A stretch of DNA of 64,000 nt from Acidovorax sp. NO-1 (GTDB taxonomy: Bacteria; Pseudomonadota; Gammaproteobacteria; Burkholderiales; Burkholderiaceae_C), in assembly GCF_000238595.1 (NCBI RefSeq), contig NZ_AGTS01000071.1, positions 1-64,000 of the forward strand, written 5' to 3'. Positions within the stretch are counted from its first letter, which is position 1. Each line of letters starts with the position of its first letter. Shown one piece after another: positions 1 to 64,000 of this stretch. Below the pieces are notes generated by a model that worked only from the letters and a program-made list of their open reading frames with translations, had not been told where the DNA came from and made no database searches. Both the position numbers and the translations under genes were made by a program.

Positions 1-14
1 TTTTTTGTGGCATT

Positions 15-33
15 GCATCTGCGGTGCAGATGC
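15..33. repeat. Perfect 8-bp hairpin after the parvulin gene
   Basis: Arms GCATCTGC (15-22) and GCAGATGC (26-33) surround a GGT loop. It lies just beyond the stop codon of the minus-strand parvulin gene. On that strand it is followed by A residues rather than T residues, so it is not a classic intrinsic terminator. It may protect the mRNA 3' end. Confidence 0.45.
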
Positions 34-43
34 TCTGTGCAGA

Positions 44-829
44 TTACTCGACCTTGGCCTTGGCGCGCAGGTCTTCCTGGAATTTGGCCAGTTTTTGCTG
101 CTGCAATTGCTGGGCCACCTGGGGCTTCACTTCTTCCAGCTTGGGCAGTTCGGCCTGGCGCACATCGTCCAGGCGAATCACGTGCCAGCCAAACTGGCTC
201 TTCACAGGCGCCTCGGTCATCTTGCCCTTTTCGAGCTTGACGAGCGCTTCAGTGAACTCGCTCACGTAGCTGGCGGGATTGGCCCAGTCAAGGTCGCCAC
301 CCTTGGCGCCGGAGCCCGGGTCCTTGGATTGCTTCTTGGCGATGTCTTCAAACTTGGCGCCCTTCTTGATGGACGCGATGATCGCTTTTGCGTCGGCTTC
401 CTTTTCCACCAGGATGTGGCTGGCCTTGTATTCCTTGCCACTGTTGGCGGCAACGAATTTGTCGTACTCGGCCTGGATTTCGGCATCGGTCACCGGGTTT
501 GTCTTCTGGTAGTCAGCAAACAGCTCGCGGATGAGGATGGTCTGGCGGGCCAGCTCCATTTGCGCCTTGTAATCGGCCGATGCTTCCAGGCCACGCTTTT
601 GCGCTTCCTGCATGAAGATCTCGCGGGCGATGACTTCTTCCTTGATCTGGCCTTCGATGTCCGGCGTCACAGGGCGGCCCGAACGCTCCACTTGCTGCTT
701 GAGCGCTTCGACACGTTCCTTGGGAACGGCCTTGCCATTGACGATGGCGACATTCTGGGCGGAAACGGGCAGGGCCAACGTGCCCAGCACGGCAGCGGCC
801 ACGAGGCCGGACAGGAGCTGTTTCTTCAT
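44..829 (-). CDS. Parvulin-type peptidylprolyl isomerase, periplasmic (PpiC/SurA-like)
   Basis: This 261-residue protein catalyses cis-trans isomerisation of prolyl bonds and probably acts as a folding factor in the periplasm. Residues 1-24 form a Sec signal peptide (MKKQ, a hydrophobic stretch, then PVSAQ). The rotamase domain covers about residues 133-225 and carries the family signatures SHILV, a GGDLDW segment and FGWHVIRL. An N-terminal helical region, as in SurA-like chaperones, precedes it, and the C-terminus is a charged Gln/Lys-rich helix. It is the most downstream gene of a minus-strand run with bolA and yciB, about 65 bp after bolA. The start at 829 gives the signal peptide directly. 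Confidence is high for the family, moderate for the client proteins. Confidence 0.93.
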   Translation of the reverse strand: MKKQLLSGLVAAAVLGTLALPVSAQNVAIVNGKAVPKERVEALKQQVERSGRPVTPDIEGQIKEEVIAREIFMQEAQKRGLEASADYKAQMELARQTILIRELFADYQKTNPVTDAEIQAEYDKFVAANSGKEYKASHILVEKEADAKAIIASIKKGAKFEDIAKKQSKDPGSGAKGGDLDWANPASYVSEFTEALVKLEKGKMTEAPVKSQFGWHVIRLDDVRQAELPKLEEVKPQVAQQLQQQKLAKFQEDLRAKAKVE

Positions 830-895
830 GCGAAATCCAAAAAAAGAGGGGTTGTATGCCAGCTGAGATCCGGCAGCTGTGGAGTTGGGGCCGGT

Positions 896-1156
896 TCAGA
901 GAACTTCAATGGCGAGGGCGTGAACGCCTTGGTCAATAAATTCTTGCAGCGCATCATACACAAGGCGGTGCTGCGCGACGCGGGGCTTGCCTGTAAACAA
1001 AGGTGACGAAATGCGGACCCGGAAATGGGTGCCAAAACCGGTGCCATTGGCCCCGGCATGGCCTGCGTGGGCGGCGCTTTCGTCAAGCACCTCCAGGGCG
1101 GTGGGTGCAAGACGGTCCGCCAGGGTCTGGTGCATTTGCTGGGCGAGGGTGTTCAT
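896..1156 (-). CDS. bolA: BolA family protein
   Basis: An 86-residue BolA-fold protein. BolA proteins bind monothiol glutaredoxins and [2Fe-2S] clusters and some act as DNA-binding regulators of envelope and biofilm genes. The conserved core FRVRISSPLF, then KPRVAQHRLVYDAL, and the closing IDQGVHALAIEVL segment match the family, including the invariant His of the RH motif. A longer open frame runs upstream to 1312, but the start at 1156 (MNTLAQ) gives the normal length and avoids overlap with yciB, whose stop is at 1170. The yciB-bolA-parvulin order suggests one transcript. Confidence 0.9.
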   Translation of the reverse strand: MNTLAQQMHQTLADRLAPTALEVLDESAAHAGHAGANGTGFGTHFRVRISSPLFTGKPRVAQHRLVYDALQEFIDQGVHALAIEVL

Positions 1157-1169
1157 GTGATGTGGTCCT

Positions 1170-1718
1170 TCAGGCTGCAGGCTCGTCGCCTTCGTCGCCC
1201 TTGATATGGGGCGCCACATAGATGCCCTGGCCCACCAGGAAGACCAGCGGGAAGGCGTAGCCCCAGAGCTTGAAATCGACCCAGGCCTCGGTGCTGAAGT
1301 TGACGACCACATAGGCGTTGATGGCCGACATGAACGCGCAATACACGATCCAGGCGACGTTTAGCCGGTGCCACACGCCCTCCGGCAGCGTCAGCTGGCT
1401 GCCCAGAAGCATCTTCAGGAAGTTCTTCTTCATGACCCACACGGCCACAGCCAGCGCCAGGGCCATGGCGCCGTACAGCACGGTGGGTTTCCATTTGATG
1501 AAGCGGTCGTCCTGCAGCACCAGCGTGAGGGTGCCAAACAGCAGGATCAGCACCAGGGTGACCTTGTGCATGGTCTGCAGACGCCGGTCGATCGCGTAAA
1601 TGAGGCCCATCTGTACCACGGTGGCCGCCATGAGCACCGCCGTGCCCACATAGATGCCGTAGAACTTGTAGGCCCCGAAGAACAGCAGGATGGGAAAGAA
1701 GTCGATCAGGATTTTCAT
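1170..1718 (-). CDS. yciB: Inner membrane septation protein YciB
   Basis: A 182-residue polytopic inner membrane protein of the YciB/IspZ (septation protein A) family, which links cell elongation, division and envelope synthesis. The N-terminus [14 protein letters not shown] followed by [12 protein letters not shown] is diagnostic. Five hydrophobic segments can be seen, and residues around [11 protein letters not shown] and [12 protein letters not shown] match the conserved central region. The gene precedes bolA by 13 bp and follows msrB by about 25 bp on the same strand, so the five genes selO-msrB-yciB-bolA-parvulin may be co-transcribed. Confidence 0.93.
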
Positions 1719-1742
1719 GGGTTCAGGGGCGGGTCTCGGGGC

Positions 1743-2156
1743 TCAGTCCTTGCCGGACTCGAAATCCAGCGAGGCCGAGTTCATGCAGTAGCGAAGGCCG
1801 GTGGGCGCGGGGCCATCGTCAAAGACATGGCCCAGGTGGGCCCCGCATTGTGCACACACCGTCTCGGTGCGGACCATGCCATGGCTGCGGTCCACGATCT
1901 CTGTGATGGCACCGGGGATGGCTTCGGAGAAACTGGGCCAGCCGCAGCCGGCGTCAAACTTGGTCACCGAATCGAACAATTTCGCACCGCAGCAAATGCA
2001 GTGGTAGCTGCCATCGGCCCAGTGGGCTTCGAATTTGCCGGTGAAAGGGCGTTCGGTGGCGGCGTGGCGTGTCACCTGCAGGGCGGCGGGCTCGGCGCCC
2101 TTGTCCTTGAGGATGGCTTGCCATTCGGCATCGGATTTCTGAACGGGGTAGGTCAT
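1743..2156 (-). CDS. msrB: Peptide-methionine (R)-S-oxide reductase MsrB
   Basis: This 137-residue enzyme reduces the R epimer of methionine sulfoxide in damaged proteins using thioredoxin. Two structural zinc CxxC pairs are visible (CICC and CAQC), and the catalytic Cys sits in RYCMNSASL near the C-terminus. The GCGWPSF and GHVFDDGP motifs are also present. Length is normal for a free-standing cytosolic MsrB. The start codon overlaps the selO stop by four bases (ATGA, 2153-2156), which indicates translational coupling with SelO, itself implicated in redox protection. Confidence 0.96.
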
Positions 2157-3637
2157 GATGAGCAGCTGATCTCGATGGAGGAGGCCCAGTCGGGCGGGAA
2201 GGCTGCGTAGGCGTCGTGCCCGGGGTGCTCTTCAAAAGGGCGCTCCAGCAGCCGCTGCAGGGTTCGGAGTTCACCGAAATCGCCAAGTTTCGCGGCGCGG
2301 ATGGCCTGCTCGCCCAGGTGGTTGCGCAATACAAACTTGGGATTGGTATTGAGCATAAAATTGGCCGCCAGCGCTTTACCATCAAGCGCCAACAGCTCTG
2401 AATATGATAGCATCCAGTCGTCAAATGCGGAACGGTCGGCGAACAGGTCGCGCACCAGCTCGAAGTCACTTGTCTGCACCGCGTGCGACAGGCGGCGCCA
2501 GAAGATGGTGTAGTCCACCCCGTTCTGGGCCAGCAGCACCAGGATGCCGTCGATCAGTTCTGCGTCTTGCTCGCGCGCCTGGGCCAGCCCGAGTTTGCTG
2601 CGCATGCGGGCCATGAACGCTTCCGGGAAGACGGTTTTGTAGGACTCCAGGGCAGCTTTTGCCAGCTCCGGGTCGCCGATCAGCGGCAACAAGGCCTGCG
2701 CCAGGCAGAACAGGTTCCAGTACGCCACATTGGGCTGGCGGTTGTAGGCATAGCGGCCCTGGTGGTCGCTGTGGTTGCACACATGGCCGGGCATAAAGGC
2801 GTCCAGAAACTGGAAAGGGCCGTAGTCGATCGTCAGGCCCAGGATGCTCATGTTGTCGGTGTTCATCACCCCATGGCAAAAGCCCACGGCCTGCCACTGT
2901 GCCATCAGGTGTGCGGTGCGTTCGCTCACGGCCTGTAGCAGGGCGGCATACGCGTTGCCGCCGAAGTCGCGGGTGTCCCGGCATTCGGGGTAATAGCGGT
3001 TGATAACGTAGTCGGCCAGGGTCTTGAGCTGTGCTTGCAGGTCGTTGGCTGCAAAGTGCTCGAAATGGCCAAAGCGCACAAAGCTGGGGGCCACCCGCGT
3101 CACTACGGAGGCCGTCTCCACCTCTTCGCGGCGCACGGGTGCGGGCGAACCGGTGATGCACAGTGCGCGCGATGTCGGAATGCCCAGGCCATGCATGGCC
3201 TCGCTGCACAAAAATTCGCGGATGCTGGAGCGCAGCACAGCGCGCCCGTCGCCCATGCGGGAGTAGGGGGTGCGGCCAGCGCCCTTGAGCTGGATTTCCA
3301 GGCCCGCAGCGGTCTCGCCCAGCAAGATGGCGCGGCCATCACCCAGTTGGCCAGCCCACACGCCGAACTGGTGGCCGCTGTAGACGCTGGCCAGGGGCCG
3401 TGAGCCTGCAAGCAGCGTATTGCCGGTGAAGGCTTGCAGAGCTGCGTCCCGCTGCAGCCAGTCTGCGTCCAGGCCGATCAGCTGTGCAACGGCAGTGCTG
3501 GTGCCCACCCAGTGGGGGGCGGGTAGCGGAGTGGGGCGCAGTTCGGTGAAAAAGTCCGGTCCCAGGGCGGCAAATCCGTGCTTCCAGGCCAGGCCGATAT
3601 CGGCGGTGGGGGTCACGCTTTCGGCGGGCAGGTTCAT
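2153..3637 (-). CDS. selO: Protein adenylyltransferase SelO (YdiU family)
   Basis: A 494-residue SelO-family pseudokinase-fold enzyme that transfers AMP to Ser/Thr/Tyr of target proteins, mainly in redox homeostasis. Visible motifs are SVYSGHQFG, the [17 protein letters not shown] segment, the [13 protein letters not shown] catalytic region and the IDYGPF metal-binding region. The start at 3637 (MNLPAE) was preferred over 3691 because it fits family length. Residues about 409-427, from MLSYS to AANF, are encoded by a copy of the dispersed hairpin repeat of this genome, inserted without breaking the frame just before the conserved NPKFVLRN motif. The stop overlaps the msrB start. Confidence 0.93.
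2357..2413 (-). repeat. Dispersed hairpin repeat, copy inside selO
   Basis: On the coding strand of selO this stretch runs from GATGCTATC to CCAATTTTATG. It aligns nearly base for base with the intergenic copy at 29411-29475, including the core GCGCTT, GATGGTA, AAGCGC. It is read in frame as part of SelO. Confidence 0.85.
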
Positions 3638-3699
3638 GGGTGGATTGTCTCGCACCCCGGATGCCCCGGCGCTTGCAGGGCCTTGGACCACGGCCCGGC

Positions 3700-4749
3700 C
3701 TATGCGGCCTGGGTAGAGCCTTGGCCTTCGGCCTCAGGGTACAGCACCTGCGCGCGGTACTGGCCCGGCGGGAGGCCAAACCAGCGCTTGCAGGCCCGAA
3801 ACAGGTTGCTCTGGTCGGCAAAGCCCAGCAGGTCGGCCACCTCGGCCAGGCTTCGGCGCTCGTCGCTGAGGTACTGGCGTGCCAGTTCACAGCGGGTGTC
3901 GTCCAGCAACTGCTGGTAGCTGACGGATTCGGCCTGCAGGCGCCGCTGCAGCGTGCGGTCCGTCAGGTGCAGGCGCGCGGCCACGTCTTCGCGGCGGGGC
4001 TCGCACCGGTGCAGGATGCGGGCTACCTCGGTGCGCACGCGTGTGCTGGTGAGAGACTGGCCCAGGTGGTCCAGTTCGGTCTCTACCAGCCGCTCGTGCA
4101 GGGCCCACAGGCTGGGGTTGTGTGTGGGGATGTCGGCCCGCAGATCGGCCTCGGCCAGCAAAAACCGGTTGGCTGCCTGCCCGAAGCGGGGCAGCATGCC
4201 AAACGCCACATGGTAGGGCGCCTCACCGGTAGCGGCGGGTTGTGGCGTGGTCAGCTCCACAGCCAGAGGGCGAAGCTCCCGGCGTGTGAGCCAGCAGCAC
4301 AGCGTGAACAGTGTGAGCAGGGCGTATTCGACACGCTGGCGCGGAATGGGGCGGGTGGCGCCGATGTGCGCGATGGAGATCCAGTAGCCGCGTGCATCGT
4401 GATCCAGCGCGAAGGTGGTGCAGTCCGAGATCACCGCCATATGGCGCGTGAGGTGCTGAAAACCCACCAGCAGGTTGGGGCCGGACGCCAGCGCGTAGCC
4501 CACCACATCCACATTGCCGTAGCGCGCCGTGAGCTGCGGGCACAGCCCCAGCGCCACCTTGCCCGAACGTGCCACCGCCAGCTCCCACAGGCGGCTGATC
4601 TTGTCCACGTCCACACGGGTTTGTGGCAGTTGCAGCGCCGTCAGATCGATGCCCGCTTCGGCGCATAACTCGGCAGCAGGCAAGCCTTCGGCGGCCATCA
4701 TGTCGGTGATGCCGCGCACCCAGGCGGCAGAGCTTGTGCGGGGAGTCAT
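3700..4749 (-). CDS. AraC-family transcriptional regulator (arabinose-binding-like N-terminus)
   Basis: A 349-residue regulator with the OruR/ArgR-type layout: an N-terminal ligand-sensing domain (about residues 20-210) and a C-terminal double helix-turn-helix AraC domain (about 240-335). The second helix-turn-helix is clear in [20 protein letters not shown] followed by KRWFG.PPGQYR, and the first in [17 protein letters not shown]. It is divergent from the carboxylesterase gene starting at 4944, with 194 bp between them, so it probably controls that esterase and itself. The inducer cannot be read from the sequence. Confidence 0.92.
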
Positions 4750-4943
4750 GGGGTGGCGAATGGAAGAAATGGCGGATCAGGGTTTACGCGCGGTGGTGGC
4801 CTGAAGTCAGTGTTTTGGCAAGGTTGCGATAGTAGCCAAACGCCACCTGGTTCCCACAATCGCCTCCGAGGTTGTGCCCTGCCCGTAGTGTGACTGCAGA
4901 TAGAGGCCCGACCCATTCCTGAAAACCCCCAAGGAGACAAGAC

Positions 4944-6650
4944 ATGGTCGATTCGCGCTGGCGGTTGCAATGGTTGGGAGCGGTGTTTTCGGCCGCAGCA
5001 ATGGTGGGCTGCGGCGGTGGTTCCGGCTCTGCGCCCGAGGTGCGCGAGACGGTGTACGGCACCTTGCGCGGTGTGGACGACAGTGCGGTGACCGGCACCT
5101 ACGCATGGAAAGGTGTTCCGTTTGCCACGCCACCCGTGGGCGAGCTGCGCTGGCAACCGCCCGCAGCCCCGGCCGCTTGGTCCGGAGAGCGTGACGCCAC
5201 ACGTTTTGGCAGTGCCTGCCTGCAAATGGGCCGCATCTACGGCCCCGGTGCCAACAACCGGTTTGACAACACGATTGGCGAGACCCTGGGCACGCCGGTA
5301 GGCAGCGAAGACTGCCTGACCCTCAATGTCTGGCGTCCGGCCACCTCGCAAGAGAAGCTGCCTGTGCTGTTGTTCCTGCATGGCGGCAGTGCCATCTCGG
5401 GCTATACAGCCGATCCCGTCTACGACGGCGCTGCGCTGGCACGGTCTGCCAACGCCGTGGTGGTCACGGCCAACTACCGGCTCGACGTTCTGGGCTACTT
5501 CCAGATGCCGCCACTGCACACCGGCACGCAGCCCTATACCGGGAACTACGCGCTGCTCGACAACGTGCAGGCACTTCGCTTCATCCAGAACAACATTGCC
5601 AGCTTTGGCGGCAATGCGGGCAATGTCACGCTGATGGGGCAGTCCGCAGGCGCCATCAACGCGCTGGCGCTGCTGGTCGCGCCCCAGGCCGCGGGGTTGT
5701 TCCACAAGCTCGTACCGGTCAGTGGCGGAATTTCGCTGGCGACTAACCTGCCGCCCGGTTCGATTCCCACGCTCAACCCGTCCTCCCGGTACACCGGGCA
5801 GGCGGGCTTGCTGCTGGCGCATCTGGCGCTGGCCGATGGCCTGGCGCCTGCGCTTGCCGATGCACAGGCGCTCGTTGCGGGATGGACCCCTGCCCAGGTA
5901 GCCAGCTACCTGCGTGGCAAGGACGCGCGGGTAGTGCTGCAGACGGTGCTCAAGAACGGGCTCACGGGCTCGGGCCCCATCCCTGATGGCGTGGTGGTGC
6001 CCGCGGACCCGATCGCCGAAATGGGCGCTGGCCGCTATCACAAGGTGCCCGTGCTGTCTGGCTACACGGGCGAGGAGGGGAAGCTGTTTGCGCCTTTCCT
6101 GGCGCTGCTGGGCGGCAAGCCGGGCATGAAGATCTCCGACGCCGAGCGCTTTGTGATGATGCAGAACTTCAACCCCGATGGCCCCACCATACTCACGGCC
6201 GGCGACATCCTGGATGCCTCTTACCTGCCGGTCACGGCGCCCGGCACGGGCTACAACGCGCGCACCCGGCTGCTGGGCAGTGTGTTCATCGATCCGAGCC
6301 GCGACAACCTGCTCAATACCCTTCGCAGTCAGCAATCCACGGTATGGAGCTACCAGTTCAACTGGGCCCAGCAACCGGCGCCCTGGAACGATGTGTACGG
6401 AGCGGCGCATGCGTTTGACCTGCCGTTCCTGTTCGGCAACTTTGGACCTTCGGTCTTTGCCAAGGCCACCAACAGCACGGCCAATCAGCCTGGCCGACAG
6501 GCGCTGTCGCGCGCGATGATGGACACCATGCGGGCCTTTGTGCACACGGGCAACCCGAACAACGCAACGGTCAACCAAAACTGGACGCCGTGGCCCAGTC
6601 GGCTCATGTTCGACGCCGACCAGAAGGCCGTGCGCCTGAGCGTGCAGTGA
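4944..6650 (+). CDS. Type B carboxylesterase, lipoprotein
   Basis: A 568-residue alpha/beta-hydrolase of the carboxylesterase/lipase family (cholinesterase-like fold). The N-terminus is a lipoprotein signal peptide with lipobox AMVGC, the lipidated Cys being residue 23, so the enzyme is likely anchored in the outer membrane or exposed. The nucleophile is Ser234 in GQSAGA, the oxyanion-hole region is FLHGGS, and EDCLTLNVWRP is the family signature. A strong ribosome site (AAGGAGA) lies 7 bp before the ATG. It stands alone, with the AraC regulator divergent upstream and a Crp-type gene convergent downstream. The natural ester is unknown. Confidence 0.93.
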   Translation: MVDSRWRLQWLGAVFSAAAMVGCGGGSGSAPEVRETVYGTLRGVDDSAVTGTYAWKGVPFATPPVGELRWQPPAAPAAWSGERDATRFGSACLQMGRIYGPGANNRFDNTIGETLGTPVGSEDCLTLNVWRPATSQEKLPVLLFLHGGSAISGYTADPVYDGAALARSANAVVVTANYRLDVLGYFQMPPLHTGTQPYTGNYALLDNVQALRFIQNNIASFGGNAGNVTLMGQSAGAINALALLVAPQAAGLFHKLVPVSGGISLATNLPPGSIPTLNPSSRYTGQAGLLLAHLALADGLAPALADAQALVAGWTPAQVASYLRGKDARVVLQTVLKNGLTGSGPIPDGVVVPADPIAEMGAGRYHKVPVLSGYTGEEGKLFAPFLALLGGKPGMKISDAERFVMMQNFNPDGPTILTAGDILDASYLPVTAPGTGYNARTRLLGSVFIDPSRDNLLNTLRSQQSTVWSYQFNWAQQPAPWNDVYGAAHAFDLPFLFGNFGPSVFAKATNSTANQPGRQALSRAMMDTMRAFVHTGNPNNATVNQNWTPWPSRLMFDADQKAVRLSVQ

Positions 6651-6690
6651 GAGGGACGAGGGTGAACGTGTTTGTGCACTCTGCGGTGCG

Positions 6691-7377
6691 TCAGCGTGCC
6701 GCCGTGGCGGCGAGGTACGCGTTCAGCGCGTCGTCGTCCACGATGGCCACGCGGCCGAAGTCCAGCGACACGATGCCCCGGCCCTCCAGCACGCGCAGCA
6801 CCTTGTTCACCGTCTGGCGTGACAGGCCCACGAGCTGGCCGAGTTCGTCCTGCGTGAGGTTCAGCCGCCGCGTGCTGCGCCAGAACAGGCGGCTCAGGTA
6901 CAGCGCCACCCGGTGCTCGGGGGATTGCGTGCGCCCGGCCTCGATGATCGTCATGGCCTGGCCCAGCCGCATGTTCAGGTGCTGCACCAGAAACTGGTTG
7001 AAGCCCAGGCTGGTCTCGCGCAGCGTGGCAAACAGGGGCAGCGGCAGGCACAGTAGCGTGGTGGGGCGCAGCGCGATTACGTGGTATCGACGCGGCTCTG
7101 GCTTCATGGCCGAGCCCTCGCCAAACCATTCGCCATCAGGTACGCCGATGAACGCTGAGGCGCGGCCCTGGCTGGCAGGGCTTTGCAGCATCACCAGGCC
7201 CGAGAGCACTGCGTGCCAGCCTTGCACGGCGCTGCCTGCCGGCAGCATGACCGAGCCCTTGTCGGCGTGCTGTGTGGACACCTCGCTGCGCAGCCTCTCC
7301 TGCAGGGCCACGGAAACCCCTGCAAACCAGGGCTGGGCTTCGATGAAACGCAGTGGGGGCGGGGCGGGGCTGAGCAT
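6691..7377 (-). CDS. Crp/Fnr-family transcriptional regulator
   Basis: A 228-residue regulator with an N-terminal cyclic-nucleotide-binding-like beta-barrel (about residues 20-125) and a C-terminal winged helix (about 150-220). The recognition helix lies in DELGQLVGLSRQTVNKVLRV, as in Crp/Fnr proteins. The Fnr cysteines are absent, so it is not an oxygen-sensing Fe-S protein. The open frame extends to 7590, but the start at 7377 (MLSPAP) gives normal family length and leaves the divergent promoter region free. Its divergent partner is the acyl-CoA synthetase gene at 7593, a likely target. Confidence 0.88.
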   Translation of the reverse strand: MLSPAPPPLRFIEAQPWFAGVSVALQERLRSEVSTQHADKGSVMLPAGSAVQGWHAVLSGLVMLQSPASQGRASAFIGVPDGEWFGEGSAMKPEPRRYHVIALRPTTLLCLPLPLFATLRETSLGFNQFLVQHLNMRLGQAMTIIEAGRTQSPEHRVALYLSRLFWRSTRRLNLTQDELGQLVGLSRQTVNKVLRVLEGRGIVSLDFGRVAIVDDDALNAYLAATAAR

Positions 7378-7592
7378 GGGCGTGATTGTCGCTCCTGGGC
7401 TTGGTACGTTCAGGGTATTCCCTTGCCCTTTGTCAACGGGACGACAGGTGTTGGCAGCCAAGCCGCACACGCGCACACTGAACCCTGTCATGGGAGCAGA
7501 TGCGGTAGGGCCGCGTGTCCCGGGAGACACCACGGAACAGCACACAGCGCTACGATGACTGTTCCATCCACTACAACATTCAAGGAGCACCC

Positions 7593-9236
7593 ATGCTGGG
7601 CCTGATGCAGAGCCAACCGTTGCTGATTTCGTCGCTGATCGAGTTCGCAGAGCGCCACCATGGCGACGCTGAAATCGTTTCCCGACGTGTCGAGGGCGAC
7701 ATCCATCGCTACACGTACCGCGATCTGGGGGCGCGTGCTCGGCGGCTGGCCAATGCCCTGGACGAGCTCAAGCTGCAGTTCAGTGACCGTGTGGCCACGC
7801 TGGCCTGGAACGGCTACCGCCACATGGAGATGTACTTTGGCGTGAGCGGCTCGGGCCGGGTGCTGCACACCGTGAACCCGCGCCTGCACCCGGACCAGAT
7901 CGCATGGATCATGAACCACGCCGAAGACCAGGTGCTGTGTTTTGACATGACTTTCCTGCCCCTGGTGCAGGCCGTACATTCCCGGTGCCCCACGGTGAAG
8001 AAGTGAGTCGCTCTGTGCGATGCCGACAAGCTGCCTGCGGATTCCGGCATCCCTGGCCTCACAAGCTACGAAGCCTGGATCGGCGCGCAGTCGCCGGACT
8101 ACGCCTGGCCCGATTTCGACGAGAACTCTGCATCCAGCATGTGCTACACCAGCGGCACCACGGGCAACCCCAAGGCCGCGCTGTACAGCCACCGCTCCAC
8201 CACGCTGCATGCTTACGCCGCCGCACTGCCTGACGTGATGTGCCTTTCAGCCCGCGACGCCGTGCTGCCCGTGGTGCCCATGTTCCACGTCAACGCCTGG
8301 GGCATCCCATACTCTGCCGCGCTCACGGGCTGCAAGCTGGTGTTCCCCGGCCCGGCGATGGACGGCAAATCCATCTACGAACTGATCGAATCCGAGAAGG
8401 TCACCTACGCCGCTGGCGTGCCCACCGTGTGGCAGATGATGCTGGGGCACATGAAGCCGGCGGGCCTGAAGTTCTCCACGCTGCGCCGTACCGTCATCGG
8501 TGGCTCGGCCTGCCCGCCCGCCATGATCCACGCCTTCAAGGAAGACTACGGCGTGGAGGTTCTGCATGCGTGGGGCATGACCGAGATGAGCCCGCTGGGA
8601 ACGCTGTGCACCCTGAAGAACAAGCATCTGGCCATGTCCAAGGACGATCAGATGAAGATCCTGCAAAAGCAGGGGCGCGCCATCTATGGCGTGGACATGA
8701 AGATTGTGGGTGGTGACGGCAACGAGCTGCCCTGGGACGGCAAGACCTATGGCGACCTGCTCGTCAGGGGGCCGTGGATTGTGGACAGCTATTTCAAGGG
8801 CGAGGGCGGCAATCCGCTCGTCAAGGATGCGCAGGGCCGTGGCTGGTTCCCCACGGGCGATGTGGCCACGATTGACGCCGACGGTTTCATGCAGATCACC
8901 GACCGCAGCAAGGATGTGATCAAGTCCGGCGGCGAATGGATCAGCTCCATCGATATCGAAAACATTGCCATGGCGCATCCTTCCATTGCAATGGCCGCCT
9001 GCGTCGGCATGCCCCACCCAAAGTGGGATGAGCGCCCGATTGTTGCGGTGGTCAAGCGCCCCGGTACGGAAGTCACGCGCGACGAACTGCTGGCGTTTTA
9101 CGACGGCAAAACCGCCAAGTGGCAGATCCCCGATGACGTGGTGTTTGTGGAAGCCATTCCGCTGGGGGCGACCGGCAAGATGCTCAAGACCAAACTGCGC
9201 GAGCAGCTCAAGGGCTACAAGCTTCCGGGCTTGTGA
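7593..9236 (+). pseudogene. Acyl-CoA synthetase (AMP-forming), interrupted by one in-frame TGA
   Basis: The reading frame from 7593 to 9236 would encode a 547-residue long- or medium-chain fatty-acid CoA ligase. One TGA at 8004-8006 (codon 138) interrupts it. Frame and homology continue unbroken after the stop (VALCDADKLP, then the AMP-binding signature YTSGTTGNPK at about 8142, and the [25 protein letters not shown] and TGKMLK motifs). Homologues I recall carry Trp at this place, so TGG to TGA is the simplest change. A good ribosome site (AAGGAG) precedes the ATG. As read, the product is a 137-residue fragment, with a possible restart at 8139. It lies directly upstream of the LIV-type transporter. 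The stop may be a true mutation or a sequence error. Confidence 0.85.
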
Positions 9237-9423
9237 TCACGGTGGAGCACAGCAGGTGATGGATTGCATTTCACGGCCGTTTCTGTGCTCTGCCCCAGGC
9301 TGGGGCGCGCTCGGGGGAGCGTGGGTCCAGTCACGTGTGCGACGCTGCTAGGGGCAATCCCTGAGCATCGCTTTGTTGCAACGCGGTACGCTGCGTTGTG
9401 TCGATTTACAAGGAGACAAGACC

Positions 9424-10656
9424 ATGAAGTTCGCTATTAAGGCTGTAGCAGCCTCGCTAATCCTGGCAAGCGCTGGCGGTGCATTCGCTCAAAAGGGCGA
9501 GACCGTCAAGATTGCCTGGCTCGATCCGCTTTCAGGCCTGATGGCTGCGGTTGGAACCAACCAGCTCAAGAGTTTCCAGTTCCTCGCTGAAGAGTTCAAT
9601 AAAAAGAACGCTGCGGGTGTCAAATTTGAAATCATCGGCATCGACAACAAGCTGAGCCCTCAGGAGACCACCAGTGCCCTGCGCTCGGCGATGGACCAGG
9701 GTGCGCGTTATGTGGTGCAGGGCAACGGCTCCGGCCCTGCGCTCGCCATCATGGATGCGCTGGAAAAGCATAACGCGCGCAATCCCGGCAAGGAAGTCCT
9801 GTTCCTGAACTACGCCGCCGTCGACCCTGATCTCACCAACAGCAAGTGCAGCTACTGGCACTTCCGTCTGGACGCGGACACCTCCATGAAGATGGAAGCG
9901 CTGACGACCTACATGAAGGACGTGCCCGAGGTCAAGAAGGTCTATCTGATCAATCAGAACTACGCGCACGGCCACCAGGTGTCCAAGTACGCCAAGGAAA
10001 TGCTGCAGCGCAAGCGCCCCGACGTGCAGATCGTGGGTGACGACCTCTCGCCCTTGGCTCAGGTGCGCGACTTCTCGCCCTATATCGCCAAAATCAAGCA
10101 GTCAGGCGCTGACACCGTCATCACCGGTAACTGGGGCTCAGACTTGGCCCTGTTGATCAAGGCGGCCAACGATGCGGGTCTGAACAATGTCAATTTCTAC
10201 ACGTATTACGGCGCTGTAACAGGCAGCCCCACTGCGATGGGCGCGACTGCTGCAGGTCGCGTGTACATGGTGTCCTACGCCCACTCCAACATGGGGGGCG
10301 AATACAGCCGGCTCGTCTCAGAGTACAAGAAGAAGTTCAACGATGACTTCTACACCGGAGCTGTTTATCACGCGTACGCAATGCTCTCCGAGGCCTTTGT
10401 AAAAGCCAAGTCCACGGATCCCGTCAAAGTGGCCGCTGCGATGGAGGGCATGAAGTTCAAGAGCTACAACGGCGAGGTCGAAATGCGCAAGACCGATCAC
10501 CAGTTGCAGCAGGGCCTGTACATCTCGAAGTGGTCCAAGGTTGACGCCAAGCACCCGCTCGACGCTGAGAACACGGGTCACACCTTCGTGCCCGTGAAGT
10601 ATTACGAGCCCTATGTGGCCAGCACGCCCACGTCGTGCCAGATGAAGCGCCCGTAA
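9424..10656 (+). CDS. Branched-chain amino acid-type ABC transporter substrate-binding protein
   Basis: A 410-residue periplasmic binding protein of the LivJ/leucine-binding family (type I fold). Residues 1-22 form a signal peptide ending GGAFA. The mature protein shows the family pattern, with VKIAWLDPLSG at the N-terminus and NQNYAHGHQVSKYAKEML and DTVITGNWGSDL in the two lobes. The ATG at 9424 was chosen because AAGGAGA precedes it and it gives the signal peptide. It is the first gene of a five-gene transporter. The neighbouring acyl-CoA ligase and fad genes suggest the ligand may be an organic or aromatic acid rather than leucine, but this is inference. Confidence 0.93.
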   Translation: MKFAIKAVAASLILASAGGAFAQKGETVKIAWLDPLSGLMAAVGTNQLKSFQFLAEEFNKKNAAGVKFEIIGIDNKLSPQETTSALRSAMDQGARYVVQGNGSGPALAIMDALEKHNARNPGKEVLFLNYAAVDPDLTNSKCSYWHFRLDADTSMKMEALTTYMKDVPEVKKVYLINQNYAHGHQVSKYAKEMLQRKRPDVQIVGDDLSPLAQVRDFSPYIAKIKQSGADTVITGNWGSDLALLIKAANDAGLNNVNFYTYYGAVTGSPTAMGATAAGRVYMVSYAHSNMGGEYSRLVSEYKKKFNDDFYTGAVYHAYAMLSEAFVKAKSTDPVKVAAAMEGMKFKSYNGEVEMRKTDHQLQQGLYISKWSKVDAKHPLDAENTGHTFVPVKYYEPYVASTPTSCQMKRP

Positions 10657-10676
10657 CTTCGGTCAGAGAGCTTCCA

Positions 10677-10702
10677 GGCCCGATCGAATCGGGCCTTTTT
10701 TT
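10677..10702 (+). terminator. Intrinsic terminator or attenuator between binding protein and permease
   Basis: Stem GGCCCGAT (10677-10684) and ATCGGGCC (10688-10695) with loop CGA is followed by seven T residues. It sits between the binding-protein gene and livH. It may terminate most transcripts so that the binding protein is made in excess over the membrane and ATPase subunits. Confidence 0.85.
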
Positions 10703-10724
10703 CACCTAGTAATGAAAAATTCCA

Positions 10725-11678
10725 ATGAATCCTGAGTTTTTCGTGATCTCTATGCTGAACGGCGTGAGCTACGGGCTCCTGCTGTTCATGCTGAGCTCGG
10801 GTCTCACGCTGATTTTCAGCATGATGGGCGTGCTCAATTTTGCACACACCAGCTTTTACATGCTGGGTGCCTATTTCGCGTTCACCATCTCCGGGGTGGT
10901 GGGCTTCTGGCCTGCGCTCGTGCTGGCACCCCTGGCGGTGTTTGCGCTCGGGGCGGCGTTTGAGCGCTACTGTTTGCGCCGGGTGCACAAGTTCGGCCAT
11001 GTGCCCGAGCTGCTGGTGACCTTCGGCCTGTCTTACCTTATCCTGGAAGTGGTGCAGCTGGTGTGGGGGCGCTCCACGGTGCCCTATGGCCTGCCCGAGC
11101 AACTGCAGGGCCCGCTGTTCTCGCTGTACGGAACGCAGTTTCCCAGGTCGCGCTCGTTTGTGATGCTCGTGGCGCTGGTGATGCTGGTGTCGGTGTGGCT
11201 GCTTCTCACCCGTACACGCATTGGCCTGGTGATTCAGGCTGCACTCAAGTACCCCGAGATGGTCGAGGCGCTGGGGCACAACGTGCCACGGGTCTTCATG
11301 CTGGTGTTTGGTGGTGGCGCTGCGCTGGCGGGCCTGGCAGGCGTGATCGGTGGCAACACCTATGTCACCGAACCCGCGATGGCGGCCTCGGTGGGGTCCA
11401 TCATCTTCGTGGTGGTGGTGGTCGGCGGCATGGGCTCGCTGGCAGGCGCGTTCCTCGCATCGCTGCTCATCGGCCTGGTGCAGACCTTTGCGGTTGCGCT
11501 GGACTATTCGCTGATCCACGTCTTTCAGGCCGTGGGTGTGGCGGTGACCGAGCAGACCTTCGGCTACCCCTTGCTCAAGCTCACGATTTCCCAGGTCGCA
11601 CCGATATTGCCGTACCTGTTCCTCGTGCTGATCCTGATCTTCCGCCCCAAGGGCCTTTTGGGCAAGCGGGAGGACTGA
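10725..11678 (+). CDS. livH: Branched-chain amino acid ABC transporter permease, LivH type
   Basis: A 317-residue inner membrane permease with about eight transmembrane segments. The N-terminal signature (LNGVSYGLLLFMLSSGLTLI followed by FSMMGVLNFAHTSFYMLGAY) and the later GGMGSLAGAFLASLLIGLVQ are typical of LivH. It pairs with LivM to form the channel of the importer. The start at 10725 has no strong ribosome site, but no better start precedes the first membrane segment. The stop is 4 bp before the livM start. Confidence 0.93.
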   Translation: MNPEFFVISMLNGVSYGLLLFMLSSGLTLIFSMMGVLNFAHTSFYMLGAYFAFTISGVVGFWPALVLAPLAVFALGAAFERYCLRRVHKFGHVPELLVTFGLSYLILEVVQLVWGRSTVPYGLPEQLQGPLFSLYGTQFPRSRSFVMLVALVMLVSVWLLLTRTRIGLVIQAALKYPEMVEALGHNVPRVFMLVFGGGAALAGLAGVIGGNTYVTEPAMAASVGSIIFVVVVVGGMGSLAGAFLASLLIGLVQTFAVALDYSLIHVFQAVGVAVTEQTFGYPLLKLTISQVAPILPYLFLVLILIFRPKGLLGKRED

Positions 11679-11682
11679 TGCC

Positions 11683-13014
11683 ATGAATTCCACTACGACA
11701 TCCAACTCCGCTGCTTCAACAGCCACTTCGCACTACCGGTTCAAGCCCTTCAATGTGGGGCGGTTTGTCATCTGGACGTTGTTTGCGGTCATGCTGATCG
11801 TTGCGCCCATGCTGTTTCGCAGCAGCCTGGCGCTGACCATGCTTTCCCAGATTGGCTATCTCATCATCATCTGCCTTTCCTACAACATCTTGCTGGGGCA
11901 GGGCGGGATGCTGAGTTTCGGGCATGCGGTGTACACAGGCTTGGGCTCTTTCATCGCGATCCATGCGATGAACATGGCGACCAAAGGCACGGTCAACATT
12001 CCTCTGGTACTCATCCCGCTGGTGGGCGGGCTTGCCGGGGCCTTCTTCGCCATCATCCTCGGCTTCGTCACGACCAAGAAATCAGGCACCACGTTTGCCA
12101 TGATCACGCTGGGTATTGGGGAACTGGTGGCCTCCATGGCACTGATGTTCCCTGAGTTCTTTGGTGGGGAAGGTGGCATCACCACCGACCGTGTGTACGG
12201 TAAGCCCTTCTTCGGCATCAGCTTTGGTCCCGCGATTCAGGTTTACTACCTGATCGCCGCCTATTGCTTCGTCTGCACCGCAGCGATGTTTGCGTTCACC
12301 GGAACGCCGCTGGGCCGCATCCTGAACGCAGTGCGCGACAACCCGGAGCGCGTGGAGTTCATCGGGTACAACACGCAGCGGGTGCGCTACTTCGCCTTCA
12401 TCATTGCGGGCTTTTTCGCTGGCATTGGCGGTGGTCTGGCCACGATCAACTTCGAAATCATTACCGGTGCAGACAGTCTGAGCGTCATCCGTTCGGGCGG
12501 CTATCTGCTGTTCACCTTCCTTGGTGGGGCCACGTTCTTCTTCGGTCCCATCATCGGTGCAGTGCTGCTGGTGCTGGCCTCCGTGCTGCTGTCAGAGCTT
12601 TCCATGGCCTGGTTGCTGTACCTGGGGCTGGTGTTCCTGTTCATGGTGATGTATGCCCCAGGCGGCATTGCCAGCCTGATCATGATGAACCTGCGCCTGG
12701 CCAAATACGGCAAGCTGCGCCCGCTGTGGAGCTCGTACCTGGCGCTTGGCGGCACTGCGCTGGTGGGCGTGATGGGTGCAGCCTGCATGATCGAGATGAC
12801 CTATCACCTGCAGCTAAATGCAGCCCTGGGACCTGAGTTGAAGTTCATGGGTGCCACGCTCAATGCAACAAGCTTCACGAGCTGGTTCGGATCCATCTTT
12901 GTCATGGTGACGGGGTTCGGGCTCTTTGAACTGTGCCGCCGGCAGTTTGTGCGCCAGTGGAGCACGATCCAGGAAGAAATCGAACATGAAATCAAGCGTG
13001 GGGAGGCGCTGTAA
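11683..13014 (+). CDS. livM: Branched-chain amino acid ABC transporter permease, LivM type
   Basis: A 443-residue permease. Residues 1-25 are Ser/Thr-rich, then come about eight transmembrane helices with the LivM signatures LLGQGGMLSFGHAVYTGLG and GTPLGRILNAVRDNPERVEF. A tail of roughly 90 residues contains two further hydrophobic segments and ends in a charged helix (EEIEHEIKRGEAL), so the protein is longer at the C-terminus than a minimal LivM. GGAGGA just before the ATG is a good ribosome site. Two bases separate it from livG. Confidence 0.93.
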   Translation: MNSTTTSNSAASTATSHYRFKPFNVGRFVIWTLFAVMLIVAPMLFRSSLALTMLSQIGYLIIICLSYNILLGQGGMLSFGHAVYTGLGSFIAIHAMNMATKGTVNIPLVLIPLVGGLAGAFFAIILGFVTTKKSGTTFAMITLGIGELVASMALMFPEFFGGEGGITTDRVYGKPFFGISFGPAIQVYYLIAAYCFVCTAAMFAFTGTPLGRILNAVRDNPERVEFIGYNTQRVRYFAFIIAGFFAGIGGGLATINFEIITGADSLSVIRSGGYLLFTFLGGATFFFGPIIGAVLLVLASVLLSELSMAWLLYLGLVFLFMVMYAPGGIASLIMMNLRLAKYGKLRPLWSSYLALGGTALVGVMGAACMIEMTYHLQLNAALGPELKFMGATLNATSFTSWFGSIFVMVTGFGLFELCRRQFVRQWSTIQEEIEHEIKRGEAL

Positions 13015-13016
13015 AC

Positions 13017-13808
13017 ATGGCGGCTGACAACGCAACCAACACCTATGCACTGGAACTGCGCGACCTGCGCAAGAGCTTTGGCAAGACCGAAATCATTCGC
13101 GGCGCCAACCTCGCGGTGGCACCGGGCGAACGGGTGGCCATCATCGGGCCCAACGGAGCCGGCAAGTCCACGCTGTTCAACCTGATCAGCGGCCGTTTTG
13201 CGCCCACCAGTGGCGACGTGATCCTGAACGGGCAGCGCATCAACGGCTTGCCTCCATATGAGATCAACCGCAAGGGCCTGTCGCGCAGCTTCCAGATCAC
13301 CAACATCTTTCCGAAGCTGTCGGTGTTCGAGAACCTTCGCTGCGGCGTGCTCTGGAGCATGGGCTACAAGTACACGTTTTTGCGGTTTCTCTCCAACCTG
13401 CATGATGCCAATGAGCGCGCCAAAGAGCTCATGGAGATGATCAAGCTGGACAAGAAGCGCGACACCCTGGCGATGAACCTCACCTATGCAGAGCAGCGCG
13501 CACTCGAGATCGGCATCACCATCGCAGGCGGCGCCAACGTGATCCTGCTCGATGAGCCCACGGCCGGGATGAGCAAGACCGAAACTACGCGGTTCATTCA
13601 CCTTATCAAGGAGGTGACCGAAGGGCGCACCCTGCTCACCGTGGAGCATGACATGGGCGTGGTGTTCGGCCTGGCCGACAAGATCGCGGTGGTGGTGTAT
13701 GGCGAAGTCATCGCCTTCGACACCCCGGAAAAGGTACGTGCCAACGCGCGCGTCCAGGAGGCCTACCTCGGATCCGCCGTGGCCGATGAGCAGGCGGGAG
13801 GACACTAG
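13017..13808 (+). CDS. livG: Branched-chain amino acid ABC transporter ATPase, LivG type
   Basis: A 263-residue cytosolic ATPase subunit. The Walker A motif GPNGAGKST is intact, Walker B is VILLDEPTAGM, and the H-loop is VEHDMGVVFGLAD. The region before Walker B reads TYAEQRALEIGI, a variant of the usual LSGGQ signature in which Tyr-Ala replaces Ser-Gly. LivG proteins often show YG or YA here. It ends with the LivG-type VQEAYLG. livF begins 3 bp after the stop. Confidence 0.93.
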   Translation: MAADNATNTYALELRDLRKSFGKTEIIRGANLAVAPGERVAIIGPNGAGKSTLFNLISGRFAPTSGDVILNGQRINGLPPYEINRKGLSRSFQITNIFPKLSVFENLRCGVLWSMGYKYTFLRFLSNLHDANERAKELMEMIKLDKKRDTLAMNLTYAEQRALEIGITIAGGANVILLDEPTAGMSKTETTRFIHLIKEVTEGRTLLTVEHDMGVVFGLADKIAVVVYGEVIAFDTPEKVRANARVQEAYLGSAVADEQAGGH

Positions 13809-13810
13809 AC

Positions 13811-14506
13811 ATGCTGCATATTGAGAATCTCCACGCGTACTACGGGAAAAGCCATGTGCTGCATGGCGTGAATTTCGACATCCAGCCGGGTGAAATCGTG
13901 GCCTTGCTCGGCCGAAACGGGTCCGGTCGTTCCACCACCGCCAAGGCCATCATGGGCCTGGTGGACTGGGAGGGCACCGTGCAATGGAAGGGTACCGATC
14001 TCAAGGGCAAGAAAGCCTATGAAATCGCGCACCTGGGGATCGGCTATGTGCCGGAAAGCCGGGACGTGTTTCCCAACCTCACGGTGCACCAAAACCTGTT
14101 GCTGGGGCAAAAGGGCAGCGGCAAAAACAGCCGCTGGTCGTTTGATGACATGTATGAGCTGTTCCCCCGCCTCAAGGAGCGCCAGCACACCGAAGCCGGT
14201 GTGATGTCGGGTGGCGAACAGCAGATGCTGACCCTGTGTCGCACGCTCATGGGCGATCCGGACCTCATCATCATCGACGAGCCCACCGAGGGTCTTGCGC
14301 CCAAGATCGTCGAGCTGGTGGGCGAATATTTGCAGACCATCAAGGCGCGCGGCATATCGGTGTTGCTCATTGAACAGAAACTCACCATTGCCATGAAGAT
14401 CTCGGACCGCGCGCTGGTGATGGGGCATGGCGCCATCGTGTTCCAGGGCACGCCAGACAGCCTGCGCGCCGACAACTACATCCGCAAGGAGTGGCTGGAG
14501 GTTTGA
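13811..14506 (+). CDS. livF: Branched-chain amino acid ABC transporter ATPase, LivF type, with Arg in Walker A
   Basis: A 231-residue cytosolic ATPase subunit that pairs with LivG. The Walker A motif reads GRNGSGRST: the invariant Lys is replaced by Arg40 (codon CGT at 13928-13930). The signature MSGGEQQM, Walker B LIIIDEPTEG and the later switch region are intact. If Arg40 cannot support hydrolysis, LivG would provide the main catalytic site. Length and the rest of the sequence are normal, so it is not decaying. A good ribosome site (GGGAGGACA) precedes the ATG. Confidence 0.92.
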   Translation: MLHIENLHAYYGKSHVLHGVNFDIQPGEIVALLGRNGSGRSTTAKAIMGLVDWEGTVQWKGTDLKGKKAYEIAHLGIGYVPESRDVFPNLTVHQNLLLGQKGSGKNSRWSFDDMYELFPRLKERQHTEAGVMSGGEQQMLTLCRTLMGDPDLIIIDEPTEGLAPKIVELVGEYLQTIKARGISVLLIEQKLTIAMKISDRALVMGHGAIVFQGTPDSLRADNYIRKEWLEV

Positions 14507-14507
14507 A

Positions 14508-14605
14508 GCCCCCCTGAGTCGCCTGCGGCGCCTTCCCCCCAGGGGGACGCCCCCAGCGCGGCAGGGCGGCCCTTGCGCGTGGGCGCTGGCCTGGGGTGCG
14601 CGCCA
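14508..14605. repeat. GC-rich dispersed repeat, copy 1 (after livF)
   Basis: The stretch begins AGCCCCCCTGAGTCGC two bases after the livF stop and contains the strong stem CCCCCC...GGGGG and the block GGCGGCCCTTGC. A second copy starts at 42427, equally close after the smc stop. I recognise it as a common intergenic element of Comamonadaceae genomes. Its position suggests a role at transcript 3' ends. Confidence 0.75.
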
Positions 14606-14735
14606 TTTTTTATAGCCGTTGACCCAGGGCGGCGGCTCGTAAGAATTGCCGCTCGCTGCGACTTGCAAGAGCCGGGACTTCCGGCAGCGTTTTTTGCCTG
14701 CACAGGCCGCGTAATGCGGGTATGTCCAAACCTCT

Positions 14736-14806
14736 TGTCCCGCCCGGGACAAATTGACACGCCAAACGGGGTTGAAGTCTCTACAATAAAAACGCACGAT
14801 CGTTCT
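14736..14806 (+). promoter_or_regulatory. fadB promoter region with two palindromes
   Basis: A 16-bp perfect palindrome TGTCCCGCCCGGGACA lies at 14736-14751. A -10-like TACAAT lies at 14782-14787, and a second palindromic site, AACGCACGATCGTTCT with core ACGATCGT, at 14791-14806, where the transcript would begin. The -35 match is poor (TTGACA at 14754 is too distant), which would fit an activated promoter. The downstream site resembles TetR-family operators that control fatty-acid degradation in proteobacteria, but the regulator is not identified. Confidence 0.45.
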
Positions 14807-14834
14807 TTTTCACTTACCAAGGAACAACAGCACC

Positions 14835-16934
14835 ATGACCGCTGAATACAAAGTCCACGGCTCCGTTGCCGTGATCACCCTGGCCAACCCTCCCGTCAAC
14901 GGACTTGGGTTATCGACCCGCCAGGGCATCGTCGAAGGCCTTGGCCGTGCCAATGCCGATGCGGCGGTCACGTCCATCGTGATCACCGGTGCCGGTGGTG
15001 CGTTCTCTGGTGGCGCCGACATCAAGGAGTTCGGCACCGACAAGTCGCTGCAAGAACCCAACCTGCTGTCGGTGATTGCCGCCATCGAAAATTCGGCCAA
15101 GCCCGTTGTGGCCGCCATGCACAGCGTCGCCATGGGCGGCGGGCTGGAGCTGGCCCTGGGTTGCCACTACCGCATTGCGGCGCCTGGCTGCTCGATTGCA
15201 CTGCCTGAAGTCAAGCTGGGCCTGATCCCCGGCGCGGGCGGCACGCAGCGCTTGCCGCGCGTGATTGGTGTGGAAGCCGCGCTCAACCTCATCGTGAGTG
15301 GCGAGCCCGTCAAGAGCGAAATGATTGGCGCCGTGCCCGGCCAGAAGCTGTTCGACAAGATGGCCGCATCGGCCGAATCGCTGGCTGCGGAAGCCCTGGC
15401 GTTTGCGCAGAGCGTGGCCGATGCCCGTCCGCTGCCCCTGGTGCGCAACTTCCCCTGCAAGCACCCCGAAGGCGACGCGTACTTCCAGTTCGCGCGCAAT
15501 ATGGTCAAGGGCATGGCCAAGAACTTCCCCGCGCCTGCCAAGTGCGTGGACGCTGTGGAGGCCGCCACCAAGAAGAAGTTTGCCGAAGGCATGCTGGTCG
15601 AGCGTGAGATCTTCATCAACCTGATGTGGACGCCTGAGTCGCGCGCATTGCGCCACCTGTTCATGGCCGAGCGTGCGGCGAGCAAGATCCCTGATGTGGC
15701 CTCCGACACCCCCAAGCGCGACATCAAGCTGGTGGGCGTGATTGGCGCCGGCACCATGGGCGGCGGCATCTCCATGAACTTCCTGAACGCGGGCATCCCC
15801 GTCAAGATTCTGGAAATGAAGCAGGAAGCCTTAGACCGTGGCGTGGCCACGATCAAGAAGAACTACGAAGCCCAGGTCAAGAAGGGCAAGCTCAAGCAGG
15901 ACAAGTACGAGCAGCGCATGGCCCTCCTGAGCACCACGCTGAGCTATGACGACCTCAAGGACTGCGACCTGATCATCGAAGCCGTGTTCGAAGAGATGGG
16001 CGTGAAGGAAGCCGTGTTCAAGCAGCTCGACGCCGTGGCCAAGCCCGGCGCCATCCTGGCCTCCAACACTTCCACGCTCGACGTGGACAAGATCGCCGCC
16101 TTCACCAAGCGTCCGCAGGACGTGGTGGGCATGCACTTCTTCAGCCCCGCCAACGTGATGAAGCTGCTGGAGGTGGTGCGTGGCAAGGAGACCGCCAAGG
16201 ACGTGCTGGCCACCGTGATGGCCATCGGCAAGAAGATCAAGAAGACCTCGGTGGTCTCGGGCGTGTGCGATGGTTTCATCGGCAATCGCATGATCGAGCA
16301 GTACAGCCGCCAGGCCGGCTTCCTGCTGGACGAAGGCTGCACGCCCCAGCAGGTGGACAAGGCCATCGAGAAGTTCGGCTTTGCCATGGGCCCGTTCCGC
16401 ATGGGTGACCTGGCGGGCAACGACATCGGCTGGGCCATCCGCAAGCGCCGCGCCGTCGAGCGCGCCGACATGAAGTACAGCCGCACGGCCGACAAGCTGT
16501 GTGAGCTGGGCCGATTTGGCCAGAAGACCGGCGCAGGCTGGTACGACTACCAGGCTGGCAAACGCGATGCGATCCCGAGCGACCTGGTCAACAAGATGAT
16601 CGAAGACCACCGCAAGGAACTGGGCATCACGCCGCGCAAGATTTCGGACGAAGAAATCGTGCAGCGCCTGGTGTTCGCTCTGGTTAACGAAGGTGCGCAC
16701 ATCCTGGAAGACGGCATTGCCAGCAAGTCCGGCGACATCGACATGGTGTACCTGACCGGCTACGGCTTCCCCATCCACCGTGGCGGCCCCATGCACTACG
16801 CCAGCGAGGTGGGTCTGTTCAACGTGGTGCAGGCCATGGACCGCTTTGCCAAGAACCCGCTGGATGACGCAGCGTTCTGGAAGCCCGCTCCGCTGCTGGC
16901 CAAGCTGGCTGCCGAAGGCAAGGCCTTCCAGTAA
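14835..16934 (+). CDS. fadB: Bifunctional enoyl-CoA hydratase / 3-hydroxyacyl-CoA dehydrogenase (FadB/FadJ type)
   Basis: A 699-residue bifunctional beta-oxidation enzyme. Residues 1-190 form the enoyl-CoA hydratase domain (crotonase oxyanion signature GAGGAFSGGADIKEF and the catalytic loop GLIPGAGGTQRLPR). From about 295 the NAD-binding dehydrogenase domain begins (GVIGAGTMGGGI), followed by the catalytic HFFSPANVMKLLEVV segment and the C-terminal helical domains. It hydrates enoyl-CoA and oxidises the 3-hydroxyacyl-CoA. fadA follows after 33 bp, so the two form the trifunctional unit. Confidence 0.95.
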   Translation: MTAEYKVHGSVAVITLANPPVNGLGLSTRQGIVEGLGRANADAAVTSIVITGAGGAFSGGADIKEFGTDKSLQEPNLLSVIAAIENSAKPVVAAMHSVAMGGGLELALGCHYRIAAPGCSIALPEVKLGLIPGAGGTQRLPRVIGVEAALNLIVSGEPVKSEMIGAVPGQKLFDKMAASAESLAAEALAFAQSVADARPLPLVRNFPCKHPEGDAYFQFARNMVKGMAKNFPAPAKCVDAVEAATKKKFAEGMLVEREIFINLMWTPESRALRHLFMAERAASKIPDVASDTPKRDIKLVGVIGAGTMGGGISMNFLNAGIPVKILEMKQEALDRGVATIKKNYEAQVKKGKLKQDKYEQRMALLSTTLSYDDLKDCDLIIEAVFEEMGVKEAVFKQLDAVAKPGAILASNTSTLDVDKIAAFTKRPQDVVGMHFFSPANVMKLLEVVRGKETAKDVLATVMAIGKKIKKTSVVSGVCDGFIGNRMIEQYSRQAGFLLDEGCTPQQVDKAIEKFGFAMGPFRMGDLAGNDIGWAIRKRRAVERADMKYSRTADKLCELGRFGQKTGAGWYDYQAGKRDAIPSDLVNKMIEDHRKELGITPRKISDEEIVQRLVFALVNEGAHILEDGIASKSGDIDMVYLTGYGFPIHRGGPMHYASEVGLFNVVQAMDRFAKNPLDDAAFWKPAPLLAKLAAEGKAFQ

Positions 16935-16967
16935 GCGCGCACCTTCTTACCGAACAAAGGATTTCAC

Positions 16968-18143
16968 ATGACCTCCGCAGTGATTGTTTCCACCGCCCGC
17001 ACACCGCTCGCCAAGAGCTGGAAGGGTTCGTTCAACATGACGCATGGCGCCACCCTGGGCGGCCATGCCGTGCGGCACGCCGTGCAGCGCGCGGGTATTG
17101 ATGCCGCTGACGTGGACGACGTCATCATGGGTTGTGCCAACCCCGAGGGCGCCACGGGCATGAACATCGCCCGCCAGATTGCGCTGAAGGCAGGCCTGCC
17201 CATCACCGCCTCGGGCATGACGGTGAACCGCTTTTGCTCCTCGGGCCTGCAGACCATTGCCCTGGCAGCGCAGCGGGTGATCGCTGGCGAAGCCGATGTG
17301 TTCGTGGCCGGTGGCGTTGAAAGCATCTCCTGCGTGCAGCAGGAGATGAACCTGCACATGATCCAGGACCTGGCCTTGGCCAAGCAAAAACCCGAGATCT
17401 ACTGGAGCATGCTGCAGACTGCCGAGCAGGTGGCCAAGCGCTACAACATCGGCCGCGATGTCATGGACGAGTACGGCGCAGCCAGCCAGCAAAAGGCTTG
17501 TGCGGCGCAGGCGGCAGGCCTGTTTGATGCCGAAATCGCGCCCATTACGGTGACGGCCGGTGTGGCCGACAAAACGCTGGGCCTGATCACGAAGCAGGTC
17601 ACCGTGAGCAAGGATGAAGGCACGCGTGAAGGAACGACGGTAGAAGCCATCAGCGGCCTGCGCTCGGCGCTGCCTGGTGGCCTGATCTCGGCCGGCAATG
17701 CCAGCCAGTTCTCTGACGGCGCGGGTGCCTGCGTGGTGACCAGTGAAGAGTACGCCAGCAAGAAGGGCCTCAAGCCCCTGGGCCGTTTCCTCGGCTTTGC
17801 GGTGGCCGGTTGCGAGCCCGACGAAATGGGCATTGGCCCCGTGTTTGCCGTGCCCAAGGTGCTCAAGAAGCTGGGCCTCACGGTGCAGGACATCGACCTG
17901 TGGGAGCTGAACGAAGCTTTTGCGGTGCAGGTGCTGTACTGCCGCGACAAGCTGGGCATTCCGGCCGACCGCCTGAACGTGAACGGCGGTGCCATTGCCC
18001 TGGGCCACCCCTACGGTGTCTCGGGCCAGCGCCTCACGGGCCACGCACTCATTGAAGGCAAGCGCCGTGGCGCCAAGAAGGTGTGCGTGACGATGTGCAT
18101 TGGCGGTGGCATGGGCGCAGCGGGTATTTTCGAGGTGTTTTGA
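16968..18143 (+). CDS. fadA: Acetyl-CoA C-acyltransferase (3-ketoacyl-CoA thiolase)
   Basis: A 391-residue thiolase that cleaves 3-ketoacyl-CoA, releasing acetyl-CoA. The nucleophilic Cys90 is in VNRFCSSG, the second active-site region is [12 protein letters not shown] with the catalytic His, and the C-terminal acid/base Cys is in [11 protein letters not shown]. It follows fadB by 33 bp with AAAGGA as ribosome site. It is distinct from the biosynthetic thiolase phaA at 57492. Confidence 0.95.
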
Positions 18144-18221
18144 TCTGCCAGCAGGCTGGAGCCCGGTAGGGGTTGGGATTCAGGTATACCCATGACCTGA
18201 TGACATCAACCGGAAGCAACC

Positions 18222-19124
18222 ATGGACTGGGACAACCTGCGCTACTTTCTGGAGTTGGCCCGCGCTGGCACCCTGGTGGGTGCTGCGCGGCGGCTTGCTG
18301 TAGACCACACCACCGTGGCGCGCCGCCTTCAGGCGCTTGAAAAACAGGTGGGCTCCGCCCTGTTTGCTCGCGAGGCGGGCGGCCACCGGTTGACCGAAGC
18401 GGGCAGGGCGTTGCTGCCCCAGGTCGAGGCCATGGAGACGGCCTTTCTGGCGGTGGAAAGCGCCGCCCCGGGCGTGCGTCAAGGGCTGCACGGTCTCGTG
18501 CGCATTGGCACCACCGAGGGGTTTGGCAATCTCATCCTGGCGCCGCAGCTGGCGCGTTTCGCACTGGACCACCCCGGGCTGGTGGTGGACCTGCTGGCCT
18601 TGCCTCGCCTGGTGCACCTGTCGCGGCGCGAGGCCGACATCGTGATTTCGCTGGAGCGTCCTGCGCGGGGCGCCGTGGTGGTGGTCAAGCTCACCGACTA
18701 TGTGCTGCAGCTGTACGGTGCGCGCAGCTACCTGCAGCGCCACCCGCCCATCCATGCCCCGGACGATCTGCGCGGCCACACCTTCATCAGCTATGTGGAC
18801 GACCTGCTGTTCAGCAAGGAACTGCAGATACTGGACGAACTGCACCGCCCGGAACATTTCGCCCTGCGCAGCACCAGCATCCTGGCCCAGTACGAAGCCG
18901 CGCGGGTGGGCGCGGGCCTGGCGGTGCTGCCGGCGTTTGTGGCGGCGCAGGACACGTCCCTGGTGCCCGTGCTGCCGGGCGTGGCGCGGTTTCAACGGAC
19001 GTTCTGGATGTCCATGCCCGGGGACAACAAGCACGTGGCACGCATGCAGGCCACCTGGGCGTTTTTGCGCGAGGCAGTCGCGGCGCAGCAGGGGCTGTTG
19101 CTTCCAGCACCGGTTGCTACTTAA
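18222..19124 (+). CDS. LysR-family transcriptional regulator
   Basis: A 300-residue LysR-type regulator. The winged helix-turn-helix occupies residues 1-60 (MDWDNLRYFLELARAGTLVG followed by AARRLAVDHTTVARRLQALE), and a substrate-binding domain covers about 90-290. It is on the same strand as fadBA, 78 bp after fadA, so its target is not shown by divergent arrangement. The last codons and the stop (VAT then TAA at 19122-19124) fall inside a copy of the dispersed hairpin repeat, so the C-terminus of the protein was set by that element. Confidence 0.93.
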   Translation: MDWDNLRYFLELARAGTLVGAARRLAVDHTTVARRLQALEKQVGSALFAREAGGHRLTEAGRALLPQVEAMETAFLAVESAAPGVRQGLHGLVRIGTTEGFGNLILAPQLARFALDHPGLVVDLLALPRLVHLSRREADIVISLERPARGAVVVVKLTDYVLQLYGARSYLQRHPPIHAPDDLRGHTFISYVDDLLFSKELQILDELHRPEHFALRSTSILAQYEAARVGAGLAVLPAFVAAQDTSLVPVLPGVARFQRTFWMSMPGDNKHVARMQATWAFLREAVAAQQGLLLPAPVAT

Positions 19125-19172
19125 ATAATAGCTGCTCGCGCTTTATGGGTAAGCGCTGGAGCCATTTTTTGC
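19114..19172 (+). repeat. Dispersed hairpin repeat at the LysR stop codon
   Basis: TTGCTACTTAAATAATAGCTG, the core GCGCTT-TATGGGT-AAGCGC and a T-rich tail match the copy at 29411. It supplies the stop codon of the LysR gene and, with its hairpin and T run, may also end transcription between this gene and the convergent Sel1 gene. Confidence 0.85.
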
Positions 19173-19180
19173 TTGATTTT

Positions 19181-20404
19181 TTAACGCCGCGGTAGCGCTT
19201 CGGGTGTGCGCCACTGCAATGGCACCAGCGCGTACAGAGGGCTGGGGTCGCGCTGCCAGCCGTGGGGCGCAAAGGATTTGGGTGCGCCCGGCGTGATGCT
19301 GCTGCCCATCGGGATGTTGGCCAGTTGCTGCATCCACGCGATATCAATGGCGCCCCCTTGCAGCGGCCTCGAAAAAATCAGCTCCAGCATCTTGCGCGCC
19401 TGGGGATCGCCGCCGCTGGCGGCGATCTGGTACAGGCGCACGGCTTCGGTGTAGTTGGCGGGCACGCCATCGCCCTGGTGGTAGCGCTGCGCCTGGGCAA
19501 ACCAGTCGGCCGGGCTGTAGCGGGCAGGCCGGGTCCGGCCTGTCGGTCCACTGCGGATGCGGCTGGCCAGCAGCCCCGCATTGGCGGCCGCGGCTTCGGA
19601 CCTCTCTGCCACCGACTGGAATTGCCCAAGTGCTTTGTCCAGCTCGCCTTTGGCCAGCCACTCCAGCCCGAGCTCGTTGCCCGCCTGGGCATTGCCTGCA
19701 CGCGCGGCGTCTGCCAGCAGCTTTTGCAGATGCTGGCCAGCGGCAACACCCTGGCTGGGCGCGGCGTCTGGCCGCGCAGATGCTGCTGTGGGGTCTGCCA
19801 GCGGGGCCAGTGCCTTGGCGGCATGCCATTCGAGGTACTTGGCGAGACCGGGGTCGGTGCGACTGACCAACGCAATCCAGTGCATGGCCGTGGAAGGGTT
19901 GGGTGCGGACACGCAGCCGCTGATCTGGCACCAGGCAAGGCCCGCCGGTGCCAGCGGGTGGCCCAGCATCTGTGCGCGCTCAAACCAGTGCTGGGCTTGT
20001 GGTGGGTCTGCGGGCATGGCCAGCCCATGCAGCGACAGCAGGCCCAGCAACCATGCTGCGTCGGCGGGCGCCAGGTCGGCCGACGTTCGCGGTGCGGCAC
20101 CTGGCCCGGTGCGCGGTTTGCGCGAAGGGGCGGCCTCGCGCTGTGCGGCGCTGCGTAATTTCTGCAACATCTGCTCCTGGAGCGGGTTGTCGGGCCCCTG
20201 GGCCCGGGGGGAAGCCGCGTTCACCGTGGAGCGCTCGATGTCCGAATCTCCGGGCGTTGGGAGCGCGCGCACCGATGCCTGCGCCGGCGTGGCAGCGGCC
20301 GCGAGCAGCAGCCACGCAGCGCCCCAGGCCTGTGCCAGGGCGGTGAGTACAAGGGCTGTCCGGTAATTGACTGGCGACATGGTGGGTGCCGGTTGAACCG
20401 CCAT
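19181..20404 (-). CDS. Sel1-repeat (TPR-like) secreted protein, last gene of the CsgG-like operon
   Basis: A 407-residue protein with an N-terminal hydrophobic segment that fits a signal peptide or anchor (TALVLTALAQAWGAAWLLLA). Sel1-type helical pairs follow: AAWLLGLLSLHGLAMPADPP then AQHWFERAQMLGH, a central block around AGNAQAGNELGLEWLAKGEL, and YHQGDGVPANYTEAVRLYQI then AASGGDPQARKMLEL. Sel1 repeats form solenoids that hold protein partners. The start at 20404 lies 4 bp after the stop of the CsgG-like gene; a start at 20380 (MSPVNY) is also possible. Its place in the operon suggests a periplasmic scaffold for the secretion apparatus. No catalytic motif is seen. Confidence 0.82.
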   Translation of the reverse strand: MAVQPAPTMSPVNYRTALVLTALAQAWGAAWLLLAAAATPAQASVRALPTPGDSDIERSTVNAASPRAQGPDNPLQEQMLQKLRSAAQREAAPSRKPRTGPGAAPRTSADLAPADAAWLLGLLSLHGLAMPADPPQAQHWFERAQMLGHPLAPAGLAWCQISGCVSAPNPSTAMHWIALVSRTDPGLAKYLEWHAAKALAPLADPTAASARPDAAPSQGVAAGQHLQKLLADAARAGNAQAGNELGLEWLAKGELDKALGQFQSVAERSEAAAANAGLLASRIRSGPTGRTRPARYSPADWFAQAQRYHQGDGVPANYTEAVRLYQIAASGGDPQARKMLELIFSRPLQGGAIDIAWMQQLANIPMGSSITPGAPKSFAPHGWQRDPSPLYALVPLQWRTPEALPRR

Positions 20405-20407
20405 GCA

Positions 20408-22180
20408 TCACTTGCGTGGAGCGGGCTGGGCCGGTGCAACCGGCATCACCCGGCGCGGGACGACCTGCCAGTACACCGCGTTGCCGGTGTACCCCTCGCT
20501 GCCCCAGGCCGCTGCAAAGGCCTGGTTCAAGCCTTCGAGCGTGCGGTAGTTTTTGAGCGGTTTGAGTGGCGGGCCGCGCAGGTCTTCGGGCAGGCGGGCC
20601 ATGCTGTCCTCGTCGGTGGCAAAGCAGGCCACGCCTTCGGTGCCAGGGCTGGCCGCATCCATGATGAAACCGGGATTCGGGCTCATCCAGTCGGGAATGC
20701 GTATGGCCTGATTGGCAGACACCCAGCCTGTGCTGTTGGCCTGGTTGGGCAGCAGACGGATGATGGTTCCGGTGGCGTCGGCCAGGTAGCACTGCAGGTA
20801 GGAAGCCCGCGACACCGTGGCCGACAGGAAGACCTGCTCACCCACCTCAAAGGCGGTGCGCTCCAGCAAAACGTTCTCGATCTGCAGGTTGATCGTGCGC
20901 GCAGGCGCCGCAGCACCGTACCGGGGCGCATCAGGATCGTTGCTGACCCCATCCACCCCCGTCGTCCCTGGCGTTGCCGGGCTGGCGGCAGCGGACTGCA
21001 CGGGCTGCGCATGCGTGGCGGCCCAGCCGATGCGGGTCAAGGTGCCTTCTGCAGAAAGCCCGACAAAATGGCGCAGGGCGCGTTCGTAGGTGGGAAAGTC
21101 CACCACGCCGGTTACCACCATGCCGTTGTCGGCCTGGAAGCGTGCGAGTGCCTTGCGCAGCGCCGGGTCGTTGTCTGGCAGGGGGGATGTGAACGGTGCC
21201 AGATAGCCACGGCTCACCAGGGAGCGCGTGATGAGCTGGGTGCGTACGGCAGGGGTGCCTTCGTCGAACCAGTCGCGCAGCTGGCGCTGAAAGTCGGGAT
21301 GGTTCTGCTCCAGCGTCAGGCACTGCCAGTAGGGCACACGGGCCCACTTGCCAATGAGCTCGATGGTGGCCAGGTCCACCAGGGTACGCACCGCACCGCC
21401 CGAGCCCTGCGTGTAGTCGCGCCCTACATTGAACTGCACGCCGTAGGTGCCAATGCGCCCTGCCAGGTCGATGCCCTGGCCGCCGTTGCCGATGATGACT
21501 TCGTTGGCCGAATCCAGGCCGGGGATCAGCGTGCGGGTGCGAAAGTCGCCCAGGTGCATCTCCAGCCCGATGATGGTGGCGTTGCGGCTCTGGCTGTAGC
21601 CCATGTCGATGCGGGGGCCCGAGAGCCCCGTATCAAACCGGTTGTTGATCACGTTCTGGTCAACGAACGAGATCGCGCCCGACAGGTACAGCGCCGGGCG
21701 CTGCAGCTGCATCTGGTTGTTGTTGAGCAGGATGGTGGTGAGGTTCTGCACCGTGTCCTGGCGTGCGATATCGACCTCATAGTCCACAAAGCGGAAGGCA
21801 TTGCTCAGGCGCGACATCTGCGACAGCGCCGTGATGATCATGTCCTTGGTGGCCACAGTCACGCGGGTCGAGTAGTCGGGAATCTGCTTGCTGGTGATCA
21901 GGGTGGTGGGCAACTGGGCGTCACGCAGCATGTGGTCCATGCACATCAGCGAATCGGAGAAGCTCGAAATCGACCGGGTAGGGCGCACCACAGGCCGGTC
22001 GGTGATGGACGCGAGGCTTTGAAACTCCTGGTCCTTGCGCGGGTCGCGCGGGGTGGCGCAACCGGCCATCAGCAAAGCCGCCACCATCAGCAGCAGCACC
22101 CACAGTGCAGGCCGCTTCAGCGGGCCGGCTGCCATGTGGTGGCCGCAAGGGCTGGGCGGGCTCAGGGTTGTGGGGGCCAT
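20408..22180 (-). CDS. CsgG/HfaB-like outer membrane lipoprotein with PG-binding-like and DUF4384-like domains
   Basis: A 590-residue lipoprotein with lipobox LMAGC, the lipidated Cys being residue 41 from the start at 22180. A start at 22135 (MAAGPLK) would give a shorter signal peptide, but GGAG precedes the first. Residues about 60-290 follow the order of CsgG: KDMIITALSQMSRLSNAFRF, a strand-rich centre with IGLEMHLGDFRTRTLIPG, and the closing VDLATIELIGKWARVPYWQC. Residues 332-372 (ALARFQADNGMVVTGVVDFP) resemble a peptidoglycan-binding fold. Residues about 430-575 fit DUF4384 (VGEQVFLSAT, RLLPN, IRIPD, ACFAT). CsgG forms the nonameric export pore for curli subunits and HfaB does so for holdfast anchor proteins. 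Upstream genes encode two small secreted proteins, its likely cargo. The family call is from pattern and context, not a database search. Confidence 0.75.
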   Translation of the reverse strand: MAPTTLSPPSPCGHHMAAGPLKRPALWVLLLMVAALLMAGCATPRDPRKDQEFQSLASITDRPVVRPTRSISSFSDSLMCMDHMLRDAQLPTTLITSKQIPDYSTRVTVATKDMIITALSQMSRLSNAFRFVDYEVDIARQDTVQNLTTILLNNNQMQLQRPALYLSGAISFVDQNVINNRFDTGLSGPRIDMGYSQSRNATIIGLEMHLGDFRTRTLIPGLDSANEVIIGNGGQGIDLAGRIGTYGVQFNVGRDYTQGSGGAVRTLVDLATIELIGKWARVPYWQCLTLEQNHPDFQRQLRDWFDEGTPAVRTQLITRSLVSRGYLAPFTSPLPDNDPALRKALARFQADNGMVVTGVVDFPTYERALRHFVGLSAEGTLTRIGWAATHAQPVQSAAASPATPGTTGVDGVSNDPDAPRYGAAAPARTINLQIENVLLERTAFEVGEQVFLSATVSRASYLQCYLADATGTIIRLLPNQANSTGWVSANQAIRIPDWMSPNPGFIMDAASPGTEGVACFATDEDSMARLPEDLRGPPLKPLKNYRTLEGLNQAFAAAWGSEGYTGNAVYWQVVPRRVMPVAPAQPAPRK

Positions 22181-22220
22181 GTTGTGTCTCCGTGCGGCGA
22201 GGGTGGCGCTGGCAATGTGG

Positions 22221-22655
22221 TTACCTGCAGATGTTCACGAGGTCACCGCGCAAGACCACGACCTGGGGGCCCTGGTTCGGGCCATACCGGCCCGTGCCGG
22301 CAGTGCCGCCCGATACCGTATTGCTGCCAACTTCCTGTACGCAGGTTTTCTGCATGCCCTCGGCGGTGGCGGTGGTGACCACATCGTTGTTGGTCAGCAC
22401 ACCGCTGGTGTCGTCAGAGAACGCCTTGGCTTCATACCGCGCAATGCGGGCGCGAAGCCAGGACGGCATGGCGTTGTTGTTGTCAAGCCCTGTGGACGGC
22501 GCTGCAGCACCCATGGGCAGCATCTGGACCGAGAGTTTCTTGGTGAGGACGACGGGGTCTTCGCCCGGTGCCTGCGACCATGCGGGAGCGGCCCACCACA
22601 GAGAGAGGCCTGTGGCCAGAACCGGCGCCCACCGTGCAAAGCGTTGTGTGTTCAT
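22221..22655 (-). CDS. Small secreted protein, probable partner or cargo of the CsgG-like pore
   Basis: A 144-residue protein of unrecognised family. Residues 1-27 form a Sec signal peptide ending AWS. The mature part has a Pro/Ala/Asn-rich middle, then the segment KTCVQEVGSNTVSGG (Cys105), a Gly/Asn loop, and the closing strand QVVVLRGDLVNICR (Cys143). The two cysteines could form a disulfide closing a terminal hairpin. The start at 22655 was chosen over 22712 because AGGAGG lies just upstream and it gives the signal peptide directly. It lies 40 bp upstream of the CsgG-like gene. By analogy with CsgB or HfaA it could be a nucleator or minor subunit, but I see no firm homology. Confidence 0.8.
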   Translation of the reverse strand: MNTQRFARWAPVLATGLSLWWAAPAWSQAPGEDPVVLTKKLSVQMLPMGAAAPSTGLDNNNAMPSWLRARIARYEAKAFSDDTSGVLTNNDVVTTATAEGMQKTCVQEVGSNTVSGGTAGTGRYGPNQGPQVVVLRGDLVNICR

Positions 22656-22814
22656 GGAACACCTCCTGAAATTAAAGCGGGGCACATGGGGCTGCCAGTG
22701 ACAGCCGCACACCCGTGCCCCTTCGCCAACACGTCCCGGCGGTAGTCCTACGCCGGGAACCTGGCCGTTGCCGGCCTGTGCGCTGCCACCGCGGCGGCAG
22801 CGTTCACTGTGGCA

Positions 22815-23288
22815 TCAGAAGGGCCAGCCGGTGGTCTTGGTGGGCTGGCAGGTGAAGCAGGCATTGTTGGTGGCAATGTTCTGCACGGCTTTGCTGTTGC
22901 TGCCGCTGGAGAGGTTGTTGACCGAGGCACCCATCAGCGCCGTGAACTGGCTGGAGTTGCCAACGATCGTCACTTCACCCACGTTGGACGACAGGTTCTG
23001 GCTGGCGTAGGCATCGCTGCCGCTGGCGGTGTTGGTCACATTGCCGCCAGCGCCCATCACTGTCTGTGTCGAGTTGCCGCTGATGGTCACATTGCCGGTG
23101 TTGGAACCAAGGTTCTGAAAGGCTTCGCTCTTGGAACCGGTCGAATTGTTGTTCACCGACATGGAGGTCAGTGAAACCGACTGGGTGGAATTGCCGGTAA
23201 TGGTGATGTCCGGGCTGGAAGCTACGGGACCGGTGGCCATTGCGGCAGAGGCGATGACGCTGAGCGTGATGAAAGCAAGGGTTTTCAT
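22815..23288 (-). CDS. Secreted protein with three 39-residue Asn/Gln/Ser-rich repeats (curlin-like amyloid candidate)
   Basis: A 157-residue protein: signal peptide 1-18 (ending AAMA), three tandem repeats at residues 25-63, 64-102 and 103-141, and a short tail with C144FTC147. Each repeat has the same length (39) and the same fixed positions: a TI.GNS.Q strand, a Asn/Ser/Gly turn region, and GS.S.A.QN..SN. Gln36/75/114, Gln58/97/136 and Asn63/102/141 therefore stack in register, as the Gln and Asn ladders do in curlin repeats of CsgA. A good ribosome site (AAGGAT) precedes the ATG. It is the first gene of the minus-strand operon that also encodes the CsgG-like pore. I infer an extracellular, possibly amyloid, fibre subunit. 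Confidence 0.8.
   Translation of the reverse strand: MKTLAFITLSVIASAAMATGPVASSPDITITGNSTQSVSLTSMSVNNNSTGSKSEAFQNLGSNTGNVTISGNSTQTVMGAGGNVTNTASGSDAYASQNLSSNVGEVTIVGNSSQFTALMGASVNNLSSGSNSKAVQNIATNNACFTCQPTKTTGWPF
22866..23216 (-). repeat. Three tandem 117-bp coding repeats
   Basis: The three 39-residue units of the secreted protein are encoded at 23100-23216, 22983-23099 and 22866-22982. The protein motif is conserved while codons have diverged. This points to an old duplication held by selection, not recent slippage. Confidence 0.85.
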
Positions 23289-23756
23289 GGCAGATCCTTC
23301 AATGGTGGAACTTCGACACTGTCTGCAACCGCAGAAAAACCTGTGGTGCAGTGCTGTTGGACGGTGCCGCCGGGCCCTTCCACTTGCGTGGACGGCGGCC
23401 GTTTGGCGCTGTCGGGTTGCAGTGTGTTCCCGGATGTGTTTGCCGCGAATACGCTGTGCGGGCTACCTCAATCGCAGCAACGTGCCAGTGGTGGCCGTGG
23501 CGCACGGGCGTTGTGGTGAAAGGGATTCCTGGACATTTGCTGCCAGGAAGTCCTGTCTAAACCTTGGTAGTAACAAAATGCTTCTATTGCAACAGTGTCA
23601 TTTTTAGCGCGACGGTGGTAATTTTTTGTCGCACTGTGTTCGTTAGCGCACAGAGGACAAGCCCACCTCACGGAAAGATGCATGAAAATTTGCATGTGAA
23701 AGCGTCCTCTGTGGGCCCCTTTTCTGCGATGTGACGGGTTTCAAGGAGCGATCAAC
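23289..23756. promoter_or_regulatory. Divergent control region between fibre operon and two-component genes
   Basis: These 468 bp hold no gene I can support. The right half is AT-rich. It contains an interrupted palindrome ACAGTG (23592-23597) with CACTGT (23632-23637) enclosing GCGAC/GTCGC. It also contains a nested hairpin: outer arms CACAGAGGAC (23649-23658) and GTCCTCTGTG (23704-23713), inner arms ATGCA (23678-23682) and TGCAT (23691-23695). The nested hairpin would lie in the leader of the response-regulator mRNA and is followed by GGGCCCCTTTT. Both transcripts must start here, and the palindromes are candidate operators for the adjacent NarL-type regulator. Confidence 0.5.
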
Positions 23757-24578
23757 GTGAACAGCAACATGCCTTCCCAGACCGTTGGCACCACCGGTAT
23801 GCCCCACCGTTCGGAGGCGCTGACTTCCATGGGGTGCGACGAATCAGCGTTGCCTTCGGGTCAGTTTGGAACCTTCAGCAATCCCCCGTCTGTGTGGCCT
23901 GCATTTCTCACCGGACAGGAGACCAGCCCGGTGCGCGTGCTGCTGGTGGATGACGACCCCCACATCCGCCTGGTGATTGCGCAGGAGCTCATGGCAGACG
24001 CCCGCACCCTGTTGGTGGGGCAGGCGGGCAGCGTGCGCGAAGGGCGCCGTGCGATCAAGCAATACGACTTCGATGTGCTGCTGGTGGACCTGAATCTGGG
24101 CGACGGCAACGCCTTCGATCTGCTGGAATACCTCAAACCGGCCCGCCCCTCGGCGCAGGCCGTGGTGATATCGGTCATGGAAAACGACGATGAGGTGATC
24201 CGCGCCTTCGAGCTCGGCGCTTGTGGCTATGTGGGCAAGAACTCGTGGTTTGGCAACTACGCGCAATCTGTTTTGCAAGTCGCCAACGGCGGTGCCTCCA
24301 TCACGCCCAACCTTGCGCGCCGGCTGCTCCAGCGGTTTGACCGCACCAACTCCGCAGAAAACAAGCGCAGACAGCCCGATGAGGTAGACCGTTTGTCCGC
24401 GCGGGAAAAAGAAATCCTGCGCCTGGTGGCCAGCGGCTACACCAGCGCGGAAGTGGGCTCGCGTCTGCTTATCAGCTGCATGACGGTCAATACCCACCTG
24501 CGAAACATCTATCGCAAGCTGCAGGTGCGTACCCGCGCCCAGGCCGTACGCTTTGCCTCGTTGCGGGGGCTCTTCTGA
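23757..24578 (+). CDS. NarL/LuxR-family response regulator
   Basis: A 273-residue DNA-binding response regulator. An extension of about 57 residues without known motif precedes the receiver domain (about 58-175), with the acidic pocket at D65-D67 and the phospho-acceptor Asp111 in LLVDLNLGDG. The C-terminal LuxR helix-turn-helix covers about 208-270 (LSAREKEILRLVASGYTSAE, then VNTHLRNIYRKL). Translation starts at a GTG 8 bp after AAGGAG. It is divergent from the fibre operon and is followed after 62 bp by a histidine kinase. The arrangement recalls CsgD, also a LuxR-type regulator of curli, but here with a cognate kinase. Confidence 0.92.
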   Translation: MNSNMPSQTVGTTGMPHRSEALTSMGCDESALPSGQFGTFSNPPSVWPAFLTGQETSPVRVLLVDDDPHIRLVIAQELMADARTLLVGQAGSVREGRRAIKQYDFDVLLVDLNLGDGNAFDLLEYLKPARPSAQAVVISVMENDDEVIRAFELGACGYVGKNSWFGNYAQSVLQVANGGASITPNLARRLLQRFDRTNSAENKRRQPDEVDRLSAREKEILRLVASGYTSAEVGSRLLISCMTVNTHLRNIYRKLQVRTRAQAVRFASLRGLF

Positions 24579-24640
24579 ACCCAGGCCTGGCCGTACTGGC
24601 CGTCCACGCGCAGCCGTTGTCCAGCGCATAAATCCGAGCC

Positions 24641-25483
24641 ATGTTTCGCACCCGTCCTCCCTGGTTCGCCATGGTGTGCGTTGGCATATGGGTTTTGCAG
24701 CTGGGACTGATGGCGATGGCTTTTCACTGGATCGGGTCGGTGGGCTCTTCAGAGCAGCAATGGTGGGAGCTTGCGGTGGTGGGGGTCTCGATGGGGCTTG
24801 GGGCATTGCTGCTGGTACAGCTCCCCAGGGCCATGCAATGGCGCCCCCGCCTGAACGTTCGCCCCAGCGCCGAGCTGATGGCCGAGCGCCGCCGCATTGC
24901 CAGGGATCTGCATGACCACCTGGGTTCGCAGCTTGTCAATGCCATGGGCCTTCTCGACAGGGATCAGCCGCGTGCGCGTGACATCCGTGCAGTGCTTGAA
25001 ACATGCCTGCTGGACCTGCGCCTCGTCGTTGACTCGATGGATGGAGCGCAGGACACGCTGGCCGACCGCATGGCCCGCCTGCGCCACCGCATCCAGCCAG
25101 TGCTGGACCAGCGGGGAATCGGCATGTTGTGGGACGTTGACATACCCCCGGGCCCCCGCTTGCCGCACGCCGGCAGCGCGGACCAGCTGGTCGCCATCAC
25201 GCAGGAAGCCCTGAGCAACATCCTGCAGCATGCCAGTGCGACCGAGGTGTCTGTGTCCGCCCGGTACATCGCGCACGCCGGACTCTGGCTCTGGGAGGTG
25301 TGTGACAACGGCCTGGGCATGCCTGCTGCAGATGCTGACCCCGAAAGCACCCGAGGGACGGGTTTCGGCCTGAAAGGGATGCACACCCGGGCCGGACTGG
25401 CGGGGGGTGAGCTTCAGATCCTGCAACGGGAGGCAGGAGGTACGCGAGTGCGGGTGATCCTGCCCACGGGCGGCGGCGTTTGA
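24641..25483 (+). CDS. Membrane histidine kinase, NarX/DegS-type (HisKA_3)
   Basis: A 280-residue sensor kinase with two hydrophobic segments (about residues 9-32 and 43-61) and only a very short loop between them, so it has no sizeable periplasmic sensor domain. The phosphorylated residue is His91 in the HisKA_3 motif RRIARDLHDHLGSQL. The HATPase domain shows the N box EALSNILQHA, the G1 box DNGLGMP and the G2 box GTGFGLKGM. This kinase class pairs with NarL-type regulators, which fits the gene just upstream. It may sense membrane state or need an accessory sensor. Confidence 0.92.
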   Translation: MFRTRPPWFAMVCVGIWVLQLGLMAMAFHWIGSVGSSEQQWWELAVVGVSMGLGALLLVQLPRAMQWRPRLNVRPSAELMAERRRIARDLHDHLGSQLVNAMGLLDRDQPRARDIRAVLETCLLDLRLVVDSMDGAQDTLADRMARLRHRIQPVLDQRGIGMLWDVDIPPGPRLPHAGSADQLVAITQEALSNILQHASATEVSVSARYIAHAGLWLWEVCDNGLGMPAADADPESTRGTGFGLKGMHTRAGLAGGELQILQREAGGTRVRVILPTGGGV

Positions 25484-25539
25484 TCGAATGGAGCACCGCC
25501 ATCTGGCGCCCCCACTGCGCCCCCGGCGGTCTGAAATAG

Positions 25540-25557
25540 GGCGCAAAGCGCCTTTTT
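25540..25557 (+). terminator. Intrinsic terminator after the two-component genes
   Basis: Stem GGCGC (25540-25544), AAA loop, GCGCC (25548-25552), then five T residues. It lies 57 bp after the kinase stop and would end the two-component transcript. Confidence 0.65.
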
Positions 25558-25677
25558 ATCCGGCCGCCACCGCAGCAAGCGCCGGGTAACCTGCGCATAT
25601 GGGGCGAAGCCGCCACCCGTGAAACGCTTGCGCTCACGTGTTGCTGTGGCGCTGTCGCCCCTCGGGAGAGCAAAGCG

Positions 25678-26217
25678 ATGTCACCTCTTATTTCCGGTCT
25701 GGTCAGCTCGGTTGCGTCCATGATCTTCAACGCAGCTACCGCGGGCCCGGGCAAGGCGCAGGCCGCGCGCCGCAATGGCGAGGAGACCCCGGGGCCATCC
25801 TCGTTCCTGCATTTGAGTCCCGAGGCAGCGTCGCTGGCCGGCATGGCGGGCAAAGGCGTGGCGGTAGGCACAGGCAACAGCGCACTGCCTTCAAGCATGG
25901 GGGTGGGCAGCATGCACGGGCGTTCAGTGTCCCGCGAGGACTTCCAGACGCTGCTCGAGCGTTTTGGCGCCACTCAGGCGCAAAAAGATCAACTGGTAGC
26001 GGGGTTTGACACCAACAACGATGGCAGGATCGGCCAGGACGAGTTCCTTCAGGGTCTGTCGAAAACCCGGGGCGCGCAGGCCGGCAGCGATTTTGCGCAG
26101 ACCGTGCTCCAGCTCATGGACAACGCCGGAAACGCAGACGGCACCGTGGCACGGCAGGAGTTCGCAGCCTTGACGACCGCATTTGGCTCGGCACAGAGCG
26201 GCCCACGGCAAGCATGA
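25678..26217 (+). CDS. EF-hand domain protein
   Basis: A 179-residue protein with a canonical EF-hand calcium loop at residues 111-122 (D111, N113, D115, R117, E122). A second, atypical loop occupies about 148-162 (DNAGNADG then VARQEF), one residue longer than standard. The N-terminal 80 residues are Ser/Ala/Gly-rich with no clear signal peptide, although the first 20 residues are mildly hydrophobic. Small EF-hand proteins of this kind occur in many betaproteobacteria without assigned roles. It is monocistronic, between two terminators. Confidence 0.82.
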   Translation: MSPLISGLVSSVASMIFNAATAGPGKAQAARRNGEETPGPSSFLHLSPEAASLAGMAGKGVAVGTGNSALPSSMGVGSMHGRSVSREDFQTLLERFGATQAQKDQLVAGFDTNNDGRIGQDEFLQGLSKTRGAQAGSDFAQTVLQLMDNAGNADGTVARQEFAALTTAFGSAQSGPRQA

Positions 26218-26244
26218 TTACCGCGCTGCTACGCCGGCGCCCAC

Positions 26245-26284
26245 AAAGCACAAAAGCGACCGGAATGGTCGCTTTCGTGCTTTT
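26245..26284. terminator. Bidirectional intrinsic terminator
   Basis: AAAGCGACC (26253-26261) pairs with GGTCGCTTT (26267-26275) around a GGAAT loop. Outer arms AAAGCAC and GTGCTTT extend the stem, ending in TTTT on the plus strand and, by symmetry, on the minus strand. It lies between the EF-hand gene and the convergent DUF3309 gene. Confidence 0.85.
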
Positions 26285-26351
26285 GGCATCTTGCCGTCAG
26301 TTGCTGCTGTGAACGGTCAGCTCCTGACTTGCATGAGCCCCGGGTTGCCGG

Positions 26352-26510
26352 TCATATCCGGCCCATGAGCAGCAGAATCACCAGGATCAGCACCACCAGC
26401 CCTATACCGCCACTGGGCCCATAGCCCCAGGAGCGGCTGTGGCCCCAGGTGGGCAGCACGCCGACCAGGATGAGGATCAGGACAATCAGCAGAATCAGGG
26501 AGAGTGACAT
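26352..26510 (-). CDS. DUF3309 small membrane protein
   Basis: A 52-residue peptide with two hydrophobic segments (residues 2-19 and 36-50) joined by a Gly/Trp-rich loop PTWGHSRSWGYGPSGGIG. This layout is diagnostic of the DUF3309 family, often found among stress-induced small membrane proteins. Its function is not known. AAGGAAA lies 6 bp before the ATG at 26510. It is convergent with the EF-hand gene. Confidence 0.85.
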   Translation of the reverse strand: MSLSLILLIVLILILVGVLPTWGHSRSWGYGPSGGIGLVVLILVILLLMGRI

Positions 26511-26865
26511 GGCATTTCCTTGTTGTGGGTTGAGGTGAATGCATTGTTGGGCGGGCCTTTTGCAAAACCCGCAGGCGCCGCGCTTGCAGGATGGTCAGGG
26601 TTTTCCGACACGCGTTGTGGGATGGAAGCAGCCAGTGGGTCCGCAACCTACAAAATGCTATATAAAACATAGCTAATGGCGCATGATGGTAAAGCGCTGA
26701 GGCCGTGTTTGATGGTTTTTACAATCTTGCCGCGCGCTGTCGTTTGGCGGGTCACGGCTGCCAGCGGTCAGGCCGGGGTTGCAAGGGATCCGCAGGGTTG
26801 CATGCCCGGGCACGTTGGCCGGGGCAATACCATCCGTCCACGTCATCTCTCCATTGCACTGCACC
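26511..26865. other. Intergenic stretch between DUF3309 gene and panE
   Basis: These 355 bp contain the promoter of the minus-strand DUF3309 gene, one copy of the dispersed hairpin repeat (26652-26712) and the upstream region of the panE-like gene. I see no further gene. Confidence 0.5.
26652..26712 (+). repeat. Dispersed hairpin repeat, intergenic
   Basis: AAAATGCTATATAAAACATAG leads into a degenerate core (GCGCATGATGGTAAAGCGC) and a T-rich end. It belongs to the same family as the copies at 29411 and 2357, with one diverged hairpin arm. Confidence 0.75.
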
Positions 26866-27819
26866 ATGCCTGAATCCTCGTTGCCTGCCGCCACCAGCTC
26901 CGCCCACCCTCCGCTGCGCATCGCCGTGATGGGCGCCGGGGCGGTGGGCTGCTACTTTGGTGCCTTGCTGGCCCGTGCGGGCCATGCTGTCACCCTCATC
27001 GGTCGGCCCGCACATATGGAGGCGGTGCGCCAGTACGGCCTGCGGTTGCAGACGGCGGCGATGGATGTGCAGGTGCCCCTGGCGGCCAGTACCGAGGCCA
27101 GCGCGGTGCACGGCGCAGACGTGGTGCTGTTCTGCGTGAAGTCATCCGACTCTGAAAACGCCGCGCAGCAGATACGCCCGCACCTGGCCCCCGGCGCGCT
27201 GGTGCTGACCTTGCAGAACGGCGTGGACAACGACGAGCGCGTGCGCGCCGTGCTGGACGCCAGCAACCCCGTGGCGGCCGCGGTGGTGTACGTGGCCACC
27301 GCCATGGGCGGCCCGGGGCATGTGGTGCACCATGGCCGGGGTGAGCTGGTGATTGCGCCTTCGCCGCGCAGCGACGAGGTGGCCCGCCAGCTCACGGCGG
27401 CGGGTATCCCCACCCAGGTGTCCGACAACGTGCGCGGTGCGCTCTGGGCCAAGCTGGTGCTCAACAGCGCCTACAACGCGCTGTCGGCCCTGTCGCAGCA
27501 ACCCTATGGCCCGCTGGTGCAGGTGCCCGGCGTAACGCAGGTAATTGCCGACATCGTGGCCGAATGCCTGGCGGTGGCGGCGGCCGACGGGGTGACGATT
27601 CCAGGCGATGTGCAGGCGGCGGTGCGCGGCATTGCCAGCACCATGCCCGGGCAGTATTCGTCCACCGCACAGGATCTGGCGCGGGGCAAACCCACGGAGA
27701 TCGACCACCTGAACGGCTATGTGGTCCAGCGCGGCGCGGCCCTGGGCGTGCCGACGCCGCTGAACCATGCGCTGCAGGTGCTGGTCAAGCTGGCAGAGAT
27801 GAAGCGCACCGCCGGCTGA
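26866..27819 (+). CDS. panE: 2-dehydropantoate 2-reductase (ketopantoate reductase family)
   Basis: A 317-residue ApbA/PanE-family enzyme, which reduces ketopantoate to pantoate with NADPH in pantothenate and CoA synthesis. The N-terminal Rossmann motif is VMGAGAVGCYFGALLARAG, and the central LTLQNGVDN segment and the C-terminal catalytic region around KLVLNSAYNALSAL fit the family. The start at 26866 (MPESS) is preferred over 26779, which would add 29 unlike residues. Paralogues acting on other 2-oxoacids exist, so the substrate is probable, not certain. Confidence 0.85.
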   Translation: MPESSLPAATSSAHPPLRIAVMGAGAVGCYFGALLARAGHAVTLIGRPAHMEAVRQYGLRLQTAAMDVQVPLAASTEASAVHGADVVLFCVKSSDSENAAQQIRPHLAPGALVLTLQNGVDNDERVRAVLDASNPVAAAVVYVATAMGGPGHVVHHGRGELVIAPSPRSDEVARQLTAAGIPTQVSDNVRGALWAKLVLNSAYNALSALSQQPYGPLVQVPGVTQVIADIVAECLAVAAADGVTIPGDVQAAVRGIASTMPGQYSSTAQDLARGKPTEIDHLNGYVVQRGAALGVPTPLNHALQVLVKLAEMKRTAG

Positions 27820-27962
27820 GGCGGAATTTTGGGACCCTTGCACTTGCCAGCGCCGTGTTCAGCGGTATCGGCCGTTGCCGCGGAGGCTGGAGCAGACGAA
27901 AGCGGTCTGCTGCGGATGTGAGTGGCCGGACGGGCGATTGCGTCTGCCCTGCGCAGCAAGCG

Positions 27963-28934
27963 TCAGGTCGGGCGACCTGTGCCTGGCACCGGCACCCGCA
28001 CCGCCCCGGTGGCGTAGAAGGCGTGCAGATTCTCCAGCACGAGGTCTGCCATGGCGCGGCGGGTTTCGTGTGTGGCGCTGGCGGTGTGCGGGGTCAGCAC
28101 CACGTTGTCCAGCGCCATCAGCGCGGCGGGCACGGTGGGTTCGTTTTCAAACACATCCAGCCCGGCACCGGCAATGCGCCGCTCGGTCAGGGCATCGACC
28201 AGGGCTGCCTCATCCACCACGCTGCCCCGCGCCACGTTGATCAGGTAGCCCTTGGGGCCCAGGGCGTTGAGCACATCGGCGTTCACCAGGTGGCGCGTGC
28301 CGGCGCCCCCGGCCACGGTCAGCACCAGGTAGTCGGCCCACTGCGCCAGCGCCGTCACCGCATCGAAACAGGGCAGCGGGCAGCCCTCGACCGGACGGCG
28401 GTTGTGGTAACCCACCTCCATGCGGAAACCGCTCGCACGCTCGGCCACGGCCTGGCCGATCCGGCCCATGCCCACAATGCCCAGGCGCTTGCCCGATACC
28501 CGGGAGCCCATGCCAAAACGCGCCTGCGGCCATGCGCCCTGGCGCACGAAACGGTCGCTGGCGGCAATGTTGCGCGAGACGTCCAGCATCAGCGCAAACG
28601 CCATGTCGGCCACGCAGTCGTTGAGCACACCGGGCGTGTAGCCCACCTGCACGCCGCGGGCCCTGGCGGTGTCGATATCCAGCGCATCAAATCCCACGCC
28701 AAAGCTGCTGATCACCTGCAGGTTGGGCAGCGCGGCCATGACATCGCCCCGCAGCCCGATGGCGGCTGTTGTCACCACGCCGGTGAACTGCGCGCCGTGC
28801 GCGGCCAGAAAGGCCGCCGCGTCGGGCTGGTCGGCCAGGCACGTGACCTGGTAGTGCGCGGCCAGTTCGGCCTCCAGCGCAGGCAGGGGCGCGCGGCCGA
28901 TTTGAAGGATGCAGGGCTGGGAAGTGGTGGTCAT
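27963..28934 (-). CDS. D-isomer specific 2-hydroxyacid dehydrogenase
   Basis: A 323-residue NAD(P)H-dependent dehydrogenase. The Rossmann motif is GIVGMGRIGQAVAERA, and the catalytic Arg, Glu and His lie in NVARGSVVDE, ENEPTVP and LTPHTASATHETR. It resembles the glyoxylate/hydroxypyruvate reductase branch, so it probably reduces small 2-ketoacids. The start at 28934 (MTTTSQ) is taken; 28958 is an alternative, and the longer open frame to 29069 would run into the upstream XRE gene. It is convergent with panE. Confidence 0.9.
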   Translation of the reverse strand: MTTTSQPCILQIGRAPLPALEAELAAHYQVTCLADQPDAAAFLAAHGAQFTGVVTTAAIGLRGDVMAALPNLQVISSFGVGFDALDIDTARARGVQVGYTPGVLNDCVADMAFALMLDVSRNIAASDRFVRQGAWPQARFGMGSRVSGKRLGIVGMGRIGQAVAERASGFRMEVGYHNRRPVEGCPLPCFDAVTALAQWADYLVLTVAGGAGTRHLVNADVLNALGPKGYLINVARGSVVDEAALVDALTERRIAGAGLDVFENEPTVPAALMALDNVVLTPHTASATHETRRAMADLVLENLHAFYATGAVRVPVPGTGRPT

Positions 28935-29065
28935 GTCAGAAGGGGCAGAGAAGGCCATAAAGAAAGGGCTGGACACGCCAGCATGGCGCCCCTGGTGTGG
29001 GGCGGGAGCGGGTGCGGGTGCGCAGGGCGCGAGACTGCCCGGACGGAGCCTCGCCCGGCCTGCGT

Positions 29066-29377
29066 TCAACCATCGGCCGCGGCCGCATTGGCCACAGGTG
29101 CACGCGGGGCCAGCACGAACTCCGGGTGTTGCCCGGTGAGCAGCAGAAACATGGCAAACACCGGCCCCTGCATGTTGCGCTCGTCGGACGTGCTCTCCAG
29201 CGCCTGCCAGGTGCGCGACTGCACGCCGCCCCGGCTGCCCGTTTGCAGCGGGTAGCCCATCAGCTGGGCCGCCTGCGCCTGGCTGAGGCCCGCAGCGGTG
29301 CGCGCGGCCTTGAGCTGGTCGCCGGTGGGGGTGGGCATGGGCAATGGTGTGGGGAACAAAGGCGTTTCAGGCGTCAT
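29066..29377 (-). CDS. Small XRE-like helix-turn-helix protein
   Basis: A 103-residue protein. Residues about 18-70 contain a helix-turn-helix of Cro/CI type (TGDQLKAARTAAGLSQAQAA followed by QLMGY), and the later RTWQALESTSDERNM segment resembles the Trp-containing part of plasmid-type regulators in this superfamily. It lies upstream of the dehydrogenase on the same strand, with a 131-bp gap. The target is unknown. Confidence 0.72.
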   Translation of the reverse strand: MTPETPLFPTPLPMPTPTGDQLKAARTAAGLSQAQAAQLMGYPLQTGSRGGVQSRTWQALESTSDERNMQGPVFAMFLLLTGQHPEFVLAPRAPVANAAAADG

Positions 29378-29410
29378 GGCGGGCGGGTTTTATCGGGCTG
29401 CAGATTCGCG

Positions 29411-29475
29411 AAAATGCTATTATATTTGTAGCTATTGGCGCTTTATGGGTAAGCGCTGGAGGCTAATTTTGCTCG
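29411..29475 (+). repeat. Dispersed hairpin repeat, best intergenic copy
   Basis: AAAATGCTATTATATTTGTAG, the stem GCGCTT (29439-29444) with AAGCGC (29451-29456) around a seven-base loop, and a tail GGAGGCTAATTTTGCT. I used this copy as the reference for the others. It lies between the XRE and EthD genes. Confidence 0.85.
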
Positions 29476-29509
29476 AAATTCTACTGCCGCCATTACATTG
29501 CACGGGTTT

Positions 29510-29842
29510 CTATGCCGCCGTGGTCAAGCTGTGTTCGTTCAGCTGCGCGATGTACGACTCGGGCGCAATGTTGGTGTAGTTGGGCACGTCGGCCATCAGC
29601 ACCGCCGCTGTCTGTTTGGCAGCGGTCTGCGCCTGCGTCAGGTTGCCAAAAAACGCATTGGTCAGCGCCACCACCTGGCCGGGGCGGGGCTCACCGGGGT
29701 AGAGCACGCGGTCGCTCTCCAGTCGTAGCAGGCCCAGCGGCTGGAGCGCCGCGCGGGCAATGCGCATGTGTTCGCCGTGGTAGTAGTCGTGGTTGAAGGT
29801 GGCGCCCTCGCGCCAGCGGTACAGGGCGGTGACTTTGATCAT
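29510..29842 (-). CDS. EthD-family protein
   Basis: A 110-residue dimeric ferredoxin-like-fold protein of the EthD family. The N-terminus MIKVTALYRWREGATFNHDYYHGEH contains the conserved YHGEHM motif, and the remainder shows the pattern of an alpha/beta barrel. EthD proteins accompany degradation pathways, but their chemistry is mostly unknown. The start at 29842 gives normal size. The ABC exporter gene lies upstream, 115 bp away on the same strand. Confidence 0.85.
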   Translation of the reverse strand: MIKVTALYRWREGATFNHDYYHGEHMRIARAALQPLGLLRLESDRVLYPGEPRPGQVVALTNAFFGNLTQAQTAAKQTAAVLMADVPNYTNIAPESYIAQLNEHSLTTAA

Positions 29843-29957
29843 CGAGGCCTTTCCATCCGGTAGTTGAAAACCGCCACCGTAGGGATAACTCACCAGCTGC
29901 ACAGCCGCTTGCGCGACAGTGAGTCGCCCACGCGGCTCAAGTCCCCTTCCTGCGACG

Positions 29958-31802
<1,845 letters not shown>

Positions 31803-31909
31803 GTGGCAGGGCTCCTCAGCGCTGCGATGGTAGAGGAGGCCTGCGGACGCGGTGTGTCAGCAGTCGCTTGTCCGCAACTGCAGCAGGGCCGGCACGGCCC
31901 CCCGCGGGC

Positions 31910-32377
31910 CTACATCAGCAACGTGACCACCACAATCACCACGCCCAGTGCCAGATTGATACCCACCAGCGTGCGGATGCTGCCCAGTGCCTTGCCACCG
32001 GCGGCCCAGTCCGAAGCCGCCACTGCACGCTGCAGCCGGCGGAACAGCGCAAAACGGATGTGGCCAAAAAGCGCCATCATCACAATGCCCAGCGCGGCCA
32101 TGATGATCCAGTCCAGCGGCATTGCAAAGCTGCCGCCAGACTGCACTGTCTGCTTGGCCACGCGGCCGATCATCCACAGGCCGCTGCCCAGCACCACCAC
32201 CACGGCCACGCTCACGGCAGTGAAGAAGCGGCCCAGCACATCGTGCATGAGCCGCACGCGCTGTGGCGGCTCCAGCGACTGCGCTGCGGGCCGCAGGAAG
32301 AAATGGGCAAAAACCATGCCGCCAATCCATACGATGATGGAAAGGACATGGACGAGCTGAAGGGCGTTGTAGAGCAT
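31910..32377 (-). CDS. CopD-like conserved membrane protein
   Basis: A 155-residue protein with four transmembrane segments. The N-terminus LYNALQLVHVLSIIVWIGGM followed by VFAHFFLRPAA matches the CopD domain family, including His residues in helix 1 and helix 2. The start at 32377 (MLYNA) is used because the upstream extension to 32464 lacks family similarity. CopD-type proteins are linked to copper uptake, but many members outside cop operons have no assigned role. It lies 107 bp upstream of the ABC exporter on the same strand. Confidence 0.82.
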   Translation of the reverse strand: MLYNALQLVHVLSIIVWIGGMVFAHFFLRPAAQSLEPPQRVRLMHDVLGRFFTAVSVAVVVVLGSGLWMIGRVAKQTVQSGGSFAMPLDWIIMAALGIVMMALFGHIRFALFRRLQRAVAASDWAAGGKALGSIRTLVGINLALGVVIVVVTLLM

Positions 32378-32484
32378 GGCGGTGGGGCAGGTGTGGAAGC
32401 CCCGGATTGTCCATGAGGCGCAATCCCCGTGCTGCCTCTGTATCACTCGGCCCACTGGGGGCATTGCGACTTCGTTACCGCTTC

Positions 32485-33864
32485 TCAGTCCGGCGGCGGC
32501 GCCACGCGCACCTGGTTGCCGCCGCTTTTCTTGGAAAGGTACATCGCCTCGTCGGCATGCCCCAGCAGGTGGTGCTCTTCACCACCATGGTCGGGATAGA
32601 TGGCCACGCCAATGCTGGGCCGGATGCTGAGACGGATGCCCTCCAGGTCAAACGGTTGACCAAAGGCCGCCAGGATCTTCTCGGCCGCAGCGGCGGCGTG
32701 CTCGCGGGCATGGCCGCTTTCCAGCAGCACCACAAACTCGTCGCCCCCCAGCCGTGCCACCGTGTCGGAGCCGCGCACACATTCCAGCAGCCGCTGGGCC
32801 ACACGCTGCAGGAGCAGGTCTCCCATGGCATGGCCCAGGGTGTCGTTCACCTGCTTGAAATCGTCCAGGTCCAGGAAGAGCAGCGACAGCAGGCTCTTGT
32901 CGCGCCGGGCGCGGGCCAGTGCGGTCTTGAGGCGGTCCAGAAACAGCTGGCGGTTGGGCAGGTGCGTGAGCTGGTCGTACTGCGCCATGTGCTCCAGGCG
33001 TTCCAGCATCTGCTTGCGCTCAATCGCGGCCGCGACCTGGGTGGATACGAACTGCAGCAGCTCCTTGTCTTTCTCGGTGTAGCGCGCCTGCTCGGTAAAG
33101 CTTTGCAGAACCAGGGCACCGATAGGGCCCTTTTGCGTGTGCAGCGGAACGCCCAGCCAGTACAGGGGCGCGTGGTCGAGGGGCAACTGGCCGCGCAGCG
33201 CATCACGCACTTCACGCGCGTGGGGTGTCAGAAACAGCGTGTTGGCGCTGCGGATCACCTCGGCGCACAACGCGTCCTGCACGCTGCGCAGCGGGGCAGG
33301 GTTCTGGCCGTGATCGCTCACGTGGTACGGGAAACTGAGCGCTCCACTGCCCGCATCGTAGAGAGCCACCGCAAAATTGCTTGCCGGCAACAGCCGTCCA
33401 ATGATTTGGTGGATGTGCTCGAACAGGGCCTGCAGGTTCTGCGTGGTGTGGGCGGCTTCAGAGATCGCGTAGATCACCTCGTGCATGGACTCGGTGAACT
33501 TGCGTTCGGTGAAGTCGTGTGCCACTGCCACACGCACCTGGTGCTCGGGCAGCCACCGCGCCGTCCAGCGGATGTGGGCAATCGATCCGTCCTTGCGAAC
33601 GTAGCGGTTTTCAAACTGCAGCTGAATCTGGCCCTCGGTCACGCTCTTGGCCTGGCGCTGCGTGGCCGCAAGATCGTGCGGGTGCACCATGTCCAGCATG
33701 CGCTTGCCGATGACCTCCTCCGGGGCGTAACCAAAGATGCGTTCAAAAGCCGGACTGACGTACACGATGGAACTGTCGGGCCGAACCACGCACACAGCGT
33801 CGAGCAGGATGTCTACGAGGTTCTGGGGAAGAATGCTTTGCATGGGGGCGCGCACAACGTGCAT
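32485..33864 (-). CDS. Diguanylate cyclase, PAS-GAF-GGDEF
   Basis: A 459-residue cytosolic protein: PAS domain with PAC (about residues 12-125), GAF domain (about 140-285) and GGDEF domain (about 295-455). The active-site motif is intact GGDEF at about 373. The product-inhibition site RGSD precedes it by five residues, so the enzyme should make cyclic di-GMP and be feedback-inhibited. A start at 33843 (MQSIL) is also possible; neither has a clear ribosome site. It is divergent from the large GGDEF-EAL gene. Confidence 0.9.
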   Translation of the reverse strand: MHVVRAPMQSILPQNLVDILLDAVCVVRPDSSIVYVSPAFERIFGYAPEEVIGKRMLDMVHPHDLAATQRQAKSVTEGQIQLQFENRYVRKDGSIAHIRWTARWLPEHQVRVAVAHDFTERKFTESMHEVIYAISEAAHTTQNLQALFEHIHQIIGRLLPASNFAVALYDAGSGALSFPYHVSDHGQNPAPLRSVQDALCAEVIRSANTLFLTPHAREVRDALRGQLPLDHAPLYWLGVPLHTQKGPIGALVLQSFTEQARYTEKDKELLQFVSTQVAAAIERKQMLERLEHMAQYDQLTHLPNRQLFLDRLKTALARARRDKSLLSLLFLDLDDFKQVNDTLGHAMGDLLLQRVAQRLLECVRGSDTVARLGGDEFVVLLESGHAREHAAAAAEKILAAFGQPFDLEGIRLSIRPSIGVAIYPDHGGEEHHLLGHADEAMYLSKKSGGNQVRVAPPPD

Positions 33865-34278
33865 GAAGCGGCCATTGTGCCGTGTGCCCCCCTGTCTGTG
33901 CGGCCCGGGCGCAGCTCGCAGGCCAAGGGGTTTCTGTCCTCAGAGATTGGCGCTTCTGAATTGATAGCATGTCGCGCTTGCTGGAAAAGCGCTGCAAGCG
34001 GTTTTTATGGGAACTCAGGTGGCGCACTGCACAGGCAGGGCTTTGCAGGGGCACTGCCCTCGCAAGGTCGACTGTGTGGCGCTGAAAGCACTTTCCACCA
34101 AATAACTCATTGGTAACCGGTTGTTGTACCGGCGCTGGTTTCAAAGCATGTTGGAATGCCGCTATCCTGCGCGTTCGCGCTGCGACGGATCACGTGTCGG
34201 CCGCCGCCGCCCATTGCTCCTGCATTTCTGCCAAGGCCCGTTCTGATACCGCATGTCTTTGCCAACCCGCCAAACGCC
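33865..34278. promoter_or_regulatory. Divergent intergenic region between two c-di-GMP genes
   Basis: About 414 bp without a supportable gene. It contains a diverged copy of the hairpin repeat at 33959-34006 and must hold the promoters of both the PAS-GAF-GGDEF gene and the GGDEF-EAL gene. No clear operator was seen. Confidence 0.45.
33959..34006. repeat. Dispersed hairpin repeat, diverged copy
   Basis: AATTGATAGCATGTCGCGCTTG, then AAAAGCGCTGCAAGCGGTTTTT. The hairpin arms (GCGCTT, AAGCGC) and the flanking GATAGCAT and T tract are kept, and the loop differs from other copies. Confidence 0.65.
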
Positions 34279-37200
34279 ATGGCCCCACTGACGCACAACG
34301 GTCGATACCGGCACTGGCTTGTCGGGCTGGGGGTCGCTGCGCTCGGGGTTTCGGTGAGTTCCTGGCTGGCGTGGGAGCAGTACCAGTCCGTGGCCGGCGT
34401 CGAGCGCACGCGCTTCATCCAGGAGGCGCGTGCCTTTTCCGATGCGTTGAGCCAGCGCATCGAGGGCAACACCGAAGTTGTCTACGGGTTGCGAGGCCTT
34501 TTTACCGTCAATCCGAACCTCACACGTGCCGAGTTCGACCGTGTGGCCAGCAACCTGGACGTGGGTACACGGTTTCCGGGGGTGCGCAACCTGTCATTCA
34601 CGCGGTGGGTGCCGGGCGCAGAGCGGGCCGCATATGAGGCGCGGGTGCGGGCCGATACCTCGTTGTCGCCACAAGGGTTCCCGGATTTTTCCATCCGCCC
34701 GCCCGGCGAACGTACCGAGTATTTCGTTGCCGAGTACCTGTGGCCCATGGTGGGCAATGAAAGCGTGCTCGGCCTGGATATCAGCGCCCAGCCCACCAAT
34801 CTGGCAGCCATGCAGTACAGCCGGGACAGCGGGCGCACTGTCGCTTCGGCACCGTTCGATCTGATCCAGGAGGAAACGCACAGAGCAGGTTTTGTGATCC
34901 GCGTGCCGGTGTTCGACCCAACGGCAGGCACCCCGGAGCCGCGCTTTCTGGGGGCGGTGGCGAGCACCATCCGTGTGTACGACCTCGTGCAGGTGCTGAG
35001 CGGGCAGGGGTTGCTGCGCGGGATTGCCGTGTCCATTGCCGACCATGGGTCCGTGCGGGCCGGGGCCACTGATACCACCGTGCGGCCGCTGCTGGCGCAG
35101 TCCGCACAGCCGCTGCCGGGCGCCGAACCGTATGTGCGGGACGTCAAGGTCCACGACCGGCTCTGGCGCCTGACGTTTCACCCTGCCCAGTCCTTCCTTT
35201 CGGCCACAGAGGCCCGCCTGCCCGCGCTCATCGGCCTGGCCGGTGCGCTGGTGTCGATCCTGCTGGGCACTACGGCGGCGCTGCTGGTTCGCCAGCGCAC
35301 GCTGGCGCTGGCGCGTGCGCATGCCTCGGACGAAGCGCGCCAGCAAAGCGAGGAACGTTTTCACGCCCTGTTCCACCAGGCCAGCGTGGGCGTGGCGTTG
35401 CTGGACACCGCAACCGGACGCTTTCTGCGCGTCAACCAGTGCTTTGCAGACATTCTTGGTTACACCCCCGACGAGATGCTGGCATTGAGCAGTCATTCGA
35501 TCACGCATCCCGCTGACGAAGCCACCGACGCCCGCCAGCTGGCCTTGCTGAGAAAAGGCGAGACACCCCAGTACCGGGTGGAGCAACGCCTGATTCACCG
35601 GCAAGGGCATGAGGTCTGGGCGGATCTGACCGTATCTCCCATGTGGATGCCAGGGGCGGCACCCGACCACCACATCGCGGTGGTGCAGGACATCACTTCC
35701 CGCAAGCGCATGGAAGACCATCTGCGCACCAACGAACTGCGGCTGCGCGCGATTCTTGAGCGCCTGCCCATGGGGGTGTGCCTGGTGCAGGACGACGGGA
35801 ACATCAGTTTTCGCAACCGGCGTTATGTGGAGATCTGCGGCTACACCGAGGCTGCCGTGCCCGATGTGGAGATCTGGTGGCAGCGCGCCTTCCCCAACGT
35901 GGGCGAGCGCGAAACCATGCGTGCGCTGTGGGAGGCCGCAACCCACAAAGCGGCGGCGTCTGACGGGGTGGTGCCTGCGGCGGAATACGCCATCTGGTGC
36001 GCAGACGGCATCAAGCGGCCTGTGGAGATTTCGGCCGTGCAGCAGGTGGGCGGCTACCTCCTTACCTTGCAGGATCTGAGCGAGCGCAAGGCGGCCGAGG
36101 AGGAAATCAAGCACCTTGCCTACTACGACCCCCTCACCAGCCTGCCCAACCGCAGGCTGTTGATGGACCGGCTGCAGCAGGCGCTGGCCACCAGTGCCCG
36201 TCACCACCGCAGTGGTGCCGTGCTGTTGCTCGATCTCGACAATTTCAAGACCTTGAACGAAACCCGCGGCCACGACAGTGGCGACACCCTGCTGCAGCAG
36301 GTGGCGCACCGGCTGCGCAGCTGCGTTCACGAGGACGACACCGTGGCGCGCCAGGGGGGGGACGAGTTCGTGGTGGTGCTCGAAGACCTGGGCGACAACC
36401 CGGAAGAAGCAGCCGCCCGTGCGGAAGAGGTGGGCCAGCGCATTCTGGCCGCCCTGCGAGAGCCCTACATCATCAACGGTGCCGCGCACCACAGCTCGCT
36501 GAGCATGGGCGTCACCATCTTCAGCGACATGCGCGAGACTGTGGACGAACTGCTTAAACGCGCTGACCTCGCCCTGTACCAGGCCAAGGATGCAGGCCGT
36601 GACACCCTGAGGTTCTACGACCCCAGGATGCAGGCTGCCGTGAGCGCCCGCGCCGCGCTGGAGCTGGACATGCGCATCGGGCTGGCGCAGGGCCAGTTCG
36701 AGTTGTATTACCAGCCGCAGATCGACCGCGGCCGGATCACGGGTGCCGAGGCGCTGCTGCGGTGGCGCCATCCGCGTGACGGGTTTGTTTCCCCGGCGCA
36801 CTTCATTCCGCTGGCCGAAGAGACCGGGCTGATCTTGCCGCTGGGGGAGTGGGTGCTGCAGGCTGCCTGCGCACGGCTGGCGCAGTGGGCCGCGCAGCCT
36901 GACCTGGCAGGGCTGGGCCTGGCGGTGAACGTGAGCCCGCGCCAGTTCCATCAGAGCGGCTTTGTAGCCCAGGTGCTGGCCGCACTGGCCAGCTCGGGCG
37001 CGCAGGGCCAGAAGCTCAAGCTGGAGATGACCGAAAGCCTGCTGCTGCAGGACGTGGAAGACACCATCGACAAGATGGGCCAGCTGAAGGGCTACGGCGT
37101 GGGCTTTTCGCTTGACGACTTTGGCACGGGCTACTCGTCGCTGAGCTACCTCAAGCGCCTGCCGCTGGACCAGCTCAAGATCGACCAGAGCTTTGTGCGC

Positions 37201-37449
37201 GACGTGCTCACCGACCCCAACGATGCAGCGATTGCGCGCACGGTGGTGGCGCTGGGCACCAGCCTGGGCCTGCGCGTGATTGCGGAGGGTGTGGAGACCG
37301 AGGCCCAGCGCGAGTTTCTGGAGCGCCACCATTGCCACGCCTGGCAAGGCTACCTGCTCAGCCCCCCTGTGCCGGTGGCCGATTTTGAGGCGCTGGTGCG
37401 CCGTACCAATGGCGCAGTGGATGGCAGCCCTGCGGATGGTGGAGCCTGA
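34279..37449 (+). CDS. CHASE-PAS-PAS-GGDEF-EAL cyclic-di-GMP protein
   Basis: A 1056-residue membrane protein. An N-terminal helix (about 11-30) and a second (about 315-335) bracket a periplasmic CHASE sensor domain. Two PAS/PAC units follow (about 360-480 and 490-600), then GGDEF at 693-697 and EAL starting at 824. Both catalytic motifs are intact (GGDEF; EALLR, DDFGTGYSSL). The residue that begins the product-inhibition site is His, not Arg (HEDD), so feedback inhibition is probably lost. Eight consecutive G bases (36354-36361) encode part of the GGDEF motif. The start at 34279 (MAPLTH) is preferred to 34156, which adds a Pro-rich stretch. It could make or break cyclic di-GMP depending on its signal. 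Confidence 0.9.
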   Translation: MAPLTHNGRYRHWLVGLGVAALGVSVSSWLAWEQYQSVAGVERTRFIQEARAFSDALSQRIEGNTEVVYGLRGLFTVNPNLTRAEFDRVASNLDVGTRFPGVRNLSFTRWVPGAERAAYEARVRADTSLSPQGFPDFSIRPPGERTEYFVAEYLWPMVGNESVLGLDISAQPTNLAAMQYSRDSGRTVASAPFDLIQEETHRAGFVIRVPVFDPTAGTPEPRFLGAVASTIRVYDLVQVLSGQGLLRGIAVSIADHGSVRAGATDTTVRPLLAQSAQPLPGAEPYVRDVKVHDRLWRLTFHPAQSFLSATEARLPALIGLAGALVSILLGTTAALLVRQRTLALARAHASDEARQQSEERFHALFHQASVGVALLDTATGRFLRVNQCFADILGYTPDEMLALSSHSITHPADEATDARQLALLRKGETPQYRVEQRLIHRQGHEVWADLTVSPMWMPGAAPDHHIAVVQDITSRKRMEDHLRTNELRLRAILERLPMGVCLVQDDGNISFRNRRYVEICGYTEAAVPDVEIWWQRAFPNVGERETMRALWEAATHKAAASDGVVPAAEYAIWCADGIKRPVEISAVQQVGGYLLTLQDLSERKAAEEEIKHLAYYDPLTSLPNRRLLMDRLQQALATSARHHRSGAVLLLDLDNFKTLNETRGHDSGDTLLQQVAHRLRSCVHEDDTVARQGGDEFVVVLEDLGDNPEEAAARAEEVGQRILAALREPYIINGAAHHSSLSMGVTIFSDMRETVDELLKRADLALYQAKDAGRDTLRFYDPRMQAAVSARAALELDMRIGLAQGQFELYYQPQIDRGRITGAEALLRWRHPRDGFVSPAHFIPLAEETGLILPLGEWVLQAACARLAQWAAQPDLAGLGLAVNVSPRQFHQSGFVAQVLAALASSGAQGQKLKLEMTESLLLQDVEDTIDKMGQLKGYGVGFSLDDFGTGYSSLSYLKRLPLDQLKIDQSFVRDVLTDPNDAAIARTVVALGTSLGLRVIAEGVETEAQREFLERHHCHAWQGYLLSPPVPVADFEALVRRTNGAVDGSPADGGA

Positions 37450-37565
37450 AGCACTTGCGCTTCGCCGCAAGTGGCGCGTGAGTGGCAACGCGCTGCTGGA
37501 AACCCTTCAGACCCGCAGCCTGGCAGTGCCACCTATGATGCGTTCGCTGCCCCGCTGCCCCTGCC

Positions 37566-38639
37566 ATGTTTTTCAAGAATCCTCCCCAGCCCGTGACGGT
37601 TCCCCCGGCGTCATCCACGCAGGCCTTTGACGCCCAGCGCGAGCGGTCGGTGATTGCCGAGATGCTGCTCAGGCGTTCGGCCAAGCTGATCCTGGGGCGC
37701 AGCGAGCTGGAGATCATTCGGGGGGTGTGCCAGGCCATCGTGGATGTCACCAGCCACATCCGTCTGGCCTGGACCTGGTTTGGCCCTACCGACACGCAGA
37801 CCCTTCGCCCGCAGGTGTACGCCGGCCAGGCTGCGGCCTATGCCGAGTCATTGACCATCGAGCGCAACCTGCTTACCCGCATGGGCCCGGCCTTCTCGAC
37901 GCTGGACGGCAAGGCGGCGGGCCCATTCACGGTGTCACAGTTCTCGCTGTTCGGGCCCTGGCGCGAGGCCGCGCGCCACCATGGAATCCACCACGTGCTG
38001 GCCTTGCCCATTGCCTCCACCTTCAATGGTTACAGCGGCATCTTTGTGCTGTATGCCGACCGCGACGGCTACTTTGACGAAGTCGGCGTGAGCCTGTTTG
38101 CGGGGTTGGCCGAGCTGTTCGGCTCGCTCATGACCGTGGCCGCCGAGCGCCAGGAACTGCAGCGCGCCGCCTACCACGACGCGCTCACCGGGCTGCTCAA
38201 CCGCCACGCGGTCGACCTGATCGACCGGCGCGTGTACCGCGCCTCGTTGTTCGAGCCCGCTTCGTCCATCCTGCTCATGGATCTGGACCGTTTCAAGAGC
38301 ATCAATGACCGTTTTGGCCACGATGCCGGCGACAAGGCCCTGCAGGCGGTGGCCCGGGTGCTGACCGACGCCCTGCGGCGCGGCGACGAAATCATCCGCT
38401 GGGGCGGCGAGGAGTTTCTGGTGTGCCTGCCACAAACCGCGCTGCCCGACGCGCTAAAGGTTGCCGAAAAACTGCGCCGGGCGGTAGAGGGCATCACCGA
38501 TCCCGAGCAGCTCACCGTTTCCATTGGCGCGTGCGAGATCTCTGCGCTGCAGCACCTTCCCCAGGCGGTCGCCCGCGCAGACGAGGCCCTGTTCCAGGCC
38601 AAGTCCGGCGGGCGTAACCAGGTGTGTGTACTGCCCTGA
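37566..38639 (+). CDS. Diguanylate cyclase with N-terminal GAF-like domain
   Basis: A 357-residue cytosolic protein. Residues about 35-195 fold like a GAF sensor domain (HHVLALPIASTFNGYSGIFV is the core strand region), and 200-355 are the GGDEF domain. The active site is GGEEF at 280-284, with an inhibition site RRGD at 271-274, five residues upstream. It should therefore be an active, feedback-inhibited cyclase. It follows the GGDEF-EAL gene by 116 bp on the same strand and may be co-transcribed with it. Confidence 0.88.
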   Translation: MFFKNPPQPVTVPPASSTQAFDAQRERSVIAEMLLRRSAKLILGRSELEIIRGVCQAIVDVTSHIRLAWTWFGPTDTQTLRPQVYAGQAAAYAESLTIERNLLTRMGPAFSTLDGKAAGPFTVSQFSLFGPWREAARHHGIHHVLALPIASTFNGYSGIFVLYADRDGYFDEVGVSLFAGLAELFGSLMTVAAERQELQRAAYHDALTGLLNRHAVDLIDRRVYRASLFEPASSILLMDLDRFKSINDRFGHDAGDKALQAVARVLTDALRRGDEIIRWGGEEFLVCLPQTALPDALKVAEKLRRAVEGITDPEQLTVSIGACEISALQHLPQAVARADEALFQAKSGGRNQVCVLP

Positions 38640-38660
38640 ATTTGGGTGCGGTATATACCC

Positions 38661-38715
38661 AAAATTGATAGCATCCAATTGTTATTGGATAAGCGCTAAA
38701 AGCTGTTTTTGCTGG
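38661..38715. repeat. Dispersed hairpin repeat between cyclase gene and smc
   Basis: AAAATTGATAGCATCCAATTG, a second stem CCAATTGTTATTGG, then ATAAGCGCTAAAAGCTGTTTTTG. Here the usual GCGCTT arm is replaced by CCAATT, giving a different hairpin in the same frame of flanking sequence. Confidence 0.6.
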
Positions 38716-38900
38716 TTTTCTGAGTGATGAACGGCGGTAGAGGCCTTCCACCACGCCCGGGGCCTGGGGTCGGGCAGGCGGCGCGGTATCATTCCGGCCT
38801 TGTCCACACCCGGCCCAGCCGGAGTGTTTAGCGCCGGGACTGCGCACCGGCGCCCGGTATGACCCCTGCGTCCCATCTGCTTTTATCCGCCATCTGACCC

Positions 38901-41900
38901 GTGCGTCTTACCTCGATCAAGCTTTCCGGTTTCAAGTCGTTCGCTGAACCCACCAACTTCATGCTGCCCGGGCAACTGGTCGGCGTGGTGGGGCCCAACG
39001 GCTGCGGCAAGTCCAACATCATGGATGCCGTGCGCTGGGTGCTGGGCGAGAGCAAGGCCAGCGAGCTGCGTGGCGAGAGCATGCAGGACGTGATCTTCAG
39101 CGGCACCACCACCCGCAAGCAGGCCAGCCGCGCCAGTGTGGAGCTGGTGTTCGACAACTCCGACCACCGAGCGGGCGGCCAATGGGGCCAGTACGGGGAG
39201 GTGGCCGTGCGCCGGGTGCTCACGCGCGACGGCACCAGCAGCTACTACCTCAACAACCAGCCCGTGCGCCGCCGCGACGTGCAGGACGTGTTCCTGGGTA
39301 CGGGCCTCGGGCCCCGCGCCTACGCCATCATCGGGCAGGGCACCATCAGCCGCATCATCGAAAGCCGGCCCGAAGAGCTGCGCCTGTTCCTCGAAGAAGC
39401 TGCCGGTGTCTCCAAGTACAAAGAGCGCCGCCGCGAGACCGAAAACCGCCTGTCGGACACGCGCGAGAACCTCACGCGGGTTGAAGACATCCTGCGCGAG
39501 CTGAACGCCAACCTCGAAAAGCTCGAAAAGCAGGCCGAGGTGGCCGCCAAGTACAACACCCTGCAGGCCGATGCCACGCTCAAGCAGCACCAGCAGTGGT
39601 TTTTGAAGCGGGCCGAGGCCGAAGAACAGCAGAACAAGGTGCGCCTCGATGGCCTGCAGGCCGTGAACGACCTCGAAGCGCGCATGGCCGATTTGCGCGC
39701 GGTGGAGTCTGATCTCGAAACCATCCGCCAGGCCCACTACGCCGCTGGCGACCAGGTGAACCAGGCCCAGGGCAAGCTTTATGAAGCCACGGCCGAGGTC
39801 GGCAAGCTCGAAGCCGAGATCCGCTACGTGATAGAAGGCCGCCAGCGCGTGGAGCAGCGCCTGGTCACGCTGGCCGAGCAGATCGCCCAGTGGCAGGCCC
39901 GCAAGGAAGAGGCCGATATTGAGCTCGAAAACCTGGCCGGTGCCGGTGTGGACGCCGAAGAACGCGCCGAGATGCTGGCCGCCCAGGTGGAAGAGCAGGC
40001 CATGCAGCTGCCCGACCTGGAAGAGGCCCTCCGCCAGGCGCAAAGCCGCACGGCCGAGCAACGGACTGCCGTCGTGCAGGTGCAGCAGCAAATCGGCGTG
40101 CTGGCCGCCGAGCAGCGCAGCTTTGACGAACAAAGCCGCCAGCTGGACGCCCGCTTCGAACGCCTGCGCACCGACCGCAACGCACTGGCTGCGCCCGACG
40201 AAGCCCGCCTGACCAACCTGCGCGAGCAGCTGGAAGAAGCGCAAGAGATCGCCGAAACCACCGCAGCCCGTCTGCACGAGCTGCAGGAGTCCGTGCCCCA
40301 ACTGGACGACGACCGCCGCGCCCGCCAGCAGGCTGTGAATGCCGAAAGCGCGCGCCAGGCCGAGGTGTCTGCCCGCATGGAGGCGCTCAAGGCGCTGCAG
40401 GAAAAGGTCAAGACCGACGGCAAGCTGCGCCCCTGGCTTGCCAAGCATGGCCTCGACGGCCTGCAAGGCCTGTGGAGCCGCATCCACATCGAGCCCGGTT
40501 GGGAGAACGCGCTCGAAGCGGCCCTGCGCGAACGCCTGGCCGCGCTGGAAGTAGGGCGCCTGGACATGGTCCGCGGCTTTTTAGGCTCCGGCGGCAACGA
40601 TGCACCGCCCGCACGCCTGGCCTTCTACAGCGCCCCGGCTGCGGGCCTCCCCGAAACATCTTCACCCCACGCCCGCCTGTCGGACCTGCTGCGCCTGAAC
40701 GATGCGGGCCTGCGTGCCGTGTTGGTGGACTGGCTGCAGGGCTGCTACACCGCCCCCACGCTGGACGACGCTCTGGCCCGCCGCAGCTCGCTGCAACCCG
40801 GCGAAGTGGTGTTTGTGCCCACGGGCCATGCCGTCAGCGCCCACAGCGTGAGCTTCTATGCACAGGACTCCGAGCAGTCCGGCATGCTGGCCCGCGCGCA
40901 GGAAATCGAGCACCTCGAAAAGGAGCTGCGCGCGCAGGCGCTCATTGCCGAAGAATCACGCACCGCCCTGGTCCGTGCTGAGGCCGCGTATGCCGACGCC
41001 TCCCAGCGCCTCGTGGCCGCACGCCGCGAAGCCACCGAAACCCAGAGCCGCGCACATGAGCTGCAAGTCGAAACCCTGCGCCTTACGCAGCTGGCCGAAC
41101 AGACCCGCGCACGCAGCCAGCAAATCGACGGCGATCTGGCCGAGGTGGAAGCCCAGCTGGCCGACCTGCAGGAGCGCCGCGTGGCCGCCGAGGCGCGCTT
41201 TGAAGAGCTGGACATGCAACTGGCCGACAGCCAGGAGCGCGAGGCCCAGCTGGGCGACAAGGTCATCGAAGCCGAGCGCAAGCTCACCGCTTGCCGCGAA
41301 CAGCAGCGCACGCTGGAGCGCCAGGCGCAAGAGGCCACGTTCTCGCAACGCAGCCTGGAGGCGCGCCGGGGCGAACTCAACCGCTCCATCGAAACCGCCA
41401 CGCAGCAGGCCAAGGCCCTGGCCGACGAGGAGCAGCGTGCGCGCGACGAACTCGCCCGTCTCTCTGACGCCGCCGCGCAGGGCGGCCTGCAGGCCGCGCT
41501 CGAAGTGAAGATGGAGCGCGAAAAGGCACTGGCCGCCCAGCGCAGCGAATACGACGACCTCACCACCAAGCTGCGCGCCAGCGACGAGCGCCGCATGCAG
41601 CTGGAGCGCGCGCTTGACCCACTGCGCCAGCGCATCACCGAGTTCCAGCTCAAGGAACAGGCCGCGCGCCTGGGCCTGGAGCAATACACCACCTTGCTGC
41701 AAGACGCCCAGGCCGATCTGGAAGCCGTGGCCCGCTCCATCGAGGAAGGCAATGTGCGCATCGGCGGCCTGCAGAGCGAAATCGACCGCCTGCACCGCGA
41801 GATCGCGGCACTGGGCGCGGTCAACCTGGCCGCGCTGGATGAATTGAAGCTCGCCAGCGAGCGCAAGGTGTTCCTTGATGCGCAGACCGCCGACCTGACC

Positions 41901-42425
41901 GAGGCCATGAACACGCTGGAAGACGCGATCCGCAAGATCGACGGCGAAACGCGCCAGCTGCTCTCGGGCACCTTCGACACCGTGAACGCGCACTTTGGCC
42001 GCATGTTCCCCGAGCTGTTCGGTGGCGGCCAGGCCAAGCTCATCATCACCGGCGACGAAATCCTCGACTCCGGCGTGCAGGTGATGGCCCAGCCACCCGG
42101 CAAGAAGAACCAGACCATCCACCTGCTGTCGGGGGGTGAAAAGGCCCTCACGGCCATCGCGCTGGTTTTTGCCATCTTCCAGCTCAACCCCGCGCCGTTC
42201 TGTTTGCTGGACGAGGTGGACGCGCCGCTCGACGACGCCAACACCGAGCGTTATGCCAAGCTGGTGTCCAGCATGAGCAAGGGCACGCAGTTTTTGTTCA
42301 TCAGCCACAACAAGATCGCGATGGAGATGGCCGAGCAACTGATCGGCGTGACCATGCAGGAGCAGGGCGTGTCGCGCATCGTGGCCGTGGATATGGAATC
42401 GGCCCTCTCCATGGCGGAACTATGA
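38901..42425 (+). CDS. smc: Chromosome segregation ATPase SMC
   Basis: A 1174-residue condensin subunit that compacts and organises the chromosome with ScpA/ScpB. The N-terminal head holds Walker A GPNGCGKSN, then come a long coiled coil, a hinge near residues 515-650, a second coiled coil and the C-terminal head with signature LLSGGEKALTAIAL and Walker B FCLLDEVDAPLDDAN. The start is GTG at 38901. It heads the conserved smc-zipA-ligA block. Confidence 0.96.
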   Translation: MRLTSIKLSGFKSFAEPTNFMLPGQLVGVVGPNGCGKSNIMDAVRWVLGESKASELRGESMQDVIFSGTTTRKQASRASVELVFDNSDHRAGGQWGQYGEVAVRRVLTRDGTSSYYLNNQPVRRRDVQDVFLGTGLGPRAYAIIGQGTISRIIESRPEELRLFLEEAAGVSKYKERRRETENRLSDTRENLTRVEDILRELNANLEKLEKQAEVAAKYNTLQADATLKQHQQWFLKRAEAEEQQNKVRLDGLQAVNDLEARMADLRAVESDLETIRQAHYAAGDQVNQAQGKLYEATAEVGKLEAEIRYVIEGRQRVEQRLVTLAEQIAQWQARKEEADIELENLAGAGVDAEERAEMLAAQVEEQAMQLPDLEEALRQAQSRTAEQRTAVVQVQQQIGVLAAEQRSFDEQSRQLDARFERLRTDRNALAAPDEARLTNLREQLEEAQEIAETTAARLHELQESVPQLDDDRRARQQAVNAESARQAEVSARMEALKALQEKVKTDGKLRPWLAKHGLDGLQGLWSRIHIEPGWENALEAALRERLAALEVGRLDMVRGFLGSGGNDAPPARLAFYSAPAAGLPETSSPHARLSDLLRLNDAGLRAVLVDWLQGCYTAPTLDDALARRSSLQPGEVVFVPTGHAVSAHSVSFYAQDSEQSGMLARAQEIEHLEKELRAQALIAEESRTALVRAEAAYADASQRLVAARREATETQSRAHELQVETLRLTQLAEQTRARSQQIDGDLAEVEAQLADLQERRVAAEARFEELDMQLADSQEREAQLGDKVIEAERKLTACREQQRTLERQAQEATFSQRSLEARRGELNRSIETATQQAKALADEEQRARDELARLSDAAAQGGLQAALEVKMEREKALAAQRSEYDDLTTKLRASDERRMQLERALDPLRQRITEFQLKEQAARLGLEQYTTLLQDAQADLEAVARSIEEGNVRIGGLQSEIDRLHREIAALGAVNLAALDELKLASERKVFLDAQTADLTEAMNTLEDAIRKIDGETRQLLSGTFDTVNAHFGRMFPELFGGGQAKLIITGDEILDSGVQVMAQPPGKKNQTIHLLSGGEKALTAIALVFAIFQLNPAPFCLLDEVDAPLDDANTERYAKLVSSMSKGTQFLFISHNKIAMEMAEQLIGVTMQEQGVSRIVAVDMESALSMAEL

Positions 42426-42426
42426 G

Positions 42427-42522
42427 AGCCCCCCTGAGTCGCTTCGCGCCTTCCCCCCGAGGGGACGACGCCCTCGCTGCGGGGCGGCCCTTGCTAGGCG
42501 TCCCTGGCATGGGTTGCGCCAG
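42427..42522. repeat. GC-rich dispersed repeat, copy 2 (after smc)
   Basis: AGCCCCCCTGAGTCGC starts within a few bases of the smc stop and leads to the block GGGGCGGCCCTTGC. The arrangement matches the copy after livF at 14508. The 150-bp gap between smc and zipA consists mostly of this element. Confidence 0.75.
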
Positions 42523-42575
42523 TTGCGACGGCAGCGGGCGTGCACAGCGCAACGCATAGCTGAAAATCTTTCTTT

Positions 42576-45816
<3,241 letters not shown>

Positions 45817-45817
<1 letters not shown>

Positions 45818-46788
45818 TGGCTCTGGCCCGGCGCGCTCCCCGGCTGGGCCTGGCCCTGGGCAGCGGCTCGGCGCGTGGGTGGGCGCACATCGGGGTGCTG
45901 CAGGTGCTGGACGAGGAGGGCATCCGGCCCGACATCGTCTGTGGCTCGTCGATTGGCGCGCTGGTGGGGGCCGCCTACGCGGCGGGCGAGCTGCAGCGGT
46001 TTACCGAATGGGTGCAGGGCCTGGGCATGCGCGACGTGTTCGGGTTCATGGACTTCAACATCACCGGGGGCATGCTCAAGGGCGAAAAGCTCATTGCCTT
46101 CTGGCGCCGCAACTTTGCGGACTTCGACATTGACCGCTCGCCCATGCCGTTTGGCGCCGTGGCCACCGACCTGCACTCGGGCGCCGAAGTCTGGCTGCGC
46201 CACGGCTCCATCGCCGATGCGGTGCGGGCCTCCATCGCGCTGCCGGGGCTTTTCACGCCCGTGATGCGCGACGACGGGCGGCTGCTGGTGGATGGTGGCC
46301 TGGTCAACCCGGTGCCCGCATCGCTGGCCCGGGCCATGGGGGCCGACATCGTGATCGCGGTGGACCTGAACTCCGACATCCTGCACCGCCACATGCGGCC
46401 GCTGGCCGTGGTGCGCGAGGCGCCCGCCCCCGAGGCGCTGGAGGCAGACGCTGCCGGTGCCGCTGCCCCGGAGCCCGTGCCCGAGCCGGCCCGCAATGTC
46501 GACTGGGTGCGGCGCCTGAAGTTCTGGACGCCCGATGCCGGCGCGGCGGCGCCTGTGGCCCGGCCGGTGCCGGTGCCCTCCGTGCTGGATGTGGTGATGA
46601 CCAGTGTCAACATCATGCAGATGCGCATCACCCGCAGCCGCATGGCCGGCGACCCGCCGGAAGTCATCGTTGCGCCCGCGCTGGCAAACCTGGGGCTGCT
46701 CGACTTCCACCGCTCAAGCGAGGCCATTGCCGAAGGCCGCCGGGCCGCCCAGGCCAGCCTGCCGCAGCTGCGGAGGTTCATGGGCTGA
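45817..46788 (+). CDS. Patatin-like phospholipase (RssA-like)
   Basis: A 323-residue serine acyl hydrolase. The oxyanion-hole motif is GSGSARGWAHIG, the nucleophile is in GSSIG, and the Asp of the catalytic dyad is in VDGGLVNP. An Ala/Pro/Glu-rich insert (about residues 200-250) precedes the C-terminal domain. It is translationally coupled to ligA (TGATG). Patatin-like proteins cleave membrane lipids; no signal peptide is present, so it probably acts in the cytosol or at the inner membrane. Confidence 0.92.
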
Positions 46789-46790
46789 TG

Positions 46791-46855
46791 AACTATTATT
46801 TTGATAGCTGCTTGCGCTTTACTGATAAGCGTCAGCGGCATTTTTTATTCAATTT
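46791..46855 (+). repeat. Dispersed hairpin repeat between patatin and PBP genes
   Basis: AACTATTATTTTGATAGCTG, core GCGCTT-TACTGAT-AAGCG, tail CGGCATTTTTTATTC. It starts two bases after the patatin stop and ends four bases before the next ATG, filling the whole intergenic gap. Confidence 0.85.
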
Positions 46856-46858
46856 CTG

Positions 46859-49204
46859 ATGACATCTACTTCTTCAGCGCAGGCACTGTGGGCCCGGGTG
46901 CGCGGCGCACTGGCCTTCGTTTTCCGCCGGCCGCAGCGCCTGCTGTCGCTGCGCAGCGGCTGCTGGCTGCTGGCCATGGTGCCCGTGGCGCTGCTGGTGT
47001 ACGCGCTGGCGCTGGTGCCCTTCACGCCCGGCATCAGCGACATCCGCAAGGCCAAGAGCGAGTTGCCCGCGCAGCTCGTGTCGGTGGACGGCAAGCTGCT
47101 GGCCGAATACCGCTGGGCCAACCGCGAATGGGTGGAGCTCCACCAGATATCCCCCAATGTGGTCAAAGCCCTCATCGCCACCGAAGATCACCGCTTTTAC
47201 GACCACTTCGGGCTGGACTGGAAGCGCACGGCATCGTCGGTGGTGCATACGCTGCGGGGCGATCCGCAGGGCGGCTCCACCCTCACGCAGCAGCTGGCGC
47301 GCAATCTGTTTCCCGAGGAGATCGGGCGCTCGCGCGTGTTCCCGCAGGCGCTCACGCGCAAGCTCAAGGAGGCGATCACGGCCGTCAAGATCGAGGCCTC
47401 GTACACCAAGGACGAGATCCTGGAGACCTACCTCAACACCGTACCGTTTTTGTACAACGCCTACGGCATCGAGATGGCCGCCCGCACGTATTTCGACAAG
47501 TCGGCCGACAAGCTCAACGTGCTGGAAAGCGCCACGCTGATCGGCATGCTCAAGGGCACGGCCTACTACAACCCGGTGCTCAACCCCGAGCGGGCGCTGG
47601 CGCGGCGCAACACGGTGCTGTCGCAGATGGTCAAGCGCGGCCAGCTCGGGGCTGACCAGTTCGAGCGGCTCAAGGTGCGCCCGCTGGGGGTCAACTTCGA
47701 GCGGCAGACCGAGGTCATGGGCCCGGCATCGCACTTTGCGATGCAGCTGCGCAAGCAGCTGCTGGACTGGGCCGACAGCCGGGGCTACAACCTGTATGCG
47801 GATGGTCTCATCATCCGCACCACCATCGATTCGCGCCTGCAGGCCATCGCCAACCGTGCTGTGGCACGCCACGGCCAGCAGCTGCAGGGCGTGGCCGACA
47901 CCGCCTGGTCGCAGCGCAATGGCTGGGGCCCGGGCAACGAGCTGGTGCAGACGCTGGTGCGCGAGAGCGCGGAGTACCGTGCGGCGCTGGACAAGGGAGA
48001 GGCGCCTGAAGACGCGCTGCAGGCCCTCCTGGCCGACGAGGCCTTCCTGCGCAGGCTGCGCACCGAGAAGACGCGTGTGCAGGCGGGTTTTCTTGCGCAG
48101 GACCCGGTGACCGGCCATGTGCTCGCCTGGGTGGGCAGCCGCGACTTTGCGCAAGACCCGTTTGACCATGTGCAGGCGGCGCGGCGCCAGCCGGGCTCCA
48201 CGTTCAAGCCGTTTGTGTATGGCGCGGCGTTTGCCAACGGGGCATCACCCAACGACACGCTGATGGACTCGGCCGTGGAGATCCCGCTGGGCGGCGGCCG
48301 CGTGTGGCGCCCCACCGATGGCCGCGCCCCCAGCGATGAGCCCATGACGCTGGCGGATGGCCTGGCGCTTTCCAAGAACACCATCACCGCCCAGGTGATG
48401 CAGCAGGTGGGACCGGCCCGTGTGGCCGAGGTGGCACGGGCTTTGGGCGTGCGCCAGTCGCCGCTGGAGGAGGTGCCGTCCCTGGCCCTGGGCACGAGCC
48501 CGGTCACCCTGAAGGAAATGGTGACGGCCTACAGCTCCATCGTGAACCTGGGCCGCTATGTGGAGCCCGTGCTCATCACCCGCATCGAGGACCGCCATGG
48601 CAAGGTGCTGGAGACCTTCGCCAGCTCCGCGCCCGCGCCGGTGTTTGACGCGCGTGCGGCGCAAACCCTGCGCAACACCATGCGTGGCGCGGTGGACAAA
48701 GGCACGGCCACGGCCATCCGCACGCGCTACGGCATCCAGGCCGACGTGGCGGGCAAGACCGGCACCACGCAGGACAACACCGATGGCTGGTTCATCCTGA
48801 TGCACGCGCGCGTGGTGGCGGGCGCTTGGGCGGGCTTCAATGATGGCCGCATCACGCTGCGCAGCGACTACTGGGGGCAGGGCGCACGCAGCGCACTGCC
48901 CATGGTGGGCGAATTCATGCAGCAGGGGCTGCGCGCCAAGGTGATAAATGCCAGCGAGCGGTTTGTGGATGAATTCGACGTGCCGCCCCCAGCGGACACG
49001 TCGCTGGGCAGCATGCGCGAATGGATTCGTGGGCTGTTCAGTAGTGGTGATACCCCCTCTGCACCACCAATGCCCCCGCCAGGCACCTTGCCCCCGGTGA
49101 CTACGGACGATGCACCGTATGTGCCGCGGCAGCCCACTGCGCCCCCCGCGCCGGTCGTCGTCACCCCTCTTGCGCCCCTGGCGCCCGCCGTGCCAACGCA
49201 ATAA
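46859..49204 (+). CDS. Class A penicillin-binding protein (glycosyltransferase/transpeptidase)
   Basis: A 781-residue bifunctional peptidoglycan synthase. A cytoplasmic tail and one membrane helix (about 38-58) precede the GT51 domain (ATEDHRFYDH with the catalytic Glu, GGSTLTQQLARN) and the transpeptidase domain. Ser447 lies in the STFK motif, followed by SKN and the KTGTT motif. The last 60 residues are a Pro-rich tail. It differs from the short PBP1A by lacking an obvious OB domain insert and is closest in layout to PBP1A/PBP1C-type proteins. It sits directly behind a repeat copy. Confidence 0.93.
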   Translation: MTSTSSAQALWARVRGALAFVFRRPQRLLSLRSGCWLLAMVPVALLVYALALVPFTPGISDIRKAKSELPAQLVSVDGKLLAEYRWANREWVELHQISPNVVKALIATEDHRFYDHFGLDWKRTASSVVHTLRGDPQGGSTLTQQLARNLFPEEIGRSRVFPQALTRKLKEAITAVKIEASYTKDEILETYLNTVPFLYNAYGIEMAARTYFDKSADKLNVLESATLIGMLKGTAYYNPVLNPERALARRNTVLSQMVKRGQLGADQFERLKVRPLGVNFERQTEVMGPASHFAMQLRKQLLDWADSRGYNLYADGLIIRTTIDSRLQAIANRAVARHGQQLQGVADTAWSQRNGWGPGNELVQTLVRESAEYRAALDKGEAPEDALQALLADEAFLRRLRTEKTRVQAGFLAQDPVTGHVLAWVGSRDFAQDPFDHVQAARRQPGSTFKPFVYGAAFANGASPNDTLMDSAVEIPLGGGRVWRPTDGRAPSDEPMTLADGLALSKNTITAQVMQQVGPARVAEVARALGVRQSPLEEVPSLALGTSPVTLKEMVTAYSSIVNLGRYVEPVLITRIEDRHGKVLETFASSAPAPVFDARAAQTLRNTMRGAVDKGTATAIRTRYGIQADVAGKTGTTQDNTDGWFILMHARVVAGAWAGFNDGRITLRSDYWGQGARSALPMVGEFMQQGLRAKVINASERFVDEFDVPPPADTSLGSMREWIRGLFSSGDTPSAPPMPPPGTLPPVTTDDAPYVPRQPTAPPAPVVVTPLAPLAPAVPTQ

Positions 49205-49581
49205 CGGGTTGGCGAGTGGGCGGTTGAACCGTTGATCGGCGTAGAAGACACTGCCGCTGCATGGTGTTCGATGCCGACGCCGTGTCTCCCCAGAGGGCGC
49301 GATGCAGTCGTTGACAGGGGCCGCAGAGTTCTTGCCACGCGTGGCATCCGACAGGTGAACCACCACACTCGAAAGTCGGCCCCATACCCTGCTTTCGGCA
49401 AAAAGGTGGGCTCTCGCGGTGTTGCGGTTCTAGGGTTTCATGAGCCGCTCTCGACCGGTCGCTGGGCCTGCCTCCGTGCTCGGGTACATGCCAAGATGCG
49501 GGCGCGAGCGGCGCCAGGTCCAGAATGAAAAAAATAGAGGGAACATTCTGGTGCGCTGCGCGTTGAAGCAGTTGTTCAACC
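49205..49581. other. Intergenic stretch before the ECF sigma gene
   Basis: These 377 bp carry no gene I can support; a 98-codon plus-strand open frame at 49232 has no recognisable features and atypical composition. The right end holds a candidate ECF promoter. Confidence 0.5.
49539..49563 (+). promoter_or_regulatory. Candidate ECF-type autoregulated promoter
   Basis: GGAAC (49539-49543), a 16-bp spacer and CGTT (49560-49563) fit the general GGAAC...CGT pattern used by many ECF sigma factors. The sigma gene ATG is at 49582, which would leave a leader of only about ten bases. Confidence 0.35.
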
Positions 49582-50136
49582 ATGCGAATCTTCAGCCACC
49601 TCGATGACGAAGAATGCGCCGCGCACGCACAGCGGGGCGACCGCGCGGCGTTTTCCGAGCTGGTGGTGCGGTTTCAGGATCGTATCTACCGCTTTCTGGT
49701 ACGGCTTACTCGGTCGCCTGACGACGCACTGGAGCTGACGCAGGAAACGTTCCTGAATTCCTACCAGGCACTGCCGCGTTGGACACCCGATGCCCGGCTG
49801 AGCACCTGGCTGTTTCGCATTGCCCGCAACCTGGCTTTTGACTGGCTGCGGCGGGGCAAGCGCGTGGACTTTGTGCCCTGGGACGAAGACGAAGCCGCCA
49901 GCCACCCCAACCCCGCACCGCCACCCGATGCCGTGCTGGAGACGGCGCAGCGCTACCAGGGACTGGAAAAAGCCCTGGCGCGCCTGCCCCCCGAACACCG
50001 CGAGATCCTGCTGCTGCGGGAAATCGAAGAAATGTCCTATGACGACATTGCCGCCGTGCTCAACCTGAACACCGGCACCGTCAAGTCGCGCATTGCACGG
50101 GCGCGCGCTGGACTGCTGGAAAAAATGCCGCGCTGA
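49582..50136 (+). CDS. ECF sigma factor (RpoE-like)
   Basis: A 184-residue extracytoplasmic-function sigma factor. Region 2 covers about 25-95 (FSELVVRFQDRIYRFLVRLT and WLFRIARNLAFDWLRR), and region 4 about 120-180 (LPPEHREILLLREIEEMSYD followed by DIAAVLNLNTGTVKSRIARAR). It is followed by a zinc-finger anti-sigma gene (14 bp) and a CnrX-like sensor gene (ATGA overlap), a layout like cnrYXH, so it probably directs an envelope or metal stress response. Confidence 0.94.
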   Translation: MRIFSHLDDEECAAHAQRGDRAAFSELVVRFQDRIYRFLVRLTRSPDDALELTQETFLNSYQALPRWTPDARLSTWLFRIARNLAFDWLRRGKRVDFVPWDEDEAASHPNPAPPPDAVLETAQRYQGLEKALARLPPEHREILLLREIEEMSYDDIAAVLNLNTGTVKSRIARARAGLLEKMPR

Positions 50137-50150
50137 ATGGAGACCTCGCC

Positions 50151-50609
50151 ATGACCTGCCCACGACACGCCGACTTGTCTGCCTATGCGGACGACATGAT
50201 GCAACCCGCCGAACGCGCCCGCTTCAGCCAGCACGTGGCGGGCTGCCCGGTGTGCCAGCACCGGCTTGATGAAATTACCGCCCTGGGGCAGAGCCTGCGC
50301 GCCATGCCGTCGCCCCAGCTGGGCTTTGATCTGACTGCTCAACTGAATGATCGACTCAACCAACGCTTGCGTGACCGCCAGCGCGCGTCGCGTCCAGGGC
50401 CTACCTGGGCCGGCTGGTTGGGCTGGATGCCGGCAGGGCTGGCTGGCGGACTGGCGCTGGCGTCGGGCATCTGGCTGGGCGGCCTGCTGCTGGGCGGCGG
50501 TGCTGCCATTGCACCGGGTGCCGGTCTGGTGCGGGTGTTCGATCCGGTGCCGCCGGGTGGCCTGTGCGCCGCCGCAGAACTCTGTCGTCTTTCGAAAGGA
50601 ATGCCATGA
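50151..50609 (+). CDS. Zinc-finger anti-sigma factor, membrane-anchored
   Basis: A 152-residue protein. The N-terminal anti-sigma zinc-binding motif is H28-x3-C32-x2-C35, with further Cys3/His6 ahead of it. A glycine-rich transmembrane segment lies at about residues 82-112, and the C-terminus is a short periplasmic tail with two Cys. It should hold the preceding sigma factor inactive at the inner membrane until a periplasmic signal arrives. Its stop overlaps the next start by four bases. Confidence 0.9.
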   Translation: MTCPRHADLSAYADDMMQPAERARFSQHVAGCPVCQHRLDEITALGQSLRAMPSPQLGFDLTAQLNDRLNQRLRDRQRASRPGPTWAGWLGWMPAGLAGGLALASGIWLGGLLLGGGAAIAPGAGLVRVFDPVPPGGLCAAAELCRLSKGMP

Positions 50610-51079
50610 ACCGCCGCAGCGTACCCGCATGGCTTCTGGCCGTGTCGCTGGCCCTGAACGCGGGCATCCTTGTAGCCGTTGCCATGCACCTGTTGCAACC
50701 GCAGTCGAGTGTGGATGCCGTGCGGAAAAGTCCCGTGAACCTGCCAGATTACCTGGAACTGAGTGCCGAGCAGCGCCTGCGCTGGCAACAGCTCGAACCC
50801 GACTTCCTGCGCGATCTGACCGCGAACTGGGCCGAGATCCGGCGCCACCGCGAGGCGCTGGTGCGTCACATTTTTGCCGACCCGCCGCAGCGCGGCGCCA
50901 TCGACGCAGAGCAGGCCCGCATTGCCGCCTTGCAGGACGTGCAGCAGCAACGCGTGATTGCGCAACTGCTGGCGGAGCGCGCGCTGCTCGACGAGGGGCA
51001 GCGTGCCCGCCTGATGACCCTGCTGCTCAGCCGCTATGCCCAGGAATCCACTGAAGAGGAACTTCTGCACCGCGATTGA
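50606..51079 (+). CDS. Periplasmic metal-sensor-like protein (CnrX / Metal_resist family)
   Basis: A 157-residue protein with an N-terminal membrane anchor (residues 8-28) and a helical periplasmic domain. The pattern LELSAEQRLRWQQLEPDFLRD, then RHREALVRHIFADPP and LLDEGQRARLMTLLL, fits the CnrX/CpxP/Spy-like helical hairpin that binds Ni, Co or other metals or unfolded protein. His residues in RRHREALVRH are candidate ligands. Start 50606 overlaps the anti-sigma stop (ATGA), so the three genes are coupled. Confidence 0.87.
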   Translation: MNRRSVPAWLLAVSLALNAGILVAVAMHLLQPQSSVDAVRKSPVNLPDYLELSAEQRLRWQQLEPDFLRDLTANWAEIRRHREALVRHIFADPPQRGAIDAEQARIAALQDVQQQRVIAQLLAERALLDEGQRARLMTLLLSRYAQESTEEELLHRD

Positions 51080-51184
51080 TGCCTGGGCGTAGCCGCTGAG
51101 GGGCGTGGCAGCCAAAGGTTTTATCAATAAAAGATGCAAATACTTGGAACATTTTTGATCACTCTTCGTTTGAAGCAACAAGGC

Positions 51185-51206
51185 CCGGCAATTGCCGGCC
51201 CTTTTT
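51185..51206 (+). terminator. Intrinsic terminator after the ECF operon
   Basis: Perfect palindrome CCGGCAATTGCCGG (51185-51198) followed by CCC and five T residues. It lies just upstream of the next gene, so that gene would be partly insulated from the sigma operon. Confidence 0.75.
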
Positions 51207-51229
51207 GTTCAACCTACCGGAGTCTTCTC

Positions 51230-51718
51230 ATGAAATCCCCTCTGTACCTTGTGCTCGCCGCCGCCTTGACCCTGCCGTTTGCCACGCTGGCTGCCAGCCC
51301 GAGTGCCCATGACCACGGTGCGACCGCGCCCCAGAAAATCGAACTCAATGCGGGCAAGAAATGGCACATCGATGCCCCGCTGCGCCAGGGCATGAATGCC
51401 ATGCACAAGGCCGTGAACCGCACGCTGGCGCTGGCCCACGCGGGCAAGGCCCAGGCAGCCGACTACGACGCCTTTGGCGCGGAAGTCTCCAAACAGGTCG
51501 CGTACATCGTGGAGAACTGCAAGCTCGAACCCCAGGCCGATGCCCAGTTGCACATCGTGATCGGCGAGATTCTGGGCGGCGTGGATGCCGCGCAAGGCAA
51601 GGAAGGCGACAAGGCGCGCGCGGAAGGGGTGGTGAAGGTGGCCCAGGCACTCAACACCTATGGCAGTCATTTCAACCACTCAGGATGGAAAGCCATTCCT
51701 TTGCCTTTGTCGCACTGA
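51230..51718 (+). CDS. Small periplasmic protein of unknown function
   Basis: A 162-residue protein with a signal peptide (residues 1-22, ending TLAA) and a mature helical domain. The motifs KWHIDAPLRQGMNAMHKAV, VAYIVENCKLEPQADAQLHI and GEILGGVDAAQGKEGD recur in a family sometimes labelled DnrO-like, whose function I do not know. His residues are frequent (AHDHG, MHK, LHIV, HFNHSGW) and could bind metal, which would fit its place behind the CnrX-like sensor. Confidence 0.82.
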   Translation: MKSPLYLVLAAALTLPFATLAASPSAHDHGATAPQKIELNAGKKWHIDAPLRQGMNAMHKAVNRTLALAHAGKAQAADYDAFGAEVSKQVAYIVENCKLEPQADAQLHIVIGEILGGVDAAQGKEGDKARAEGVVKVAQALNTYGSHFNHSGWKAIPLPLSH

Positions 51719-51772
51719 GCGAACACGGGCCAGTGCGTATGGCCGCCGCCGGCCGCAGGCTGTGGCGGCGCG

Positions 51773-52324
51773 TTATTCCACGTCGATGCAGTGCAGCCCG
51801 AACTGGCCGGCCCTGCGGTCGGCGAAATACGCCTCAAGCGTTTGCTTCACTGTACGAAAAGCCAGCTCGTCCCACGGTATTTCTTCTTCTGTGAACAGGC
51901 GCGCTTCGATGGTTTCGTAGCCGGGATTGAACTGGTCACTGAGCAAGGCCGCGCGGTAGAACAGGTGCACTTGACCCACGCGGCGCACGTTGAGCAAGCC
52001 GAACAGCGGGCCCATCTCAATCTGCGCGCCGGCCTCTTCGTCGGTCTCGCGGGCGGCACCCTGGGCGGTGGTTTCGTCCAGTTCCATGAAACCTGCGGGC
52101 AGCGTCCATTTGCCCCAGCGCGGCTCGATGTTGCGTTTGCACAGCAGGATTCGCCCGTCGGCCAGCTCAGGCACGGTGCCCACCACGTTCAGCGGGTTTT
52201 CGTAATGCACCGTGTTGCACTCGGGGCAGACGGCGCGCGGCTTGGTGTCCCCGTCGTCTGGCAGGCGGTACACCACGGCGGTGCCACATTCGCGGCAGTG
52301 TTTGATGGGGCTGCGGTGGGTCAT
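51773..52324 (-). CDS. NUDIX hydrolase with N-terminal zinc ribbon
   Basis: A 183-residue pyrophosphohydrolase. Two CxxC pairs (CREC and CPEC) form an N-terminal zinc ribbon as in NudC-type proteins. The Nudix box GFMELDETTAQGAARETDEE followed by AG is complete (G-x5-E-x7-RE-x2-EE-x-G pattern). It probably hydrolyses a nucleotide-sugar or dinucleotide such as ADP-ribose or NADH; size and lack of the NudC SQPWPFPxS motif argue against NudC itself. Confidence 0.93.
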   Translation of the reverse strand: MTHRSPIKHCRECGTAVVYRLPDDGDTKPRAVCPECNTVHYENPLNVVGTVPELADGRILLCKRNIEPRWGKWTLPAGFMELDETTAQGAARETDEEAGAQIEMGPLFGLLNVRRVGQVHLFYRAALLSDQFNPGYETIEARLFTEEEIPWDELAFRTVKQTLEAYFADRRAGQFGLHCIDVE

Positions 52325-52330
52325 GCAGGG

Positions 52331-52387
52331 TTTTGAATGAAATAGAGCGCTAGCGCTTATGGTGTAAGCGCTAGCAGCTATTAAAAA
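52331..52387 (-). repeat. Dispersed hairpin repeat with longest perfect stem
   Basis: Arms GCTAGCGCTTA and TAAGCGCTAGC (11 bp each, perfect) enclose TGGTG. The flanks are AT-rich (AGCAGCTATTAAAA). It lies between the NUDIX gene and the hydrolase gene on the minus strand. Confidence 0.85.
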
Positions 52388-52423
52388 GTGAGTATATGGC
52401 GGCGCGCCTGAGCGTGCCCGGCG

Positions 52424-53119
52424 CTACACCACGCTCAGGCGCAGCGTGCCCAGGCCCGATACGCCGCCTTCCAGCACATCCCCGCGCACGACCGCGCCCA
52501 CGCCTTCAGGGGTGCCGGTGTAGATCAGGTCGCCGGGCTGCAGCTCCCACGCGGCCGACAGGTGTTCGATGGTTTCGGCGATGTTCCAGATGAGCTGGGC
52601 CACGGTGCTGCGCTGCTTGTCTGTGCCATTGACCTGCAGCCAGATGTCGGCCTTGGCCACGTCACCCGCCTGGGCTGCCGGGGTGATGGGGCCGATGGGG
52701 GCGCTGGCGTCAAAGCCCTTGCCGATGCACCAGGGGCGGCCCTGCTTTTTCATGTCGTTCTGCAGGTCGCGGCGTGTCATGTCCAGGCCCACGGCATAGC
52801 CGAAGATGTGGCTCAGCGCATCGGCGGCCTGGATGTTTTTGCCCCCCTTGCCAATGGCGACCACCAGTTCGATCTCATGGTGCAGGTTGGCGGTCAGGCT
52901 GGGGTAGGGCAGCTGGCCGGTGTCTCCGGCATTTACCACCACCAGTGCGTCGGCCGGTTTCATGAAGAAGAAGGGGGGCTCGCGCCCGGTGAAGCCCATC
53001 TCTTTGGCGTGCTCTTCATAGTTGCGCCCCACGCAGTAAATGCGGTGCACGGGAAAGCGGTCATTGCTGCCCGCAACCGGCACGCTGGCCACGGGTGCGG
53101 GAGGAAAAACGTAGCTCAT
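52424..53119 (-). CDS. nagK: Fumarylpyruvate hydrolase (FAH family, NagK-like)
   Basis: A 231-residue FAH-superfamily enzyme. The core motifs RIYCVGRNYEEHAKEMG, PFFFMKPADAL and the metal-binding HHEIELVVAIGKGG are conserved. It hydrolyses fumarylpyruvate to fumarate and pyruvate, the last step of gentisate degradation. The assignment as NagK-like rests on length, the N-terminus and the nearby maleylpyruvate isomerase. It is divergent from a MarR regulator. No gentisate dioxygenase is in this window. Confidence 0.87.
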   Translation of the reverse strand: MSYVFPPAPVASVPVAGSNDRFPVHRIYCVGRNYEEHAKEMGFTGREPPFFFMKPADALVVVNAGDTGQLPYPSLTANLHHEIELVVAIGKGGKNIQAADALSHIFGYAVGLDMTRRDLQNDMKKQGRPWCIGKGFDASAPIGPITPAAQAGDVAKADIWLQVNGTDKQRSTVAQLIWNIAETIEHLSAAWELQPGDLIYTGTPEGVGAVVRGDVLEGGVSGLGTLRLSVV

Positions 53120-53147
53120 GTCAGCCTTTCATGGGTGATTGGTCAAG

Positions 53148-53162
53148 CACTGCGTGGCAGTG
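53148..53162. promoter_or_regulatory. Candidate MarR operator
   Basis: CACTG-CGTGG-CAGTG is an inverted repeat in the 88-bp region between the divergent hydrolase and MarR genes. MarR proteins bind short palindromes of this size. The assignment is by position only. Confidence 0.3.
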
Positions 53163-53207
53163 TGCCATGGGCAGGGGCGGCCTGCTGCGGGCGCTACACT
53201 CGCGCCC

Positions 53208-53663
53208 ATGGCAAAGAGCTTCGATTTCCACAACACGCCCGGCCATCTGGTTCGCCGTGCGCACCAGCGTACCGTGGCGCTGTTCATGGAAGAGACCGCA
53301 GGGTTTGATGTGACACCGGTGCAGTTCGCCATCCTGCACGAGTTGCTGGCCCGGCCGGGGGAAGACCAGGTCACGCTGGCATCGCGCGTCGCCTTTGATG
53401 CGGCCACCTCGGGGTCGGTGATCGGGCGGCTGGAAAAGCGCGGCTGGATCCGGCGCGAGCCCGACACCCGCGACCGCCGCCGCAAGCTGCTGTGGATCAC
53501 GCCGGAAGGCGAAGTGGCCGCCCTGCAGATGCGCGACGCGGCCCAGCGCGTGCAGGAGCGCCTGACGGCACCGCTGACCCCACAGGAGAGTGGGGTCCTG
53601 ATGGAGCTTTTGTCCAGAATCGTCTACAACCACCAGGACCCGGCGGGCACATCCGGCGCCTGA
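53208..53663 (+). CDS. MarR-family transcriptional regulator
   Basis: A 151-residue dimeric winged-helix regulator. The DNA-binding region (about residues 50-110) shows DQVTLASRVAFDAATSGSVI followed by the wing RRKLLWITPEG. It is divergent from the fumarylpyruvate hydrolase gene and followed after about 93 bp by the maleylpyruvate isomerase gene, so it probably represses both in the absence of gentisate or a related aromatic acid. The start at 53208 gives normal length. Confidence 0.9.
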   Translation: MAKSFDFHNTPGHLVRRAHQRTVALFMEETAGFDVTPVQFAILHELLARPGEDQVTLASRVAFDAATSGSVIGRLEKRGWIRREPDTRDRRRKLLWITPEGEVAALQMRDAAQRVQERLTAPLTPQESGVLMELLSRIVYNHQDPAGTSGA

Positions 53664-53756
53664 TGGCCGCGCCAGCGGCGCCCCTCCTGCTGCCTCCGTT
53701 GCGCAGCAGGGCCCGGGCTCACAGGCACATTCTTTCCATTCACCACAGACCCCTGC

Positions 53757-54425
53757 ATGCAGCTCTACAACTACTTCCGCTCCTCCGCCTCGTTCCGTGT
53801 GCGCATCGCGCTGCAGATCAAGGGCCTGGGGTACGACTACGTGCCGGTGCATCTCGTCAAAGGCGAACACCAGGCCGCTGACTATGCCAGCCGCATTGGG
53901 GATGCCCTGGTGCCCACGCTGGTCACGGACGACGGGGCGGCCCTCGCACAGTCGATGGCCATCATCGAATACCTGGACGAAACCCACCCCACGCCTGCGC
54001 TGCTGCCGGCCGACGCCCTGGCCCGCGCGCGCGTGCGGGCCCTGGCACAGATGGTGGCGTGCGAGATTCACCCGCTGAACAACCTGCGCGTGCTCAGGTA
54101 TCTGGTGCGGGAGCTGAAAGTGCCGGAAGACGCCAAGAACGCCTGGTACCACCACTGGGTGCGCAGCGGGCTGGAGGCTTTCGAGCGCCAGCTGGCACTG
54201 CTCGCGCAAGAGCGCGCGGCCCAGGGCCTGCCGCCCTCGGTGCTGTGCTGGGGCGACACGCCCACGCTGGCCGACTGCTGCCTGGTGCCGCAAATCTTCA
54301 ATGCCCAGCGCTTCAACGTGCCCCTGGACGGACTGCCGCTGACCCTGGGTGCGTTCAACGCGTGCATGGCGCTGCCTGCCTTCCAGCAAGCACAGCCCTC
54401 GGCCTGCCCCGACAGCGAGGCCTGA
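53757..54425 (+). CDS. nagL: Maleylpyruvate / maleylacetoacetate isomerase (zeta-class GST)
   Basis: A 222-residue glutathione-dependent isomerase. The N-terminal SSASFRVRIAL motif carries the zeta-class active-site Ser residues, and the rest follows the GST fold (thioredoxin domain to about 80, then helical). With the neighbouring fumarylpyruvate hydrolase it fits the gentisate pathway, converting maleylpyruvate to fumarylpyruvate. Maleylacetoacetate isomerase of tyrosine breakdown is the alternative. The stop overlaps the next start (TGATG). Confidence 0.88.
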   Translation: MQLYNYFRSSASFRVRIALQIKGLGYDYVPVHLVKGEHQAADYASRIGDALVPTLVTDDGAALAQSMAIIEYLDETHPTPALLPADALARARVRALAQMVACEIHPLNNLRVLRYLVRELKVPEDAKNAWYHHWVRSGLEAFERQLALLAQERAAQGLPPSVLCWGDTPTLADCCLVPQIFNAQRFNVPLDGLPLTLGAFNACMALPAFQQAQPSACPDSEA

Positions 54426-55315
54426 TGGCCCGGCCTGGGCAGATCGCCTTGCACGACTGGCTGGTGCCCGACTGGCCAGCCCCCACCGGTGTGCACGCTG
54501 TGTGCACCACCCGCCATGGGGGCGCAAGCCTGCCCCCGTTCGACAGCCTGAACCTGGGCATCCACGTCGGCGACGACGCGCAGGCCGTGCTGGCCAATCG
54601 CGGCATCCTGCAGTCGGCGCTGCAGGCGCACACGCCCGGTGCGCGCGCGGTCTTCCTGAGCCAGGTGCATGGCAATGGCGTGGTCTGCCTGGAGCCTTCC
54701 ACACCCGACGGTACCGAGGCCGATGCGTGCGTCTCGAGCACCCGGGGAGTGGTCTGCACCATCATGGTGGCCGACTGCCTGCCCGTGTTGCTGGCCCACC
54801 GCTCGGGACTTGTTGTAGGCGCCGCGCACGCGGGCTGGCGCGGGCTGGCGGGTGCGCACGGCCGGGGCGTTCTGGAGGCAGTTTTTGAGCGTTTTAGTAC
54901 TCTGGCGCTTGATGGTAAAGCGCCAACAGCTATCAAATACGAAGCAAAACCCGGTATCCCGGAGTCAAGCCTTGCCACGCCAGTCGCGCAGGACACCCTG
55001 GCCTGGCTGGGGCCCTGCATCGGCCCGCAGGCGTTTGAAGTGGGGGCCGAGGTGCGCGCCGCCTTTTGCGACACCGACCCGGCCGCGCAGCACTGCTTTG
55101 TGCACCGCGCGGGCGCACCGGGCAAATTCCTGTGCGATCTGCCGGCCCTGGCCCGCCTGCGCCTGCGGGCACTGGGGATCCAGGGTGTATATGGCAACGA
55201 CAGCACGCCCCCATGGTGCACCGTGGCCAACGCGTCACGGTTCTTTTCGCACCGGCGCGACAGCGTGGCCCTGGGGGGCAGCGGGCGCCTGGCCGCCAGT
55301 ATCTGGCTCGGCTGA
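54425..55315 (+). CDS. pgeF: Peptidoglycan editing factor PgeF / YfiH (laccase-domain) family protein
   Basis: A 296-residue protein of the YfiH/PgeF family, which acts on wrongly amidated muropeptide precursors or as a purine nucleoside hydrolase-type enzyme. The zinc and active-site motifs are SQVHGNGV, ADCLPVLL, AAHAGWRGLAGA and LGPCIGPQAFEVG. Residues about 155-177, STLALDGKAPTAIKYEAK, are encoded by a copy of the dispersed hairpin repeat inserted in frame just before LAWLGPCIGP. The gene is coupled to the isomerase gene upstream, and its 3' end overlaps the opposite-strand membrane protein gene by 81 bp. Confidence 0.92.
   Translation: MARPGQIALHDWLVPDWPAPTGVHAVCTTRHGGASLPPFDSLNLGIHVGDDAQAVLANRGILQSALQAHTPGARAVFLSQVHGNGVVCLEPSTPDGTEADACVSSTRGVVCTIMVADCLPVLLAHRSGLVVGAAHAGWRGLAGAHGRGVLEAVFERFSTLALDGKAPTAIKYEAKPGIPESSLATPVAQDTLAWLGPCIGPQAFEVGAEVRAAFCDTDPAAQHCFVHRAGAPGKFLCDLPALARLRLRALGIQGVYGNDSTPPWCTVANASRFFSHRRDSVALGGSGRLAASIWLG
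54889..54955 (-). repeat. Dispersed hairpin repeat, copy inside pgeF
   Basis: GGCGCTT (54904-54910) and AAGCGCC (54918-54924) form a perfect 7-bp stem around GATGGTA, with the outer flank CAACAGCTATCAAAT. Relative to the gene it is inverted compared with the selO copy, yet the palindromic core is read in the same frame. Confidence 0.85.
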
Positions 55316-55570
55316 GTCCGGGCCGGCAGCCTGCTGGGCCGCGAGCGCCGCCTGTTCTGCGTCGTGGGCCGCCTGCGCGGCCGCCTCGCGCGCCTTGATC
55401 TTGCGTTTGCGGCCGGGCGTACCCAGGATGTACACCAGAATGCCCATGGGCAGCAGCCCGTAAAGCGCAAACGTGACCAGCGCGCCCAGCAGGGTGCCCT
55501 GCGGGCTGGTGGCTTCGGCCACGGCCATCATGAGCGTCACGTAAGCCCAGGTAATAACGATGAGGTACAT
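55235..55570 (-). CDS. Small conserved membrane protein
   Basis: A 111-residue protein with two transmembrane segments (about residues 3-20 and 27-47) followed by a basic stretch RKRKIKAREAAAQAAHDAE and an Ala/Pro/Gln-rich tail. Its function is unknown. The start at 55570 (MYLIVITWAY) fits a membrane N-terminus better than 55633. The gene is divergent from phaC and its 3' end overlaps pgeF on the opposite strand. Confidence 0.75.
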   Translation of the reverse strand: MYLIVITWAYVTLMMAVAEATSPQGTLLGALVTFALYGLLPMGILVYILGTPGRKRKIKAREAAAQAAHDAEQAALAAQQAAGPDSAEPDTGGQAPAAPQGHAVAPVRKEP

Positions 55571-55698
55571 TGGTTTGTCGTGTTCAGTGCAAGCGTGGGA
55601 ATCCGTTGCCACGCGCGGTGGCGTCGGCAACAATGGACCGGAAAAACCAGCGGGCCGAGCCCCTGCCGCTGCAAGCGATCAACCATCGAGGTAAGAGA

Positions 55699-57399
55699 AT
55701 GAATTCTGAATCACCGTGGGCCGAGAGCGCTCAGCAGTTCCAGAAGATTTTCGGGCAAAGCTGGGCGCAGGCCCTGCAATCGTTTCAGAAACTGGACTTG
55801 GGCACGCAAGTACCTGCCGCGGCTCCGCTGAAACTCTCACAGAACAAATTGCAGGCCTTGCAGCAGCAATACCTCAAGGATGCCCAGGAGCTTTGGGCGC
55901 AGGGCCTGCAGGGCATCCCCGAGGTCAAGGACAAGCGCTTTGCGGGCGAGGGCTGGGCCAGCAACCCTGTGGCTGCGTTTTCTGCCGCCGCTTACCTGCT
56001 CAACGCCCGCACCCTGATGGGCCTGGCCGACGCCGTGGAGGCCGACGAAAAGACCAAGGCGCGCATCCGGTTCGGCGTGGAGCAATGGATGGCCGCCATG
56101 GCGCCCAGCAACTTTCTCGCCTTCAATGCCGAAGCGCAGAAAAAAGCCATCGAGACCAAGGGCGAGAGCATTGCCAAGGGAATGCAGAACCTGCTGCACG
56201 ACATCACGCAGGGCCATGTGTCGATGACCGACGAAAGCCTGTTCGAGGTGGGCCGCAACGTGGCCACCACCGAAGGCGCGGTGGTGTACGAGAACGAGCT
56301 TTTCCAGTTGCTCGAATACAAGCCGCTCACCGCCAAGGTGTATGAGCGGCCCTTCCTGCTCGTGCCGCCCTGCATCAACAAGTTCTACATCCTGGACCTG
56401 CAGCCCGAGAACTCGCTGATCCGTTACGCCGTGGAGCAAGGCCACCGCACCTTTGTGGTGAGCTGGCGCAACCCCGACGACAGCCTGGCCCACAAGACCT
56501 GGGACGATTACGTGGAAGACGGCGCCATGGCCGCCATCGACGTGGTGCAGAACATCACCGGCGCCGAGCAGATCAATGCGCTGGGCTTTTGTGTGGGCGG
56601 CACCATCCTGTCGAACGCGCTGGCCGTGCTGGCAGCGCGCGGCGACGAGCCCGTGGCCAGTGCCACCTTCCTCACCACGCTGATCGACTTCACCGACACG
56701 GGCATTCTGGACGTGTTCATCGATGAGGCCTTCGTCAAGTTCCGCGAGATGCAGATGGGCAATGGCGGCCTGATGAAAGGCCAGGACCTGGCCTCCACCT
56801 TCAGCTTCTTGCGCCCCAACGATCTGGTCTGGAACTACGTGGTGGGCAACTACCTCAAGGGCGAGACGCCACCGCCGTTCGACCTGCTCTACTGGAACAG
56901 CGACAGCACCAACCTGCCCGGGCCGTTCTACGCATGGTATCTGCGCAATTTCTACCTCGAAAACAACCTGGTCAAGCCCGGCAAGCTCACCGTGTGCGGC
57001 GAGAAGATGGACCTGTCCAGCCTGACCATGCCGGTGTATATCTACGGCTCGCGCGAGGACCACATCGTGCCCATCAACGCTGCCTATGCGTCCACGCAGG
57101 TGCTGCCGGGCAAGAAGCGATTCGTCATGGGGGCTTCGGGCCACATTGCGGGCGTGATCAACCCGCCCGCCAAGGGCAAACGCAGCCACTGGATCCGTGC
57201 GGACGGCAAGCTGCCCGCCACACTCGACCAATGGCTAGGCGGTGCGACAGAACACCCCGGCAGCTGGTGGACGGACTGGTCAGGCTGGCTCAAGAGCCAT
57301 GCCGGCAAGCAGGTTGCGGCGCCCAAAACCTACGGCAAGGGCACCAAGTTCAAGGCCATCGAACCTGCGCCCGGTCGCTACGTTAAGCAAAAGTCCTGA
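55699..57399 (+). CDS. phaC: Class I poly(3-hydroxyalkanoate) synthase PhaC
   Basis: A 566-residue synthase that polymerises 3-hydroxybutyryl-CoA into PHB granules. The lipase-like box is GFCVGG with the nucleophile Cys298, and the catalytic Asp and His lie near YIYGSREDHIVP and ASGHIAGVINPP. Length and the N-terminal helical region fit class I. The start at 55699 has GAGGTAAGAGA upstream; the open frame to 55570 overlaps the divergent gene. phaA follows after 92 bp. Confidence 0.96.
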   Translation: MNSESPWAESAQQFQKIFGQSWAQALQSFQKLDLGTQVPAAAPLKLSQNKLQALQQQYLKDAQELWAQGLQGIPEVKDKRFAGEGWASNPVAAFSAAAYLLNARTLMGLADAVEADEKTKARIRFGVEQWMAAMAPSNFLAFNAEAQKKAIETKGESIAKGMQNLLHDITQGHVSMTDESLFEVGRNVATTEGAVVYENELFQLLEYKPLTAKVYERPFLLVPPCINKFYILDLQPENSLIRYAVEQGHRTFVVSWRNPDDSLAHKTWDDYVEDGAMAAIDVVQNITGAEQINALGFCVGGTILSNALAVLAARGDEPVASATFLTTLIDFTDTGILDVFIDEAFVKFREMQMGNGGLMKGQDLASTFSFLRPNDLVWNYVVGNYLKGETPPPFDLLYWNSDSTNLPGPFYAWYLRNFYLENNLVKPGKLTVCGEKMDLSSLTMPVYIYGSREDHIVPINAAYASTQVLPGKKRFVMGASGHIAGVINPPAKGKRSHWIRADGKLPATLDQWLGGATEHPGSWWTDWSGWLKSHAGKQVAAPKTYGKGTKFKAIEPAPGRYVKQKS

Positions 57400-57491
57400 C
57401 TTATAAGTCTCCACAAGGGCTGCGAGAATCAGCTCGCATCCCGCCGGGGCGCGAAGCCGCTCCGCACCGAACCACCCCGAAAGGACTTTCC

Positions 57492-58670
57492 ATGGAAGAC
57501 ATCGTCATCGTTTCAGCCACCCGCACCGCGGTGGGCAAATTTGGCGGCGCACTGGCCAAGACCCCCGCGACCGAGCTGGGTGCCATCGTGATCCGCGAAG
57601 CCATCGCACGTGCCGGGCTGCAGGCTGACCAGATCGGCGAAGTGATCATGGGCCAGGTGCTGACAGCCGGTGTGGGCCAGAACGCGGCGCGCCAGGCGGC
57701 CATGAAAGCCGGTGTGGCCAAGGAAACTCCGGCCCTCACCATCAATGCCGTGTGCGGCTCGGGCCTGAAGGCTGTGATGCTCGCGGCACAGGCCGTGGCC
57801 TGGGGCGACAGCGACATCGTGGTGGCCGGCGGCCAGGAAAGCATGAGCCTGGCACCCCACGTGCTGCCGGGCTCGCGCGACGGCCAGCGCATGGGCGACT
57901 GGAAGCTGGTGGACACCATGATCGTGGATGGCCTGTGGGACGTGTACAACCAGTACCACATGGGCATTACCGCTGAAAACGTGGCCAAGCAGTACGGCAT
58001 CACCCGCGACATGCAGGACGCACTGGCGCTGGCCAGCCAGCAAAAGGCTGCCGCTGCACAGGATGCCGGCAGGTTCGTGGATGAAATCGTGGGCGTGAGC
58101 CTGGCCCAGAAGAAGGGCGACCCCATCCTCTTCAATACCGACGAATACCTCAACCGCAAGACCAACGCCGAAGCCCTGGCGGGCCTGCGCCCGGCGTTTG
58201 ACAAGGCTGGCAGCGTGACGGCCGGCAACGCCTCGGGGCTGAACGACGGTGCTGCGGCCGTGGTGGTCATGACCGCAAAAAAAGCGGCGGCCCTGGGCCT
58301 CAAGCCCCTGGCCCGTATCGCCGCTTTTGGCACCAGCGGCCTGGACCCTGCCACCATGGGCATGGGCCCCGTGCCTGCCTCGCGCAAGGCCTTGCAGCGT
58401 GCTGGCTGGAACGCCGCCGATGTGGACCTTTTCGAGCTGAACGAAGCCTTCGCGGCCCAGGCCTGCGCCGTGAACAAGGAGTTGGCGATTGACCCCGCCA
58501 AGGTCAACGTGAATGGTGGCGCCATTGCCATTGGCCATCCCATCGGCGCATCCGGTTGCCGCATTCTCGTCACGCTGCTGCACGAAATGCAGCGCCGCGA
58601 TGCCAAGAAGGGCCTGGCCGCGCTGTGTATCGGTGGCGGCATGGGCGTCTCGCTGGCGGTGGAACGCTGA
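57492..58670 (+). CDS. phaA: Acetyl-CoA acetyltransferase PhaA
   Basis: A 392-residue biosynthetic thiolase that condenses two acetyl-CoA to acetoacetyl-CoA, the first step of PHB synthesis. The nucleophilic Cys88 is in NAVCGSGLKAV, the GHP motif lies in NGGAIAIGHPIGASGCRI and the second Cys in ALCIGGGMGVSLAV. AAAGGACTT precedes the ATG. The phaCA order without phaB is completed by phaB at 61317. Confidence 0.95.
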   Translation: MEDIVIVSATRTAVGKFGGALAKTPATELGAIVIREAIARAGLQADQIGEVIMGQVLTAGVGQNAARQAAMKAGVAKETPALTINAVCGSGLKAVMLAAQAVAWGDSDIVVAGGQESMSLAPHVLPGSRDGQRMGDWKLVDTMIVDGLWDVYNQYHMGITAENVAKQYGITRDMQDALALASQQKAAAAQDAGRFVDEIVGVSLAQKKGDPILFNTDEYLNRKTNAEALAGLRPAFDKAGSVTAGNASGLNDGAAAVVVMTAKKAAALGLKPLARIAAFGTSGLDPATMGMGPVPASRKALQRAGWNAADVDLFELNEAFAAQACAVNKELAIDPAKVNVNGGAIAIGHPIGASGCRILVTLLHEMQRRDAKKGLAALCIGGGMGVSLAVER

Positions 58671-58750
58671 GTCAAAGGCCCCCGTACGGGGTTTGCCTGG
58701 GTGACGCCTGTGCCGCGTTGGTGATCCAGCGGCACCGGTTGCACCGAAGA

Positions 58751-58775
58751 AGCTGCAGTGACATGCAGCTTTTTT
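58751..58775 (+). terminator. Intrinsic terminator after phaA
   Basis: AGCTGCA (58751-58757) pairs with TGCAGCT (58764-58770), followed by a run of T residues. It should end the phaCA transcript before the chemotaxis receptor gene. Confidence 0.85.
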
Positions 58776-58863
58776 ATTGCCCGCTGTCAGAAAAATAAAT
58801 AGGCAGTCAAAAAATTACCGTATGGTTTATGATTCAGCCATATTGGTAACAAATTGATTCTAA

Positions 58864-60303
58864 ATGTCTATTTTTTCTGCCCACCCAGCGGATTTCTCGG
58901 AACCGTCTGGTGGTCCGGACCCTGGCGCCTTGCTGGGTGACCGTGTCATCCTGGCTGCGATTGCACTGAGTTCGCTCGCAGCCATCGCGCTGGGCGTGCA
59001 GTTTGTGGAATCGATGCTGGCGCTGACCTCAGTGCTGGTGCTGGGGGCGATCGCTGCTGTGGCGTATGCGGTGGCTCGTGGCACGCTGGCGTCGCGTCTG
59101 GTGTTGTCGTTTGTGCAGGTCAGCCTGGTGGCCCTGCATATCCAGCTGGCCCGGGGGATGCTGGAGTTCCATTTCGGTGTGTTCGTGACGCTGGCGCTGT
59201 TGCTGGTGTACCTGGATTGGCGCCCCATCGTCTGGGCGGCAGGGTTGTTTGCTGTGCACCACGTGGTGTTTGATCGTCTTCAGGCGGCCGGGTTTGGCCT
59301 GTATTGCGTCACTTCCCCCAACCTGGCACAGGTCATGTTGCACGCACTGTATGTGGTGATCCAGACGGTGCTGGAGGTTGTCCTGGCCGTGAAGATGGGC
59401 CGCACGGTGCAGGAATCCACTGAGCTGCGACGCCTGACCTCTTCGCTGGCGCAGGGCGATCGCATCCGCCTGGATATGTCGCACTTGGTAGTCCGCACAC
59501 CCGGCGGGCGAGCCCTCAAAGAGGCCCTGGAGCGCATGCACCAGACGGTTGTCACCGTACAGCAGGCCGCAGCCGGTATGGCCGTGGCGTGCGAAGAAAT
59601 CGCAAGCGGAGCGCAAGACCTGTCTGTACGCACCGAACATGCAGCCGGCAGTTTGCAAGCCACCTCTGCCAGCATGGAACAGTTGACAGGCACCGTGGGC
59701 CAGACAGCCGCTGCGTCCGCTGAGGCCAATACCCTGGCGGTGTCGGCGGCAGGTGTAGCCCGGCGCGGTGGGGATGTGGTGGGCGAGGTGGTGCGTACCA
59801 TGCGCGATATCAACGAAGGCTCAGCCCGCATTGCCGACATCACGGGCGTGATTGATTCCATTGCGTTTCAGACCAACATCCTTGCCCTCAATGCGGCTGT
59901 GGAGGCTGCGCGTGCTGGCGAGCAGGGGCGCGGATTTGCGGTGGTGGCCACGGAAGTGCGCGGGCTGGCCCAGCGCTCAGCGCAAGCAGCGCGCGAGATC
60001 TCGGGCTTGATCAGCGCTTCAGTGCAAAAGGCGTCACAGGGAGGGCAATTGGCTGATGACGCCGGACGGACCATGGCCGAAATTGTGGGATCGGTCGAAC
60101 GTGTGAGCGCGAGGATGGGTGAAATTCACACCGCAGCCCGAGACCAGTCTTCGGGCATAGCGCAGGTCAACCAGTCCATCGGCCTGCTTGACCAGATGAC
60201 GCAGCAAAATGCCGCACTTGTTGAGGAGTCGGCTGCAGCTGCCGCAACACTCAAGGGTCAGGCTGACCGGCTGGCCGGGGCGGTGGCGGTCTTTGTGCTG
60301 TAG
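58864..60303 (+). CDS. Methyl-accepting chemotaxis protein with membrane-embedded sensor
   Basis: A 479-residue receptor. Residues about 26-185 hold about six transmembrane segments and no large periplasmic domain. Within them are H92, E101, H103, the D118-W-R motif, H132 and H133, arranged like a ligand or metal site inside the membrane. The cytoplasmic signalling domain ends the protein, with the conserved hairpin tip [20 protein letters not shown] then [14 protein letters not shown]. There is no obvious C-terminal CheR tether. It lies between phaA and the EAL gene. Confidence 0.9.
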
Positions 60304-60385
60304 TTGCAGGAGCCGCATCCGGGGATATGGTCTGCGTAGCAATGCGAGGCCGCTGCCTTGTAATGATGCGTTACCATGTTTCTCC

Positions 60386-61168
60386 ATGACAGCGACCATC
60401 TTTGCCCAACCCTTCGAACCCGTGGGCTGCCAATCTTGTCGTGACAAGACGCAGCTCCCGTTCGACTTCACGATGGCCTTTCAGCCCATCATGGACCTGG
60501 AACTGGATCGTCCATTTGCCTACGAGGCGCTGGTGCGGGGCGTCAATGGCGAATCCGCTGGCACCGTGCTGTCGTGGGTGGATGACGGCAATCGTTACCG
60601 GTTTGACCAGGCCTGCCGTGTGAAGGCCATTGAACTGGCTTCCCGTCTGGGGCTGGCCGCGATGCCGGGCTGCCGTCTGAGCATCAACTTCCTGCCGAAT
60701 GCCGTGTACCGCGCCGAGACCTGCATCCGGGCCACGATGGAGGCCGCCAAGGAGTTCCGGTTTCCGCACGACCGCATCATGTTCGAGGTGACTGAAGGCG
60801 AACAGGTCACCAATGGCCCCCATCTGAAATCCATCTTCAACGAGTACCGCCGCCAGGGGCTGATGACTGCCATTGACGATTTTGGCGCGGGCTACGCCGG
60901 CCTGAACATGCTGGTGCAGCTCCAGCCCCATGTGCTCAAGATCGACATGGAGCTCATCCGCAATATCGACCAGGACCCGGTGCGCCAGGCCATCGTGTGT
61001 GGCATTGCTCTGGTGTGCCAGCGACTGTCGATTGATATCGTCGCCGAGGGCATCGAGACAGCGGCCGAGTCTTCTTACCTGCGCTCGACGGGCATCCGCT
61101 ATCAGCAGGGTTATCTGTTTGCCAAGCCCGGATGGGAGACCCTGCCGTTGTCGCCCCAACACGGGTGA
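60386..61168 (+). CDS. EAL-domain protein (c-di-GMP phosphodiesterase)
   Basis: A 260-residue single-domain protein. The catalytic signature is intact: EAL at residues 47-49 (YEALVRG), the metal ligands in INFLPN and EVTEGE, DDFGAGY and the Lys of VLKIDMEL. It should hydrolyse cyclic di-GMP to pGpG. The N-terminus carries C15-x2-C18, possibly a redox or metal site. The start at 60386 (MTATIF) is used because the longer frame overlaps the receptor gene. It lies directly behind the chemotaxis receptor gene. Confidence 0.9.
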   Translation: MTATIFAQPFEPVGCQSCRDKTQLPFDFTMAFQPIMDLELDRPFAYEALVRGVNGESAGTVLSWVDDGNRYRFDQACRVKAIELASRLGLAAMPGCRLSINFLPNAVYRAETCIRATMEAAKEFRFPHDRIMFEVTEGEQVTNGPHLKSIFNEYRRQGLMTAIDDFGAGYAGLNMLVQLQPHVLKIDMELIRNIDQDPVRQAIVCGIALVCQRLSIDIVAEGIETAAESSYLRSTGIRYQQGYLFAKPGWETLPLSPQHG

Positions 61169-61316
61169 TGTGCACGCGTTTAGCGTCGCCGGGTGTCAGG
61201 CTCGTGACACAGCATGTTGCGTCAAAAAGCGCAGGGTTCAGTGTTTACCTTCACGGCAACGCGGCGTTTCTTCGTTAAAGTGGTAGCCGAGCAAGCCACT
61301 TACAAGGAGAAATCAC

Positions 61317-62054
61317 ATGAGCCAGAAAATTGCGTACGTCACCGGCGGGATGGGTGGCATTGGCACCGCCATTTGCCAACGCCTGCACAAGGAGGGCTTC
61401 AAGGTCATTGCCGGATGTGGCCCCACCCGTGACCATGCCAAGTGGCTGGCAGAACAAAAGGCGCTCGGCTACACCTTCTATGCGTCGGTGGGCAACGTGG
61501 GCGACTGGGACTCGACCGTGGAGGCGTTCAGCAAGACCAAGGCCGAACACGGCACGATTGACGTGCTGGTGAACAATGCCGGTATCACCCGTGACCGCAT
61601 GTTCCTCAAGATGTCCCGCGAAGACTGGGATGCTGTGATCGAAACCAACCTGAACAGCATGTTCAACGTCACCAAGCAGGTGGTGGCCGACATGGTGGAA
61701 AAAGGCTGGGGCCGCATTGTCAACATCAGCTCGGTGAACGGCGAAAAAGGTCAGGCGGGCCAGACCAACTACTCTGCTGCCAAGGCCGGCATGCACGGCT
61801 TTTCGATGGCTCTGGCTCAGGAGCTGGCCACCAAGGGTGTGACGGTCAACACCGTGAGCCCGGGCTACATCGGCACGGACATGGTCAAGGCCATCCGTCC
61901 CGACGTGCTGGAAAAAATCGTTGCCACCGTGCCGGTGAAACGCCTGGGTGAACCCAGTGAAATCGCCTCCATCATCGCCTGGCTGGCCTCGGAGGAGGGT
62001 GGTTACGCCACCGGGGCGGATTTCTCGGTCAACGGCGGCCTCCACATGGGCTGA
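61317..62054 (+). CDS. phaB: Acetoacetyl-CoA reductase PhaB
   Basis: A 245-residue short-chain dehydrogenase that reduces acetoacetyl-CoA to (R)-3-hydroxybutyryl-CoA with NADPH, feeding PhaC. The nucleotide site is TGGMGGIGTAI, NNAG follows, and the catalytic Ser and Tyr lie in NISSVNG and TNYSAAKAG. AAGGAGA precedes the ATG. It is 2.6 kb from phaA, separated by the receptor and EAL genes, and ends at a strong terminator. Confidence 0.95.
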   Translation: MSQKIAYVTGGMGGIGTAICQRLHKEGFKVIAGCGPTRDHAKWLAEQKALGYTFYASVGNVGDWDSTVEAFSKTKAEHGTIDVLVNNAGITRDRMFLKMSREDWDAVIETNLNSMFNVTKQVVADMVEKGWGRIVNISSVNGEKGQAGQTNYSAAKAGMHGFSMALAQELATKGVTVNTVSPGYIGTDMVKAIRPDVLEKIVATVPVKRLGEPSEIASIIAWLASEEGGYATGADFSVNGGLHMG

Positions 62055-62101
62055 TGGTCCGCGGATCGGGAAGCGGGTTTTGCAACCTCTTTCCCCGGAC
62101 G

Positions 62102-62132
62102 ACAAAAAACCCCGCGATGCGGGGTTTTTTGT
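62102..62132. terminator. Strong bidirectional terminator after phaB
   Basis: A 14-bp perfect stem (ACAAAAAACCCCGC, 62102-62115; GCGGGGTTTTTTGT, 62119-62132) with GAT loop. The A/T-rich ends give T tracts on both strands. Confidence 0.93.
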
Positions 62133-62182
62133 TGAGAGGATCCGTGATTTGGCGCAAGGGGCTGCTATGGGCAGCCACGCCT

Positions 62183-62257
62183 TCAGAAGCGGGCGGGAGC
62201 GCGCTTGCGGTCGCGTTCGTCTTCGGGCCAAGCGGACAAGATTGCGGTGGTATTCAT
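62183..62257 (-). CDS. Possible 24-residue small protein
   Basis: The open frame begins MNTTAILSAW and ends with a basic stretch (RDRKRAPARF). AGGAG lies 9 bp before the ATG, an unusually good ribosome site for a chance frame. It lies on the same strand as the ABC-F gene and downstream of an AT-rich block that could be its promoter. No family is recognised, and it may be a leader peptide or not expressed. Confidence 0.35.
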   Translation of the reverse strand: MNTTAILSAWPEDERDRKRAPARF

Positions 62258-62422
62258 GCTGGAAAACTCCTGTGATGTACCAACAACGCGGTCCATCAAT
62301 GGTCCGTTGACAGCGTTTCGCAAAAAAATGCAACCGTAAGTGCCCGGGGTATTCAGGGTGGCAATCGCTATGAATATTGCAGCTAAAAACCATTGCTGCA
62401 TAAGCGAAAGAGCCCAAAAAAT

Positions 62423-62449
62423 CATGTAATCAATTACATGCGATTACAT
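62423..62449. promoter_or_regulatory. AT-rich palindrome with a third half-site
   Basis: CATGTAAT (62423-62430) and ATTACATG (62433-62440) form an 8-bp inverted repeat, and ATTACAT recurs at 62443-62449, ten bases further on. The sites lie on one DNA face, as at regulator-binding sites. They sit just after the ABC-F stop and before the possible small gene. Confidence 0.4.
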
Positions 62450-62451
62450 TT

Positions 62452-64000
<1,549 letters not shown>

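Follow-up and report, generated by a model that had tools for sequence, protein, structure and literature searches.

The locus described here lies within a 64,000-nucleotide stretch of DNA from Acidovorax sp. NO-1 (contig NZ_AGTS01000071.1), referred to as the window. It comprises the following genes:

19181..20404, minus strand: P0001, Sel1-repeat protein (open reading frame; PF08238, E 5.1e-11; apparent signal peptide)
20408..22180, minus strand: P0002, proposed exporter, 590 aa, predicted CsgG-fold outer-membrane lipoprotein (lipobox Cys41)
22221..22655, minus strand: P0003, second small secreted protein, 144 aa (APGEDPV motif, two conserved Cys)
22815..23288, minus strand: P0004, repeat protein, 157 aa, proposed fibre subunit (signal peptide assigned by eye)
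23757..24578, plus strand: P0005, NarL/FixJ-type response regulator (Pfam Response_reg and GerE)
24641..25483, plus strand: P0006, histidine kinase (HATPase_c, E 2e-13; two N-terminal transmembrane helices assigned by eye)

An earlier note on this DNA had reported these six open reading frames (Sel1 protein, lipoprotein, two small proteins, divergent regulator and kinase), and all of them were confirmed at the coordinates above. That note had not mentioned the structured gap, the upstream element, the 39-residue repeats or the two further domains of the lipoprotein (peptidoglycan-binding and DUF4384), all of which are described below.

Conservation of the gene cluster

Conservation was assessed in 80 loci from named genomes, kept out of at least 128 relatives. 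Of these, 66 belong to the same type as the locus in the window, 10 to a second subtype (about 40% identical) and 4 are alphaproteobacterial, a division made from identity and gene content and not from a tree. A gene was counted as linked where tblastn matched the protein from the window at a set place and strand; under this rule the P0003 gene of L112 counts as missing though present outside the set range, as do the regulator and kinase of L096, both present in another orientation, and the regulators of L076 and L077, where a related regulator lies beyond the Sel1 gene.

Of the 51 same-type loci with enough flank, 42 have all six genes arranged as in the window; the order is kept in relatives and the cluster is more than a chance assembly. 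Locus L122 of Acidovorax delafieldii DSM 64 carries the full set. The small genes beside the lipoprotein gene, on whose conservation the earlier reading depended, are retained almost throughout the testable same-type loci (P0004 in 62/62, P0003 in 63/64), and tblastn located the Sel1 gene in all 61 testable loci of this type. The gene linkage is supported by computation, and the cluster is conserved in Acidovorax and its relatives.

A kinase with an H-box and an ATPase domain adjoins a receiver-HTH regulator, which is the arrangement of a two-component system; HisKA_3 in P0006 scores 20.2 bits, slightly short of the required 24. The dedicated switch that had been attributed to the locus proved to be usual in the window's type, with the divergent regulator in 49 of 57 and the kinase in 45 of 54 testable loci (tblastn), but not universal. 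The regulator was not found in 8/57 and the kinase in 9/54 same-type loci, and by tblastn the divergent pair occurred in 0 of 9 loci of the second subtype; these results are counted against the reading preferred below, as is the fact that the small genes were not found beside the 4 distant alphaproteobacterial exporters. A LuxR/NarL-type regulator close by is a likeness to curli, but P0005 has a receiver domain and its own kinase alongside, in place of CsgD, and the CsgD model, which has a cut-off of 250 bits, gives it 54.6. Curli of beta- and deltaproteobacteria are likewise described without csgD (PMC3521004).

The proposed exporter lipoprotein

The following domains were delineated in P0002:

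21308..21976, minus strand: CsgG-like pore domain, aa 69-291 (predicted structure; fold match to CsgG)
21083..21220, minus strand: peptidoglycan-binding domain, aa 321-366 (PG_binding_1, PF01471, E 3.6e-6)
20609..20851, minus strand: DUF4384 domain, aa 444-524 (PF14326, E 1.5e-12)

PF01471 and PF14326, which distinguish this exporter from that of curli, each match 61/61 scanned exporter homologues at E<=1. The exporter alignment (A3) holds 60 of 69 usable homologues plus P0002, 11 of the 80 loci being left out for a missing start, a short match or a contig edge. Sequence searches of the PDB with the exporter, its profile and the profile of a paralogue gave only chance matches, and a fold search was therefore needed. 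With residues 69-291 of the predicted structure, 25 PDB chains were found at E<=0.001, all of them CsgG entries (best 2.8e-11, prob 1.00). In a second fold comparison eight CsgG entries scored Z 13.1-15.2 and the next entry Z 9.8, the best CsgG superposition covering 202 residues (Z 15.2, rmsd 5.2). The CsgG likeness formerly suggested for the 590-residue protein is borne out by the predicted structure, and computation supports a CsgG fold for P0002 at the level of this model. Counted against the preferred reading are the loose overlay of the whole exporter on CsgG (TM-score by target 0.36-0.65) and the Foldseek rmsd of 5.2-12.5 A at 13-15% identity.

PelC entries share the core fold (Z 8.9-9.1), and lipoproteins and porins of polysaccharide export work together with TPR-like proteins. 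The lipoprotein might be a PelC-like accessory of polysaccharide export; the Sel1 protein would then take the TPR-like role, and the small proteins would be periplasmic. There is very little chance that this is so: CsgG scores far higher than PelC (Z 15.2 vs 9.1), the exporter model has long paired strands between 164 and 257 (164-187, 191-212, 217-243 and 246-257) that PelC is not known to have, and no synthase or polysaccharide gene occurs among the conserved genes tested.

The Pfam CsgG model (PF03783) matches neither P0002 nor any other protein in the window's genome, and only 4/61 exporter homologues at E<=1 (best 7.2e-5). The curlin model (PF07012) also found no match in this genome, with a positive control in E. 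coli, and an assignment to curli in the strict sense is not supported. The absence of csgE and csgF claimed in the earlier note was upheld genome-wide, the models PF10627 and PF10614 giving no match there and a positive E. coli control. As judged from Pfam, the genome thus appears to be devoid of CsgE and CsgF, which serve curli export, and this is counted against the preferred reading; about half of the alphaproteobacterial curli genera are also reported without csgE and csgF (PMC3521004).

In the holdfast anchor, HfaA is described as resembling CsgA and HfaB as resembling CsgG (PMC6707917). Among named models, HfaB (NF037935) gives weak hits to the largest share of the exporter family (at E<=1 in 42/61, best 3.7e-7), an exporter paralogue in the same genome is HfaB-like (E 2.5e-4, below the model cut-off), small secreted partners are adjacent, and the subunit is short, with two or three repeats in 56/74 homologues. 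The pore could therefore export one or two short repeat proteins which stay on the outer membrane as patches that tether polysaccharide like HfaA/HfaD, with no long fibre. We consider this unlikely. P0002 itself reaches 14.3 bits against an HfaB equivalog cut-off of 300, which does not support the holdfast identity once entertained for the locus, and the HfaB model spans 264 positions against 590 residues. The locus has its own two-component pair, neither holdfast nor polysaccharide genes are among the six conserved ones, and both the variation in repeat number and the structure in the gap 3' of the subunit gene fit an abundant polymer.

The small secreted proteins and noncoding elements

Two features were mapped in the P0004 gene:

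22866..23216, minus strand: three 39-residue repeats, aa 25-141 (Gln/Asn at equal position in each)
22848..22859, minus strand: C-terminal CxxC (C144, C147; both Cys invariant in alignment A4, n=45)

The repeat HMM matches P0004 at aa 26-63, 64-102 and 103-141, and the repeats share an Asn/Gln ladder which is invariant or 90%-conserved in 45 sequences (Q36/Q75/Q114, N47/N86/N125, N59/N98/N137, N63/N102/N141). Alignment A4 consists of 44 of the 74 repeat proteins, picked by length near that of P0004, plus P0004. Among 64 same-type proteins the CxxC follows the last repeat in 48, another Cys spacing is present in 15 and no Cys in 1. AlphaFold modelled P0004 as a beta-solenoid of 12 strands stepping by 39 residues, four per repeat, with block-mean pLDDT of 88-96 over residues 31-140. 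Both the repeat architecture and the predicted fold are supported by computation; beta-solenoids are easily predicted for repeat proteins, which is counted against the preferred reading. Repeat number is variable, as it is among curlins: of 74 homologues, 46 have three repeats, 11 have five, 10 have two, 3 have four, 3 have seven and 1 has a single repeat.

No Pfam family matches P0004 or P0003, and NCBIfam offers no name for either, one of them having only a chance-level row (E 0.14). PF07012 was absent from the 25 families listed, out of 41, for 45 homologues, and does not match P0004, whose repeats are 39 residues long and those of curlin about 22. Neither CsgA nor CsgB is picked up by the P0004 repeat HMM. 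Kinship with curlins by sequence was considered and rejected, hhalign with CsgA having aligned only signal peptides. The A4 profile found no amyloid in the PDB by sequence, a result counted against the preferred reading.

By fold, the best neighbour of P0004 is FapC, a weak match (Foldseek E 0.0079, prob 0.15) that was also weak in the second comparison (Z 3.9, rmsd 3.9, 103 residues). The weak matches also include ice-binding proteins and bactofilin, and P0004 might be secreted as a monomeric surface or ice-binding beta-solenoid that does not polymerise. This seems improbable, as FapC ranks higher than both, the repeat number differs between orthologues, and CsgG-type pores are known as exporters of amyloid subunits.

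FapC is described with three 37-residue repeats and a conserved CxxC (PMC6173800), and with conserved Asn/Gln and one repeat, of five short strands, per layer (PMC12392863). The proteins studied here, compared with FapC's sequence by description, appear to share with Fap repeats of 37-39 residues, three as the commonest number, the CxxC and the Asn/Gln ladder. They differ in having four predicted strands per P0004 repeat versus five per FapC layer (counted against the preferred reading), in the consecutive arrangement of the P0004 repeats, without long linkers, and in a repeat number that varies between homologues, FapB and FapC having almost invariably three according to PMC12822426. No likeness to Fap was seen at the level of sequence. 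The exporter differs as well, FapF being a trimeric 12-stranded barrel (PMC6173800) in place of the predicted CsgG-fold lipoprotein.

In P0003, C105, V134, G137 and C143 are invariant among 31 aligned sequences (alignment A5, 30 of 74 plus P0003). A repeat arc at the end of P0003 was considered and discarded: the likeness is visual only, and the P0004 repeat HMM reached at best E 0.014 in 1 of 31 members of the P0003 family and 1.6 in the window's own. The profile comparison of P0003 with P0004 (hhalign) aligned only signal peptides, which is counted against the preferred reading. P0003 is proposed to be a minor subunit, nucleator or adaptor.

Three noncoding elements accompany the subunit gene:

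22734..22758, minus strand: hairpin, one of several predicted in the gap 3' of the P0004 gene (proposed attenuator)
23409..23428, minus strand: conserved element, family consensus caGAcACTGnancCaGaCaa (motif search; placed in the window by eye)
23566..23574, no strand assigned: GGTAGTAAC box in the divergent intergenic region (candidate site for the regulator, present chiefly in Acidovorax-like loci)

The gap 3' of the P0004 gene (22668-22814) has a folding z of -3.18, and the homologous gaps are structured as well (z<-2 in 54/63 vs 11/63 control stretches), with terminator-like hairpins in 18/63 vs 2/63. Structure in this gap is supported by computation, and it is what a subunit made in excess would predict; the hairpin is proposed to be an attenuator, giving more subunit than exporter. 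The window's own gap has no T-run, and neither of the 2 terminator-like sites in the window, a number below the 5.2 of shuffles, lies in it. A sequence scan returned 0 sigma-70 consensus promoters, and Rfam had no match at gathering scores. The caGAcACTGnancCaGaCaa element is located about 120-140 bp upstream of the subunit gene. Its motif was obtained from 52 of 62 upstream regions, related by descent, after removal of near-duplicates and the second subtype, with an information content of 14.86 (60 starts) vs 10.15-10.61 in three mononucleotide shuffles (25 starts). The GTTACTACC sequence occurs upstream of the subunit gene in 10/71 loci, about 100-fold denser there than elsewhere in the loci, an enrichment which is partly by construction because the box was picked after viewing the alignment.

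A candidate functional-amyloid secretion system

Like curli, the locus combines a CsgG-fold outer-membrane lipoprotein, here by predicted structure, with a short signal-peptide repeat protein encoded next to it. It is probably a dedicated surface-fibre secretion system in which the repeat protein leaves through a CsgG-type pore and would form a fibre or adhesin. The best reading is that the system is functional-amyloid-like and pairs a FapC-like subunit with a pore of the CsgG/HfaB type, in most loci together with a two-component switch of the NarL type.

For the export and polymerisation of P0004, the roles of P0003 and the Sel1 protein and the regulation of the system, we infer the following course. 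P0004 would cross the inner membrane via Sec, stay unfolded in the periplasm and pass the outer membrane through an oligomeric pore of the CsgG-fold lipoprotein. Outside, it would fold to a beta-solenoid with layers of 39 residues, which would stack end to end by way of the Asn/Gln ladders, a step modelled on the functional amyloids FapC and CsgA. The cysteines near its C-terminus may serve to cap the subunit or to cross-link it. P0003, with its own Cys pair, could fill the roles of CsgB, CsgE or CsgF as minor subunit, nucleator or adaptor. The peptidoglycan-binding domain would fasten the pore to the wall, with the Sel1 protein acting as a scaffold on the periplasmic side. The gap structure after the subunit gene would provide subunit in excess of exporter, and the divergent NarL-type regulator and kinase would switch the operon.

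The chances appear about even that these genes represent a further bacterial functional-amyloid secretion family, apart from curli and Fap and invisible to the Pfam curlin model, with a FapC-like Greek-key subunit, a wall-anchored CsgG-type pore and, in most cases, a dedicated two-component switch, and that the family extends across the Comamonadaceae branch of Burkholderiales. No description of the six-gene module was found in the open-access literature searched, and DUF4384 together with CsgG had no match in that literature.

CsgG pores are used in nanopore sensing, and one that carries a domain for wall binding would represent a new scaffold. Comamonadaceae are common in fresh water, sludge and soil and on plants. 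If the system is a functional amyloid, it would be a further fibre family in addition to curli, which have been reported from Burkholderiaceae (PMC12822426). Subunits with Fap-like repeats could then exit via a CsgG-type pore, and the locus would serve as a natural experiment to learn which of the curli biogenesis components CsgE, CsgF and CsgD are replaceable. The system is easy to test because its repeat number varies and its switch lies close by.

Gene content and the proposed exporter lipoprotein

The six open reading frames from which an earlier note had proposed a curli- or holdfast-like fibre system were confirmed at their coordinates. The four minus-strand genes are listed in transcription order and are followed by the divergent pair:

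22815-23288, minus strand, 157-residue repeat protein (P0004)
22221-22655, minus strand, 144-residue secreted protein (P0003)
20408-22180, minus strand, 590-residue lipoprotein (P0002)
19181-20404, minus strand, Sel1-repeat protein (P0001; Pfam Sel1)
23757-24578, plus strand, divergent, NarL-type response regulator (P0005; Pfam Response_reg and GerE)
24641-25483, plus strand, divergent, histidine kinase (P0006; Pfam HATPase_c)

The minus-strand genes are separated by 159, 40 and 3 bases, in that order. Pfam assigns DUF4384 and PG_binding_1 to P0002, and neither Pfam nor NCBIfam assigns a family to P0003 or P0004. An EF-hand protein at 25678-26217 adjoins the kinase gene and weakly resembles the XopAW calcium-binding family (32.9 of 120 bits, well under the cut-off); it was rejected as a module member, occurring in only 4 of 80 loci (the best 80 of at least 128 relatives). 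The Pfam models for CsgG, CsgF, the curlin repeat and CsgE, each positive in an E. coli control, find no match in the genome (completeness 100), and a rearranged curli operon, as these models define one, was therefore rejected.

Neither the CsgG nor the HfaB models of Pfam and NCBIfam match P0002 above cut-off. An AlphaFold2 model of P0002 built from 61 aligned sequences (mean pLDDT 80.9, pTM 0.59) contains four long strands at residues 164-257, with block-mean pLDDT of about 71-91 there and 57-58 at residues 141-160. When this model was searched against the PDB with Foldseek, all 25 chains at E<=0.001 were CsgG entries (best row E 2.8e-11, probability 1.00; TM-scores by target 0.36-0.65; identity 13-15%). 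The likeness to CsgG anticipated for residues 60-290 was also recovered with VIA-align over model range 69-288 (Z 15.2, 202 residues, rmsd 5.2), the top row outside CsgG reaching Z 9.8. At the sequence level, the family profile matches E. coli CsgG by hhalign with a probability of just 43.6 (E 2.4e-4), over an N-terminal segment, signal peptide included. Among the 61 homologues at E<=1, Pfam CsgG matches 4 (best 7.2e-5), the HfaB model 42 (best 3.7e-7), and DUF4384 with PG_binding_1 all 61. These added domains would be expected in the periplasm, since the CsgG C-terminal region is described as periplasm-facing in the relevant passage of PMC12822426.

The same genome encodes a second CsgG/HfaB-like lipoprotein (locus L041, contig C129, 2981-11685; 389 aa, 27% identical to P0002; hhalign probability between the families 99.5), whose neighbours are a repeat protein of 1196 residues, two proteins of 121 and 165 residues, and Sel1 and OmpA-like genes. 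This locus, whose type of exporter also occurs in 8 of the 35 other genomes of the genus, is possibly a second, larger fibre or adhesin system.

Conservation of the locus

Some exporter match was found in 21 of 60 genomes searched, the window's own included, and at family level a match at E<=1e-60 occurs in 54 of 399 genomes and 35 of 141 genera, again counting the window's genome. Loci of the window's type are present in 11 of 35 other same-genus genomes; nine carry the full set of six within the sequence extracted, and contig ends cut the other two. The best 80 of at least 128 relatives in named genomes come from Acidovorax, Simplicispira, Polaromonas, Hydrogenophaga, Delftia, Comamonas, Diaphorobacter, Ottowia, Limnohabitans, Xylophilus, Xenophilus, Variovorax and others, with a Polynucleobacter MAG and one Lysobacter.

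By our classification, made from identity and gene content, 66 of these best 80 loci are of the window's type, and where contigs leave enough flank they carry the repeat gene (62/62), the second small gene (63/64), Sel1 (61/61), the divergent regulator (49/57), the kinase (45/54) and the complete six-gene set (42/51). A second subtype within the same best 80 comprises ten loci with exporters 39-44% identical and mostly two-repeat subunits; the small genes occur in 10/10, Sel1 in 6/10 and regulator plus kinase in 0/9. An extra 141-residue protein encoded upstream in one of its loci (L038:4638-5063) gives three weak repeat-HMM matches (E 0.0037, set of 43 proteins) and may be a second subunit.

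None of the four alphaproteobacterial exporters among the best 80 of at least 128 has matches to the window's small genes beside it. Near one of these four, the 35%-identical exporter of Caenispirillum salinarum (L123:8604-9867), lie GIGNTANQ-type repeat proteins. In another family of the order (L040:2544-12310), a CsgG-like and DUF4384-like lipoprotein, several small NTNINAVAG-type repeat proteins, and Sel1-like, OmpA-like and cyclase-like proteins are, read by eye, a more distant relative with the same layout.

The repeat protein and known amyloids

P0004 has a signal peptide, identified by eye, three 39-residue repeats (family consensus AGDVTINGTSTQTTALKNSAVSNKASGSGSKAVQNLASN, 235 units) and CFTC close to its end. 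Across 45 sequences chosen for similar length, four sets of Gln or Asn occupy the matching position in every repeat, each residue being either invariant or conserved in at least 90%: Q36/Q75/Q114, N47/N86/N125, N59/N98/N137 and N63/N102/N141. The cysteines C144 and C147 do not vary in this alignment. The predicted structure of P0004 comprises 12 strands with 39-residue periodicity (block-mean pLDDT 88-96 over residues 31-140; pTM 0.71). Within the best 80 of at least 128 relatives, 74 homologues carry three (46), five (11), two (10), seven (3), four (3) or one (1) repeats, the last probably a contig-edge fragment (L093); among the 64 proteins from loci of the window's type, the last repeat is followed by CxxC in 48, by another Cys spacing in 15 and by no Cys in one.

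Foldseek returned no PDB row for P0004 at E<=0.001. The top row was a weak match to the Pseudomonas amyloid FapC (E 0.0079, probability 0.15), with the CsgA fibril fifth (E 0.29); VIA-align agreed, also with weak scores, for FapC (Z 3.9, rmsd 3.9, 103 residues) and for the CsgA fibril, ranked third (Z 2.7). Features reported for FapC, namely three repeats of 37 residues together with a conserved CxxC (PMC6173800) and a conserved Asn/Gln array with one repeat per layer (PMC12392863), resemble the 39-residue repeats, CxxC and Gln/Asn positions of P0004 and agree in direction with the weak fold match. However, a FapC layer is described with five short strands (PMC12392863), whereas four are predicted per P0004 repeat, and FapB/FapC are said to have exactly three repeats almost always (PMC12822426), while the number varies among P0004 homologues. 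No sequence link between the P0004 family and curlin was found with the Pfam curlin model, hhalign or a repeat HMM.

Expression signals and a proposed secretion system

The gap 3' of the repeat gene folds more stably than its dinucleotide shuffles (z -3.18), as do ten homologous gaps (z -1.86 to -3.90). Among the best 80 of at least 128 relatives, z<-2 was obtained in 54 of 63 gaps (median -3.08), against 11 of 63 equal-length stretches upstream of the repeat genes (median -0.74). A terminator-like hairpin with a T-run occurs in 18/63 gaps and 2/63 controls; the window's own gap has hairpins without a T-run. A leaky stop following an abundantly made subunit would produce such structure, which may also be read as protection of the mRNA.

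A conserved element with two CAGACA-like halves precedes the repeat gene by about 120-140 bp in the window (23409-23428) and its homologues. Its best site falls 120-147 bp away in 28/52 regions and 99-147 bp in 36/52, with an information content of 14.86 against 10.15-10.61 in three shuffles, which were searched less than the real data. The GTTACTACC box is present upstream in 10/71 loci and rare elsewhere in them, but it was picked only once an alignment of close relatives had been inspected. The element and the box are candidate sites for the regulator, if either is its target.

The simplest account using all parts, and one that we hold to be fairly probable, is a dedicated fibre-secretion system. 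The subunit would cross the inner membrane by Sec export, pass a CsgG-type pore tied to the cell wall, and fold and stack outside the cell, with the kinase and regulator switching the operon. Computation backs the folds, the repeats, the gene linkage and the structured gap; the movement, assembly and control steps are inferred. Confidence is slightly reduced because the family departs from FapC in strand number and from its rule of three repeats. The chief alternative is an anchor of the holdfast type, which would form short patches rather than fibres.

No description of the module was found in the open-access literature on CsgG together with DUF4384, where no paper came up, on CsgG- and HfaB-like proteins, on Hfa genes, or on amyloid and curli in these genera; CsgG-like pores are treated broadly by NanoporeDB. 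A 2025 survey (PMC12822426) screened with curlin-repeat and Fap models; it likely missed the P0004 family, to judge from Pfam's curlin model, which fails to detect that family, rather than from the survey's own models. Because canonical curli operons are already reported in Burkholderiales and Burkholderiaceae (PMC3521004, PMC12822426), amyloid in this group is not new in itself. The proposed fibre-secretion locus is placed with CsgG-type export of repeat subunits, a kind already known.
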